From Frankia nepalensis (GTDB taxonomy: Bacteria; Actinomycetota; Actinomycetes; Frankiales; Frankiaceae), in NCBI RefSeq assembly GCF_016786325.1, contig NZ_JADWYU010000109.1, positions 1-45,083 on the forward strand: a stretch of 45,083 nucleotides of DNA, read 5' to 3'. The first letter of the stretch is position 1. Each line of letters begins with the position of its first letter. This document shows positions 1 through 45,083 of this stretch, piece after piece. A program made the position numbers and the translations under genes. Below the pieces are notes generated by a model. That model searched no databases, was not told the DNA's origin, and was given only the letters and a program-made list of their open reading frames with translations.

Positions 1-633
1 CTGGACGGGCCGACGTCGAACGAGGCCCCGCAGGGCGGCGTCGCGTTCCACTCGCTGCGCGACTACGTCCGCGGCGATGACCTGCGCCTGGTCCACTGGA
101 AGTCGACCGCCCGCGTCGGGACGCTGAAGGTCCGGCACAACGTGGTGCCCAACGAGCCGACCATGATGGTCCTCCTCGACACCAGCGCCGCCCCCTACAC
201 CGACGACTCCTTCGAGGACGCCGTCCGGGTCGCCGCCTCGCTGACCGTCGCCGGCCGCACGCATGGCTTCCCCGTCGAGCTGTGGACCACCGGCGGCGAA
301 CGCGTCGCCGCTGGCCGGGGCACGGACTCCGCCGACGTCGCGCTCGACCTGCTCGCCGCGGTCCGGCCGCGCGCCGACGACCCGGGCTTGGCCGCGCTGG
401 TCGGCATGTCGCCGAGTTCGGCTGGGGTGGCTCTCGGGGTGGTCACCGGCCAGGCGCCGGCCGACCAGCTCGCCGCCGTGACCGCCGTCCGCTCCCGCTA
501 CCAGATGGTCAGCGTCGTGCAGGTGGGCGAGCGGTTCGGCCGGCCCGCCTCGCCGCTGTCCGGCGCCATGGTGATCAATGTGCGGAACAGCGACGAGTTC
601 GCCGCCGTCTGGACGTCCAAGGCACGTCGATGA
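1..633 (+). CDS. DUF58 domain protein, 3' part only
   Basis: The gene enters from the left edge; 210 residues are visible, in frame from base 1. The first 45 residues carry the DUF58 signature (FHSLRDYVRGDDLRLVHWKS), followed by a vWA-like stretch with MVLLDTSA and a C-terminal alpha/beta region. The DUF58 family usually sits beside a MoxR AAA ATPase and a transglutaminase and is thought to act in envelope or protein-assembly functions; its biochemical role is not settled. The stop overlaps the start of the next gene by 4 bases (ATGA), so the two are translationally coupled. A MoxR-type gene would be expected just upstream, outside the window. The family call is firm; the function is inferred from the family. 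Confidence 0.9.
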   Translation: MDGPTSNEAPQGGVAFHSLRDYVRGDDLRLVHWKSTARVGTLKVRHNVVPNEPTMMVLLDTSAAPYTDDSFEDAVRVAASLTVAGRTHGFPVELWTTGGERVAAGRGTDSADVALDLLAAVRPRADDPGLAALVGMSPSSAGVALGVVTGQAPADQLAAVTAVRSRYQMVSVVQVGERFGRPASPLSGAMVINVRNSDEFAAVWTSKARR

Positions 634-3170
634 CCCGGCCGCCGACCCCCACCGGCGCGACGGCGCGGCCGTCGTCGTCCGCCGTGCCTCCGCCCGGCTC
701 CGCCTATGCGCCGACCGCGCCCGTCGCGCCCACGCCGGTGCTGATCGTCGCGATCGCCCATCTGCCGGCGGCTTTCATGCTCGGCGCTTTGTTCGACGGC
801 GCTGGCTACCTCGTGCCGGTCGCCGGCGCCGTGGCTGCCGCGGCCCTGACGGCGTGGTTCGCGGCGCGTCGCCTGGCGAGTCTCGAGCTCGTCGCATTCG
901 TCGGCGTCGTGTCCGGCCTGGCCTACGGGACCATGACGAAGGCCGGCCGCGTCAGCCTGGTGGCGCGCGGGCTGCGCGACGGCTGGGGCGCGCTGCTGAG
1001 CGCGCCGGTGCCGGCCCAGCCGGAGGCCGCGCTGCTGATCGCGCCCGCGGCCGCGCTGTGGGCGGCGGCGTTCGCCGCCGTCGTGCTGGCGCTGCGTGCC
1101 CGGGCGGTGCTTGCGCCGGCGGTCCCCCCGCTGCTGGCGCTGGTCGCGGTGTTGGTGCTGGTCGGCGACGCGGGCGCGGGCGACGCCCGGACGCGCGTGC
1201 TCGCGACCGGTGGGTTCGTGGCCCTCGTGCTGGCGATGGCCGTTGCGCGCACCGCGCTGCCCGCGCCGGCATCCGGCCGCGGCCTGACGCGGCGCGGCCG
1301 GCCCACGCACGCCGCGACGGGACCGGTGGCCCCGGTAGCCCCGACGGCCGCGGCGGGCGGCGGGTCCGCGCCGCCGCGCGGCTCCGGCGCCCTGATGTTC
1401 GGCCTCCCGGTGGTCGTCGTGATCGCCGCGCTCGGCACGCTCGCCGGCACCGTCCTCCCGGTCGGGGACCATCGCCGCTTCGACCCGCGCGACCACTACC
1501 ACCCGCCGGTCGGGGACGTCGCCGTGCTCAACCCGCTGGCGCGGGTGCGCTCCCAGCTGGAGACGTCGCCCCCGGCGACCCTGTTCACCATCCGGCTCGC
1601 GTCCGGCACCGGCAGCCTGCCGGTCGACCGGGTGCGCCTCGCCGCCCTCGGCGAGTTCGACGGCGCCAGCTGGCGCGACGACGGCCACTTCCTCCGCGTC
1701 GAGCGGACGCTGCCGGAGGCGGACGAGCCGCTGCCCACGCTCGTGGCCCGCGTCGACGTCCGCGCGGAGGTCACGGTCGGTGGCCTCGAGGGGGTCCTGC
1801 TGCCCTCGCTGGGCCGGCCCAGCTACTTCGACTACGCGGGCGACGGCCGCGGCGGCGCCTTCTCCCCGGCCTCTGGCGCGCTCGCCGCGCTCACGACGCC
1901 GCGCCAGGGCGACCGCTACGAGCTCGCCACCCGCGTGCCCGCGCCGAGCCGCGAGCAGTTGGCGGCGGCCAGGCCGGCGTCCGGCCCGGCCGCGGCGCCC
2001 TATCTCGGACTGCCGCCCGGCCTCCCGCCGGCACTGGTGGACATAGCCGCGCAGGTGACGGCGTCCGCCGAGCGGCCGTACGACAAGCTCGTCGCCCTCG
2101 AGCGGTTCCTGCGCGACGACACCCGCTTTCCCTACGACCTGTCTGCTGCCCCTGGGCACTCCTACGGCGTGCTGAGCCGGATGATGACCGGCACCGGTCC
2201 GGCCGACTCGCGGGCCTACGCGGAGCAGCGGGCCACGGCGTTCGCCGTGCTGGCGCGGACCAGCGGATTCGCCACCCGCATGAGCGTCGGCTACCTGCTC
2301 GACCAGGGCCGGGAGGACGACGGCACCTTCACCGTCACCACCCAGCAGGCGCATGCCTGGCCGGAGGTGCTGCTCGACGGCATCGGCTGGGTCGCCTTCG
2401 AGCCGACCGACGTCACCCAGCTCACCCGCACCCTGCCGCCTCCGTCGGTGCCGACCGCGCCGACGGGCGATGCCGGCGCCGGCAGGACCGTCACGCCCGA
2501 ACCGGTTTCGCCGATCATCGTGCCGACGCTCGACGACTCGGGCGCGCCCGACCGGCGAGGCGCGACCGGCGGCGGTCTGGCCTGGCCGTGGACCGTGCTC
2601 ATGGTCGTCGGCGGTGCGCTGCTGCTCCTGCCGTCGCTGGTGGTGGCGGAGAAGGCGCGCCGCCGCCGCGGCCGGCGCGGCGGCGCGGTGCCGGCGCGGG
2701 TGGTCGGCGCCTGGCTGGAGGCCCGCGACCGGCTGGCCGAGCGCGGCGTCGCCCGGTCCGACGCGCTGACCCAGCGGGAGGTCGTGGGCCTCGTCGTCGA
2801 GACGCCGCTGATCGCGCCGGCGGCGGGCCCGCTGCGCCAGTTGGCCGCCCTGGCCGACCGGGCGATGTTCGCGCCCGCCGGTCCGGGCGCGTCCGCCGGT
2901 GTCGACCCGGCCGAAGCGTGGCGGCTGCTCGACGAGATCCGCCGGGAGCTGCGGGCGAATGCCGGCCTCGGCACCCGGCTGCGCGCCGCGGTGGACCCGC
3001 GCCCGCTGCTGCCCCGGCCCCGCCCTGGCCGCCCGCCCGCGGCCGCCCGCCTGCCCCGCGGGCCGGCGCCGGCCCCTCTTGGCCTGCCCCCGCCCGTCAT
3101 GGTGGCCGTCGGCGGCCAGCCGGCGGGGCAGCTCTACACAGCAACGATCACCATGAGAGTTTCGGAGTGA
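630..3170 (+). CDS. TgpA-type transglutaminase-like membrane protein, catalytic Cys apparently lost
   Basis: A protein of 846 residues starting at the ATG that overlaps the DUF58 stop. The N-terminal third is hydrophobic with several TM helices, then a large extracytoplasmic region, a transglutaminase-core segment (about residues 470-600), a further TM helix (about 650-670) and a cytoplasmic Arg-rich tail, which is the TgpA/DUF3488 layout. In family members the catalytic Cys lies in a segment like G-D-C-E-Q-F-A. Here the matching stretch is AYAEQRATAFAVLAR, with Ala531 at the Cys position. His575 (QAHAWPE) and the following W-V-A-F-E-P-T strand are kept. The protein may therefore be catalytically dead and act as a binding or assembly module. 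It is cotranscribed with the DUF58 gene before it and the propeller/PKD gene after it. Confidence 0.88.
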   Translation: MTRPPTPTGATARPSSSAVPPPGSAYAPTAPVAPTPVLIVAIAHLPAAFMLGALFDGAGYLVPVAGAVAAAALTAWFAARRLASLELVAFVGVVSGLAYGTMTKAGRVSLVARGLRDGWGALLSAPVPAQPEAALLIAPAAALWAAAFAAVVLALRARAVLAPAVPPLLALVAVLVLVGDAGAGDARTRVLATGGFVALVLAMAVARTALPAPASGRGLTRRGRPTHAATGPVAPVAPTAAAGGGSAPPRGSGALMFGLPVVVVIAALGTLAGTVLPVGDHRRFDPRDHYHPPVGDVAVLNPLARVRSQLETSPPATLFTIRLASGTGSLPVDRVRLAALGEFDGASWRDDGHFLRVERTLPEADEPLPTLVARVDVRAEVTVGGLEGVLLPSLGRPSYFDYAGDGRGGAFSPASGALAALTTPRQGDRYELATRVPAPSREQLAAARPASGPAAAPYLGLPPGLPPALVDIAAQVTASAERPYDKLVALERFLRDDTRFPYDLSAAPGHSYGVLSRMMTGTGPADSRAYAEQRATAFAVLARTSGFATRMSVGYLLDQGREDDGTFTVTTQQAHAWPEVLLDGIGWVAFEPTDVTQLTRTLPPPSVPTAPTGDAGAGRTVTPEPVSPIIVPTLDDSGAPDRRGATGGGLAWPWTVLMVVGGALLLLPSLVVAEKARRRRGRRGGAVPARVVGAWLEARDRLAERGVARSDALTQREVVGLVVETPLIAPAAGPLRQLAALADRAMFAPAGPGASAGVDPAEAWRLLDEIRRELRANAGLGTRLRAAVDPRPLLPRPRPGRPPAAARLPRGPAPAPLGLPPPVMVAVGGQPAGQLYTATITMRVSE

Positions 3171-6100
3171 GTGCGCCGGTGCGGAATCAGGGGACGAGGC
3201 GGCCCGCGGCCCGAGGGGCGTGGCTGCCACGGGCGGCGCTGGCGCTGCTGGTGGTCGGGGCCGGCGCTGTCGTCACGGTAGTGGGCGAACCCGGCCAGCC
3301 ACGGGCCCACTCGATCGGGCTCGACGAGGGCTCGGCCTGGCTGGTCTCGTCGGCCGTGGGGCAGGCCACGCTCGTCGACGGGACGACCGCGCAGGTCGTC
3401 ACCCGGGTCGACGTCGGGCCCGGCCCGCTGTCCGGCGCGCAGTCGGGCGCCGACGTGTTCGTCGCCGCCGGCGACGGCACCGTGCGGCGCGTCGACGGGG
3501 CGACGTTCGAGCCGTCGACACCGGTGTCGTTCTCCGCGGCACGCGAGCCCGTGTCCGTGTACCCGGCGGGCGGCACGGTGTTCGCCGTGGACCGGACGAC
3601 CGGCCGCGTGACAGCCGCCGACGCGGCGACCCTGCGCGTGCGCGACGCGTTCTCGCCGGTTGGCCGGGTGCCCGCGGGTGGCGCGCTCGCCGACGAGGAC
3701 CCCGAGGCCCCGGGCGGTGCCCGGCTGTGGCTCGTCGACGGTGAGACGGGCGACGTCCTCGGCATCGACGGCGGCGGCGAGCGGGTGCTCGAACGCGCCG
3801 TCGACCCGGCGCGGACCGTCCTGGTGCCGGCCGGCGACCGCCCGGTCGCGGTCGACCTCTCGGCCCGCCGGGCGTGGCCGCTCGACTCCGCCGGTGGCCA
3901 CGCCGCCTGCCTTGCCACGTCGCCAGGGGACGACACGGTGACGGTCGGCGGGTCGACCACCGCGCCGCGGGTGTATCTCGCCAGCGGCCGGGACGGCCGG
4001 CTCCTCGTCAGCGACCTCGCGACCGGGCGCTGCGACAACGCCGTGGCGGTGGCGGCGGCCGGTCACCGGCTGGGCCAGCCGCGGGAGGCGGCCGGCCGGG
4101 TGTTCGTCCCGGACCACAGCGCCGGCGACGTGATCGTCGTCGACGTGGCGGCCGGCCGGGTGGCCGCGCGGGCCCACGTGCTGCCCGACGACACCGAGTT
4201 CGAGCTGCGCGGCGACGGTCAGGCGGTGTTCTTCAACGATCCGGCCAGCGAGCGAGCGGGTGTCATCGGCCTCGACGGCACCCTGCGCATGGTGACGAAG
4301 TTCGACCCGGCGGGCGTTCTGGTGGCCGGCGGCGAGGGCCGCGTCGGCGCTGGTGACGAGGGCCCGGAAGGCGCCGGCCTCGACGGGCAGGCGGCTGGGC
4401 CGCTCGCCGGGCTGAACCTGCCGCTGCCGGCCGGGCCGACCGCCGGGCCAACCGCCGGGCCAACCGCCGGGCCGACCGCGGGGCCGACCGGGCCGACCGC
4501 CGGGCCGACCGCCGAGCCGACCGGGCCGCTCGCCGGGCCGGCGGCCCGGCCAGAGCCGGTCGGCTCGCCCGCCCAGCCCCAGGGGACCGTCGATCCCGTC
4601 TCCCTCCCTCCGGCAGGTGCCCCAGAGGCGCCCGCGTCGCGGGCGGCGCCGGCTCCCGGTGGGCCGGCCGGCGACGCTCCCCAGGAGCAGGCGGGGCGCC
4701 CGGACGCGCCGGCCGACGTGTCGATCGAGGTGTCGGCGGCCCAGGTGGCGGTCGGCGCGCCGGTCACCATGCGGGTCGTCGCCCGGGGAGCGGTCCCCGT
4801 CAGCGACGCGCGGTGGACGTTCGGCGACGGCCACAGTGCCGACGGCCTCCGGGTCACCCATGCCTGGTCCGAGCCGGGCGCCTACCAGGTGATCGCGTCC
4901 GCGCGGCTGGCGAACGGCCGGGTGGTGGCCCGGGCGGTCACGATCGCCGTCCTGGCCCAGGCCCCGCCAGCCCTGCCGGGGACCACGACGGGGCCTGGCG
5001 TCGACCCGCCGTCCGGAGTCGGGACCACCCCGCCCGTGGCAACGACGCCACCCGTACGGACGACGCCGCCGTCCGGAGTCGGGACCACCCCGCCCGTGGC
5101 AACGACGCCACCCGTACGGACGACGCCGCCGCCCACGACGCCGGGTTCCACCGGGCCAGCCGGCGACCCTTCCCCGAAGCCCACGGGGTACCAGTACGTC
5201 GCGGGCAGCTCAGGCAGCCTGATGGTCGAGCTGTCGACGCCCCGGACGGTGGTCGGCGCGCCGATCACGATGCGGGCCTACACGACGCGGATATCCCCAG
5301 TCAGCGACGCGCGGTGGACGTTCGGCGACGGCCGCGGCGCCGAGGGCATCCAGGTCGCCCATGCCTGGTCCGAGCCAGGCGTGTACCAGGTGGCCGTGTC
5401 CACACGGCTGGCGAACGGCCAGCAGATCGACGGGACGGTCGCGATCAGCGTCTCGGCGCCGGCTCCCCCGACCACGCCGCCGCCGACGGGGTCGGTCGTC
5501 GCGCCGACCGCGTCGCTCCGGGTCCTCACGGCTCCCGGAGATTCGACGACGCGGCAGGCCGGCGTGGACGCCTCCGGGTCGACCGGCGGCGGCCTGACCT
5601 ACCGATACGACTTCGGCGACGGCGCGACGGCGGGACCAACCTCGAGCAACGTCACCTGGCACACATACGCTTCCGCCGGCACTTACACGGTGACGCTGAC
5701 CGTTACCAATGCGGCCGGGTCGGCGACGGCCTCGGCCTCGGTGACGGTCAACGGGCGCGCGCCCGCGACGCCCGGCAACGTGGCGATCCTGGCGGTGAGC
5801 GCCTCGGAGGTCCGCCTGTCCTGGACGGATGGCGGCCTGGAGTCCGGCTACGAGGTGAGCGACGGCGCGCGCACCTGGACGCTGCCCGCCAACTCGTCGT
5901 CGTTCAGCAAGACTGGGCTCGCCGCGGGCACACGGGTCTGCCTGCGGGTGCGGGCGGTCAGCCCGTCGGGCGCGTCCGCCTGGGCACCGGAGCTGTGCGC
6001 GACGAGCGCGGACCCGCCGCCGCCGGCCCCCATGAAGCCCGGCACCCCGAGGGATGTCGCGGCGACCGTACTGGACCAGCACCGGATCCGGGTCACCTGG

Positions 6101-6304
6101 ACGGACCCTGGGGACAACGAGACCAGCTTCGAGATCCGTAGCGGCGAACACCTTTGGGTGGTGGGCGCGAACACCACGTCGCACGTGATCAATGGGCTGA
6201 ACCCCGGTGACGTGATCTGCCCGACGGTCACCGCGGTCAACCAGGCAGGCAGCTCGCCCGCGGCGTCCGGCAACTGCGCGATGATCGTCGAGACCGCGCA
6301 ATAG
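3167..6304 (+). CDS. Membrane-anchored beta-propeller / PKD / fibronectin III protein
   Basis: A protein of 1045 residues. The GTG start overlaps the preceding stop (GTGA); GTG at 3179, with GAGTGAG about 7 bases upstream, is an alternative. A hydrophobic anchor (about residues 20-41) is followed by a propeller-like domain (about 50-385) with repeated V-D-G and T-G-x-V strands and the segment FFNDPASERAGVI. Then come a Pro/Thr/Gly-rich linker with minisatellites, three PKD domains (about 518-597, 687-763, 781-862; cores WTFGDG, WTFGDG, YDFGDG) and two fibronectin III domains (about 865-947, 955-1045). Such proteins typically lie outside the membrane. PKD1 and PKD2 share a 34-base identical stretch, evidence of recent internal duplication. 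The gene closes the DUF58-transglutaminase operon. A paralogue is at 8450-11446. Confidence 0.88.
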   Translation: MSAPVRNQGTRRPAARGAWLPRAALALLVVGAGAVVTVVGEPGQPRAHSIGLDEGSAWLVSSAVGQATLVDGTTAQVVTRVDVGPGPLSGAQSGADVFVAAGDGTVRRVDGATFEPSTPVSFSAAREPVSVYPAGGTVFAVDRTTGRVTAADAATLRVRDAFSPVGRVPAGGALADEDPEAPGGARLWLVDGETGDVLGIDGGGERVLERAVDPARTVLVPAGDRPVAVDLSARRAWPLDSAGGHAACLATSPGDDTVTVGGSTTAPRVYLASGRDGRLLVSDLATGRCDNAVAVAAAGHRLGQPREAAGRVFVPDHSAGDVIVVDVAAGRVAARAHVLPDDTEFELRGDGQAVFFNDPASERAGVIGLDGTLRMVTKFDPAGVLVAGGEGRVGAGDEGPEGAGLDGQAAGPLAGLNLPLPAGPTAGPTAGPTAGPTAGPTGPTAGPTAEPTGPLAGPAARPEPVGSPAQPQGTVDPVSLPPAGAPEAPASRAAPAPGGPAGDAPQEQAGRPDAPADVSIEVSAAQVAVGAPVTMRVVARGAVPVSDARWTFGDGHSADGLRVTHAWSEPGAYQVIASARLANGRVVARAVTIAVLAQAPPALPGTTTGPGVDPPSGVGTTPPVATTPPVRTTPPSGVGTTPPVATTPPVRTTPPPTTPGSTGPAGDPSPKPTGYQYVAGSSGSLMVELSTPRTVVGAPITMRAYTTRISPVSDARWTFGDGRGAEGIQVAHAWSEPGVYQVAVSTRLANGQQIDGTVAISVSAPAPPTTPPPTGSVVAPTASLRVLTAPGDSTTRQAGVDASGSTGGGLTYRYDFGDGATAGPTSSNVTWHTYASAGTYTVTLTVTNAAGSATASASVTVNGRAPATPGNVAILAVSASEVRLSWTDGGLESGYEVSDGARTWTLPANSSSFSKTGLAAGTRVCLRVRAVSPSGASAWAPELCATSADPPPPAPMKPGTPRDVAATVLDQHRIRVTWTDPGDNETSFEIRSGEHLWVVGANTTSHVINGLNPGDVICPTVTAVNQAGSSPAASGNCAMIVETAQ
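4438..4530 (+). repeat. Minisatellite encoding a G-P-T-A linker
   Basis: A tandem 12-base unit (GGGCCGACCGCC and variants) repeats about seven times, encoding G-P-T-A / G-P-T / E-P-T steps between the propeller and PKD1. Third-position variants between copies show it is not brand new. Copy number probably varies between strains. Confidence 0.85.
5006..5130 (+). repeat. Perfect 60-bp tandem duplication between PKD1 and PKD2
   Basis: Two copies of a 60-base unit (5006-5065 and 5066-5125) are identical, and the next 5 bases start a third. The unit encodes a 20-residue P/T/V-rich linker, PPSGVGTTPPVATTPPVRTT. Perfect identity implies a recent or gene-converted duplication. Confidence 0.95.
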
Positions 6305-6577
6305 CGCTCGAAGGACCGAAGGACCAGAGAGGGCAGCGGACGGAGCGGGCCCCGACCGCGGGCGATCGGTGCATGGGCTGTGGTGCTCGAGGAGGAGGTT
6401 TTCGGCACCATGGCGCCTGGGATCATGGTCGAGTACCCCACGGGTCATGGCCAGCCGCTCGTCGGGGCCACGCCGCTCACCGGTCACGAGGTTTCCTCCA
6501 GCCGGAGGGTCCCGTCATTGCCTGATCTGGCGCACGGGCCGGAACATTCCGGCCTGTGCGGCCAGCCCCGAAAACGG

Positions 6578-6607
6578 GAACGGCCCCGACCGAAGTCGGG
6601 GCCGTTC
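6578..6607 (+). terminator. Strong hairpin, probable terminator of the DUF58-PKD operon
   Basis: A perfect 13-bp stem (GAACGGCCCCGAC / GTCGGGGCCGTTC) with a CGAA tetraloop, 274 bases after the operon stop and 85 bases before the acetyltransferase start. There is no U-tract, as is common in high-GC actinobacteria. The 6305-6692 gap otherwise shows no gene. An attenuator role for the next gene is also possible. Confidence 0.65.
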
Positions 6608-6692
6608 TGACGCGACCGTTCAGGTGTCGCGGGCCGTGCCGTCGTTATCCCGGTCCAGGCCGCTCCGGTATCCCGACCCGAGGAGCCCTGTC

Positions 6693-7514
6693 ATGAGTGT
6701 CTCCGTTCCCACCATGTATGAGGTCCGGGTCGACGGCCATCTCGACGACCGCTGGTTCGGCGGGCTCGACGGCCTCGTCATCGCGCGGGACACCGGTCAC
6801 ACGAGCACCCTCGTCTGCCCCGTCGCGGACCAGGCGCAGCTCCACGGTCTGCTCGGACGTCTGCGGGATGTCGGGGTCACCCTCCTGTCTCTCCGTGTCA
6901 TGCCACCAGTGGACGGTGCCACGGCGGTGGGTAGCCAGCCGGCGCTTGGGCGGCCGCTGCGGACTGACCGGCTCATTCTTCGGCCGGCCGGGATCGACGA
7001 CGCCGACGTGACCTGGAGGTACCGGCGGTTGGAGTCGGTCACCGAGTGGACCACCAGTGCTCCCGCCGACCTCGACGCCTACCGCGGGATCTTCGGGAAC
7101 CCCGCCCGCCTCGCGGCCACGGTGGTCGTCGAACTCCACCAGGGAGCACCCGTCGGCCAGGTCATCGGGGACCTCATGGTCAGGCGCGAGGACGCCTGGT
7201 CCCAGCGCGAGGTGGCCGGCCGGGCCAGGGGTGCCCAGGCGGAGCTCGGGTGGGCGCTCGACCCCGCCCACAGCGGGCACGGATACGCCACCGAAGCCAT
7301 GCGGGAGCTGATCCGTCACTGTTTCGAGGATCTCGGTATCCGTCGGGTGGTCGCGAGCTGTTTCCTCGACAACGAGGCCTCGTGGCGGCTCATGGAGCGT
7401 CTCGGTATGCGCCGGGAGGTCCACGCGGTCCGTGAGTCGCTCCACCGCCGCGGACAGTGGCTCGACAGCGTCGGCTACGCGCTGCTCGCCGAGGAATGGC
7501 CGACGGCCCCGTGA
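6693..7514 (+). CDS. GNAT acetyltransferase with an extra N-terminal actinobacterial domain
   Basis: A protein of 273 residues. ATG 6693 is chosen because AGGAG lies 7 bases upstream. Residues about 7-70 (starting YEVRVDGHLDD, containing ADQAQLHGLLGRLRDVG) resemble a small domain usually found as a stand-alone actinobacterial protein of about 80 residues. Residues about 92-265 form a RimJ/RimL-type GNAT domain: a RLILRP opening, the acetyl-CoA loop in LDPAHSGHGYATEAMRELI, and ASWRLMERLGM near the end. The enzyme would transfer acetyl from acetyl-CoA to an amine on a protein or small molecule; the substrate cannot be read from sequence. The fused N-terminal domain could sense a ligand or bind a partner. 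The gene lies between the two paralogous surface-protein genes. Confidence 0.85.
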   Translation: MSVSVPTMYEVRVDGHLDDRWFGGLDGLVIARDTGHTSTLVCPVADQAQLHGLLGRLRDVGVTLLSLRVMPPVDGATAVGSQPALGRPLRTDRLILRPAGIDDADVTWRYRRLESVTEWTTSAPADLDAYRGIFGNPARLAATVVVELHQGAPVGQVIGDLMVRREDAWSQREVAGRARGAQAELGWALDPAHSGHGYATEAMRELIRHCFEDLGIRRVVASCFLDNEASWRLMERLGMRREVHAVRESLHRRGQWLDSVGYALLAEEWPTAP

Positions 7515-7595
7515 GCCGCCGCGTCCAGCCAGGACGACGCGTGAACACCGCGCACTGCCGCCACGGTCGGCTGCCCAGCGCGGTGAGGACCGGTG

Positions 7596-8186
7596 ATGTC
7601 GGTCATCGCACTGTCTGGGGTGAGAATCGATGGTGTGGCGGTTGACGGAGGGCCCCTTGAACGGGTCGTCAGGGAGCTGTGTGGCCGCCCTTCGGACCTG
7701 GCTGATGCCGCGATGCTTCCGGCCGAGCCTGGTCTCTACGCCTGGTGGGCGTCGGTCACCGTCTTCCCGGAGCTGCCTGGCCAGCCGAATCTGATCATCG
7801 GGGACGCGCGGCTGCTCTACCTTGGGATTGCGACCCGGCTGCGTACCAGGGTCGTGTCGAACCACCTCGCGCGTTCCGGGAGTTCGACCTTGCGCAGGAC
7901 CCTCGCTGGCCTTCTCCTGGCCCAGGAGGGCTACCGCACGCGGTGGACCGACAGAGTCGTTCTCCTACCAGACGACGAAATCCGGCTCACCACCTGGATG
8001 CACCAGCACCTGCGCCTCACCACGGCCCTGCATCCCGAACCCCGCGCCATCGAACGGCAGCTCATCGAACGCCTGCGTCCACCCCTCAACATTGAGGGAA
8101 CCGCCGCGGGCGCCACCCGGACGGTGATTCAGGCCGCCCGGAAGGCGTACAACGCGAGCGCGGGCCCCCGCCCCAAGAAACCGTAA
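7596..8186 (+). CDS. Stand-alone GIY-YIG nuclease-fold protein
   Basis: A protein of 196 residues. ATG 7596 follows GAGGA by 6 bases; GTG 7593 is an equivalent start. The GIY-YIG core is recognisable: PGLYAWW (residues 45-51) for the GIY strand, LLYLGIA (73-79) for the YIG strand, then R-L-R-T-R-V, N-H-L and STLRRTLAGLL, with a conserved-looking Glu in AIERQLIERL before P-P-L-N-I. This is the arrangement of small bacterial GIY-YIG proteins. Activity on DNA is plausible but unproven, and no helicase, methylase or recombinase is adjacent. The first 40 residues are not typical of the core and may form a separate cap. Confidence 0.8.
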   Translation: MSVIALSGVRIDGVAVDGGPLERVVRELCGRPSDLADAAMLPAEPGLYAWWASVTVFPELPGQPNLIIGDARLLYLGIATRLRTRVVSNHLARSGSSTLRRTLAGLLLAQEGYRTRWTDRVVLLPDDEIRLTTWMHQHLRLTTALHPEPRAIERQLIERLRPPLNIEGTAAGATRTVIQAARKAYNASAGPRPKKP

Positions 8187-8449
8187 CCAGGCCGCGGAGC
8201 ACAGCCGCGGGACAAGCGTTGCCGGCGGATCGGCGGCCGGCCGCCCAGGGCGCTCAGCTGGCCCGATGACACCGGCACATCAATGACGGCGCCGAATTGT
8301 CCGTGGTGGCCTGGACGGGGTCTGCCCGGCCGAGCGTGAAGCTCCGGGCGGGGATGGGACGATATGGATCGCTGGCCGTGCCTGTCACCGGTTCCGTGGA
8401 GCGGGAGGCTGTGGCTCGGCGGCGTCGGGGGATCTCATGGAGGCTGACG
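8187..8449. other. Intergenic gap without recognisable gene
   Basis: These 263 bases lie between the GIY-YIG gene and the second propeller/PKD gene. Open reading continues upstream of the chosen ATG of the latter, but the GGAGG at 8439-8443 decides the start. I see no convincing promoter or strong hairpin. Confidence 0.5.
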
Positions 8450-11446
8450 ATGCGCGCTCGGGGGGCGTCATGGCCGGTCTGGCTGCGGCGGTCGCTGTCG
8501 GTATTGCTGCTGGTAGGCGTGGGCGCGGCATTCGCCGCGCTGGTGCCTGACCCGCCGGGCGTCCGGCCCGCGTCGGTGCGGCTGAACGACGGCGCGGCGT
8601 GGCTCGTGTCGTCGGCGGTGGGCCAGGCGGTTCTGGTGGACGGTTCGACGGGGCAGGTGGTGACGCGCGTCCGGGTGGGCGCCGACCATCCGTCCGGGGT
8701 GCAGTCGGGCGTGGACAGTTTCATTTCCGCCCAGGACGGGACGGTGCGTCGGGTCGACGGCGCGACCTACACGGTGTCGCGGCCGGCGTCGTTCGCGAAG
8801 GCGAGCCAGCGGCTGGCGGTGTACCCGGGCGGCTCTGCCCTGTTCGTGGTCAACCACACGACCGGCACCGTCACCGTCGCGGACCCGCATTCCCTCGCTC
8901 CGCGGGGGGAGTACTCGCTGGCGGCGCGGGTGCCCGTCGGGGCGGTGCTCGCCGACGAGAAGGCCAGTCTGTGGGTGGTTGACGGCGACAACGGCGATCT
9001 GATCCAGGTACGGGGCGAGGGCCGAAAGGTCCAGCCGCGTGCCGTCGACCCGACACTGACCAGGCTGGTGGCGGCCGCCGGCTGGCCGGTGGCCGTGGAT
9101 CTCGCCGCCAGGCTGGCGCGGCCGATCGGCGGTGGTGGCGTGACCGGCGCCGGCGTCTGCGTCGACACCCAGGGCGGCGATGACACCGTCACGGTCACCG
9201 GCGCCGCGCTCGCGCCGGAGGTGTACGTGGTGAGCGGGCGGCGAGGTTTGCTGGTGTTCAGCGACCTCGAGACCGGCCGTTGCGACGAGATCGTGAACCT
9301 GGGCGTGGCCGGCCATCGCCTTGGACAGCCTGTGGAGGCCGGCGGCCGACTGTTCGTGCCTGACTTCAGCACAGGCCAGGTCCTCGTGCTCGACCTCGCC
9401 GCGCGTTCCGTCGTCTCGAGGCCCAAGGTGCTGCCACCGGACACCTCGTTCGAGTTGTCCGTCGAGGGGCCGTGGGTGTTCTTCAACGATCCCGCGAGCA
9501 CCCGCGCCGGTGTCATCTGGTTCGACGGCACCTTCCGGTCGGTGGAGAAGTACGAGCCCGACCAGCGGGGTGACCTGACGCCGAGTGACCCGGGCGCGGG
9601 CCCCGCGCCAGCGGTGCCGGAACAGGAGGACGCCGGCCCGCCGGGATCCGGCTTCGAGCCGGAGCCCGTCGAGACGCCGGGGCCCAACGACGAGCCCGCG
9701 CCCGGGCCCGCGCCCGGGCCGGCCTCGCCGGCGTTTCCCCCGGGCGGTGACGACTCCACTCCGCCGGCCGGCGAGAACTCCACTCCGCCGGCCGTGGACG
9801 ACTCCACTCCGCCGGTCGAGGATGATTCCACTCCGCCGGCCGTGGACGACTTCACTCCGCCGGCTGGGGATGACTCCACTCCGTCGGCCGACGAGGCAAC
9901 TTCGCCGGTAGCGATCGAGGTGTCGGCGGCAAGGGTGGCCGTGGGCGAGAGCGTCTCGCTGCGCGCGGTCGCGACGCGGGCGGGCGAGGCGGTGACCGCG
10001 GCAACCTGGTCGTTCAGTGATGGTAGCGGCGCCGTGGGCATCCAGGTCAGCCACGCCTGGTCGGATCCGGGCACCTACCAGGTCGTTGCGTCGTCGCGCC
10101 TGGCCGACGGCCGGACCGCCCTGCCCGCCGTCGACATCGTCGTGACCGAGCGCCCGGAACCCGAGATCCCGTCCGTTCCCGGGCAGCAGCCGGACCAACC
10201 AGACCAACCAGATCAGCCGGACCAGCCGGATCAGCCGGATCAGCCGACCGACTCGGGGACCGGCTCGGAGAATGATCCGAACCTCCCCGGGTCGGCGAGA
10301 CCCGTGGCCGCGCTCCAGGCCACGGCGGGGCAGGGAGCGGACTGGGCGCTGGTCACCGCGGACGCGGCCGGGTCGACGGGCGCGGCGCCGTTGACCTACC
10401 GGTTCGACTTCGGGGACGGGACGACCACGAGCGCGGCGCCCGGCGCGACCGCGAGCCACACCTTCCCCCGAGAGGGCACCTTCACCGTCACGGTGACGGT
10501 GACCGACACGGCCGGGCAGACCGACCAGGCGACCGCGAGCGTGACCGTCCAGATGCCGGTCCCGAGCTCCGATCTGCAGGTAGTCGTGAACACCAGCCAC
10601 GAGGGCGGCAGCAGGGCTGAGTCCCCGCTGCCGGTCACGGCGGCGGTGACGGCGTCCGGCGGGGTCGGGGCGATGACCTACGAGTTCGACTTCGGCGACG
10701 GAAGTCCGACCGTCGGGCCGCAGTCCGCCGCCACGGCGACCCACACCTATACGCGGGCCAGCGCGAATCCGGACTCCCCAGGCGGTTACCAGGTGACCGT
10801 GACGGTACGGGACTCCACCGGGGCGACAGCCACCGCGACGGCCTGGGCGATCGTCTACCCACATCCGCCGGTCCCGCGGCTCACGGTGACGCCCCAGTCG
10901 GGTTCCGCGCCGCTGACGGTGACACTTGATGCCTCGGGGTCGACGCCTGGCGAGTACGGGATCGTGGGCTACAGCTTCACCGTCAACGTTTCGGGAAGCT
11001 TCGTCGAACCCGTGACGGTGCCGCGGCAGGCGTCGCCGACGGCGACGGTCCAGTTGCCGGTCTCCGGGACCTGGTACGCCACCGTTACGGTGTGGGACCC
11101 CTACCAGGGTGGAGACAATCTCGAGACGCCGGTGCCGATCACCGTGAGCAGTTCGGGACAGGAGCCCCGGATCACCGTGAGCTCGGCGACTCCCGTGACG
11201 CCCTGCGCCAGCGCCCGCTGCGGGCAGGTCGTCATTTCCAGTTCCGGCGGGATTCCGCTGGTAGTCAGCGAGATCATGGAGTTCGGCGAGGTCACCCTCA
11301 TCGGTTCCGGGAACTGCGTGGGGACCCTGGCGCCGGGTGCTTCCTGCAGCTTCACGTTCTCCGACGACCGGAACTCGGGCAACATGATCAAAATTCGCCA
11401 CAACGGCCCCGGCGGATTGGAGGACGTCGACCTCTCCACGGCCTAG
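8450..11446 (+). CDS. Second membrane-anchored beta-propeller / PKD protein, paralogue of 3167-6304
   Basis: A protein of 998 residues; ATG 8450 follows GGAGG by 6 bases. The anchor (about residues 8-33) and propeller region (about 43-376) parallel the first copy closely, including AWLVSSAVGQ, GTVRRVDGAT, AGHRLGQP and FFNDPAS followed by AGVI. The rest differs: a D-D-S-T-P-P-A linker (about 432-484), PKD1 (487-566), a Q-P-D linker (577-601), PKD2 (619-699, RFDFGDG), PKD3 (709-804, FDFGDG), a PKD-like unit (805-901) and a C-terminal domain with four Cys and CVGTLAPGASCSF, resembling ASPM/choice-of-anchor-type Ig folds. There are no fibronectin III domains. It is probably exported and anchored by the N-terminal helix. 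It may be monocistronic. Confidence 0.87.
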   Translation: MRARGASWPVWLRRSLSVLLLVGVGAAFAALVPDPPGVRPASVRLNDGAAWLVSSAVGQAVLVDGSTGQVVTRVRVGADHPSGVQSGVDSFISAQDGTVRRVDGATYTVSRPASFAKASQRLAVYPGGSALFVVNHTTGTVTVADPHSLAPRGEYSLAARVPVGAVLADEKASLWVVDGDNGDLIQVRGEGRKVQPRAVDPTLTRLVAAAGWPVAVDLAARLARPIGGGGVTGAGVCVDTQGGDDTVTVTGAALAPEVYVVSGRRGLLVFSDLETGRCDEIVNLGVAGHRLGQPVEAGGRLFVPDFSTGQVLVLDLAARSVVSRPKVLPPDTSFELSVEGPWVFFNDPASTRAGVIWFDGTFRSVEKYEPDQRGDLTPSDPGAGPAPAVPEQEDAGPPGSGFEPEPVETPGPNDEPAPGPAPGPASPAFPPGGDDSTPPAGENSTPPAVDDSTPPVEDDSTPPAVDDFTPPAGDDSTPSADEATSPVAIEVSAARVAVGESVSLRAVATRAGEAVTAATWSFSDGSGAVGIQVSHAWSDPGTYQVVASSRLADGRTALPAVDIVVTERPEPEIPSVPGQQPDQPDQPDQPDQPDQPDQPTDSGTGSENDPNLPGSARPVAALQATAGQGADWALVTADAAGSTGAAPLTYRFDFGDGTTTSAAPGATASHTFPREGTFTVTVTVTDTAGQTDQATASVTVQMPVPSSDLQVVVNTSHEGGSRAESPLPVTAAVTASGGVGAMTYEFDFGDGSPTVGPQSAATATHTYTRASANPDSPGGYQVTVTVRDSTGATATATAWAIVYPHPPVPRLTVTPQSGSAPLTVTLDASGSTPGEYGIVGYSFTVNVSGSFVEPVTVPRQASPTATVQLPVSGTWYATVTVWDPYQGGDNLETPVPITVSSSGQEPRITVSSATPVTPCASARCGQVVISSSGGIPLVVSEIMEFGEVTLIGSGNCVGTLAPGASCSFTFSDDRNSGNMIKIRHNGPGGLEDVDLSTA
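9745..9900 (+). repeat. D-D-S-T-P-P-A linker repeat
   Basis: About six imperfect copies of a 24-base unit built on GACGACTCCACTCCGCCGGC encode D-D-S-T-P-P-A/V/G steps between the propeller and PKD1. Acidic and Pro-rich, it is probably an extended spacer. Confidence 0.85.
10188..10248 (+). repeat. Q-P-D tandem linker
   Basis: A 9-base unit (CAGCCGGAC/CAACCAGAC/CAGCCGGAT) repeats about seven times and encodes Q-P-D between PKD1 and PKD2. Synonymous variants are arranged in blocks, suggesting stepwise slippage. Confidence 0.85.
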
Positions 11447-11629
11447 TCCCATTAGGGCGCGTATCTGGTTGTCATCAATGGGAGGTTTTCCCGGGCTGCT
11501 TGACCCGGATCAAGGAGGCTCGGGGAGTGGAGACCGGCGAGGTGGCCGCGCGGGGTCTTGGCCTGGCTGGTCTGGGGCGAGTGGCGCGGGTGTTTTCGGA
11601 AGACCGACCGCGGCTGCGATGATCGACCG

Positions 11630-12763
11630 GTGAGGTGGACGACTGACGACTTCCGCGTCGGCTACAGCCAGTACTACCTGTGCGATTACAACGTGGTCCC
11701 CGAGGGTGCGGGCCTGAGCCAGGCCTTTCAGGGGAACTCGCTCGTCGGGGCGGGCGGAGGGCACCTGGCCGTGGTCTGCGGGACCGACTACGGGCGGATC
11801 CGGATCACCGTCGACGTCCGCGACGACGAGCCCGCCGCTGCCTTCGACGGCTGGCCCATGGTCGTGGACATCAGCCATCACAGCAACGCGGGCCGGACCT
11901 GGCTCGGCGACATGGACACGGGCGGGCCGCCCGAGCTGGGGAACCTGACGCCCGGCGGCCCTGGCTGGTACCGGGTCCGCGTGCGGGCGAGGGGTCGCGA
12001 CGCCGCGCGAGCCGCCGGTATCGCCTGCGTCGACGCCGACCCGCCGCTCGAGGAACACGCGGTGAGCATCTGGCCGGCGCCGCCCGCGCCCGACGTCGTC
12101 CACCGCGCCGACGACGAGGTCGCCCGCGGGCCGCGGCCAGCCCCGGGCGGTCCACTGCCCGCTTTCTACCCGGAATGCCGCGCTGGCTGGGCGCCGCCGC
12201 CCGCCAGCGACGAGCCCACGGAACTGGTACCGCAACGCGTCGAGAAGATCATTGACTGGACCGTCGCCCACTATCCCGGGGCCCAGCTCGTCGGCGCGCG
12301 CCTCGCCGGCCGGGACCTGACGTTCGCCGACTTCATGGCGGCCCGTCTTACCGGCGCGGACCTCACGGGCGCGGTACTCGTCAAGACGAATCTCATCGCG
12401 ATCGACCTCGCCGGGGCCCGCCTGTCCGGGGCCGACCTCGACGGCGCGGACCTCGCCAACGCCAACCTGACAGGTGCCCGGCTCGACGACGCCGTCCTGA
12501 CCGGTGCCCATCTCAGCGAGGCCCGCCTCGTCGGCGCGATCCTCACGCGCGCGAACCTGCACCGGGCCGGTCTCGTCGGCGCGGACCTCACCGGCGCCGA
12601 CCTGACCGGCGCGCGACTCGACGGCGTCCGCTGGTCGCGGTCCCCGGACTGGCCGGAGACGACCCGCTGGCCGACTCCAGCCCTGGCCCAGCACATCCGG
12701 GCCCATTCCGATGCGTCCCCGATCAAGCCCACCGACTTCACCGTCCGCGCGCTCACCCTCTGA
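11630..12763 (+). CDS. Pentapeptide-repeat protein with an unassigned N-terminal domain
   Basis: A protein of 377 residues. GTG 11630 (start of [17 protein letters not shown]) is preferred; the only upstream in-frame start is a TTG with no family-like sequence after it. Residues 1-180 form an alpha/beta domain opening with [11 protein letters not shown], seen in some actinobacterial proteins of unknown role; I do not assign it. About residues 217-332 are pentapeptide repeats of A(D/N)LxG type ([24 protein letters not shown]), forming a right-handed quadrilateral beta helix with roughly 20 units. Such proteins can mimic DNA and bind gyrase, or serve as scaffolds; nothing here decides. There is no signal peptide, so it is probably cytoplasmic. 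A hairpin sits 10 bases after the stop. Confidence 0.85.
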
Positions 12764-12773
12764 CAGCCGAGAC

Positions 12774-12799
12774 CCCGCCTCCCGGATCACCGAGGCGGG
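12774..12799 (+). terminator. Hairpin after the pentapeptide gene
   Basis: An 8-bp stem CCCGCCTC / GAGGCGGG with a 10-base loop, starting 10 bases after the stop codon. It lacks a U-tract and is a probable terminator between convergent genes. Confidence 0.55.
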
Positions 12800-12854
12800 C
12801 GCGCCGGCCGGCAGCTCCCACCCGGCCCCACCGTGGCCGAGTACTTCCCACTCA

Positions 12855-12886
12855 TGGACGAACAGTGGGTTGGACGAACAGTGGGT
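12855..12886. repeat. Perfect 16-bp tandem repeat
   Basis: TGGACGAACAGTGGGT occurs twice head to tail (12855-12870, 12871-12886) between convergent genes. CCCACT at 12847-12852 can pair with AGTGGG inside the first copy. Not in any supported gene. Confidence 0.9.
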
Positions 12887-12932
12887 GACCGCCGTCGGCG
12901 AGTCGGTCAGGGGCGGGGGCACCACGGCCGCG

Positions 12933-13160
12933 TCATCGGCGCGTGCCGGGGTCGGCGGGCCCCTCGGAACGGTCGGGAAAGAAGATTTCCTCGATGGTCA
13001 GGTTGAAGATGCCGGCGAGGGTGAACGCCAGGGGCAGGCCGGGGTCGTACCGTCCGGTCTCGATCGCGTTGATGGTCTGCCGGGATACCTGGCACCGGTC
13101 GGCCAGGTCGGCCTGACTCCACCGGCGCTCGGCTCGCAGCGTGCGTAGCCGGTTTCTCAC
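12933..13160 (-). CDS. Small XRE-family helix-turn-helix regulator
   Basis: A protein of 75 residues; the GTG start overlaps the stop of the upstream membrane-protein gene (GTGA), so the pair is coupled. Nearly the whole protein is one Cro/C1-type HTH: LRTLRAERRWSQADLADRCQ then VSRQTINAIETGRYDPGLPL, with the family's usual L-A-x-x-F-x-x-x-I-E-E-I-F ending. This is the short regulator commonly paired with a small multi-TM protein, in which the membrane partner is thought to modulate the regulator. It probably autoregulates the pair; see the direct repeats at 13577-13607. Confidence 0.9.
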   Translation of the reverse strand: MRNRLRTLRAERRWSQADLADRCQVSRQTINAIETGRYDPGLPLAFTLAGIFNLTIEEIFFPDRSEGPADPGTRR

Positions 13161-13564
13161 CGATGCAGGCGGGTGCGCAGGTCCGCGATGACGAACCAGA
13201 TCCCCACGCCTCCGATGACGATCGCCTCGCTGAGGGGGCGCAGCCCGACGATGTCGGTGGCATCGAGCAGGACGGCGATCTGAAGGCCCACGAGGACGAC
13301 GGCGAAGGCGATCGCCATGCTCTCCAGCTGGATCTTGCGCTGATACTCGTCGGCGCGGTGGAAGGCCCGCACCAGGACCCACACGACGGAGAGCGTGAAG
13401 GCGCCGGTCACGCCGATCCACCAGGCCTTGTCGGCGGTGGACTGGTCGGGTGAACTGCCCAGCGCCAGCGCGATCGCCCCGAGGAGGGAGACCGGGATGC
13501 CGTCGATCATGATCGCCCTGCGGGCGTCGCGCGTCACGTTGTCCTGCCGAGTCTCGTCAACCAC
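13157..13564 (-). CDS. Four-TM membrane protein partnered with the XRE regulator
   Basis: A protein of 135 residues starting at GTG 13564, with hydrophobic segments near residues 23-36, 48-66, 81-100 and 112-128. A charged stretch, RADEYQRKIQLESMAIAF, sits between TM2 and TM3 and is typical of the small membrane partners of XRE regulators. No enzyme motif is seen. It is cotranscribed with the downstream regulator. The start codon lies 6 bases below a good -10 box, so the mRNA may be leaderless; MIDGIPVSLL, 18 codons in, is an alternative start with no obvious ribosome site. Confidence 0.82.
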   Translation of the reverse strand: MVDETRQDNVTRDARRAIMIDGIPVSLLGAIALALGSSPDQSTADKAWWIGVTGAFTLSVVWVLVRAFHRADEYQRKIQLESMAIAFAVVLVGLQIAVLLDATDIVGLRPLSEAIVIGGVGIWFVIADLRTRLHR

Positions 13565-13570
13565 GAGCCC

Positions 13571-13599
13571 AATGTAAAGTTTGCTTTCCAGCTAGTCAA
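13571..13599 (-). promoter_or_regulatory. Probable sigma-70-type promoter of the XRE/membrane pair
   Basis: On the minus strand, TTGACT (13599-13594) and TACATT (13576-13571) are separated by exactly 17 bases. A transcription start about 7 bases further falls at or near the GTG at 13564, so the transcript would be leaderless. This is the best promoter match I see in the window. Confidence 0.7.
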
Positions 13600-13607
13600 G
13601 GTTGCTT
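13577..13607. promoter_or_regulatory. Direct-repeat operator candidate for the XRE regulator
   Basis: On the plus strand, AAGTTTGCTT (13577-13586) and AAGGTTGCTT (13598-13607) differ at one base and start 21 bases apart, two helical turns. They fall in the promoter spacer and over the -35, a layout suited to repression. Confidence 0.5.
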
Positions 13608-13658
13608 GTCATCCCGGCACGCCCAAGGCCTCGGACTTTCGCCTGGGAGGCTGACGGA

Positions 13659-13693
13659 CGCCCGGCCTCGTGGCTGTCCCGCGAGGCCGGGCG
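13659..13693 (-). terminator. Hairpin terminator of the RCC1-repeat gene
   Basis: A perfect 12-bp stem CGCCCGGCCTCG / CGAGGCCGGGCG with an 11-base loop, starting 7 bases beyond the RCC1 stop codon on the minus strand. No U-tract. Confidence 0.65.
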
Positions 13694-13700
13694 CATGGAG

Positions 13701-15083
13701 CTACGGCCGCTCGCACTCGGGCACGGCGAGCGGGCACTCAGGGTCGTTCGCCGGCGGCGGTTCCTCGGTGGGCGGGTCGCCCGGGACCGGGTTCGGGAGC
13801 GGCTTGGCGACCTGTTCCGGCGGGGCGATGACCAGGTTGAAGTCGTAGCCCGCCGCGAACGAGCCGACCCCCGTGAGCCCCGGGATCTGGAGGGCAATCG
13901 GCTCGGTGAGCCACGGCGTGCCGAGGCCCAGCTGCCCCGACTTGTTGGAGCCCCACGACCACAGCGTTCCGTCCTGGCGCTTCGCGAGGCTGTGGTCCTC
14001 CCCGACCGCGAGGTCGACGAAGTCCTCCGGTGCCCAGACCGCCGCGGTCGGAGTGGCCGTGTCCTGGTAGGTGCCGATTCCGAGCTGCCCCAAGTCGTTG
14101 CAGCCCCAGCCGAGCACCTTGCCGACGGTGCCGCCGTCGGTCGACAGGACGAGGGTGAAGTCCCCGCCGGCCGCGGCCATGGTGACGTCGTGCAGCCCTT
14201 CGATGAGGACCGGCAGCGTCTCGAACGTCTCCTCCCGGCCGGGTATCAGTTGCCCGCACCGGTTCGTGCCCCAGGCCCAGACTGTGCCGTCCGCGCGCAC
14301 CGCGACGCTGTGGTGGTAGCCCGCGGCGACCTGGACGACGTCGTCGAGGCCGTCGACGCGCACCGGCTCGAACCGGTTCTGCTGGTCGCCGGCGCCCAAC
14401 TGGCCGTATTCGCCGTATCCCCAGGCCCAGACGGTGCCGTCGCTCCTGAGCGCGAGGGTGTGCCCCTGGTTGACGTCGATCTGGGTGACGTCGGTCAGGC
14501 CGGGCACCTGCACCGGGGTGAGGCTCTCGGTCGTGGCGCCGCCGTCGCCCAGCTGCCCGATGGTGTTGTTCCCCCAGGCCCAGACGGTGCCGTCCGCGCG
14601 CAGCGCGGCGCTGAACGCCCATCCGCCCTCGGCCTGGACGACGTTGTCAAGGCCGGCTACCTGGACCGGCGCGGTCCGGTGGGTCTTGGTCCCGTCGCCC
14701 AGCTGGCCGTGGTAGTTCTTGCCCCAGGCCCAGAGCTGGCCGGCGTCGTCCACCGCCAGGCTGTGCCGGCCCTCGGCGGCGAAGACCTTGTCCCACCCGC
14801 CGACCGTGCCGTCCACCTGCCTCGGGATGTCGGACGACGGCCCGCTGTATCCCCCGCCATACCCCCAGGCCGCCACGGCGCGGAGCTGGCCGGGAGCGTA
14901 GGTCGAGTCCGCCGCCGCCGGCCCGGCGAGAGCGACGGACGTGACCGCGACGGCCGCGGCGGACCAGACGGCAAGGCGCCGGCGCCGGGTCCCGGCCCGT
15001 GGCCGGGTCGCCTGGGACGCCGATGGCCCCGGTCGGGCCGACACAGGGGTAAGGGCCACCCCCGAGGGGCGTGATCGAAACAC
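13701..15083 (-). CDS. Secreted RCC1-repeat (beta-propeller) protein
   Basis: A protein of 460 residues. The GTG at 15083 has AGGAG about 7 bases upstream, so I prefer it to the TTG at 15119. A long Arg-rich n-region is followed by a hydrophobic core (LAVWSAAAVAVTSVALA) and an A-A-A-D cleavage-like site, so it is probably exported. The body has about seven RCC1 units with the hallmark W-A-W-G-x-N-x-x-G-Q-L-G-D-G (for example GTVWAWGNNTIGQLGDGG and GTVWAWGYGEYGQLGAG), forming a seven-bladed propeller. The tail is Pro/Glu-rich with two Cys (ECPLAVPECERP). In bacteria these proteins are generally surface or secreted binding proteins; the ligand is unknown. No partner gene is evident. Confidence 0.9.
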   Translation of the reverse strand: MFRSRPSGVALTPVSARPGPSASQATRPRAGTRRRRLAVWSAAAVAVTSVALAGPAAADSTYAPGQLRAVAAWGYGGGYSGPSSDIPRQVDGTVGGWDKVFAAEGRHSLAVDDAGQLWAWGKNYHGQLGDGTKTHRTAPVQVAGLDNVVQAEGGWAFSAALRADGTVWAWGNNTIGQLGDGGATTESLTPVQVPGLTDVTQIDVNQGHTLALRSDGTVWAWGYGEYGQLGAGDQQNRFEPVRVDGLDDVVQVAAGYHHSVAVRADGTVWAWGTNRCGQLIPGREETFETLPVLIEGLHDVTMAAAGGDFTLVLSTDGGTVGKVLGWGCNDLGQLGIGTYQDTATPTAAVWAPEDFVDLAVGEDHSLAKRQDGTLWSWGSNKSGQLGLGTPWLTEPIALQIPGLTGVGSFAAGYDFNLVIAPPEQVAKPLPNPVPGDPPTEEPPPANDPECPLAVPECERP

Positions 15084-15186
15084 TGTCCATCTCCTCGCGC
15101 GCAACGCGGTCGCGGTCAAGGAGGCCGGCTGCCGTGCGCCAGCGCCGCCAGACCCGCGGCGTAGCGGGCGGAGGGGCGCCAGCCAC

Positions 15187-15209
15187 CGCCCCGGCGCGTT
15201 GCCGGGGCG
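15187..15209 (-). terminator. GC-rich hairpin between the NmrA-like gene and the RCC1 gene
   Basis: A 9-bp perfect stem CGCCCCGGC / GCCGGGGCG with a 5-base loop. It lies 173 bases after the upstream gene's stop and 104 bases before the RCC1 start, so it could be a terminator or a leader structure. The rest of 15084-15381 shows no gene. Confidence 0.4.
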
Positions 15210-15381
15210 ATCGCGACGTTACGGACAGCCCCCGTTTGATTCCCGTCAGCATCGCCACGGCGACAGCGCGCTCACACGGGGCCGGTGGCGGGGATGGCGT
15301 CACCGTGTCGTGCGGCGCTCGCCGTGCCGGCCGGGTCTGCCGGGTCGGCGTGGCGGTGGCGGGGCCAGCGGAAGCGGGGGG

Positions 15382-16221
15382 TCAGCGGAAGGCGCCGAGG
15401 TTGTCCCGAGCCCAGGCCGCGAACGCCCGGCCGGGGCGGCCGAGCACGGTGGTGAGGTCGGGGCCGACGGCGCTCTCCTCGGCCGTCGGGCTTCCGAGGA
15501 TGGTCAGGGTGTCGTCGGCGACGGAGGCCGGCATCCACCCCACCATCTGCTCGCGGGCCTGCTCGCGGGAGATCTCGACGAAGGTCACCGGTTCGCCGAG
15601 GGCCACGCCGAGGGCCGTCGCCCGGTCGCGCGGCGAGGTCGAAGGCCCGGCCAGGACGTAGATCTGGCCGGCGTGGCGCGGGTCGAGCAGGGCCGCGGCC
15701 GCGACGTCGGCCAGGTCGGCCGGGTCGACGGACGGAAGCGCGACGTCGCCGTACGGCGCGAACACCGTCCGCTGCGCCTGCACCGAGGGTGCCCAGGCGA
15801 GCGCGTTGGAGTGAAAGCCGCCTGGTCGCAGGATGGTCCACTCCAGGCTCGACCCGGTCACGGCGTCCTCGAGCGCCCGGAACCCGTCGTAGGCCGACAG
15901 GTCCGGACGGGTGCCGGCGGCCACCGACGACAGGAGCACCACCCGGTGGACACCGGCGGCCTGGGCGGTGTCGAGGATCGCCGCCGCGTCGAGGCCGTCG
16001 CCGGAACCGTGGACGAGCAGGAACAGCGCGTCGGCTCCCCGCAGGGCGGGGGTGAGGCTCTCGGGTTCGGCGAGGTCGGCGCGGACGGCGGTGAGCCCGG
16101 CGCCGACCGGTAGGGGCGCCGAGGCGCCTCTCGACACGGCGGTCACTGTCTCGCCGGCGGCGAGCAGGTTCCTGGCGAGGTGGCGGCCGATGTTGCCGGT
16201 CGCGCCGGTCACGACGATCAC
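15382..16221 (-). CDS. NmrA/SDR-type NAD(P)-binding oxidoreductase
   Basis: A protein of 279 residues; GTG 16221 has GGAGG 6 bases upstream. It opens with the Rossmann motif VIVVTGATGNIGRHLARNL (G-x-x-G-x-x-G), continues with ADLAEPESL, a G-V-x-R-V-V-L-L-S-S strand, and WTILRPGGFHSNAL, which are features of atypical SDRs of the NmrA/quinone-reductase-2 (QOR2) group. These either reduce quinones or sense NAD(P). It is divergent from an HxlR regulator 97 bases away; the same pairing occurs in known redox-responsive modules (QorR/QorB type), so regulation by that protein is likely. The substrate is not inferable. Confidence 0.88.
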   Translation of the reverse strand: MIVVTGATGNIGRHLARNLLAAGETVTAVSRGASAPLPVGAGLTAVRADLAEPESLTPALRGADALFLLVHGSGDGLDAAAILDTAQAAGVHRVVLLSSVAAGTRPDLSAYDGFRALEDAVTGSSLEWTILRPGGFHSNALAWAPSVQAQRTVFAPYGDVALPSVDPADLADVAAAALLDPRHAGQIYVLAGPSTSPRDRATALGVALGEPVTFVEISREQAREQMVGWMPASVADDTLTILGSPTAEESAVGPDLTTVLGRPGRAFAAWARDNLGAFR

Positions 16222-16317
16222 GGGGTACCTCCGGGTCGGGTTCAGGCTGACCCGGGGCACGCTACATTCGTGTGGATAGTAGGTTCCCCATGGAAAGTAT
16301 CGAGAGCAGGAGCCTGC
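16222..16317. promoter_or_regulatory. Shared divergent promoter region of the oxidoreductase and HxlR genes
   Basis: These 96 bases hold both start regions and are more AT-rich in the middle (16262-16305). TTCC-CCAT-GGAA at about 16284-16295 is a short dyad that could form part of an HxlR site. I cannot fix -10/-35 boxes with confidence. Confidence 0.35.
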
Positions 16318-16692
16318 ATGACCGCCACCGCCGAGGCGTCGACCGGTGTCCGTCCCTGTCCCATCGGGCCGGTCGTCGAGCTGGTGTTCAGCCGCTGGAC
16401 CACCCCGATCCTCTGGGCGCTGCACGAACGCGGCCCCCAGCGTTTCGTCGAACTCGAGCGAACGCTGGGCATCACGCCCAAGGTGCTGACCCAGCGGCTG
16501 CGGCAGATGGAGCGCGACGGGCTCGTGGTCCGCACCTACCACCCGGAAATGCCGCCCCGGGTGGAGTACGAGATCAGCGAACTCGGCGAGAGCCTCGCCC
16601 CCGTCTTCGCCGCCCTCACCCAGTGGTCCGAGCAGCACCTGCCAGCCGTGCACCAGGCACGGGCGGCGTACTCCGGGCCGCTGCCACGCTGA
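16318..16692 (+). CDS. HxlR-family winged-helix regulator
   Basis: A protein of 124 residues; ATG 16318 follows AGGAG by 5 bases. It has the HxlR/DUF24 pattern: Cys14 in CPIG, then RWTTPILWAL, RFVELERTLGITPKVLTQRL, a wing with VEYEISELGESLAPV, and a final helix with W-S-E-Q. The N-terminal Cys is the conserved position used by thiol-redox HxlR members such as YodB and QorR to sense quinones or aldehydes. It is likely to repress the divergent oxidoreductase and itself. The 3' end overlaps the antisense reading frame at 16536-17489 by 157 bases. Confidence 0.93.
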   Translation: MTATAEASTGVRPCPIGPVVELVFSRWTTPILWALHERGPQRFVELERTLGITPKVLTQRLRQMERDGLVVRTYHPEMPPRVEYEISELGESLAPVFAALTQWSEQHLPAVHQARAAYSGPLPR

Positions 16693-17489
16693 GCCCGGCC
16701 GCACGCCGGCCGCGCACCCGTGACGATCGCGAGTCCCGTGAACGCGCCGGCGCCGCACAGCCGACGCGGTCCTGGTCGCACCGGTGCCGTTGCCGCGACG
16801 CGCGCGCTTAGCTGTCGAGGCGAGTCCGCGGGCGGTCCGCGGCGGTCAAAGTCGTCCCCGTCGCCGGTCGGCCGTTTGAGGTGACGGTCCGGATCGTAGA
16901 GAGCGAGTAGCGAGGGTGTGATCCCCAGGGAGCGGAAGCCGTATTCCAGCTGCTGGTACCAGGCGCGTTCCCTCTCGAGTTCCTTCGACACCTGGACGGG
17001 AACACCGAACGGCTGGTCCTCCGCCGACGCCATGACCACGAAGGATTTCCCCGCGTCGGCCGGGTCGGACGGTCTGGGGAGCACGCTGAACTCCCAGGTC
17101 GCCGCGCCTGGAACTTCCAGGCCGGAGTGGAGATGCCGCAGGACGAAGGTCGGCTGTCGTAGCAGCACCACGGACTGGGCCCGGATCGCGAACGCTCGCC
17201 GTTGGACGACGCGCCAAGGCGGCTCCGGACGGAAGTGGTGGAGGTCGGAGAACAGCTGTTCGCGCAGCTCGGAATAGTCGGCCGCGGTCTTGGCCAGTCC
17301 TCTGGTGTCCTCGGCCAGCTCACGGCTCGTGTCGCAACTCGCAAAAGTCCCGGCGAGCGAGTCGAACCTGCCACGGATCCACGGTTTGAGGAAGCGGTCC
17401 AAGGCGCCCAGCCGGTAGGCGGACTCGGCGGACTCGGCGACCAGCGTCGCGCCGTGCATCAGGGCCTGATAGCGCTCCGCGAGATCCAT
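16536..17489 (-). CDS. Protein of unknown function; C-terminal end doubtful
   Basis: ATG 17489 has AGGGA about 5 bases upstream. The first about 225 residues look like a genuine mixed alpha/beta protein (MDLAERYQALMHGATLVAES; later FVLRHLHSGLEVPGAATWEF and WYQQLEYGFRSLGITPSLLAL). I do not recognise the family. After LKRPTGDGDDFD the composition changes to Arg/Ala/Pro-rich text typical of an out-of-frame read, and the frame runs 157 bases antisense into the HxlR gene. Another minus frame stops at 16808, just after this point, so a frameshift (real or sequencing) near 16850 may have removed the natural end. I trust the start and first two thirds, not the end. Confidence 0.6.
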   Translation of the reverse strand: MDLAERYQALMHGATLVAESAESAYRLGALDRFLKPWIRGRFDSLAGTFASCDTSRELAEDTRGLAKTAADYSELREQLFSDLHHFRPEPPWRVVQRRAFAIRAQSVVLLRQPTFVLRHLHSGLEVPGAATWEFSVLPRPSDPADAGKSFVVMASAEDQPFGVPVQVSKELERERAWYQQLEYGFRSLGITPSLLALYDPDRHLKRPTGDGDDFDRRGPPADSPRQLSARVAATAPVRPGPRRLCGAGAFTGLAIVTGARPACGRAQRGSGPEYAARAWCTAGRCCSDHWVRAAKTGARLSPSSLISYSTRGGISGW

Positions 17490-17777
17490 GGGTTCCCTTC
17501 CGGATTGGCACCTGACCCAGCATCGCCGGCATGCCGTGGGCGTGAGCGCCTTATCGCGAAGGATTCAGGAACAGGGTGAACGGCGGGGCCGGCTGTCCGC
17601 GTGTCATCGGCCTGAACGGTCAGCTCCCGGCGCGACAGCAGCCGTGCTCTGCTACCGGACGGTTCGGCATACGCCACCTACGGGAGAGGGTCTCATGATC
17701 TTGAGGCGATCCTGGTGGAGGTCGGAGCCGCCAGACTGTCGGAGCAGGTAGACTAACGGATCCATCAGACCTCCAGT
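17490..17777. other. Divergent intergenic region
   Basis: These 288 bases separate the unknown minus-strand ORF from the methyltransferase gene. Promoters for both should lie here, but I find no convincing -35/-10 pair and no strong dyad. Short open frames exist but lack a ribosome site and codon bias. Confidence 0.4.
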
Positions 17778-18641
17778 ATGGAGCACGGGGTGCCGGAGAG
17801 CGACGCGAACATAAGGGCGGTTCTTCGGTACTACGACCGTACGGAGTCACGGCTGGGCTACCTGTATCTGCTGCGTGGGACGAAGCACTTCGGCTGGTAC
17901 GAGGCCGGGGACTCCAGATGGCGGTTCTCGCCGGCGACGCGCCGCATGGAGCACCAGCTCGGACGCCGGCTCGGTCTCGACGCCGGCTCCCGGGTGCTCG
18001 ACGCCGGCTGCGGCATGGGCGAGGTCGCGCGCACGATGGCGGCCGATTTCCACCTGGATGTCACCGGAATAGACATTCTCGATTTCAACCTCGACGAGGC
18101 CCGGCGTCGAAGCGAGAAATCCGGGCTCGCCGGCCGCACCCGGTTCGCCGAATGTGACTACCACGACCTCTCGCGGTTCGAGGACGGCCTGTTCGACGGG
18201 GCCTACACGATGGAGACGTTCGTGCACGCGGCCGAGCCCGAGCGGGTGCTGGCCGAGTTCCACCGGGTCCTGCGTCCCGGCGGGCGGCTCGTGATGTTCG
18301 AGTACTCGCGGACGCCGCAGGAGCGGTTGGAGCCGGCCGCGCGGGCGGCGCTCGACGCCGTGTGCGAACTTGGCGCGATGCCTTCCTGGCACCGCCTCAA
18401 CCACGGCGACCTCGAAAGCCTCCTCGACTCGGCGTCGTTCAAGGTCGAGTCGGTGGAGGACGTGACGGCCCGCATGCTGCCGATGCTGCGCGCGTTCGCG
18501 GTCATCGGCCGGGTTCCCTACACAATCGCGCGACTACTGGGCAAGACAGAGAAGGCCGTCAACGCGATGAGCGGTGTGGAGATGTGGAAGCACCAGGAGG
18601 CCTGGCGCTACAACATCTACACCGCTGTCAAGAAGGCATAG
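17778..18641 (+). CDS. SAM-dependent methyltransferase, sterol/tocopherol C-methyltransferase-like
   Basis: A protein of 287 residues. The SAM site is clear: VLDAGCGMGEVARTM (motif I, about residues 73-87), V-T-G-I-D-I-L (acidic loop), then YTMETFVHAAEPERVLAEF and LRPGGRLVMFEY. Before motif I, YDRTESRLGYLYLLRG and KHFGWYE resemble the aromatic segments of Erg6-type and gamma-tocopherol methyltransferases that act on lipids. The C-terminal half contains the substrate cap typical of these enzymes. The likely substrate is a prenyl or terpenoid lipid or small molecule; the neighbours do not define a pathway. It appears to be a single-gene unit; the ribosome site is weak. Confidence 0.85.
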   Translation: MEHGVPESDANIRAVLRYYDRTESRLGYLYLLRGTKHFGWYEAGDSRWRFSPATRRMEHQLGRRLGLDAGSRVLDAGCGMGEVARTMAADFHLDVTGIDILDFNLDEARRRSEKSGLAGRTRFAECDYHDLSRFEDGLFDGAYTMETFVHAAEPERVLAEFHRVLRPGGRLVMFEYSRTPQERLEPAARAALDAVCELGAMPSWHRLNHGDLESLLDSASFKVESVEDVTARMLPMLRAFAVIGRVPYTIARLLGKTEKAVNAMSGVEMWKHQEAWRYNIYTAVKKA

Positions 18642-18817
18642 ACCTTCCGGGTCGGCATCGGCCGGGGCTCGCTGGTGAAGGAGCCCGAACGGCCCAGGCG
18701 GATCCAGCTGGGCCGCTCCCGTGCCCGCGGCCCCGGGTAGCCAGGAGATCAGTCCTCCTCGAAGCCCGATCGCGGGTCAGCTCGTCGGTCTCCGGGGCGA
18801 CCCTTCAGCGGAACCTG

Positions 18818-18860
18818 TCGCTAGAGATCTTTAACCCAAAGACTTAAAGATCTCTAGCGA
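18818..18860. repeat. 17-bp perfect AT-rich inverted repeat
   Basis: TCGCTAGAGATCTTTAA (18818-18834) and TTAAAGATCTCTAGCGA (18844-18860) are perfect reverse complements around a 9-base loop, CCCAAAGAC. It sits between convergent genes, so a bidirectional terminator is plausible. The AT-rich stem is unlike every other hairpin in the window, so a binding site or the trace of a mobile repeat should also be considered. Confidence 0.9.
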
Positions 18861-18921
18861 GCCTGGCCGGACCCGCCGCCGGGGTTCGATGCCGGCCGAC
18901 GGCGGGCCCGCGCAGCCACGA

Positions 18922-19083
18922 TCAGTGAGCCCAGTTAGCCGTTCCCAGCGACTCCTCGCCGACTCCCCACCGACCACCCGCCGTCCGACCCGCGCCCCGC
19001 GCCCGGCCCCGCACCAGCTGGCGGCTGTAGTACCGCGACAACGAGTTGACCGCATACGGCTGGCCGCAGTGCACGTAGGCCAC
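18922..19083 (-). CDS. Possible short ORF or gene remnant
   Basis: A 53-residue frame starting at GTG (VAYVHCGQPYAVNSLSRYY, then SRQLVRGR) with very high G/C third positions in its first half. There is no clear ribosome site, and the C-terminal half turns Gly/Arg-rich. It may be a real small gene, a remnant, or chance. I recognise no family. Confidence 0.2.
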   Translation of the reverse strand: MAYVHCGQPYAVNSLSRYYSRQLVRGRARGAGRTAGGRWGVGEESLGTANWAH

Positions 19084-19108
19084 CACCGCCCACGCCGCTG
19101 TCCCTCTG

Positions 19109-20473
19109 TCAGGTGGCTTGGCGCGGAAGGCTCGCGAGGTCGGCGAGGGTGAGGCGCGCTGCGGGGTCGGCGGTGCCGTTGGCGAAGGTGATGCCTTCCG
19201 ATTCGAGGACCTGCTGGGGAGTTTCGGCGCGGGCCGGGTCCGACCACTTGAAGCCCGGGGCGACCTTGCCGTCGGCGTTCAGTACTCGCCAGGCGTACTG
19301 GCAGGACGGGCACCTGGCGATGTGCTGGCCGAGCGGCTGAGCCTTGGTGCCGACCACCTGGGCGAGATCGCCGTAGGTGGTCCACCGGCCGGCGGGCAGC
19401 GCGTCGAGATAGGCGTGCAGGTCGGACCAGTCGCGTCCGCTCTGTCCTGGGACGTCCTCGGCAAGCTCCGCCAGGCTGTGTCCAGCCTCGTCCTCCCACC
19501 ACGTCGTTCCGCGCACCGCGCCGGGCGCCGATCCCGTGGCCTGGGTGAGGATGTGCAGGACGAGCCTGGTCGGCAGCCAGAAGCCGCCGTCACCCTCCCA
19601 GCGCAGCGGGCCCTTCGGGTCGTTGTGCCAGGTCGCCCGGCCGCGCGCCGGTTCCTGCTGCACCCACTGTTCGAGCTGGGCCCGCTGCGCGGCCGTCGCG
19701 GCCGAGAACGCGAGCCGGAGCGCGGTGCCGTCGGTGAGCGTCCCCGCGTCAACGAGCCTCCGCACCGCCGAGGCTGCCCGGGAACGCTGGACCTCCTTCT
19801 GAGTGACACGCTCGGCATCCGCCCGCGCCGCCGGGCTCAGGGTGAACTCCTCGGCACCAGGCGTAGGCCACAGCCGGTTGAAGCCCGCGAGGATTCCGTC
19901 AGCCGAGCGCCAGGCGGCCACCTCGACCAGTTCGACAATCAGGTCGAACTGCGCGAGCCAGACAGCGGTGTTGGTGACCTGCCGCGGGAACGCGCCGGCG
20001 ATCAGCATGATCCGCGGTTTGCGAAGCAGCTCCGGATCGAACTCGCCCCCGCCGATGTGCTCGAGCAGCAGCGCCCGAGCGGTATCGCGGTCCGTCGGGG
20101 TCCCACGCCTGGTCAGCCAGGCCGCGTGCGCGTCGGCGAGCGTGTCCAGCGTGAAGCCCGAGACCATCGCCGCATAGGTGATCGCCTGCAGATGGGTGTC
20201 CCCAGGCGCCGCGTCACGCTTGAGCTCCACGACCACGAGCCGGCCGGCGGCACTGAGCCCGAGAATGTCGAGCCGGTCCCGGGCGCGCACACCGTCGCCG
20301 CCGGTCCACTGGTCGTATTCGCTGGTCACGACCAGGACGTCGTCGCCGAGGATCGCGGGATTGGCGAGCACCCATTCCTGCAGGTGGGCCCGCTCACTCA
20401 GCCCTGCCTCGGCCAGCGAGACGCCGGACAGGGCTGTCGCCCTGCCGCCGTCGACCTTGAACAGCAACGTCAT
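19109..20473 (-). CDS. PD-(D/E)XK nuclease fused to an alkyltransferase-like (ATL/MGMT-type) domain
   Basis: A protein of 454 residues. ATG 20473 is chosen because MTLLFKVDGG is a natural family start; GTG 20512 would add 13 residues. Residues 1-130 resemble NucS/DUF91-like nucleases: LSERAHLQEWVLANPAILGD, then a PD-(D/E)XK core with Asp69 (RLDILGL) and Glu83-x-Lys85 (VVVELKRD), then QAITYAA. A long middle region follows. The last about 90 residues match the DNA-binding domain of O6-methylguanine methyltransferase: LPAGRWTTYGDLAQVVG, QHIARCPS, WRVLNADGKV and VLESEGITF. The alkyl-acceptor Cys of P-C-H-R-V is replaced (Y-A-W-R-V), as in ATL proteins that flag alkylated guanine for repair without repairing it. 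I infer a damage- or modification-directed nuclease. Confidence 0.82.
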   Translation of the reverse strand: MTLLFKVDGGRATALSGVSLAEAGLSERAHLQEWVLANPAILGDDVLVVTSEYDQWTGGDGVRARDRLDILGLSAAGRLVVVELKRDAAPGDTHLQAITYAAMVSGFTLDTLADAHAAWLTRRGTPTDRDTARALLLEHIGGGEFDPELLRKPRIMLIAGAFPRQVTNTAVWLAQFDLIVELVEVAAWRSADGILAGFNRLWPTPGAEEFTLSPAARADAERVTQKEVQRSRAASAVRRLVDAGTLTDGTALRLAFSAATAAQRAQLEQWVQQEPARGRATWHNDPKGPLRWEGDGGFWLPTRLVLHILTQATGSAPGAVRGTTWWEDEAGHSLAELAEDVPGQSGRDWSDLHAYLDALPAGRWTTYGDLAQVVGTKAQPLGQHIARCPSCQYAWRVLNADGKVAPGFKWSDPARAETPQQVLESEGITFANGTADPAARLTLADLASLPRQAT

Positions 20474-20582
20474 CGCCGTCTTCACCCCGCCGTCCGGCGC
20501 CCCGACCACCACGCGCCGCCCGCGGCCATTCCACCACGACTGCGACGAAGCGCTGTCTACCAGTTATCCGAGGCCTCGAGAC

Positions 20583-21137
20583 TCAGGAGCCGGTGAGTCC
20601 GAACTCTGCGCGTAGGGCGTCGACCGCGAGTCGGCGGTGGGAGACGAGGTTCTTCTGCTCGGTGGGCATCTCGGCGAAGGTCAGGTCCCCGCCCGCTGGG
20701 ACGAAGATTTCGTCGTAGCTGAAGCCGTTGGTGCCGCGCCGTTCGGTGGCCAGCGTGCCTTGGACGGTTCCGGTGAAGATCCGGATGCCGTTGGCGTCGG
20801 CATAGCCGAGGGCGGTCGTGACGGTCGCGGCCCGGTCGGTCAGGCCGGCGGCCATGTCGAGGATGCCCTGGGTGCCGACGGAGCCGAGGAACCAGGCGAC
20901 GAGCGCGCCGGGAAGGCCGTTCCACGCGTTCACCGCCAAGCCTGTGTCGTCGACGAGCACGGGGACCCCGAGCTTGGCGTAGGCATCGGCGACTTTCCGC
21001 TCGACTACTGCCACCACGTCGAGGGACTGGATCTCGATCAGATCTTCCTTGACGGCTCGTACGTCGATGCCCAGCAGGGTGGCATACTCGGCCGCCTTGC
21101 CTTCGTTCCCTGTGATCAGTGAGGCGCGCTCGATCAT
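20583..21137 (-). CDS. Ham1/RdgB-type non-canonical purine NTP pyrophosphatase
   Basis: A protein of 184 residues. ATG 21137 has AAAGGAA about 8 bases upstream; an earlier GTG/ATG at 21185 lacks a better site. The ITPase motifs are in order: SLITGNEGKAAEYATLLG (S-G-N-x-x-K-x-x-E type), VPVLVDDTGLAVNAWNGLPG, and NGFSYDEIFVPAGGDLTFAE followed by EKN-like EQKN-LVSHRRLA. The family hydrolyses dITP, XTP and related nucleotides to monophosphates, cleaning the pool. The sequence is divergent from housekeeping actinobacterial rdgB (for example F-S-Y-D-E for F-G-Y-D-P), so this may be a second, specialised copy. It lies between the nuclease-ATL gene and an FxLD-type methyltransferase, all on the minus strand. 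Confidence 0.88.
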   Translation of the reverse strand: MIERASLITGNEGKAAEYATLLGIDVRAVKEDLIEIQSLDVVAVVERKVADAYAKLGVPVLVDDTGLAVNAWNGLPGALVAWFLGSVGTQGILDMAAGLTDRAATVTTALGYADANGIRIFTGTVQGTLATERRGTNGFSYDEIFVPAGGDLTFAEMPTEQKNLVSHRRLAVDALRAEFGLTGS

Positions 21138-21160
21138 CTGGGCATTCCTTTGGGGAGGTG

Positions 21161-21358
21161 ATGTCATCTCTTGCTGTGAAGCCAATACTGGGAGACGTTG
21201 GTGAGGCGAACAACGTCGGCGTGCTCAAGCGGAACGACGCTACTCCAGAGGGACACCAGTTCTCCGCCCCGTACCGGAGCGGAGAACTTCCACCAGAGTA
21301 CGTAGACGTCGAGGCGCCCGGACCAGAAGGTGATGGCCCGAGAAGGGGCTCGCGATGA
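21161..21358 (+). CDS. Candidate small peptide gene beside the FxLD-type methyltransferase
   Basis: A 65-residue frame opening MSSLAVKPILGDVGEANNVG, with GGGGAGGTG immediately before the ATG. It contains KRNDATPEG, SAPYRSGELPPEYVDVE and a D-G near the end; there is no Cys and no Trp. Third-position G/C is clearly lower than in neighbouring genes, so it is either not coding or recently acquired. It lies opposite to the flanking minus-strand genes, 23 bases from the pyrophosphatase start. I raise it as a possible RiPP precursor because of the adjacent methyltransferase; this is inference and the frame itself is uncertain. Confidence 0.3.
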   Translation: MSSLAVKPILGDVGEANNVGVLKRNDATPEGHQFSAPYRSGELPPEYVDVEAPGPEGDGPRRGSR

Positions 21359-21388
21359 CCTCGCGCATCCGCCTTCCCCTTCCTCTGG

Positions 21389-22612
21389 CTACGGCCAGGA
21401 CAGCACGATGCGGCTGTGGCGTCTGTCGATGACCCGGCCGGTGGGTAGTTCGCTGTCCGGGGTGGTTCTGGGGTGCACGGTGACGCGGGGGCCGGGGCCG
21501 TCGCGGTGGGCGTGGTTCCAGTGGCGGACCTGCGCGGCGAACGCCTCGGCAAGCGTGGCGGCGTCCGGGCCGAAGCCGTGGACCTTGAAGCGGAACATGT
21601 CGTCGTCGACCTTGTGCCCGCCGAGGTAGGCCAGACTGGCGCCGTCGACCGCGGCGTGGCCCATGCCGACGGTCGGCGGAATCCGGCCGGCCGCCTTCTC
21701 CTTGTCGACGGTGAGGTGGCAGTAGCCGTCGAACGCGGTCGCCAGCCACAGTTGCAGCGTCTCGAACGACACCATGTTCGGGAAGATCACCCCGGTGTCG
21801 ACGTCGGCCCGGGGCATGTCGAGGACACCCGCGAGCTGATCAGCGCTCTCGGGAAGGTCGTCGTCGAAGACCAGCGCGATCCGCTCCCCGTCGAGCGGCA
21901 GCCTCGGCTTGTCGTGCGCGCCGGCTCCGCGCATCGGGACGAACCCGGAGAACAGCACCGATGTGCTTTCCAGCCAGCCGCCACGGGACTCGAAGGTGAC
22001 GGTCCGGTTCAGCCCTCGCAGGCGCAGCGGCACGACGAGGCGCCCGCCCTCGACCAGCTGGCCTGTCCACGCCGGTGGGATGTCCCAGGCCTGGGCGGTG
22101 ACCAGGATGACGTCATAGGCAGCCGACGCGGGCACGCCGTCCTCGGCGTCGGCGAGCACGACCCGTACCTGGTCGTAGCCCGCCGCGGCCAAGCGACGGC
22201 GGGCCCGGTCGATCACCTCCGAGTCGATGTCGACGGTCGTCACGTCGCCGGTCGGCCCGACGAGTTCGGCCATCAGCGCCGCGTTGTATCCGCCAGAGCC
22301 GACCTCCAGGCAGCGCATACCCGGGCCAACACGCGCCGACTCAAGCATCCTGGCCTGCAACCAGGGCGCGGACACCGAACTGAGCACCACACCGTGCTCG
22401 TCCCGCTTGGTCCGCACGACGTCATCGGCGTACGCGGCTTCCAGCGACACCTCCGGTGTGAACAGATGCCGCGGCACCGCGCGGAAGGCCGCCTCGACCT
22501 TCGGTGTTGTGATCATCTTGCCCGCGAGCAGCTTGTCAACCAGCCCGCCGCGGGCCTCCGCCGCGCGTTGGGCGTCACCCAGGACACTGGCGATCTCCGT
22601 CATTCCAGCCAC
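21389..22612 (-). CDS. FxLD-system protein-L-isoaspartate-type methyltransferase
   Basis: A protein of 407 residues. GTG 22612 has GGAGG 6 bases upstream; ATG 22603 is an alternative. The N-terminal half is a PCMT/PIMT fold: VEAAFRAVPRHLFTPEV, the SAM motif MRCLEVGSGGYNAALMAE, TTVDIDSEVIDRARRRL, and AWDIPPAWTGQLVEGGRLVV. The C-terminal about 180 residues (FVPMRGAGAHDKPRLPL, MVSFETLQLWLATAF, ending GRVIDRRHSRIVLSWP) match the extended family annotated as methyltransferase of the FxLD system, found with lanthipeptides and related RiPPs. Such enzymes methylate Asp in a peptide, yielding aspartimide or isoAsp. No lanthionine synthetase, ATP-grasp enzyme or obvious FxLD precursor is adjacent, so it is solo here or works with an unlinked or novel peptide. 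Confidence 0.88.
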   Translation of the reverse strand: MAGMTEIASVLGDAQRAAEARGGLVDKLLAGKMITTPKVEAAFRAVPRHLFTPEVSLEAAYADDVVRTKRDEHGVVLSSVSAPWLQARMLESARVGPGMRCLEVGSGGYNAALMAELVGPTGDVTTVDIDSEVIDRARRRLAAAGYDQVRVVLADAEDGVPASAAYDVILVTAQAWDIPPAWTGQLVEGGRLVVPLRLRGLNRTVTFESRGGWLESTSVLFSGFVPMRGAGAHDKPRLPLDGERIALVFDDDLPESADQLAGVLDMPRADVDTGVIFPNMVSFETLQLWLATAFDGYCHLTVDKEKAAGRIPPTVGMGHAAVDGASLAYLGGHKVDDDMFRFKVHGFGPDAATLAEAFAAQVRHWNHAHRDGPGPRVTVHPRTTPDSELPTGRVIDRRHSRIVLSWP

Positions 22613-22847
22613 GCACGACCTCCCTTCCAAGGCCATGGTTCCGCTGGGCATTGTGGGAAGGAAGCACTTGGTTGTCCGCGGACACCAGCGGACACGCGTT
22701 GCCGCGGCTACACCGGGTCAGCGCCGCGGCCGCGGGCGGGCACGGTCACCGGCGACCAGGCTCCCTGGCGTATACCGACGTTGCCGAGACACAAGCACAG
22801 GCGCCATGATCGGCCCACTGTTTCATCAGAGGAGTCAGGAATGCGTT

Positions 22848-23189
22848 ATGTCGATCTCAAACCAGCGGATGACAGAGTATGCGTTTCTGCGATCGCTGTA
22901 CGAAGACGACTATTTCCCAGGCCACGTCCTCGACATGGGAAAAGCGATCCTGCTGCGCCTGTGCGAGCGGATTGAGGCAGAGCAGCCGTCGGACCTGGCG
23001 GACCTCTACCTGCTCACCCAGGCGGCGACGGAGGAGTTCAACCTCCTGGAGGAGGAGTTCGACGCCGCCGGAAGCGAGATCGAGACCGTGGCGCGGGAGG
23101 CGATCGGTGAGGACTTCTGGTTCGTCGCGCAGGCCTACGGCTTCACGGACGCGGACCACGAGGAGCTGATCGGCAACCGGAACTGGTAG
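22848..23189 (+). CDS. DUF5713 family protein
   Basis: A protein of 113 residues. ATG 22848 (MSISNQRMTEYAFLRSLYED) follows CAGGA by 7 bases; an overlapping ATG at 22841 is in another frame. The sequence matches the small acidic DUF5713 family along its length: DDYFPGHVLDMGKAILLRLC, then LYLLTQAATEEFNLLEEEF, SEIETVAREAIGEDF and AYGFTDADHEELIGNRNW. The family is all-helical, cytoplasmic and of unknown function. It is divergent from the methyltransferase across 235 bases; no functional link is evident. Confidence 0.85.
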   Translation: MSISNQRMTEYAFLRSLYEDDYFPGHVLDMGKAILLRLCERIEAEQPSDLADLYLLTQAATEEFNLLEEEFDAAGSEIETVAREAIGEDFWFVAQAYGFTDADHEELIGNRNW

Positions 23190-23298
23190 CGGCAGACGGA
23201 AAGCGGTCGTCGGCCGGCTGGGCGACCCGGCGCTCTGTCAAGAGACGCCGTTGCCCTGTGGAGGGAGACGGGGCTGACCTCAGCCCCGATCGCGCTGG

Positions 23299-24285
23299 TC
23301 ATGTCAGGTGAGCCAGGACGGTGGACATGGCTGGGTAGCTGTCGCGGACGCCGGCGCCGTTGCCGAGGCGGTGCCGCTCGAGCCTGACCGCCCCCAGGTG
23401 CCGGGCCTCGTAGATCTGCTGGCGCAGCTGGGCGGCGGACGAGGCGTCGCGGGGGCCGTAGCTGTCCCAGAACGCGGTCCGCTCGTCCTGCTTCGCCAGC
23501 GCCATCCGGATGGTCCAGTCGGCGGCGCTGTCGCCGAACCAGGTCCGGTCCAGGTCGAACACCCCGGTGATCGTGGGCTCCGGGGCGGTCGCGTGGAGCA
23601 GCACGTTCACCGTCCACAGGTCACCGGCCAGCAGCCGGGGCTCGGTCACCTCGTCCAGAACAGCCCGCCTCTCGGCGGCCACGGCGATCACCTCGCGCAG
23701 GTCAGCCGCGTCCAGGCCGGCGCCGTCGAGATCCGCCGCGATGGCCTCCAGCGAAGCGATCACCGCCTCGCCCCACGAGCCGTAGCCGGGACCGACGACC
23801 GGGCCGAAACGCGGGCCGCGCACCCCGTGGACCCGCCGCGTGATGGCGCCCAGGTCGCGGAAGAAGACCGGCCACAGCGCACGCGGGTAGTCCCCGAGGC
23901 GGTTCGGCGCCGGCACGCCGTCCAGGAGGGTCTGGACCATCCAGTCCCGGCCGACCAGCTCCTGCGACCAGTCCGCGGCGATCACCTGCGGCAGCAGCGG
24001 CGCGATCACCGCCAGATAGGGCAAGGAGGCGTACTCGTTGCGCATCAGCTGCCACTCCGAGGCGAACTGCCGGCCCCGCTCGGGAGCCACCCGCAGGATC
24101 ACCGGCCGGTCCCGCCCCGCCACCGCCACCCGGTACGTCGTGTTGTACAGACCCGCCCCGAGCTCCTCCGCCGCGGCAACCCGGACCCCGGAACCGAAGA
24201 CCCGGCCACAGATCGCCCGGATGTCGTCCGCCGTCAGCGGCTGCTGAAAGGCCCCAGCCGAGCGCTTGACCTGCCGCAACCGCAT
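23299..24285 (-). CDS. Aminoglycoside-phosphotransferase-fold kinase
   Basis: A protein of 328 residues; ATG 24285 follows GAGGAGG by about 4 bases. It has the APH/choline-kinase fold: a Gly-rich N-lobe (GAGLYNTTYRVAVAG), a lysine-free-looking ATP strand VILRVAP, hinge MVQTLLDG, the catalytic loop LLAGDLWTVNVLL and the metal-binding VFDLDRTWFGD. The usual H-G-D is A-G-D here; the catalytic Asp and Asn are kept, so activity is possible. It would phosphorylate a small hydroxylated metabolite such as an amino sugar or choline-like compound. No resistance context is present, so calling it an antibiotic-resistance gene would be unjustified. Confidence 0.82.
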   Translation of the reverse strand: MRLRQVKRSAGAFQQPLTADDIRAICGRVFGSGVRVAAAEELGAGLYNTTYRVAVAGRDRPVILRVAPERGRQFASEWQLMRNEYASLPYLAVIAPLLPQVIAADWSQELVGRDWMVQTLLDGVPAPNRLGDYPRALWPVFFRDLGAITRRVHGVRGPRFGPVVGPGYGSWGEAVIASLEAIAADLDGAGLDAADLREVIAVAAERRAVLDEVTEPRLLAGDLWTVNVLLHATAPEPTITGVFDLDRTWFGDSAADWTIRMALAKQDERTAFWDSYGPRDASSAAQLRQQIYEARHLGAVRLERHRLGNGAGVRDSYPAMSTVLAHLT

Positions 24286-24312
24286 ACCGCCTCCTCGCCC
24301 GACGAGAACCAC

Positions 24313-24660
24313 GGTCCTCCGCCTGGTGGCGTCCGCCGCACGGTAGCCCCGGCTCGCAAGGAGCGCGGCCCTACGGGTCAGTCCTCCCCACGGCCATCGC
24401 GCAGGGCATCACGAGCGACATCGCCGGCCGTACCGCCCAGCCCCGGTAGCAGTAGCCACCGGGCGGCACCGGCGAGGCCAGCGGGGACGGGGAGTGGACC
24501 TGCTCCGCGGCGCCGGGCAGGCCGCTGCCGAGAAGGTCGCGAAGGCGGTGCCGCGCCGAGTGGTGCGGCCTCACGCCCACCTGACGCCCACAAAGATCAA
24601 CGAGGGCCTGGAGACGGTCCCCGAGGAGCCGGACATGCCGCCTGACCTGGGGTTTGCGGG
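24313..24660. other. Intergenic gap upstream of the kinase gene
   Basis: About 350 bases between the kinase start and the tRNA 3' end. Open frames on both strands here show no family resemblance, and one runs into the tRNA, so I regard them as chance. I see no strong hairpin or repeat. Confidence 0.45.
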
Positions 24661-24733
24661 TGGGCCGTCAGGGACTCGAACCCTGAACTCGCCGGTTAAA
24701 AGCCGGCTGCTCTGCCAATTGAGCTAACGGCCC
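24661..24733 (-). tRNA. tRNA-Lys (anticodon UUU)
   Basis: On the minus strand the gene runs from GGGCCGT (acceptor 5') to ACGGCCC plus discriminator A, 73 bases, CCA not encoded. The anticodon arm is GCCGG-CTTTTAA-CCGGC, giving anticodon TTT. The D arm (GCTC...GAGC) and T arm (CAGGG-TTCGAGT-CCCTG) pair perfectly. Confidence 0.97.
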
Positions 24734-24802
24734 GCTGGCTGATCGTACCCGGGCCCGCGTGGAGCTGGTGGCTTCCCGTAGGTCGTGGCCTGGAGAGGCC
24801 CG

Positions 24803-24832
24803 CCGGTGGGGTGAGCGCCCTCACCCCACCGG
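24803..24832. other. Strong hairpin between tRNA-Lys and the four-TM protein gene
   Basis: A perfect 13-bp stem CCGGTGGGGTGAG / CTCACCCCACCGG with a 4-base loop, 70 bases upstream of the tRNA and 191 bases upstream of the next plus-strand gene. As both neighbours point away, it is not an ordinary terminator for either. Confidence 0.6.
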
Positions 24833-25022
24833 TGGGCCGGGCCGGGCGCGGCAGGGTTCCTGGTGCGCCGGTGCCGAGGACGACCGGGCCGTGGATCCGG
24901 CCTCGACGGTGGGCGGGGTCACGTTTGGCACCTGGAAGGTCACCCGTTCCGGGTGGATCCGGTTAGTGGGCAGGATCTGGGGCACCGATCGACTGAATCG
25001 TCACGCGGAGGGAGCCGACCCA

Positions 25023-25931
25023 ATGACCCTCACGGGAGAATCCAAAATCAACCTTTCCAGAGGCACCTGGCGGATACCACGCAGCCGCGGCGCGCTGGCG
25101 GGTCTGCTGCTGATGGCTCTGGGCGTGTGGGGCACGCTCATCCCGTTCGTCGGGCCCGCGTTCAACTTCGGGTTCGGCGGTGCCCAGACCTGGAACTGGT
25201 CCGCGGCGCGGTTCTGGCTGGAAGTGCTGCCCGGAATCGCCACGTTTGTCGGCGGTCTGCTGCTGACGGCGAGCGCGAACCGGGGCACCGCGATGATCGG
25301 AGCCTGGCTGGCCATCGCGGCCGGCGCCTGGTTCGTCATCGGCCCGACGCTCGCCGGCCCGTGGCACCTGGGTGACCTGGGCACCCCGATGGGGAGCTCC
25401 GGTCGGCAGGCGATGACCTGGCTGCTGTTCTTCTACGCCCTCGGCGCGGTGATCCTCTACCTGGCGTCGACCGCGCAGGGCCGGCTCAGCGTGCGTAGCC
25501 TCCGCGACATCGAGCACGCCCAGATGCGCGCGCAGCGCAAGATGGCCGCGCGTGGCGCCCATGGCGGGCTGTTCGGCGGCGGTCGGGCGCGTAAGGAGGA
25601 GCCGGCCCGGGTCGGCGGCGGCGACGACCGGGACTACCGCGACGAGCGGGCCACCCGGTCCGCGCGTGACGAGCGCGCGGACCGCGCCGACCGGTCGGCC
25701 GGCCGCGACGTGTACCCGAGCGACACCCGGGCGGATCGCGCCGAGCCGACGACCCGTCGCGGCACCGCCCCGGCGGACAGCGCGGACCGGGACGCCGGGC
25801 ACGATGTCTACCCGAGCGACACCGCCCGCGCCAGCGACAACGGCCACGGCCGGCACGAGGCTCAGCACGAGGGCCTCGGCGGGAAGATCGGCCGGACGCT
25901 CGCCAAGCACGGGATCGGCGGCCGGCACTAG
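25023..25931 (+). CDS. Four-TM membrane protein with long charged tail
   Basis: A protein of 302 residues; GGAGGGAG lies 8 bases before ATG 25023. Four hydrophobic helices fall at about residues 24-45, 66-85, 90-112 and 131-152, with GAWLAIAAGAWFVIGPTL typical of actinobacterial SPW-like membrane proteins. After a basic helix (RSLRDIEHAQMRAQRKMAAR) comes a disordered, Arg/Asp-rich tail of about 120 residues with two copies of D-V-Y-P-S-D-T and an ending GGKIGRTLAKHGIGGRH. The tail would lie in the cytoplasm and could bind nucleic acid or partner proteins. No enzyme motif. It heads a set of envelope-type genes. Confidence 0.8.
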   Translation: MTLTGESKINLSRGTWRIPRSRGALAGLLLMALGVWGTLIPFVGPAFNFGFGGAQTWNWSAARFWLEVLPGIATFVGGLLLTASANRGTAMIGAWLAIAAGAWFVIGPTLAGPWHLGDLGTPMGSSGRQAMTWLLFFYALGAVILYLASTAQGRLSVRSLRDIEHAQMRAQRKMAARGAHGGLFGGGRARKEEPARVGGGDDRDYRDERATRSARDERADRADRSAGRDVYPSDTRADRAEPTTRRGTAPADSADRDAGHDVYPSDTARASDNGHGRHEAQHEGLGGKIGRTLAKHGIGGRH

Positions 25932-26367
25932 CTCGCCCGCGTAGGACGCGCCCTGGCCTTACGAGCCAGAGGGTGCCGTCGGCGGCCCCGGGATGGTCAG
26001 CGAGGAATCTCTCGCTGGCTCGTCCCGGGGCCGCCGACGTTTGGGTCCTGGCCAGTCTGGGGCGGCGCCGGCGGCCGAAGAGGCACTCGGCGCCGCGCCA
26101 GTGCCATGCCCGGCGACGTTCGGCCCTGTGTCCGCGTGCGGCGGCGTGCTCGTCCTGTCCGACGTCAGAGGGGATCGTGTCAGACGCCAGAGCCAGGACC
26201 GGCACCGTTTCGTGACCCTGGCGTCTGCCAGGACGTCCGGGTCCCCTGGTGTCTGCCGCGACGTGGGACTGACGTGGGACTGGTGTCTGCCGCGACGTGG
26301 GAGAGGAGTGGTGGGGGCCGCCGCTCCGCCCAGCCGTCGACCGGGGCAGACACTGCCTGAGGCGGCG
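25932..26367. other. Gap with hairpin and direct repeat, no gene
   Basis: These 436 bases hold the long hairpin at 25977-26039 and a 22-base direct repeat (26247-26268 and 26281-26302, starting TGGTGTCTGCCGCGACG). Open frames here are not protein-like. Confidence 0.5.
25977..26039. terminator. Two-tier hairpin, probable bidirectional terminator
   Basis: An outer perfect 17-bp stem CGTCGGCGGCCCCGGGA / TCCCGGGGCCGCCGACG encloses an inner 7-bp stem CAGCGAG / CTCGCTG. It starts 45 bases after the four-TM gene's stop. No U-tract. Confidence 0.65.
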
Positions 26368-26802
26368 CTAGAGGCGGGTGCCGAGGTTGTCGAGGACGGC
26401 GTTCCACAGCTTGCGCACGCCGATCGGCGCGAAGATCCGCTCGAAGAAGCCGCCGACGCCGCCCGCGCCGGTCCAGGTCGTCGTCACGGTGACGTGGCTG
26501 CCGTCCCCCTGGGGGAGCACCCGCCAGACCGTGCGCAGGGTCGAGTTCTGGTCGGCCTCGACCAGCGTCGACTCGTCGGGGGCGGTCACCTCGGCGGTGA
26601 CGTCGCGAATCCGCTTCTTGGTCGCGTGCAGGCGGTACCCGATGCGGGTGCCCGCGCCTTTGCCGCCGGCGAGCACGCGGTAGCCGGTGATGTTCTCCGG
26701 CCACAGCTGAGCGCGCGTTTCGGCATAGTCGGCCACCAACTCGAGCACCTGGCCAGGCGGGGCGGCGAACTCCCTCTCCGCCACGACGTTGATCTGACCC
26801 AT
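26368..26802 (-). CDS. SRPBCC-fold (polyketide cyclase/START-like) protein
   Basis: A protein of 144 residues; ATG 26802 has GGAGG 9 bases upstream. It has the SRPBCC pattern: an opening beta strand with INVVAEREFAAPPGQVLELVADY, YAETRAQLWPENITGYRVL, then TGYR/YRLHAT strands, VTVTTTWTGAGG, and a closing helix FERIFAPIGVRKLWNAVLDN. These helix-grip proteins hold hydrophobic ligands; some are cyclases, many are carriers or have unknown roles. No polyketide genes are nearby, so a cyclase role is not supported. It is divergent from the DUF4407 gene. Confidence 0.85.
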   Translation of the reverse strand: MGQINVVAEREFAAPPGQVLELVADYAETRAQLWPENITGYRVLAGGKGAGTRIGYRLHATKKRIRDVTAEVTAPDESTLVEADQNSTLRTVWRVLPQGDGSHVTVTTTWTGAGGVGGFFERIFAPIGVRKLWNAVLDNLGTRL

Positions 26803-26984
26803 CCGTTCCGTCCTCCGATCGGTTCCCGCCGCCGTCGGCCGCGGGGCGGGCCATCCGCTCTGGGCGCAGACGTTAACGAGCCACCCGGATCGTCGCGCGG
26901 GCGGGCGGTCGCGATCCTTCCTCGATGTCGACTGAAAGTCATCATGCAAATGCCGAGAGTGACAGGTACGGCTAAGGTGCCGGC

Positions 26985-29147
26985 ATGGACTCCGGGGGTG
27001 AGCGGTTGCGTGGCGGTGACCTCGTCGAGGTTCCCCCTGGTTCGTCCGCGTCTGGTTCACCCGCGTCGCCGGGTCATTTGCGGGAAGGCACGCCGGAGCC
27101 GAACCCTGGCCCCGATCCACTCCACGAGGCCCCCGATCCCCTCGACGAGGAGTACGACGAGTACGGAGGCGAGTACGGAAAGGACGACGTCGCCAATACT
27201 GTCGATACCACCAATACCGACGACGTCAACGGCGTCGACGGCAACGACGGCGAGGTCTACGACGTCGACGACGCCGACGGGCGGGAGCGCGCCAGGCGCG
27301 ACCCACACGAGTACCGCGACCCACGCGAGTATGACGGCTTCCCGGAGCACGACAACTTCCAGAAATATGACGACTTCCAGGAATACGAGGAGTACCAGAC
27401 CGACGGGCTCCACGAAGCCGGCGGATACCGGGCGGGCGGCGGATATGAGGCCGAAGGTTCCGACCCCCACCGCTACCGGGCAACCGAACCGAACGGCTAC
27501 GGCCACGGCTACGACGATGGCCACGGCTACGACGATGGCCACGGCAACGACGACGGCCACGGCAACGACGACGGCTACGGCAACGACGACGGCTACGGCT
27601 ACGGCGATGGCCACGGCCATGGCGGCGCCGCTGGCCAGGACCCGGACGGGCCCGGCCGCCGGGACTCTCGCCGGGCTTCTCGCCGGGAGGCACGCCGGCA
27701 GGCGCGCCGGCCGAGGACCGACCCGCGCCGGGTGCCGGTCAACCTGCTGATCGGCTGCACGGGGGCTGACCATCGGGCGGTCGCCGAGCGGGATCGGTCG
27801 CGGTTCGCGAGCGCCGGCGCGCTCATGCTGCTGACCGCTGGGCTTGCCACCTATGCGGGCGCGTCGGTCGCCGCGTTCGGGTTCGGCATCTCGACCCTGG
27901 CGGCGCTGCCATATGGGGTGTTCTACGCGGCCTTCATCTTCTTCATCGACCGTTCGGTGTTGCTGACGATTCGGCCGCTGCGGGTCGTCGGTAAGGGGGA
28001 CAACGAGCGCATCCGGCCGCGCCGCTGGTTGACGACCGGGGTCCTGCGCATCTTCATCGCGGTGTGCGGCGCGATCCTGGTCGGCGAGTCGTTGCTGCTG
28101 CGGTTCTTCGACTCGTCGATTCAGCCGCGGGTGGCTGAGCTTCGGCAGGAGGAGCTCGGCGGCATGCTGGCCGCCTGGGACCAGGGGCAGCGAACCACCG
28201 AGGACCGGCTCGTGGCGGACGTCGCCGACCGGCGCGCGCAGCTGGACACGGCCGAGAAACTGGTGTCCACCAAGACCCAGGAGGTGGGCTGCCAGCTCAC
28301 CGGCGGCGACGGCTGCATCGAGGGCCGGGGGCCGATCTACCAGGTCAAGCTGGACGAGCTGCGCGCCGCGACGGCCCAGGTACCGAGGCTGCGCGCCGAC
28401 CGTGACGCGGCCCAGGCCAGGCTCGACGCCTTCCGCGCCGGCAGGGACGAACGGCGCGCCGAGTACGCCGCCGCGGCCTGGAACCAGGTCGAGGAAGCCA
28501 ACGACCTGCTGATGCGCGAGAAGGCCTTCTGGAGGCTGACGGCCGACGACAACTCGGTCAAGGCGTGGCGCATCCTGATCAGTCTGCTGATTCTCGGCAT
28601 CGACCTGGCCCCACTGCTGTTCAAGCGCAGCCTGGACCGGACGTCGTATGCCCGCGCCGAACGCGCTGCCCTCTGGGAAGGGGAGACCAACGAGTTCGTC
28701 GACGCCTACCAGTTGAACCGTAACGCCCGGGCCCGCCGTGGCCAGGCCGGCGACGTGGCCGACCGGATGGCCGCACGCTACGCGGACTACGCGCTCACCC
28801 GCGAGGAACTGCGGCTGGCCACGTCCCTGGACGAGGACACCGCGGCCGCCACGCTGCGCCGGGACGAACGGTGGCTGGGCACCGAACACCAGGCCGCCGA
28901 CCTGCGCCGGGCCCACCGGCTGCCGGTCGTCCCGCCCCCCACCTCGCCGCCGCCTGGGCCGCCCTCGGCCGTGTACGAACCGTCCGCCACCTCACCGGTC
29001 GTGCCGGCGGCCTCCGCTCCGGCTGTGCCGCCGGCTTCGGCTCCGGTCGCGCCGCCGGGACCGTCGCCGGCCACGCGGCGGCCGCCGGCTCCGCCGCCGG
29101 GCGGGTACCCGTCCCCGGACGTTCCCGGCTCACCCGGCCCCGGTTAA
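26985..29147 (+). CDS. DUF4407 membrane protein with Gly/His/Asp repeat domain
   Basis: A protein of 720 residues. Residues 1-250 are disordered and acidic, including a Tyr/Gly/His/Asp repeat (about 171-214). The DUF4407 domain follows (about 255-560): VNLLIGCTGADH, TM helices near 278-300, 306-326 (with FIFFIDRSVLL), 352-374 (ending LLLRFFD), a long coiled-coil loop (about 380-505), then a fourth TM near 528-546. The tail is Pro/Ala-rich. DUF4407 proteins are inner-membrane proteins of unknown function. ATG 26985 has only a weak AAGG site; TAAGGT at 26973-26978 could be a -10 for a leaderless start. The following holin-like and DUF3618 genes probably share its expression. Confidence 0.87.
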   Translation: MDSGGERLRGGDLVEVPPGSSASGSPASPGHLREGTPEPNPGPDPLHEAPDPLDEEYDEYGGEYGKDDVANTVDTTNTDDVNGVDGNDGEVYDVDDADGRERARRDPHEYRDPREYDGFPEHDNFQKYDDFQEYEEYQTDGLHEAGGYRAGGGYEAEGSDPHRYRATEPNGYGHGYDDGHGYDDGHGNDDGHGNDDGYGNDDGYGYGDGHGHGGAAGQDPDGPGRRDSRRASRREARRQARRPRTDPRRVPVNLLIGCTGADHRAVAERDRSRFASAGALMLLTAGLATYAGASVAAFGFGISTLAALPYGVFYAAFIFFIDRSVLLTIRPLRVVGKGDNERIRPRRWLTTGVLRIFIAVCGAILVGESLLLRFFDSSIQPRVAELRQEELGGMLAAWDQGQRTTEDRLVADVADRRAQLDTAEKLVSTKTQEVGCQLTGGDGCIEGRGPIYQVKLDELRAATAQVPRLRADRDAAQARLDAFRAGRDERRAEYAAAAWNQVEEANDLLMREKAFWRLTADDNSVKAWRILISLLILGIDLAPLLFKRSLDRTSYARAERAALWEGETNEFVDAYQLNRNARARRGQAGDVADRMAARYADYALTREELRLATSLDEDTAAATLRRDERWLGTEHQAADLRRAHRLPVVPPPTSPPPGPPSAVYEPSATSPVVPAASAPAVPPASAPVAPPGPSPATRRPPAPPPGGYPSPDVPGSPGPG
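27496..27625 (+). repeat. Minisatellite encoding G-H-G-Y-D-D / G-Y-G-N-D-D units
   Basis: A 15-18 base unit built on GGCCACGGCTACGACGAT repeats about eight times with point variants, giving alternating Gly with His/Tyr and Asp/Asn pairs. Confidence 0.9.
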
Positions 29148-29213
29148 TCCCGCACGTGCCGGGCATCGACCACGCGCCCGTCTCCGCAGGCTCTCACGAC
29201 GCAAGGAGGCAGC

Positions 29214-30179
29214 ATGACGAGGTCGCGACGGTCCGGCTCGATGCCTCCAGACCTTGACGAGCGCACCTACTCCGAGGAGCGCGTCTACCCCGAGGAACAC
29301 GGTGGCGCGGCCCGGACACCGAAGAAGACCGACATCACCGGCACGACGGTCCGCGATGACCGTCAGGCGGCCGAGCGCCCGGCCAAGGGCGCGTTCCCGG
29401 AGACCTCCAGATCGGCCGTGCCTGTCTCGACGGCCTCGGCGGGCAGCGAGCCGACGGTGGCCAGTGGATCGACGCTGGGCAGCGGATCGACGCTGTCCAG
29501 CGGGTCGACCATGGGCAGTGGATCGACCGGCGGCACCTGGTCGGCGGAGGAACCGGTCATCACCCCGGCCGGGGTCATGCCGGACGACATCCGTGCCTCG
29601 GCGGGCGACACCGCCACCGCCGTGGCGCACGCGCGCGCCACGGGTACCCGGATGGAACCCGGGCGGGACACGTTCCGGGACGACCGGCGGGTGGACGACC
29701 GTTTCGTCGGCGGCTCCCAGGCCGTCGCCGACCGGACCTCGCACGACCGGATTTCGCGCGACCGGGGCGTGAACGGGCGGGTCAACGGCCACGGTAAGGC
29801 CGGCCGGCTGTCCGCGGGGGAGCTCATGTCCGGGGTCGCCACCGACATGTCGACCCTCTTCCGCAAAGAGGTGCAGCTCGCCAAGGCGGAGTTCCGCCAG
29901 TCGGCGACCCGGGCCGGCAAGGGCGCTGGAATGTTCGGCGGCGCCGCCGGAGCGGGCTTCTTCGCGGCGCTGTTCGTGCTGCTCGCCGTGATGTTCGGCC
30001 TGGCGGAGGTGATGGCGCTCGGTTGGGCCGCGCTCATCGTGGGCGTCATCCTCGCGATTGTGGCCGCGGTGCTCGGCCTCGCCGGACGGCGAACGGTCAA
30101 GACGGTGCATCCGACACCCGAACAGACCGTCGAGACACTGAAGGAGGACATGCGGTGGGCGCACGGCCTGAGGAAATAA
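29214..30179 (+). CDS. Actinobacterial holin-superfamily (Phage_holin_3_6-like) protein
   Basis: A protein of 321 residues; AAGGAGG lies 4 bases before ATG 29214. The first about 200 residues are disordered, with an S-T-L-G-S-G repeat (29457-29525) and R/D-rich text. The C-terminal 120 residues carry the family core: LSAGELMSGVATDMSTLFRK, EVQLAKAEFR, then two adjacent TM helices (about 244-290) and VHPTPEQTVETLKEDMRW. Family members of about 130-150 residues are chromosomal in actinobacteria and usually precede a DUF3618 gene; phage origin is not implied. The stop overlaps the next start by 25 bases. The unusually long N-terminal extension sets this copy apart. Confidence 0.86.
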   Translation: MTRSRRSGSMPPDLDERTYSEERVYPEEHGGAARTPKKTDITGTTVRDDRQAAERPAKGAFPETSRSAVPVSTASAGSEPTVASGSTLGSGSTLSSGSTMGSGSTGGTWSAEEPVITPAGVMPDDIRASAGDTATAVAHARATGTRMEPGRDTFRDDRRVDDRFVGGSQAVADRTSHDRISRDRGVNGRVNGHGKAGRLSAGELMSGVATDMSTLFRKEVQLAKAEFRQSATRAGKGAGMFGGAAGAGFFAALFVLLAVMFGLAEVMALGWAALIVGVILAIVAAVLGLAGRRTVKTVHPTPEQTVETLKEDMRWAHGLRK

Positions 30180-31273
30180 GGTCCGAGATCGAAGAGACCC
30201 GGGACCGGATCAGCGCCGAGATCGACGAGCTGACCGACCGCTACAGCCCGGGCCGCGTCGCCGGCAGGAAGGTCCACGGGGCCCGGGACGCCGCGGCATC
30301 CATGCGGGGGAAGGTCAGCCGCGGCGCCGGCTGGCGGTGGATGAGCCCGCGGTCGAGCGGTCATCTCGGCGAGGGCCACACCGGCAATGGCGAGGCGCAC
30401 GCGGCCGGCGCCCGCTACGCCGCTGAGCAGGGCGGCGACAAGCGCGGCGGCGACAAGCCTCGCGGTGCCAGGTACGGCGGCGCCGAGCCTGGTGGCGATG
30501 AGCGGCGGCGCGCCGCCGCTGAGCGTTACCGCGGCCTGCTGCACCGGCGGCCGCGGGGAAAGAAGGCGGAGACGCCCGCCGGGCAGTCCTTTATCATCGG
30601 GAAGACCGGCCCGCCGATGCCGGGCGTTCCCGGCGGTCCCGAAGATTCCGCTCGATCGGGTAAGTCGGTGTACGGCACATCGAGGACCGCTAGTTATCCG
30701 TATGAGGCCGACCCCTACCCCGAAGAGGGCGGAGAGCCGATTTACCGCGACACCGAGCGAGCCTTCGGGCCGAGGGATCCCGGCCGATTCACGCAGGGTT
30801 CCGCCGGGGCGCCCGGTCCGGCCGCGGTGGCGTCGACGGGCTCCGCGTACCGGTCCACCGACCCGGCCCGTCAGCCGAGTGGGCCGGGGTATGACACCAC
30901 GTTCCAGGCCGACGCGCCGGAGCATGGCCAGCGGGCCTGGACCACGACGACGGCCCAGTCGGGCGGCCGGACGGCCGAGGCTACGCGGCGGCGGCGCGAG
31001 GACGCCTGGGCTGAGGACGTTCGGGGCCAGGACGTTCGGGACCAGGAGGTTCGGGGCGAGGAGGTTCGGGGCGACCAGGCTGAGGCCGCGCACGGCGCCC
31101 GGGAACGGGAGGCCAAGCGCGGGCACCGCCGCGAGATCGGCATCGCGGGAGCTTCCGTCGCGGTGGGCGCGGTCGGCGCGCGCCTGGTGCGGCACCCGGG
31201 CAAGCGGGAGGCCGTCCTGCTCGCGGCCGCGGACCGCAAGCGGGCCTACTGGCGCCCGGACGCCGGCGAGTGA
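30155..31273 (+). CDS. DUF3618 protein with long disordered region
   Basis: A protein of 372 residues; GTG 30155 is chosen because GGAGG lies 7 bases upstream inside the preceding gene. Residues about 5-45 are the DUF3618 signature, RPEEIRSEIEETRDRISAEI followed by D-E-L-T-D-R-Y. A 270-residue low-complexity region (Gly, Arg, Glu, Asp; repeats such as R-G-Q-D-V-R and G-G-D-K) separates it from a C-terminal segment with GASVAVGAVGARLVRHPGKR. DUF3618 proteins normally span about 100-150 residues and pair with the holin-like protein; their role is unknown. Overlap with the upstream gene implies co-translation. Confidence 0.85.
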   Translation: MGARPEEIRSEIEETRDRISAEIDELTDRYSPGRVAGRKVHGARDAAASMRGKVSRGAGWRWMSPRSSGHLGEGHTGNGEAHAAGARYAAEQGGDKRGGDKPRGARYGGAEPGGDERRRAAAERYRGLLHRRPRGKKAETPAGQSFIIGKTGPPMPGVPGGPEDSARSGKSVYGTSRTASYPYEADPYPEEGGEPIYRDTERAFGPRDPGRFTQGSAGAPGPAAVASTGSAYRSTDPARQPSGPGYDTTFQADAPEHGQRAWTTTTAQSGGRTAEATRRRREDAWAEDVRGQDVRDQEVRGEEVRGDQAEAAHGAREREAKRGHRREIGIAGASVAVGAVGARLVRHPGKREAVLLAAADRKRAYWRPDAGE

Positions 31274-31314
31274 CCGGAGACTGATCCGCCGACCGGTCTC
31301 GTGCCGACCCAGCA

Positions 31315-31349
31315 CCGCCGGTTCCACAGGATTCCTGTGGAACCGGCGG
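31315..31349. terminator. Bidirectional hairpin terminator between convergent genes
   Basis: A perfect 16-bp stem CCGCCGGTTCCACAGG / CCTGTGGAACCGGCGG with a 3-base loop, followed on the plus strand by TTTCGTCT. It is 41 bases after the DUF3618 stop and 51 bases beyond the ATPase stop on the other strand. Confidence 0.85.
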
Positions 31350-31400
31350 TTTCGTCTGGTGGTCGGACCGAGGGGATCTCGGGGCCGGTTCGCGCCGTTC

Positions 31401-32600
31401 TCAGGCCGCGGCGAGCGAGCGGGTCGCGGTCTGTAGCGTGGCGCCGGTCTCGGCGTCGAACAGGTGCAGCCGGTCGGCCGAAACGTAGAACGGAACCCGG
31501 GCACCGGTGCTGACCAGCGTGCGCGGGTCGAGCGCCGCCGTGAACCGCCGCTTCTCGGAGTCCGTCTGGATCTCGTCGTCGGCGGCGATGATCGCCTGCG
31601 CTGCCTGGGCCGCGGCGCCGCTGACGGCGCCGGCGACCATCTCGCCGTGCGTGAGCGTCTCGGTGCCGAGGCGTTCGACCAGGTCGACGTCCACTTCGAG
31701 GATCAGCGCCGCGTCGTCCGGCGGCTTGATCTCGACGTCGTGCGGCCGGACGCCGACCAGGACGTCGGGTGTGCTGGACGCGCCGACCGCGTCGGCGATG
31801 CGCGGCGGCAGGACGAGCGTCTGGCCGCCGACCCGCAGCGCGGTCTGGCCGTCGGCGGTGGTGAGGGTGCCGGGGATCAGGTTGGTCGGCGGGCTGCCGA
31901 TGAAGGCCGCGACGAACACGTTCGCCGGCCGGGAGAACAGGTCGTCGGGGGTGCCGAGCTGCTGGAGCCGGCCCTCGTGCAGGACGGCGATCCGGTCGGC
32001 CATCGTCATGGCCTCGATCTGGTCGTGCGTGACGTACAGCGTGGTGATCCCGAGGTCGCGCTGGATGCGGGCGATCTGGGCGCGGACCTGGGTCCGCAGC
32101 TTGGCGTCCAGGTTCGACAGCGGTTCGTCCATCAGGAACGCCTGTGGCTCGCGGACGATCGCGCGCCCCATCGCGACCCGCTGGCGCTGCCCGCCGGACA
32201 GCGCCTTGGGCCGGCGGTCCAGGAGGTCGGTGAGGCCGAGGATCTCGGCGGCGCGCTCGACCCGCGCGTCCCGTTCCTTGCGGTGGACCCCGCCGAGCCG
32301 CAGGCCGAACGCCATGTTGTTGCGGACCGTCATGTGTGGGTACAGCGCGTAGCTCTGGAAGACCATCGCGAGGTCGCGGTCCGCCGGCGGGACCTTCGTG
32401 ACGTCCCGGCCGCCCACCAGCACCTGGCCGGAGGTCGGCCTGAGCAGGCCGGCGACGATGCGCAGCGCGGTCGTCTTCCCGCTGCCGGAGGGCCCGACGA
32501 GTACCAGGAACTCGCCGTCGTCGACGGCGAGGTCGATGTGGTCGAGGACCGGCCGGACGTCGTAGGTAAGCGTGACGTCGTGAAGCTCGATCGTGGACAT
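31401..32600 (-). CDS. MsiK/UgpC/MalK-type sugar ABC transporter ATPase
   Basis: A protein of 399 residues starting at ATG 32600 (MSTIELHDVTLTY). Walker A GPSGSGKTT (36-44), Q-loop MVFQSYALYPHMTVRNN, signature LSGGQRQRVAMGRAI, Walker B FLMDEPLSNLDAK and H-loop TLYVTHDQIEAMTMADRI are all intact. The C-terminal MOBE/TOBE region (VGVRPHDVEIKPPDDA) is typical of carbohydrate importers. Residues about 290-340 contain an Ala-rich insertion (AAQAAQAIIAA) not usual for the family. The neighbouring divergent operon encodes a sugar-binding protein and two permeases but no ATPase, so this is the probable energy partner. In Streptomyces the equivalent MsiK is encoded far from the ceb operon. Confidence 0.93.
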   Translation of the reverse strand: MSTIELHDVTLTYDVRPVLDHIDLAVDDGEFLVLVGPSGSGKTTALRIVAGLLRPTSGQVLVGGRDVTKVPPADRDLAMVFQSYALYPHMTVRNNMAFGLRLGGVHRKERDARVERAAEILGLTDLLDRRPKALSGGQRQRVAMGRAIVREPQAFLMDEPLSNLDAKLRTQVRAQIARIQRDLGITTLYVTHDQIEAMTMADRIAVLHEGRLQQLGTPDDLFSRPANVFVAAFIGSPPTNLIPGTLTTADGQTALRVGGQTLVLPPRIADAVGASSTPDVLVGVRPHDVEIKPPDDAALILEVDVDLVERLGTETLTHGEMVAGAVSGAAAQAAQAIIAADDEIQTDSEKRRFTAALDPRTLVSTGARVPFYVSADRLHLFDAETGATLQTATRSLAAA

Positions 32601-33063
32601 GGGCTCCCTCTTCCCTTCCACCGTGCTGGATCAGCTCCTGGGGGCGGCGCTCGGGTAGCCCGCGGGCGTCGTTCCCTGGCCGAGCGAGACTCGGCGGAGG
32701 CTTGACACCGGAATCCGGCGGTCGCCGGAGCGGACAGCGCGGGCTGCTGGAGGCAGACCCCAGGCCGGCGGACACGGTTGGCTGCCTCGGGGGAGGGAGT
32801 CCCCGGACATCCGTGGGTGCGGCGCCGTGCCGACAAGGGTTGCATGGCGTACCCGTTCACGTCCAGTGCCGGCCCTGGAGGCCCGCCAGAGGCGGCCGAA
32901 CCAGGGAAGGCATCGGAGGGTAGTCGGGAGAACCCGTTACGTACCTGGAAATCGCGGAGCAACTAACCCTTGACAGCGACGCAACGGACATACACAGTTT
33001 CGAAGCCATGAGAGCGCTCACACGCGATCAGTGCGGTGAGCGTGAAGCCAGAGGGAGGGCTTC
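32601..33063. promoter_or_regulatory. Divergent control region of the ATPase and sugar-import operon
   Basis: These 463 bases separate the two start codons. On the plus strand TTGACA (32970-32975) is a good -35; TACACA at 32991-32996 is a possible -10 although the 15-base spacer is short. The LacI-type site at 33009-33022 follows directly. No gene is seen. Confidence 0.55.
33009..33022. promoter_or_regulatory. CebR/LacI-type operator
   Basis: TGAGAGCGCTCACA is a 14-bp dyad with one mismatched pair and matches 12 of 14 positions of the known CebR consensus TGGGAGCGCTCCCA. It lies 42 bases before the binding-protein start and just below the likely promoter, the position of a repressor roadblock. 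The LacI-family protein at the operon's end is the obvious ligand. Confidence 0.75.
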
Positions 33064-34362
33064 ATGAGGGCACATCGCGGTCGCTTCGCGGCCATGGCCG
33101 GGGTCGTCGCCCTGGTCACGGCCTTAACGGCGACGGCCTGTGGCGACGGAGACGACGACAGCGGAGGGGGCGGCGGAGGCACCACCACTCTTACGATCAA
33201 CACCTTCGGCACGTTCGGCTACAAGGAAGCCGGCCTGTACGCGGCGTTCGAGGCCGCCCACCCCGGCGTCAAGATCGTCGAGAACGTCGCCGAGTACAAC
33301 GACCACCACAACAACCTGGTCCAGCACCTCGCGGCCGGCTCCGGCGCGGCCGACGTCGAGGGCGTCGACGAGGGCTTCATGGCCCAGTTCATCGCGACGC
33401 CGGACCAGTTCGTCAACCTGCTGGACCACGGCGCCGGCGCGCGTGAGGCCGACTACGCGAAGTTCAAGTGGAGCGGCGCGCTGTCGGCCGACGGCAAGTC
33501 CCTCATCGGGCTCGGCACCGACGTGGGCGGCCTGGCGATGTGCTACCGGGTCGACCTGTTCGAGAAGGCCGGCCTGCCGACCGCCCCGGACCAGGTCGGC
33601 GCGCTCTGGCCGACGTGGGACCAGTACTTCGCGACCGGCCTGAAGTTCCGGGACGCCAACACCGGCGCCACGTTCTTCGACGCCGGCACCAACGTCTACA
33701 ACGCCCAGGTCTTCCAGCTCGCCGAGAGCTACTACAAGCCCGGCACCGAGGATCTCCAGGTCGGCACCAACCCGGGCGTGCGGGCCGCGTTCGACACGAC
33801 CGCGAAGGCCATCCAGGACGGCCTGTCCGGCAAGATGGTCGCCTTCACGGACGACTGGAGCAACGCGCTGAAGAACGGCACGTTCGCGACGCTGACCTGC
33901 CCGGCCTGGATGGTCGGTTACCTCAAGACCAACGCGCCGGACACCGCGGGCAAGTGGAACATGACCTCGGTTCCGGGTAGCGGCGGCAACTGGGGAGGCT
34001 CCTGGCTGGTCGTGCCGTCCCAGAGCAAGAACAAGGATCTGGCCGCCGAACTGGTGGACTTCCTGACGCTGCCGGAGAACCAGATCAAGGTCTTCAAGGC
34101 GATCGGCAACATGCCGTCGACGGTCGAGGCGATCAACGACCCGTCGGTCCAGTCGTTCACCGAGCCCTTCCTGAACGACGCGCCCACCGGCAAGATCTTC
34201 GGCGAGTCGGCGCTCGAACTGACCCCGCAGTTCCAGGGGCCGAAGCACGGCCCGATCCGCCAGGCGATCGAGCACGGCATCCAGGCGATCGAGCAGGAGA
34301 ACACCGACCCCGCCAAGGCCTGGGAGGACGCCCTGGCCGAAGCGGAACGGGCCGCGCGCTGA
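33064..34362 (+). CDS. Sugar ABC transporter substrate-binding lipoprotein (CebE-like)
   Basis: A protein of 432 residues; GGAGG precedes ATG 33064. A signal peptide ends at the lipobox T-A-T-A-C with Cys26 as the lipid-bearing residue, followed by an acidic and Gly-rich tether. The mature part is a family-1 extracellular solute-binding protein: LTINTFGTFGYKEAGLYAAF, FEAAHPGVKI, LFEKAGLPTAPDQVG, and a closing VKAIQ-type end. Trp-rich stretches (WNMTSVPGSGGNWGGSW) could stack on sugar rings. The gene order (binding protein, two permeases, GH1 enzyme, LacI regulator) matches the cellobiose/cellotriose ceb operon of Streptomyces, so beta-glucosides are the best guess for the ligand. The exact sugar is not readable from the sequence. 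Confidence 0.92.
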   Translation: MRAHRGRFAAMAGVVALVTALTATACGDGDDDSGGGGGGTTTLTINTFGTFGYKEAGLYAAFEAAHPGVKIVENVAEYNDHHNNLVQHLAAGSGAADVEGVDEGFMAQFIATPDQFVNLLDHGAGAREADYAKFKWSGALSADGKSLIGLGTDVGGLAMCYRVDLFEKAGLPTAPDQVGALWPTWDQYFATGLKFRDANTGATFFDAGTNVYNAQVFQLAESYYKPGTEDLQVGTNPGVRAAFDTTAKAIQDGLSGKMVAFTDDWSNALKNGTFATLTCPAWMVGYLKTNAPDTAGKWNMTSVPGSGGNWGGSWLVVPSQSKNKDLAAELVDFLTLPENQIKVFKAIGNMPSTVEAINDPSVQSFTEPFLNDAPTGKIFGESALELTPQFQGPKHGPIRQAIEHGIQAIEQENTDPAKAWEDALAEAERAAR

Positions 34363-34805
34363 CCCGGCCGGCGGCCTGACCGCCTGACCGCCTGACCGCC
34401 TGCCGGGCACCCACCTCGCCGCGCCGTCGCCTCCTCGGCGGCGCGGCGAGGCGCACCGGACCGGGCTGCCCGGGGTCACCGGCCCCGGATGGGGCCGCCC
34501 AGCCACCTCCCAGGTGCGCCGACGCGGATCCCGCGCCTCCCGGCTCGGTTCCCGGACCCGCCCGATCGCCGACGGGCCGCATCCGCGGCAGGGGCTCCGT
34601 CGCCGATCGGGCGGGAGCCGGCGGGAACCCGGTGGCCCCGGGCAGCCTTCGCCTCCCGATCTCCGCCCGGCCCGCCGTCTCAGGATCGCCCGGGCCCTGC
34701 GGCCCTCGAGAGCTCGGCCCGCCGGCCGGCTCGCCAGTCCGTACCACCACCGACCCACCCCGTGACCACCGGCGCCACCAGTGCGAGCGGGCAGGAGGAG
34801 ACCCG
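34363..34805. other. Intercistronic region with hairpin
   Basis: These 443 bases between the binding-protein and first permease genes hold a GCCTGACC 8-base repeat (34374-34404, about four copies) and the hairpin at 34414-34451. Such a gap often lets the binding protein be made in excess. No gene seen. Confidence 0.5.
34414..34451 (+). terminator. Intercistronic hairpin, attenuator or mRNA-stability element
   Basis: A perfect 13-bp stem CCTCGCCGCGCCG / CGGCGCGGCGAGG with a 12-base loop, 52 bases after the binding-protein stop. No U-tract; it may only partly stop transcription or protect the upstream message. Confidence 0.6.
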
Positions 34806-36086
34806 GTGACCACCCTCGCACCCACGGCGTCCTCGGTGGACGCCTCGCCGCCACCAGCTGGAGCGCGGCGCCGCCGGAACGCCGCGATCCGGCGGGTGAC
34901 CGGCGTCACGGCGCCCTATGGCTTCGTCGCCCCGTTCTTCCTGATCTTCCTGGTCTTCGGTCTCTTCCCGATGCTCTACACCTTCTGGGTGTCGATGCAC
35001 GACCGGAGCATGCTCAGCCGGACGTCCGGGGAATGGGTCGGCCTACAGAACTACCGCGACCTGCTGGGCGACAAGTTCTTCTGGAACGCGGTCCAGAACA
35101 CGTTCGAGCTGATGCTGCTGTGTACCGTGCCGCAGCTCGTCCTGGCGCTCGTCATGGCGCACATCCTGAACGCCCGGCTGCGCGGCCGGACCCTGTTCCG
35201 GATGGGCATCCTGCTGCCCAACATCACCTCGATCGTCGCCGTGACGATCGTCTTCGGGCAGCTCTTCAGCAAGGACTACGGCCTGATCAACTGGGCGCTC
35301 GGCCTGTTCGGCGTCGACAAGATCAATTGGCAGGCCGGCGACTGGACCTCGAAGATCGCCATCGCGTCGATGGTCATCTGGCGCTGGACCGGCTACAACG
35401 CCCTGATCTACCTGGCCGCGATGCAGGCCATCCCGAAGGAACAGTTCGAGGCCGCCGCGATCGACGGCGCGGGAACCTGGCGCCAGCTGTGGCACGTCAC
35501 GCTGCCGGCGCTGCGCCCGACGATCGCCTTCACCGCCCTCGTCTCGATCATCGGCCAGATCCAGCTGTTCACCGAGCCGCTGCTGTTCGACACCGGTCCG
35601 GGCAGCGTGACCGGCGGCACCAGCCGCCAGTTCCAGACGCTCGCGCTGCTGCTCTACGAGGAGGGCTTCCGGCTCTTCCACTTCGGCTACGCGTCGGCGA
35701 TCGCCTGGTTGATGTTCCTGCTCACGGTGCTGCTGGCCCTGCTCGCCTATCTGGTCACGCGCAGCGGCGCGCTGGTCGGGGGCGTCCGGCACGCGGGCGC
35801 CGGCCGGGGCCGCTGGTTCCGCGCCGGCCGCGGCCGGACGGTCGGCGCGCGCCCGGCGGCGGCGCGGGCAACCCGGCGGACCTCCCGGTCCGACGGGGCG
35901 GCCGAGCCGGCGGGAACGCCGAGTGTGGCCACGGCGGCGGCAACGCCGAGCGTCGCCACGGCGGCGGGGACCCCGGACCTGGTCAAGCGCGCGGGGACTC
36001 CTGGCTCCCCCGAGTCGGTGGGAACCCCGCCGACCACCCAGCCCACCCCACCCCCCTCGGGCGGTACGCCGGGAGGAACGTCATGA
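34806..36086 (+). CDS. Sugar ABC transporter permease 1 (MalF/CebF-type) with long tail
   Basis: A protein of 426 residues; GTG 34806 follows GGAGGAG by 5 bases. Six TM helices of the binding-protein-dependent permease family occupy about residues 35-320, starting with YGFVAPFFLIFLVFGLFPML. The EAA loop that contacts the ATPase reads EAAAIDGAGTWRQLWHVTLP (from residue 215). The last about 100 residues are an unusual Pro/Thr/Ala/Gly-rich extension with near-repeats of T-P-S-V-A-T-A-A and G-T-P, absent from normal family members of about 300 residues. The stop overlaps the next start (ATGA). Confidence 0.92.
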   Translation: MTTLAPTASSVDASPPPAGARRRRNAAIRRVTGVTAPYGFVAPFFLIFLVFGLFPMLYTFWVSMHDRSMLSRTSGEWVGLQNYRDLLGDKFFWNAVQNTFELMLLCTVPQLVLALVMAHILNARLRGRTLFRMGILLPNITSIVAVTIVFGQLFSKDYGLINWALGLFGVDKINWQAGDWTSKIAIASMVIWRWTGYNALIYLAAMQAIPKEQFEAAAIDGAGTWRQLWHVTLPALRPTIAFTALVSIIGQIQLFTEPLLFDTGPGSVTGGTSRQFQTLALLLYEEGFRLFHFGYASAIAWLMFLLTVLLALLAYLVTRSGALVGGVRHAGAGRGRWFRAGRGRTVGARPAAARATRRTSRSDGAAEPAGTPSVATAAATPSVATAAGTPDLVKRAGTPGSPESVGTPPTTQPTPPPSGGTPGGTS

Positions 36087-37015
36087 GCGTCGCGATCGAG
36101 AAGTCTCCCGGCCCCGCGGCGGCCGGGCCGCCGGCCGGCTCGGACGGCTCCGACGGGCCGGGCGGGCGGCGCCGTAAGCGGACCGGCCGGAGCCCGGACA
36201 CCGAGCGCACCGGGTTGCTGCGCTACCCGTTCATCATCATCGTCCTGCTGTTCTCGGCGTTCCCGGTCTACTGGACCTTCCTGATCCCGTCCCGGACGAA
36301 CGCCGAGGTGAGCCAGGTCCCGCCGCCGTTCATCCCGGGTGGGCACTTCTTCGAGAACGTCCGGCGGGTCTTCGACACCGTCGACTTCGGGAAGGCGCTG
36401 CTCAACTCGTTCCTCGTGGCCGGGTCGATCACCTTCACCACGCTGCTGTTCTGCTCGCTGGCCGGGTTCGCGTTCGCGAAGCTGCAGTTCCGGGGGCGTG
36501 GCGCGCTGCTGCTCCTGGTGATCGGAACCATGATGGTTCCGGTCCAGCTGGGGATCATTCCGCTCTACATCGAGATGCAGCAGTTCGGCTGGACGAACCA
36601 CCTCATCTCGGTGATCGTGCCGACGGCGGTGACCGCGTTCGGCGTGGTGTTCATGCGGCAGTACGCCATGCAGGCCGTTCCGGACGAACTGCTCGAGGCG
36701 GGCCGGATGGACGGCTGCTCGACGATCGGCCTGTACTGGCACGTCGTCCTGCCGGCGCTGCGCCCGGCGATGGCCGTCCTGGGCCTGCTCACCTTCATGC
36801 AGGCCTGGAACGACTTCATGTGGCCGCTGATCGCGCTCAATCCGCAAAACCCGACGGTTCAGGTCGCCCTCAGCACGCTGTCGTCCGGCTTCTACCGCGA
36901 CAACACGCTGGTGCTCGCTGGCACCGCGATCGGCACGCTTCCCGTTCTCATCATCTTCGCCATCTTCGGTCGTCAGATCATCAGCGGAATCATGGAAGGC
37001 GCGGTCAAGGGATGA
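36083..37015 (+). CDS. Sugar ABC transporter permease 2 (MalG/CebG-type)
   Basis: A protein of 310 residues starting at ATG 36083, with GGGAGG 7 bases upstream and a 4-base overlap with the first permease. After a disordered basic N-terminus, the first TM begins at about residue 47 (YPFIIIVLLFSAFPVYWTF). Six TMs follow in the standard order, with the EAA loop EAGRMDGCSTIGLYWHVVLP from residue 205 and a C-terminal GRQIISGIMEGAVKG typical of MalG-type subunits. It pairs with the preceding permease to form the membrane channel; the stop overlaps the beta-glucosidase start. Confidence 0.94.
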   Translation: MSVAIEKSPGPAAAGPPAGSDGSDGPGGRRRKRTGRSPDTERTGLLRYPFIIIVLLFSAFPVYWTFLIPSRTNAEVSQVPPPFIPGGHFFENVRRVFDTVDFGKALLNSFLVAGSITFTTLLFCSLAGFAFAKLQFRGRGALLLLVIGTMMVPVQLGIIPLYIEMQQFGWTNHLISVIVPTAVTAFGVVFMRQYAMQAVPDELLEAGRMDGCSTIGLYWHVVLPALRPAMAVLGLLTFMQAWNDFMWPLIALNPQNPTVQVALSTLSSGFYRDNTLVLAGTAIGTLPVLIIFAIFGRQIISGIMEGAVKG

Positions 37016-38448
37016 CTATCAGCACCGAATCGGTCACCGGAGCGATTCCCTCGACCGATGAGCTGGCGGCGCGGATTGCCGCCGACCTGCCCAGGAACTT
37101 CGTCTGGGGTGCCGCGACCTCGTCCTACCAGATCGAGGGCGCGACCACCGAGGACGGCCGAGGGCCGTGCATCTGGGACACGTTCGCGAGCACCAGGGGC
37201 AAGACCCGCGACGGGGAGAGCGGCGCGGTCGCCGTCGACCACTACCACCGCTACCGCGATGACGTGGCGTTGATGGCCGAGCTCGGCCTCCAGGCCTACC
37301 GGTTCTCGGTGGCCTGGCCGCGGATCGTCCCGACCGGGTCCGGCCCGGTCAACCCCGCCGGCCTCGCCTTCTACGACCGGCTGGTCGACGAGTTGCTCGC
37401 CGCCGGCATCGACCCCTGGATCACCCTGTACCACTGGGACCTGCCGCAGCCTCTGCAGGACCTGGGTGGCTGGGCCAACCGGGAGACCTCCTACCGGTTC
37501 GCCGAGTACGCCGAGCACGTCTCGACCGCCCTGGGCGACCGGGTGAAGCACTGGTCGACGCTCAACGAGCCCTGGTGCTCGGCGTTCGAAGGGCATCTCA
37601 CCGGCCGGCACGCTCCCGGCGTGCAGAGCGCGCACGCCGCCGTCCGCTCCGTGCACCACCTGCTGCTGGCGCACGCGCTCGGCACCGAGGCGCTGCGGGC
37701 CCGTGGCGTCGCCGACGTGGGCATCACGCTCAACCTCATCCCGGCGGAGTCGCCGGAGGACTCGCCGGCGGCCGCCGACGCGGTCCGCCTGGTCGACGGC
37801 CAGTCGATCCGGCTCTGGCTCGACCCGCTGCTGCGCGGTAGCTACCCGGCGGACGTCGTCGCGGACTTCGCCAAGGTCGGCGCCGAGCTGCCGATCCAGG
37901 ACGGCGACCTCGCCCGGATCGCGGCGCCGCTCGACTGGATCGGGGTGAACTACTACGCGCCGCACATCGTCGTCTCCGGGCCCGACCCCGATCCGACGCC
38001 GATTCCGTTCGTCGCCGCGGACGACCTGACCAGGGTCAAGTCGACGGAGAACGTGACCGCGCTGGCCTGGCCGATTCGGCCGCGCAGCTTCGCCGGCCTG
38101 CTGCGTCGCCTCGACGCGGACTATCCGGGCGTCACGTGGTACATGCACGAGAACGGCGCCGCCTACCTTGACGAGCCGGTGGCCGACGGCAGTGTGCCCG
38201 ATCCGGAGCGGCTCAGCTACGTTGCTCAGCATCTCGACGTTGTGCGGGAAGTCGTCCAAGAGGGCGTGGACCTGCGGGGATACTTCGTGTGGTCCCTGAT
38301 GGACAACTACGAGTGGGCTGAGGGATACAAGATGCGATTCGGCGTGATCCATGTCGACTTCGACACCCTTGTGCGCACTCCGAAGTCGAGCGCGCTGTGG
38401 TACTCCCGCCTGATCCGAGACCACCGAGCGGCGAACGGAAACCTGTGA
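37012..38448 (+). CDS. Glycoside hydrolase family 1 beta-glucosidase (BglC-like)
   Basis: A protein of 478 residues; ATG 37012 overlaps the permease stop (ATGA). The GH1 hallmarks are complete: FVWGAATSSYQIEGA at the start, YRFSVAWPRI, WITLYHWDLPQ, the acid/base Glu186 in STLNEPW, NYYAP, and the nucleophile Glu380 in M-H-E-N-G-A-A (His replaces the usual Thr before Glu), then GYFVWSLMDNYEWAEGY. There is no signal peptide, so it acts in the cytoplasm on the imported sugar, releasing glucose from cellobiose-like substrates. It belongs to the same transcription unit as the transporter and regulator. Confidence 0.95.
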   Translation: MTISTESVTGAIPSTDELAARIAADLPRNFVWGAATSSYQIEGATTEDGRGPCIWDTFASTRGKTRDGESGAVAVDHYHRYRDDVALMAELGLQAYRFSVAWPRIVPTGSGPVNPAGLAFYDRLVDELLAAGIDPWITLYHWDLPQPLQDLGGWANRETSYRFAEYAEHVSTALGDRVKHWSTLNEPWCSAFEGHLTGRHAPGVQSAHAAVRSVHHLLLAHALGTEALRARGVADVGITLNLIPAESPEDSPAAADAVRLVDGQSIRLWLDPLLRGSYPADVVADFAKVGAELPIQDGDLARIAAPLDWIGVNYYAPHIVVSGPDPDPTPIPFVAADDLTRVKSTENVTALAWPIRPRSFAGLLRRLDADYPGVTWYMHENGAAYLDEPVADGSVPDPERLSYVAQHLDVVREVVQEGVDLRGYFVWSLMDNYEWAEGYKMRFGVIHVDFDTLVRTPKSSALWYSRLIRDHRAANGNL

Positions 38449-39806
38449 CTCCTGCCGAGACTCATCCCGCTGACCGGTCCGTCGCGCCGGCGCCCGAACC
38501 CCGGACCTCCCAGCAGGCCTCGGGCATCGACGTCCGGACCGCCCCGATCGCCGACCTCCCAGATCCCCTACCTCCCAGATCGGCTCCGCCGATCCGGCAG
38601 GAACCCTGTCGCGGATCCGGCAGGAACCCTGCCGCCGACCGGCCAGGGGCCCCGGATCCAGCGGACACCCCAGAGAACCTCGACACCCCAGAGAACCTGG
38701 ACTCTCGCGAGACCCCGGACACCCCGGATACCCCGGCGGGCGCCGGGAACGGCGCGGCGGCCGAGGGCGACGAGACGCCCGGCGCGGTGGTGGCGCAGCG
38801 CCGCGCGCCGACCCTGGAGGAGGTCGCCGAGCTGGCCGGGGTGTCGCGGGCGACCGTCTCCCGGGTGGTGAACGGGTCGTCGCGGGTGTCGCCCGAGGCA
38901 CAGGCGGCGGTCAACGCCGCGATCGCCCAGCTCGGTTACGTGCCGAACCGGGCGGCGCGCAGCCTGGTGACCCGCCGGACGGACACGCTGGTGCTGATCG
39001 TGCACGAGCGGCCGGACACGGTGTTCTCCGACCCGTTCTTCGCCAGCGTGCTGCGCGGCGTCAACCAGGCGCTCAGCCCGACCGACCTGCAGCTCGTGTT
39101 ACTGCAGGCCCAGGGCGAGGCGCAGCGCGACCGGGCGCTGCGCTACGTCGGCAACGGGCACGTCGACGGCGTGCTGCTGATCTCGCTGCACGGCGACGAC
39201 ATCATGCCGACGGCGATCTCGGCGGCCGGGGTGCCGCTGGTGATGGCCGGGCGGCTGCTGACCGGCGGACCGCTGGACTATGTCGACGCCGACAACGTCG
39301 GCGGCGCCCGCGACGCGGTCCGTTACCTGATCGCCGCCGGCCGGCGCCGGCTCGCGACCGTCGCCGGGCCGGGAGACATGAGCGTCGGCGTGGACCGGCT
39401 CCGCGGCTACAGGGAGGCGGTCCGAGAAGCCGGTGACCAGGCGTCCGCGGGGCGCGTCGCGGTCGGCGACTTCACCGAGGAGAGCGGGCGGCGGGCGACC
39501 ACCCAACTGCTCGCCGACCATCCGGACCTCGACGCGGTGTTCGCGGCCTCGGACCTCATGGCGCTCGGCGCCCTGCGCGCCCTGCGCGAGGCCGGCCGGC
39601 GGGTGCCCGAGGACGTCGCCGTCGTCGGCTTCGACGACGCGGCGCTCGCCGCCTACGCCGACCCGCCGCTGACCACGATCCGCCAGCCCGTCGAGCTGAT
39701 GGGCCAGGAGATGGTGCGCCTGCTGCTGGCCCGGATCGCGGACCCCTACGCCGACCCGACGGAGGTCGTCCTCCCCACCGAACTGGTCGTCCGCGCCTCC
39801 GCGTGA
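38445..39806 (+). CDS. LacI-family repressor (CebR-like) with a long N-terminal extension
   Basis: A protein of 453 residues if translated from GTG 38445, which overlaps the beta-glucosidase stop. The LacI HTH starts near residue 123 (TLEEVAELAGVSRATVSRVV, then N-G-S-S-R-V-S), followed by the hinge GYVPNRAARSL and the periplasmic-binding-type ligand domain (VGFDDAALAAYADPPLTTI near the end). The first 120 residues are Pro/Asp/Glu/Thr-rich with repeats (T-P-E-N-L-D twice; a 17-base repeat GATCCGGCAGGAACCCT), unlike normal family members that start at the HTH. A downstream GTG pair near 38789 is an alternative start but has no good ribosome site. Its predicted target is the operator at 33009-33022; the inducer is probably an oligosaccharide. 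Confidence 0.9.
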   Translation: MTPAETHPADRSVAPAPEPRTSQQASGIDVRTAPIADLPDPLPPRSAPPIRQEPCRGSGRNPAADRPGAPDPADTPENLDTPENLDSRETPDTPDTPAGAGNGAAAEGDETPGAVVAQRRAPTLEEVAELAGVSRATVSRVVNGSSRVSPEAQAAVNAAIAQLGYVPNRAARSLVTRRTDTLVLIVHERPDTVFSDPFFASVLRGVNQALSPTDLQLVLLQAQGEAQRDRALRYVGNGHVDGVLLISLHGDDIMPTAISAAGVPLVMAGRLLTGGPLDYVDADNVGGARDAVRYLIAAGRRRLATVAGPGDMSVGVDRLRGYREAVREAGDQASAGRVAVGDFTEESGRRATTQLLADHPDLDAVFAASDLMALGALRALREAGRRVPEDVAVVGFDDAALAAYADPPLTTIRQPVELMGQEMVRLLLARIADPYADPTEVVLPTELVVRASA

Positions 39807-40070
39807 CCGGCCGGAACGGGCGAGGGGCCGTGCGCGGCCGCGCCGCGGGTCGACCGGCGCCGGTCCCGGCACCCCGGGCACCCTGCTTTCGTGCCTCTAC
39901 GGCCCGCTCAGCCGTGTGTGCTTGATAACTGAATGTAGCTATGGCGTCGATGGCGGGCTGGGGTGCCACTCCGGCGAGACCAGGGTTCCGTCGATGGTCG
40001 TGCTCCCTTCCCTGACGCACAGAACGGGCGTGTCCGGACGGGGCGTACTAGCCTCCGAGAAGTGCAGCCT

Positions 40071-41393
40071 GTGACATCCACGGTCGAACCGGGCGCCGCG
40101 TCGGCGGTGGAGCATTCCTCGTGCCGTTATCGGGCCAGGGCGTGGTGGGGGGACCGGCTGGTGGCCGAGTCGACCGCCGCGGTGCGCGCCCAGGAACCGG
40201 GCCAGGCGCCGGCACTGTACTTCCCGCGCACGGACGTCCGGCTCGACCTGCTCCAGGACGAGGGCCGGCAGGTCACCTGCCCGGTCAAGGGCGCGGGGGA
40301 GCTGTGGACCCTCGACGGGAAGGCGCCCGCGCCGGTCCCCGAATGGCACGCGCCCGGGCACGGCGGCGAGGACGACGGCCTGGTCGACGGCCGGGACGCG
40401 GTGTGGAGCTTCGCCGAACCGGCCGCCGGCCTCGAGTGGCTCGCGGGACTCGTCGCGTTCGACCATGACCGGGTACGCGTCGAGTTGGTCGACCTCGTCG
40501 ATGGCGAGGAGCCCCGTGAGGCGTCCATCAAGAGGTTCCCGACCTGGGGCGATGCCGCGGATCTGATCGACATCATGGACGTGCGACCGGCCGGCGAGCT
40601 GCGCTACGTCAGCGCCATCCGGCCGAGCCACACGCGGTCGGTCGTCGAGGCCAGCCAGATCCTCGGCCAGGCCATCGTGGCCGCGATGCGGCACACCGCC
40701 GGGCGGCGGGCGGTGTCCGCCCATCTGGTCATGTACCGGGTGGCCGACACGAACCATCCACTCGAGTTCGACCTCGAGGAGCTCAGCTCCGGGCGGACCT
40801 TCAGCGCGCTGCTCGTGCACGTCAGCCAGGGCGGGCGGCGCCGGGCCACCGTCAACCTGCTGCTCGACGTGACCGCGCCCGGCGTCGTCGCGCACGCGGC
40901 CCCGCCGCCGCCGTGCGCCGGGCCCTACGACAGCGAGCCCTACGACATGTCGGTCACCGGGCGCGACCTGCGGTTCGTCGACGCCGCCTACGACAACGAC
41001 TCGGCGGCGCCGGTCGGGCCGCCGGTCATCGACTCCTGGCTCCGGTTCCGCGAGGTGCCCGCCGACCCGGCCCTGCACGCCGGCCTGCTGGCCCAGTTCA
41101 CCGGGCACATCTCGATCGCCGCCGCGCTGCGCCCGCACGCCGGCGTCGGCCAGGACCAGGCCCACCGCACGCTGTCCATGGGCATCAACGCGATCGCGAT
41201 CTCGCTGCACGCGGACGTCCGCGCGGACCGGTGGATGCGTTACCACCACCACTCGACGTTCGCCGGCGACGGCATGACCCATTCCGAGTGCCGGGTGTAC
41301 ACGGAGGCGGGCGAACTGGTCGCGTCGTTCACCGTGGACGCGACGCTGCGCGGCGTGGCCGGCCGCGTTCTCGACGACCGGACGGCGATCTGA
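40071..41393 (+). CDS. DUF427 domain fused to acyl-CoA thioesterase II (TesB)
   Basis: A protein of 440 residues. GTG 40071 is preferred, with GAGAAG about 8 bases upstream; GTG 40062 is an alternative. Residues about 10-110 are DUF427: WWGDRLVAESTAAVRA, LYFPRTDVRLDLLQ, and VTCPVKGAGELWTLDGK. Residues about 140-435 are a TesB-like double hotdog: FPTWGDAADLIDIMDVR, SHTRSVVEASQILGQ, VIDSWLRFREVPADP, GHISIAAALRPH, and MRYHHHSTFAGDGMTHSECR. A TesB-type enzyme would hydrolyse acyl-CoA; the DUF427 part may modify the partner or the substrate. The fusion suggests the two act on the same compound. It is followed after 2 bases by an alpha/beta-hydrolase-fold gene, probably cotranscribed. Confidence 0.85.
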   Translation: MTSTVEPGAASAVEHSSCRYRARAWWGDRLVAESTAAVRAQEPGQAPALYFPRTDVRLDLLQDEGRQVTCPVKGAGELWTLDGKAPAPVPEWHAPGHGGEDDGLVDGRDAVWSFAEPAAGLEWLAGLVAFDHDRVRVELVDLVDGEEPREASIKRFPTWGDAADLIDIMDVRPAGELRYVSAIRPSHTRSVVEASQILGQAIVAAMRHTAGRRAVSAHLVMYRVADTNHPLEFDLEELSSGRTFSALLVHVSQGGRRRATVNLLLDVTAPGVVAHAAPPPPCAGPYDSEPYDMSVTGRDLRFVDAAYDNDSAAPVGPPVIDSWLRFREVPADPALHAGLLAQFTGHISIAAALRPHAGVGQDQAHRTLSMGINAIAISLHADVRADRWMRYHHHSTFAGDGMTHSECRVYTEAGELVASFTVDATLRGVAGRVLDDRTAI

Positions 41394-41395
41394 GC

Positions 41396-42301
41396 ATGGC
41401 GGACCGAAGCCCAGCGGCCGTGCGCACCTCCTACGCGAGCGTCGACGGGCTGCGGATCGCCTACCAGCTGATCGGCGACGACCGCGGCGACGGCCGGCTG
41501 TGGGTGATCACCACCGGTGGCCGCTTCACCAAGGAGACCCCGGGGGTGCGCGCGCTCGCCGAGGCGCTGGCGGTGGACGGCGACCGGGTGCTCGTCTGGG
41601 ACCGGCCCAACTGCGGCGAGTCCGACGTGCGCTTCGCCGGCGAGACCGAGCCCGAGATGCAGGCCGACGCCCTGGCGGCGCTGCTGGCGCATCTCGACCT
41701 CGGCCCGGCGGTGCTCGCCGGGGCGACGGTCGGCACCCGCGTCTCGCTGCTGACCGCCGCCCGCCACCCCGAGGTGGCCGCTGGCCTTGCGCTCTGGTGG
41801 CTCAGCGGCGGCCCGATGGGGCTGATGATCCTGGGAAACGTCTACTACACCGCCAGCATCACCGCCGCCTGGACACGGGACATGGCCGCCGTCGCCGACC
41901 TGCCCGACTGGGCCGGCTCGATCGCCGGCAACCCGGCCAACCGGCAGCGGATCCTCGACCAGGATCGCGACGAGTTCCTCGCGACGCTGCAGCGCTGGAT
42001 GCAGGCCTACTGCCCGCGGCCGGCCGAGCAGGTCCCCGGCCTCTCCGATGACGCCGCCCGGGCCATCACGGTCCCCACCCTGGTTTTCCGGGGTGGCGCC
42101 AGCGATCCCTTCCACCCGCGCCTGACCTCCGAGGCCGTGGCCGCGCTCCTCCCGAACGCCAGTCTCGTGGAGCCGCCGTGGGGTGACCGCGAGTACCTCG
42201 AACGACAGGCCGAGGCGCAGACGGCCGGCGGCCTGTTCGTCCGCTGGCCGCTGCTCGCGCCCACCCTGCGGAAGTGGGCCGCCGAGGCCCTCGGCGGCTG
42301 A
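41396..42301 (+). CDS. Alpha/beta-hydrolase-fold protein lacking usual Ser and His
   Basis: A protein of 301 residues starting 2 bases after the TesB fusion stop. The fold is clear: VDGLRIAYQLIGDD, VLVWDRPNCGESDV, LLAHLDLGPAVLAGA then TVGTRVSLLTAARHPEV, and VPTLVFRGGASDPFHP. At the nucleophile elbow the sequence is G-A-T-V-G, placing Thr111 where Ser is normal. After FRGGASDPFHP, no His follows in the usual late position (P-P-W-G-D-R-E). It may use a different chemistry, bind without catalysis, or belong to a subgroup that tolerates these changes. Co-expression with the thioesterase fusion suggests a shared acyl substrate. Confidence 0.82.
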   Translation: MADRSPAAVRTSYASVDGLRIAYQLIGDDRGDGRLWVITTGGRFTKETPGVRALAEALAVDGDRVLVWDRPNCGESDVRFAGETEPEMQADALAALLAHLDLGPAVLAGATVGTRVSLLTAARHPEVAAGLALWWLSGGPMGLMILGNVYYTASITAAWTRDMAAVADLPDWAGSIAGNPANRQRILDQDRDEFLATLQRWMQAYCPRPAEQVPGLSDDAARAITVPTLVFRGGASDPFHPRLTSEAVAALLPNASLVEPPWGDREYLERQAEAQTAGGLFVRWPLLAPTLRKWAAEALGG

Positions 42302-42371
42302 TCGGTCGGCTAGTGCCGCATCAGCGAAAGTCTGCCCGCGCCGTGGGCCGGTGCCGTGGGCCGGTGCCGGT

Positions 42372-42421
42372 GAAGTGTCCGCGGTAGCGCGGTCCCTGGC
42401 TCGCGTTCTGGCGGACACTTC
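42372..42421. terminator. Hairpin between convergent hydrolase genes
   Basis: A perfect 11-bp stem GAAGTGTCCGC / GCGGACACTTC with a 28-base loop between two convergent genes (stops at 42301 and 42458). A 13-base tandem repeat GCCGTGGGCCGGT (42340-42365) lies next to it. Confidence 0.5.
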
Positions 42422-42457
42422 GGGGCCGCCACTCACGGATGGGTGGCCAGCGGCGCC

Positions 42458-43348
42458 TTAGTCGGTGCGCTCCTGCGGGGAGGAGTGCTCCCAGTCGGCC
42501 AGGATCGTGCGGATGCCGGTGACCAGCAGCAGCGGCTGGTCGAGCAGCACATGGTGGCCGGCCAGCGGGATCTCGATCACCGGCGCGACCCGGCCGAGCA
42601 GGTTGTACATCTGGCCGCCGATGTCGGGGGTGACCAGGCCGTGCTCCGCGCGGAACAGGGCGACCCGGCAGTGCACCTTGTGGAGCAGCTCGGGCGACGG
42701 GGCGGTGCGGCTGCTGAAGACGTTCGGGTCGAACTTCCAGGTCCAGCCGCCCTCGACCGAGCCGATCGAGCCGCGGGCGATGTGCTCGATCGCGTAGGGC
42801 AGGGTGTGCGGCTGCGGCGGGACGATCCGGAACCGGGCCAGGGCGTCGGAGGCGGTCGGGTACACCCGCAGCGGGCCGAACGCGGTTCGTTCGCGGGCGG
42901 CCAGCTCCTCCGGGGTGAACTCGGTGACCGGCGAGTCGATGAGCACGATCCCGGCGACCCGGTCGGGGTGCTCGGCCGCCGTCGTCGCCACGACCCAGCC
43001 GCCCAGGCTGTGCCCGATGACGATCGGCGGTGAGGCGATCCCCGCGTCGTCGATCACGGCGATCACCTCGGCCGCCCAGGTGGACAGCGAGTACTCGTCG
43101 CGACGGGCGCTGTCGCCGTGGCCGGACAGGTCCAGCGCGACGACCCGGTACTCGTCCGGGACCATCGGCGCGATGTGGTCCCACCAGCCGGCGTGCGCCG
43201 CGCCGCCGTGCACGAGCACGATCGCCGGCAGGTCCGGCGCTCCACCCCAGCACCGGTAGCTGATCCGCGCGCCGTCCACGTCGACCTCGAAATGCTCGGG
43301 CCGGTCGTCCAGCGCGGCGTCGAACCAGGTCGGCGCTTCCTCGTTCAT
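42458..43348 (-). CDS. Canonical alpha/beta hydrolase
   Basis: A protein of 296 residues starting at ATG 43348 (MNEEAPTWFDAALDD). Standard motifs are present: IVLVHGGAAHAGWWDHIAPM (oxyanion strand), VVALDLSGHGDSARRDEY, the nucleophile elbow GHSLGG, and a C-terminal IPLAGHHVLLDQP carrying the catalytic His. It resembles epoxide-hydrolase/haloperoxidase-type esterases; the substrate is not inferable. GGGAG directly abuts the ATG, an unusually tight spacing, so the start is slightly uncertain. No cofactor genes are adjacent. Confidence 0.9.
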   Translation of the reverse strand: MNEEAPTWFDAALDDRPEHFEVDVDGARISYRCWGGAPDLPAIVLVHGGAAHAGWWDHIAPMVPDEYRVVALDLSGHGDSARRDEYSLSTWAAEVIAVIDDAGIASPPIVIGHSLGGWVVATTAAEHPDRVAGIVLIDSPVTEFTPEELAARERTAFGPLRVYPTASDALARFRIVPPQPHTLPYAIEHIARGSIGSVEGGWTWKFDPNVFSSRTAPSPELLHKVHCRVALFRAEHGLVTPDIGGQMYNLLGRVAPVIEIPLAGHHVLLDQPLLLVTGIRTILADWEHSSPQERTD

Positions 43349-44045
43349 CTCCCGTTGTCCGCCATTCGGCTTGTCGGCTGCCCGCGTGGCCTCGCCTGCC
43401 CGCGGGTGGTGGCTGCCCCGCGGGCGGGCGCCCGCGGATGCCCCCGGTTGGGTCGGTTCCGTCCCCGGTGGTCCGGTGATCCGTGGGTTCGGACCGACCC
43501 ATCCTGCCTGGTGAGCGTAACCCCGCACGGGCGCCCTCAACAGGGTCGTGGAAGGTGGTCGGGCCCGCCTCGCGGAGGCGCGGTCGGTCCGTCGGGCGCC
43601 GGCCCGCCGGCCGCCGGTCCGTCGGGCGCCGGCCCGCCGAGCCCGGCGTCCTGGTCGCGTCGCGTTGGCCACGTCGTAACAGCCTAGTACGTTTTGATCA
43701 CAGGTCATCCGGCTGCGGACTTGTTTCCGGTATTTACGGCCCCGGCCGCGACGCGGCGAGGACACGCCGTCCAGCCTGGATGCTTTAGGTGATGATCGTT
43801 ATACGATCCGTCGTGCTGCCCCGCTGATCTGCGCCACAACGCGGCCCGGCATGTCCGGCCCGAACTGGTGAAGGCGGACCGGCGGTGGCCCACGCATGGG
43901 GACGGCCTTTTCGATCAATTTTGGGGAAGATTCTGTCGGCTCCGGCGGCAATGGCTGGACGGATCGCTCGGTATCCGCGGTCCGGTCGTCAGCCGCCGGC
44001 GAGCGGTGGCCCGGTACGCACCCGGCCGCCGGGACTGGGGACGGC
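43349..44045. other. Long intergenic region before the fucose-synthase-like gene
   Basis: About 700 bases, GC-poor in 43683-43810, with a 24-base direct repeat (43586-43609 and 43616-43639) and a GATCGT-TAT-ACGATC dyad (43794-43808). Open frame continues upstream of the chosen fcl start to 43896 but is not family-like. I see no other gene. Confidence 0.5.
43794..43808. promoter_or_regulatory. Short dyad, operator candidate
   Basis: GATCGT-TAT-ACGATC is a perfect 6-bp inverted repeat in an AT-rich island that also contains TATAC. It could be a binding site or part of a promoter; no -35 is convincing. Confidence 0.3.
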
Positions 44046-45044
44046 ATGGACCTGTCGAAGTCAACGGTCGTGGTGACGGGCGGAACGGGTTTTCTCGGGC
44101 GGCACGTGGCGGACGAGATCGGCCGTGCCGGCGCCCGGGTACGCGCCCTGGGCCGGAAGGACTATGACCTGCGCCAGCGTCACAACGTCCAGGAGATGCT
44201 GCGGCGGCTGCGGCCCGACGCCCTGGTGCACCTGGCGGCGTCCGTCGGCGGAATCGGCGCGAACCTGGCCGAGCCCGGCCGGTTCTTCTACGAGAACACC
44301 GTCATGGGCGTCGAGGTGCTGGAGGCGTGCCGGGCGGCGGGGGTGGCCAAGGTGCTGGTCGCGGGCACGGTCTGTGCCTATCCCAAGCACACGCCGGTCC
44401 CGTTCCGGGAGGAGGACCTCTGGGCGGGTTTTCCGGAGGAGACCAATGCTCCGTACGGCATAGCCAAGAAAGCGTTGCTGGTGCAGTGCCAGGCTTACCG
44501 CGAACAGTACGAGATGAACTCGATCTACCTTCTCCCGGTGAATCTCTACGGACCACACGACAATTTCGACCTGAATTCCAGCCATGTCATACCGGCCATG
44601 GTGCGCAGGTTCTCCGAGGCGCGGCGCGCGGGTCTCGGCTCGGTCACGCTGTGGGGGGACGGCTCACCCACCCGGGAGTTCCTGCACGTGCGGGACGCGG
44701 CCCGGGCGTTCCGGCTGGCGCTGGAGCGTTACGACGAGGGCGAGCCGGTCAACGTCGGCAGCGGCCAGGAGATCAGCATCAGGCGGCTGGCCGGGCTGGT
44801 CGCCGACGCGGTCGGCTTCTCCGGCGAGATCGTGTGGGACTCCTCCAGGCCGAACGGCCAGCCGCGCCGCCGCCTCGCCACCGACCGGGCGAAGGCGGCC
44901 TTCGGCTTCGAGGCCGAGGTCGACCTGGCCGCCGGGATCCGTCAGGTGGCCGAGTGGTACGAGCGCACCCAGGCGGCCCAGCCCGAGCCCTACACCGCCG
45001 GGGCGGCCCCGGGCGCGGGGCTGGCGGACCTGCCAGCCCGGTGA
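44046..45044 (+). CDS. fcl: GDP-L-fucose synthase-like epimerase/reductase
   Basis: A protein of 332 residues. ATG 44046 (MDLSKSTVVVTGGTGFLGRH) is chosen by the Rossmann start; upstream frame to 43896 is not family-like. It has the GMER family marks: VVVTGGTGFLGRHVAD, VHLAASVGGIGANLAEP, GTVCAYP with T/C in place of the usual Ser pair, the catalytic Y-G-I-A-K-K, and NLYGPHDNFDLNSSHVIPAM. It would convert GDP-4-keto-6-deoxy-mannose to GDP-fucose or a related sugar with NADPH. The final about 20 residues are a Pro/Ala-rich extension. The partner gmd dehydratase is not in the window. Confidence 0.85.
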   Translation: MDLSKSTVVVTGGTGFLGRHVADEIGRAGARVRALGRKDYDLRQRHNVQEMLRRLRPDALVHLAASVGGIGANLAEPGRFFYENTVMGVEVLEACRAAGVAKVLVAGTVCAYPKHTPVPFREEDLWAGFPEETNAPYGIAKKALLVQCQAYREQYEMNSIYLLPVNLYGPHDNFDLNSSHVIPAMVRRFSEARRAGLGSVTLWGDGSPTREFLHVRDAARAFRLALERYDEGEPVNVGSGQEISIRRLAGLVADAVGFSGEIVWDSSRPNGQPRRRLATDRAKAAFGFEAEVDLAAGIRQVAEWYERTQAAQPEPYTAGAAPGAGLADLPAR

Positions 45045-45083
45045 CGGGCGGCCGGGACGTCCGCGGCGAAGCCCTGGGATGGC

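Follow-up and report, generated by a model that had tools for sequence, protein, structure and literature searches.

In this study, we find that a functional-looking peptide L-aspartyl O-methyltransferase (PAMT), encoded in a 45,083-nt stretch of the Frankia nepalensis genome (hereafter the window), was in all likelihood left without the rest of its operon by a deletion or rearrangement, and that a neighbouring 65-aa ORF plays no part in its pathway. As read from the DNA, the operon is present in relatives, the window holds a stub of a radical-SAM gene and a junction behind the methyltransferase, and no intact partner genes were found in the draft genome. The locus suggests one route by which a PAMT becomes an orphan, namely loss of the operon around a still-intact enzyme. 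What is new is a candidate precursor for radical-SAM plus PAMT clusters, taken from two Pseudofrankia loci (L039 and L119), its product and activity being predicted.

Results

The PAMT gene (21389-22612, minus strand) is intact, encodes 407 aa and starts with GTG, with an in-frame ATG at 22651. Its product is a genuine FxLD-type PAMT by its match to TIGR04364 ('methyltransferase, FxLD system'; 500.9 bits, cut-off 320, profile positions 1-394), carries a PCMT domain (PF01135, 137 bits, residues 24-227 of 407) and is predicted to methylate Asp on a peptide. An earlier note on this DNA had called it a solitary, 407-residue PCMT-like RiPP methyltransferase without a lanthionine enzyme, and on each of these points it was right: the genome-wide matches to the LanB model PF04738 lie only on contigs C25, C353 and C376, and the window is contig C375. 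In an AlphaFold2 model (mean pLDDT 92.3) the N-terminal half has a PIMT fold, with another part of mixed alpha/beta structure, also modelled with high confidence, at residues 237-405; the closest PDB structure, Thermotoga PIMT (1DL5), fits loosely overall (375 columns, TMq 0.50, rmsd 9). In a passage of Lee et al. (PMC10787088), the C-terminal domain of PAMTs is likened to the extra C-terminal domain of 1DL5. The WxxxGxP motif, ascribed in part of a review (PMC13001092) to the enzymes of lasso peptides, graspetides and imiditides, is absent from the window PAMT and six relatives, and occurs in 7 of 91 tabulated PAMT loci.

Nothing points to decay of the PAMT, which looks intact. NG86 dN/dS was 0.19 against L039 and 0.23 against L119, versus 0.18 between L039 and L119, and since this gives no indication of relaxation, the enzyme may still have a substrate of its own. 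Polarising the amino-acid changes placed 12 on the branch to the window, compared with 11 on the other, and left 21 ambiguous. Of the residues invariant in six other PAMTs, 7 were changed in the window, versus 5 along the branch to L039/L119 and 4 only in L119. The window PAMT had no unique departure where 24 other family members (L039 included) are invariant, a count that conceals changes common to the window and L039. Where at least 21 of 23 family members agree, it departed 8 times, and at 7 of these L039 departed too, the position being the same but not in every case the residue; the lone departure not common to L039 is G343K. The seven joint departures suggest a substrate other than FxLD lanthipeptides. 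An intact PAMT is compatible both with recent loss of its partners and with a role in trans.

Besides L039, the window PAMT is 44-56% identical to those of 79 listed loci; in most of these, LanB/LanC and FxLD precursor genes lie nearby. LanB was a neighbour in 64 of the 91 tabulated loci, several of which are the same place entered twice (e.g. L041/L123, L045/L131 and L060/L127). The table had begun with 94 entries, from which L044, L056 and L081 were dropped as no methyltransferase gene was called in them; all three had LanB, LanC and FxLD matches. Neighbour clusters were named for the FxLD precursor from two members, and for LanB and LanC from those of the window genome itself. An all-against-all comparison of small frames at seven PAMT loci, noisy through composition, gave no conserved ORF beside the orphan Frankia loci L120-L123 among the matches listed. 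At L041 (10001 onward) and L123, the same place in Frankia, two PAMT genes flank genes for an HTH/TPR regulator and a dehydratase-like protein, both of which also occur in the surroundings of the Pseudofrankia operon. To a distance of three genes, this locus has none of the LanB cluster.

The nearest PAMT orthologue is that of L039 (G005:C22, Pseudofrankia sp. BMG5.36, catalogued in the genus of the window genome; 86% identical), followed by that of L119 (G006, Pseudofrankia; 83%). In both, a divergent NsdA-family HTH/TPR regulator gene is followed by genes for the PAMT, a radical-SAM enzyme, a 47-aa peptide and an APH-like kinase, with 14 nt between the PAMT stop and the radical-SAM start. 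The radical-SAM gene of L039 (11239-12348) encodes 370 aa. The peptide gene has the ribosome site and start GGGAGGTGACACC-ATG and the product MTAVMVELGPRPATVDDDSTELQLVEDLDVLSASDMCSCSAGDNNPY, which ends in CSCSAGDNNPY; the peptides of the two loci are the same at 46 of 47 residues, with one difference. By its place beside the PAMT, this peptide is a putative PAMT substrate. In NCBIfam the radical-SAM enzyme scored best with the mycofactocin maturase TIGR03962, but its 67.8 bits fall far short of the cut-off (265) and it is not a member of that family. The SPASM pattern is CX9-15GX4C ... CX2CX5C, with CX3C as the next spacing. All five aligned radical-SAM sequences have CX3CX2C and the SPASM-type cysteines CX9-15GX4C ... 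CX2CX5C, and then CX2C in place of CX3C. The arrangement of PAMT, radical-SAM and peptide genes comes from two related genomes and therefore counts as one evolutionary case.

Behind the window PAMT, the same operon breaks off. The first 17 codons of the lost radical-SAM gene (MREVIASPFSGHHLLVR) remain at 21318-21368 on the minus strand, located behind the PAMT stop just as in L039 (44 of 51 nt the same) and L119 (43 of 51), and homology stops beyond. By blastn, L039 covers window positions 21319-22726 and L119 positions 21319-22702. From the other side, a third congener (G004) matches the window at 86% identity over 20582-21321, which comprises rdgB and a 51-codon tail; the two homologies share 3 nt (CCG) at 21319-21321, the deletion or rearrangement junction. 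The tail (21164-21319, minus strand) is a pseudogene remnant, the last 51 codons and stop of a gene for a 349-aa protein (about 60% aa identity to G004) that stands upstream of rdgB in G004. The window rdgB gene (20583-21137, minus strand, ATG at 21137) encodes a RdgB/HAM1-type nucleoside triphosphate pyrophosphatase (PF01725, 146.5 bits) and has 86% DNA identity with both L119 and G004. On the far side of the PAMT gene, its 5' flank is retained (22613-22726, minus strand); L039 homology ends at 22726, so that this spot lacks the divergent HTH/TPR regulator gene carried by L039/L119, and the best match to that regulator elsewhere in the window genome is 49% identical. Small minus-strand ORFs around the PAMT were considered and rejected; those with homology in the gap between PAMT and rdgB are the frame of the radical-SAM stub and the tail of the 349-aa protein.

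Several other features lie in or near this region. A strong hairpin in the pseudogene tail (21235-21315, minus strand; -43.6 kcal/mol, z -4.6 versus shuffles) may serve as a PAMT terminator, with the T run absent after it. Upstream, the PAMT gene adjoins a divergent DUF5713 gene (22875-23189, plus strand; PF18977, 152 bits), where L039 and L119 have the HTH/TPR regulator. The minus-strand gene at 19109-20512 encodes a 467-aa protein whose N-terminal part weakly matches a NucS-like model (23 bits, far under cut-off) and whose C-terminal part has the DNA-binding domain of O6-methylguanine-DNA methyltransferase (28.4 bits, cut-off 27), an unusual DNA-repair-like fusion. In G004 (L197, 7522-9969, minus strand), the three genes before rdgB encode the 349-aa protein, a 207-aa protein, neither with a Pfam match, and an adenosine deaminase. 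The surroundings of rdgB in G004 may form a nucleotide-metabolism island, with rdgB and the tail as what the window would have kept of it. A further stretch of L197 (5393-5945), about 1 kb from the first, is 84% identical to window rdgB (20596-21149), a possible tandem duplicate of rdgB in G004 judging by this likeness. ARAGORN called tRNA-Gly (gcc) at 3432-3525 and tRNA-Lys (ttt) at 24659-24733; the former, lying inside the frame of a PKD/fn3 protein (3179-6304), is possibly false.

The missing genes were sought in the rest of the window assembly, a draft of 398 contigs and 96.8% completeness in which genes could sit in gaps. Directly behind the window PAMT no intact radical-SAM gene is present beyond the 17 codons, and no radical-SAM orthologue was found in the draft genome (best match 27% identity, E 2e-11), where contig C342 has a relic-like match of about 31 codons. 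A search of the draft gave no 47-aa peptide (best E 3.5) and, when run without a positive control, no match anywhere to the APH-like kinase. Nor was an intact copy found of the 349-aa protein gene, which is represented in the genome by the tail and a 38-39-codon N-terminal relic on C335. Four TIGR04364 enzymes score above cut-off in the genome, and the three outside the window adjoin LanB-type genes on C25, C353 and C376. These loci also have LanC-like genes, the Pfam LANC_like model having been run on two of the three and matching both, and precursor candidates. The FxLD precursor model gave 50.3 bits on C353 and, just below the cut-off of 30, 28.6 bits on C376; for C25, where no model matched, a peptide with the motif FDLDV that resembles the one at the same position in L132 was taken as the precursor. 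The LanC and precursor models were run on hand-picked proteins, and the LanB model on the whole genome. The window locus itself lacks the adjacent LanB, LanC and precursor genes that define an FxLD lanthipeptide cluster.

The earlier note had offered the 65-aa ORF (21161-21358, plus strand), which starts in the 5' flank of rdgB, as a candidate precursor for a two-gene imiditide pathway. Its description of the frame was accurate. The 65 codons are there, with ATG at 21161 behind a GGGGAGGTG-like ribosome site, and although the window has many frames of this size (136 of 50-120 codons), strong matches to such a site are uncommon among them (5 of 136), so the stress laid on it was fair; the low G/C third-position bias that it mentioned was borne out as well, GC3 being 0.60 versus 0.87-0.89 in the five window genes measured. 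As a precursor, we reject the ORF, for its want of a homologue, its GC3, a mirror frame in G004 and its position across the junction, antisense to the two gene remnants. It has no Pfam or NCBIfam match, and tblastn against 133 records, the window included, returned only itself (next best E 0.06). A later search brought up a G004 stretch about 60% identical to it (E 1e-20), which mirrors coding on the opposite strand; there the ATG is out of frame by a 1-nt indel, an in-frame GTG lies a few codons further, and no PAMT was seen beside it. In a codon-substitution test of the 51-codon tail against G004, dN/dS was 0.59 in the minus frame and 0.82 in the ORF frame, weakly favouring the former, with 11, 8 and 12 differences by codon position. 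Homologues of the ORF beside the methyltransferase, which the note had proposed looking for, are absent next to the close orthologues L039 and L119, where a better precursor stands instead, the 47-residue peptide behind the PAMT and radical-SAM genes. The frame is thus very unlikely to encode a precursor and appears to be an accident of overlapping frames.

The radical-SAM enzyme and its peptide belong to a wider family. With a relative of the radical-SAM protein as query (E 1e-60), 15 of 393 genomes of the class matched, as did 54 of 295 Streptomyces (genus g24) genomes. We assembled 50 loci spanning Frankiaceae, Streptomyces, Nonomuraea and one further family: 19 from the first searches, five of six matched plasmid records, and 26 more from Streptomyces, these being the new ones among the best-scoring matches with a locus returned. 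Every one of the 50 has a short peptide directly downstream of the radical-SAM gene with the C-terminal pattern C...[DNE][DN][NQV]P[YFH], recounted with one expression except that the motif of L146 was read by eye. The peptide ends in a stop in 49; L146 reaches the contig end without one. As a control, the pattern matched 21 of 5,542 frames in the first set, all 21 in the slot, and a slightly wider pattern matched 26 of 1,926 frames in the later set, again all in the slot. The strict motif search had found 21 of 24 peptides, L181 and L182 (GCGEDNP[YF]) and L146 being added on inspection, and 22 of the 24 were aligned, leaving out L146 (no stop) and L177, a duplicate of L167 in the same genome. 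Pfam and NCBIfam gave no significant match for the ten peptides, out of the 50, that were scanned (best E 0.04, far under the model cut-off), and two FxLD precursors in the same scan matched clearly. An APH-like gene of the same cluster accompanies 13 of the 19 first loci. Annotation of the plasmid records reads 'radical SAM protein' and 'hypothetical protein' in four of five, the stretch of L183 being without annotation.

A PAMT gene adjoins the radical-SAM gene in 2 of the 50 loci, L039 and L119 only, within stretches that differ in length and reach about 1.5 kb either side in the 26 Streptomyces cases. L167 and L177 have a distant PCMT homologue about 4 kb from the radical-SAM gene, counted as non-adjacent. 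The second acidic core residue is Asn in both PAMT-linked loci and Asp in the 48 others; as L039 and L119 are close relatives, the Asn replacement and the presence of the PAMT amount to one event.

Discussion

Our model holds that the ancestor of the window locus would have resembled the Pseudofrankia operon, with a divergent NsdA-family HTH/TPR regulator, the PAMT, a radical-SAM/SPASM maturase, the 47-residue precursor and an APH-like kinase. A deletion or rearrangement at 21319-21321 would then have taken the rest of the operon, leaving the PAMT and the radical-SAM stub. In the complete operon, the radical-SAM enzyme would modify the Cys-rich C-terminal core of the peptide, and the PAMT would methylate an Asp in that core from SAM, leading through an aspartimide to isoaspartate, by analogy with the characterised PAMTs in passages of PMC10787088 and PMC13001092. 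The PAMT step probably comes after the radical-SAM step, given that a cyclised substrate is a requirement in the lanthipeptide, lasso-peptide and graspetide pathways that have a PAMT. In the window strain, with no cognate substrate near it, the PAMT would be either a young orphan or an enzyme acting in trans, with the FxLD lanthipeptides of the three other loci as one possible target. More tentatively, at somewhat under even confidence, we suggest that the lost operon represents a type of RiPP that pairs radical-SAM/SPASM chemistry with PAMT-made aspartimide or isoaspartate on a 47-residue precursor with the core CSCSAGDNNPY. It could be one offshoot of a larger family of radical-SAM RiPPs, apparently without a name, whose cores read C...[DNE]D[NQV]P[YFH] and which is common in Streptomyces, and the window strain a natural partial deletion keeping the PAMT only.

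Other readings of the locus have to be weighed against partner loss. If the PAMT acted directly on the 65-aa peptide, the two would form an imiditide (type I pamtide) pathway, and two-gene PAMT clusters do exist, according to passages of PMC10787088; the ORF has a ribosome site as good as that in just 5 of 136 window frames of similar size. Yet the ORF is absent beside both close orthologues, overlaps two opposite-strand gene remnants, has a GC3 of 0.60, finds its lone likeness in G004 with the ATG out of frame, and at 65 aa exceeds the type I precursors of about 45 aa given in the same passages, and the PAMT has no WxxxGxP. We regard this pathway, the one that the earlier note put forward, as extremely improbable, the ORF being unconserved and the motif missing from the enzyme. 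That the junction is an assembly error, with the operon complete in the living strain, we consider very unlikely. The assembly is a draft of 398 contigs and the junction is internal to one contig, which leaves such an error conceivable; against it stand an overlap of just 3 nt and the fact that the remainders of the radical-SAM and 349-aa genes occur elsewhere as short diverged relics only. Both missing halves are thus absent from the assembly, which makes misassembly unlikely, and a 349-aa gene reduced to an N-terminal relic speaks for a real rearrangement.

The remaining alternatives concern what the enzyme does now. It could be a spare LanSA-type enzyme that serves in trans the FxLD lanthipeptides encoded on C25, C353 and C376, where LanB-type and LanC-like genes, a TIGR04364 enzyme and FxLD precursor candidates are found together, and most PAMT relatives do serve lanthipeptides, as their LanB neighbours indicate (64 of 91). 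Each of these loci already has its own enzyme, however, and the seven departures common to the window and L039 at conserved columns count against such a role, which we hold to be unlikely. Present service as a general isoaspartate-repair methyltransferase seems rather more doubtful still: OlvSA, a characterised PAMT, also methylates isoaspartate, in a passage of PMC13001092, and the window PAMT has the PIMT fold in its N-terminal half and is conserved without a partner, but it keeps its C-terminal domain, and RiPP-associated PIMTs are described in the same passages as highly specific. Stranding of the PAMT by loss of its operon remains the reading we prefer.

Among known systems, the window PAMT is like the FxLD PAMTs (LanSA, e.g. 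OlvSA) in its full-length TIGR04364 match above cut-off. It differs from them in the seven departures and in lacking both a LanB gene on the contig and an adjoining FxLD precursor, and its orthologues in L039/L119 differ in having a radical-SAM gene and another peptide in the place of LanB and precursor. With the imiditides (type I pamtides; SpaA/SpaM, NmaA/NmaM) the window shares a PAMT without an adjoining lanthionine synthetase, whereas it has no conserved precursor, no WxxxGxP, and a radical-SAM remnant instead. The radical-SAM enzyme recalls the mycofactocin maturase TIGR03962 and SPASM maturases in its best NCBIfam match, its SPASM-type cysteines and a peptide that often ends in an aromatic residue; the system departs from that of mycofactocin in score (67.8 versus 265 bits), in its core motif and in the APH-like kinase of many clusters. 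We found no description of the radical-SAM/peptide family in the open-access literature, including passages of PMC11285071, which, given that scope, is weak evidence that the family is undescribed. In passages of Lee et al. 2023 (PMC10787088), 3,653 PAMTs are given without a clue to their role, together with 249 radical-SAM plus PAMT clusters for which no precursor was found. L039 and L119 are like those clusters in having the PAMT and radical-SAM genes adjacent, and differ from them in the short peptide gene that follows the radical-SAM gene.
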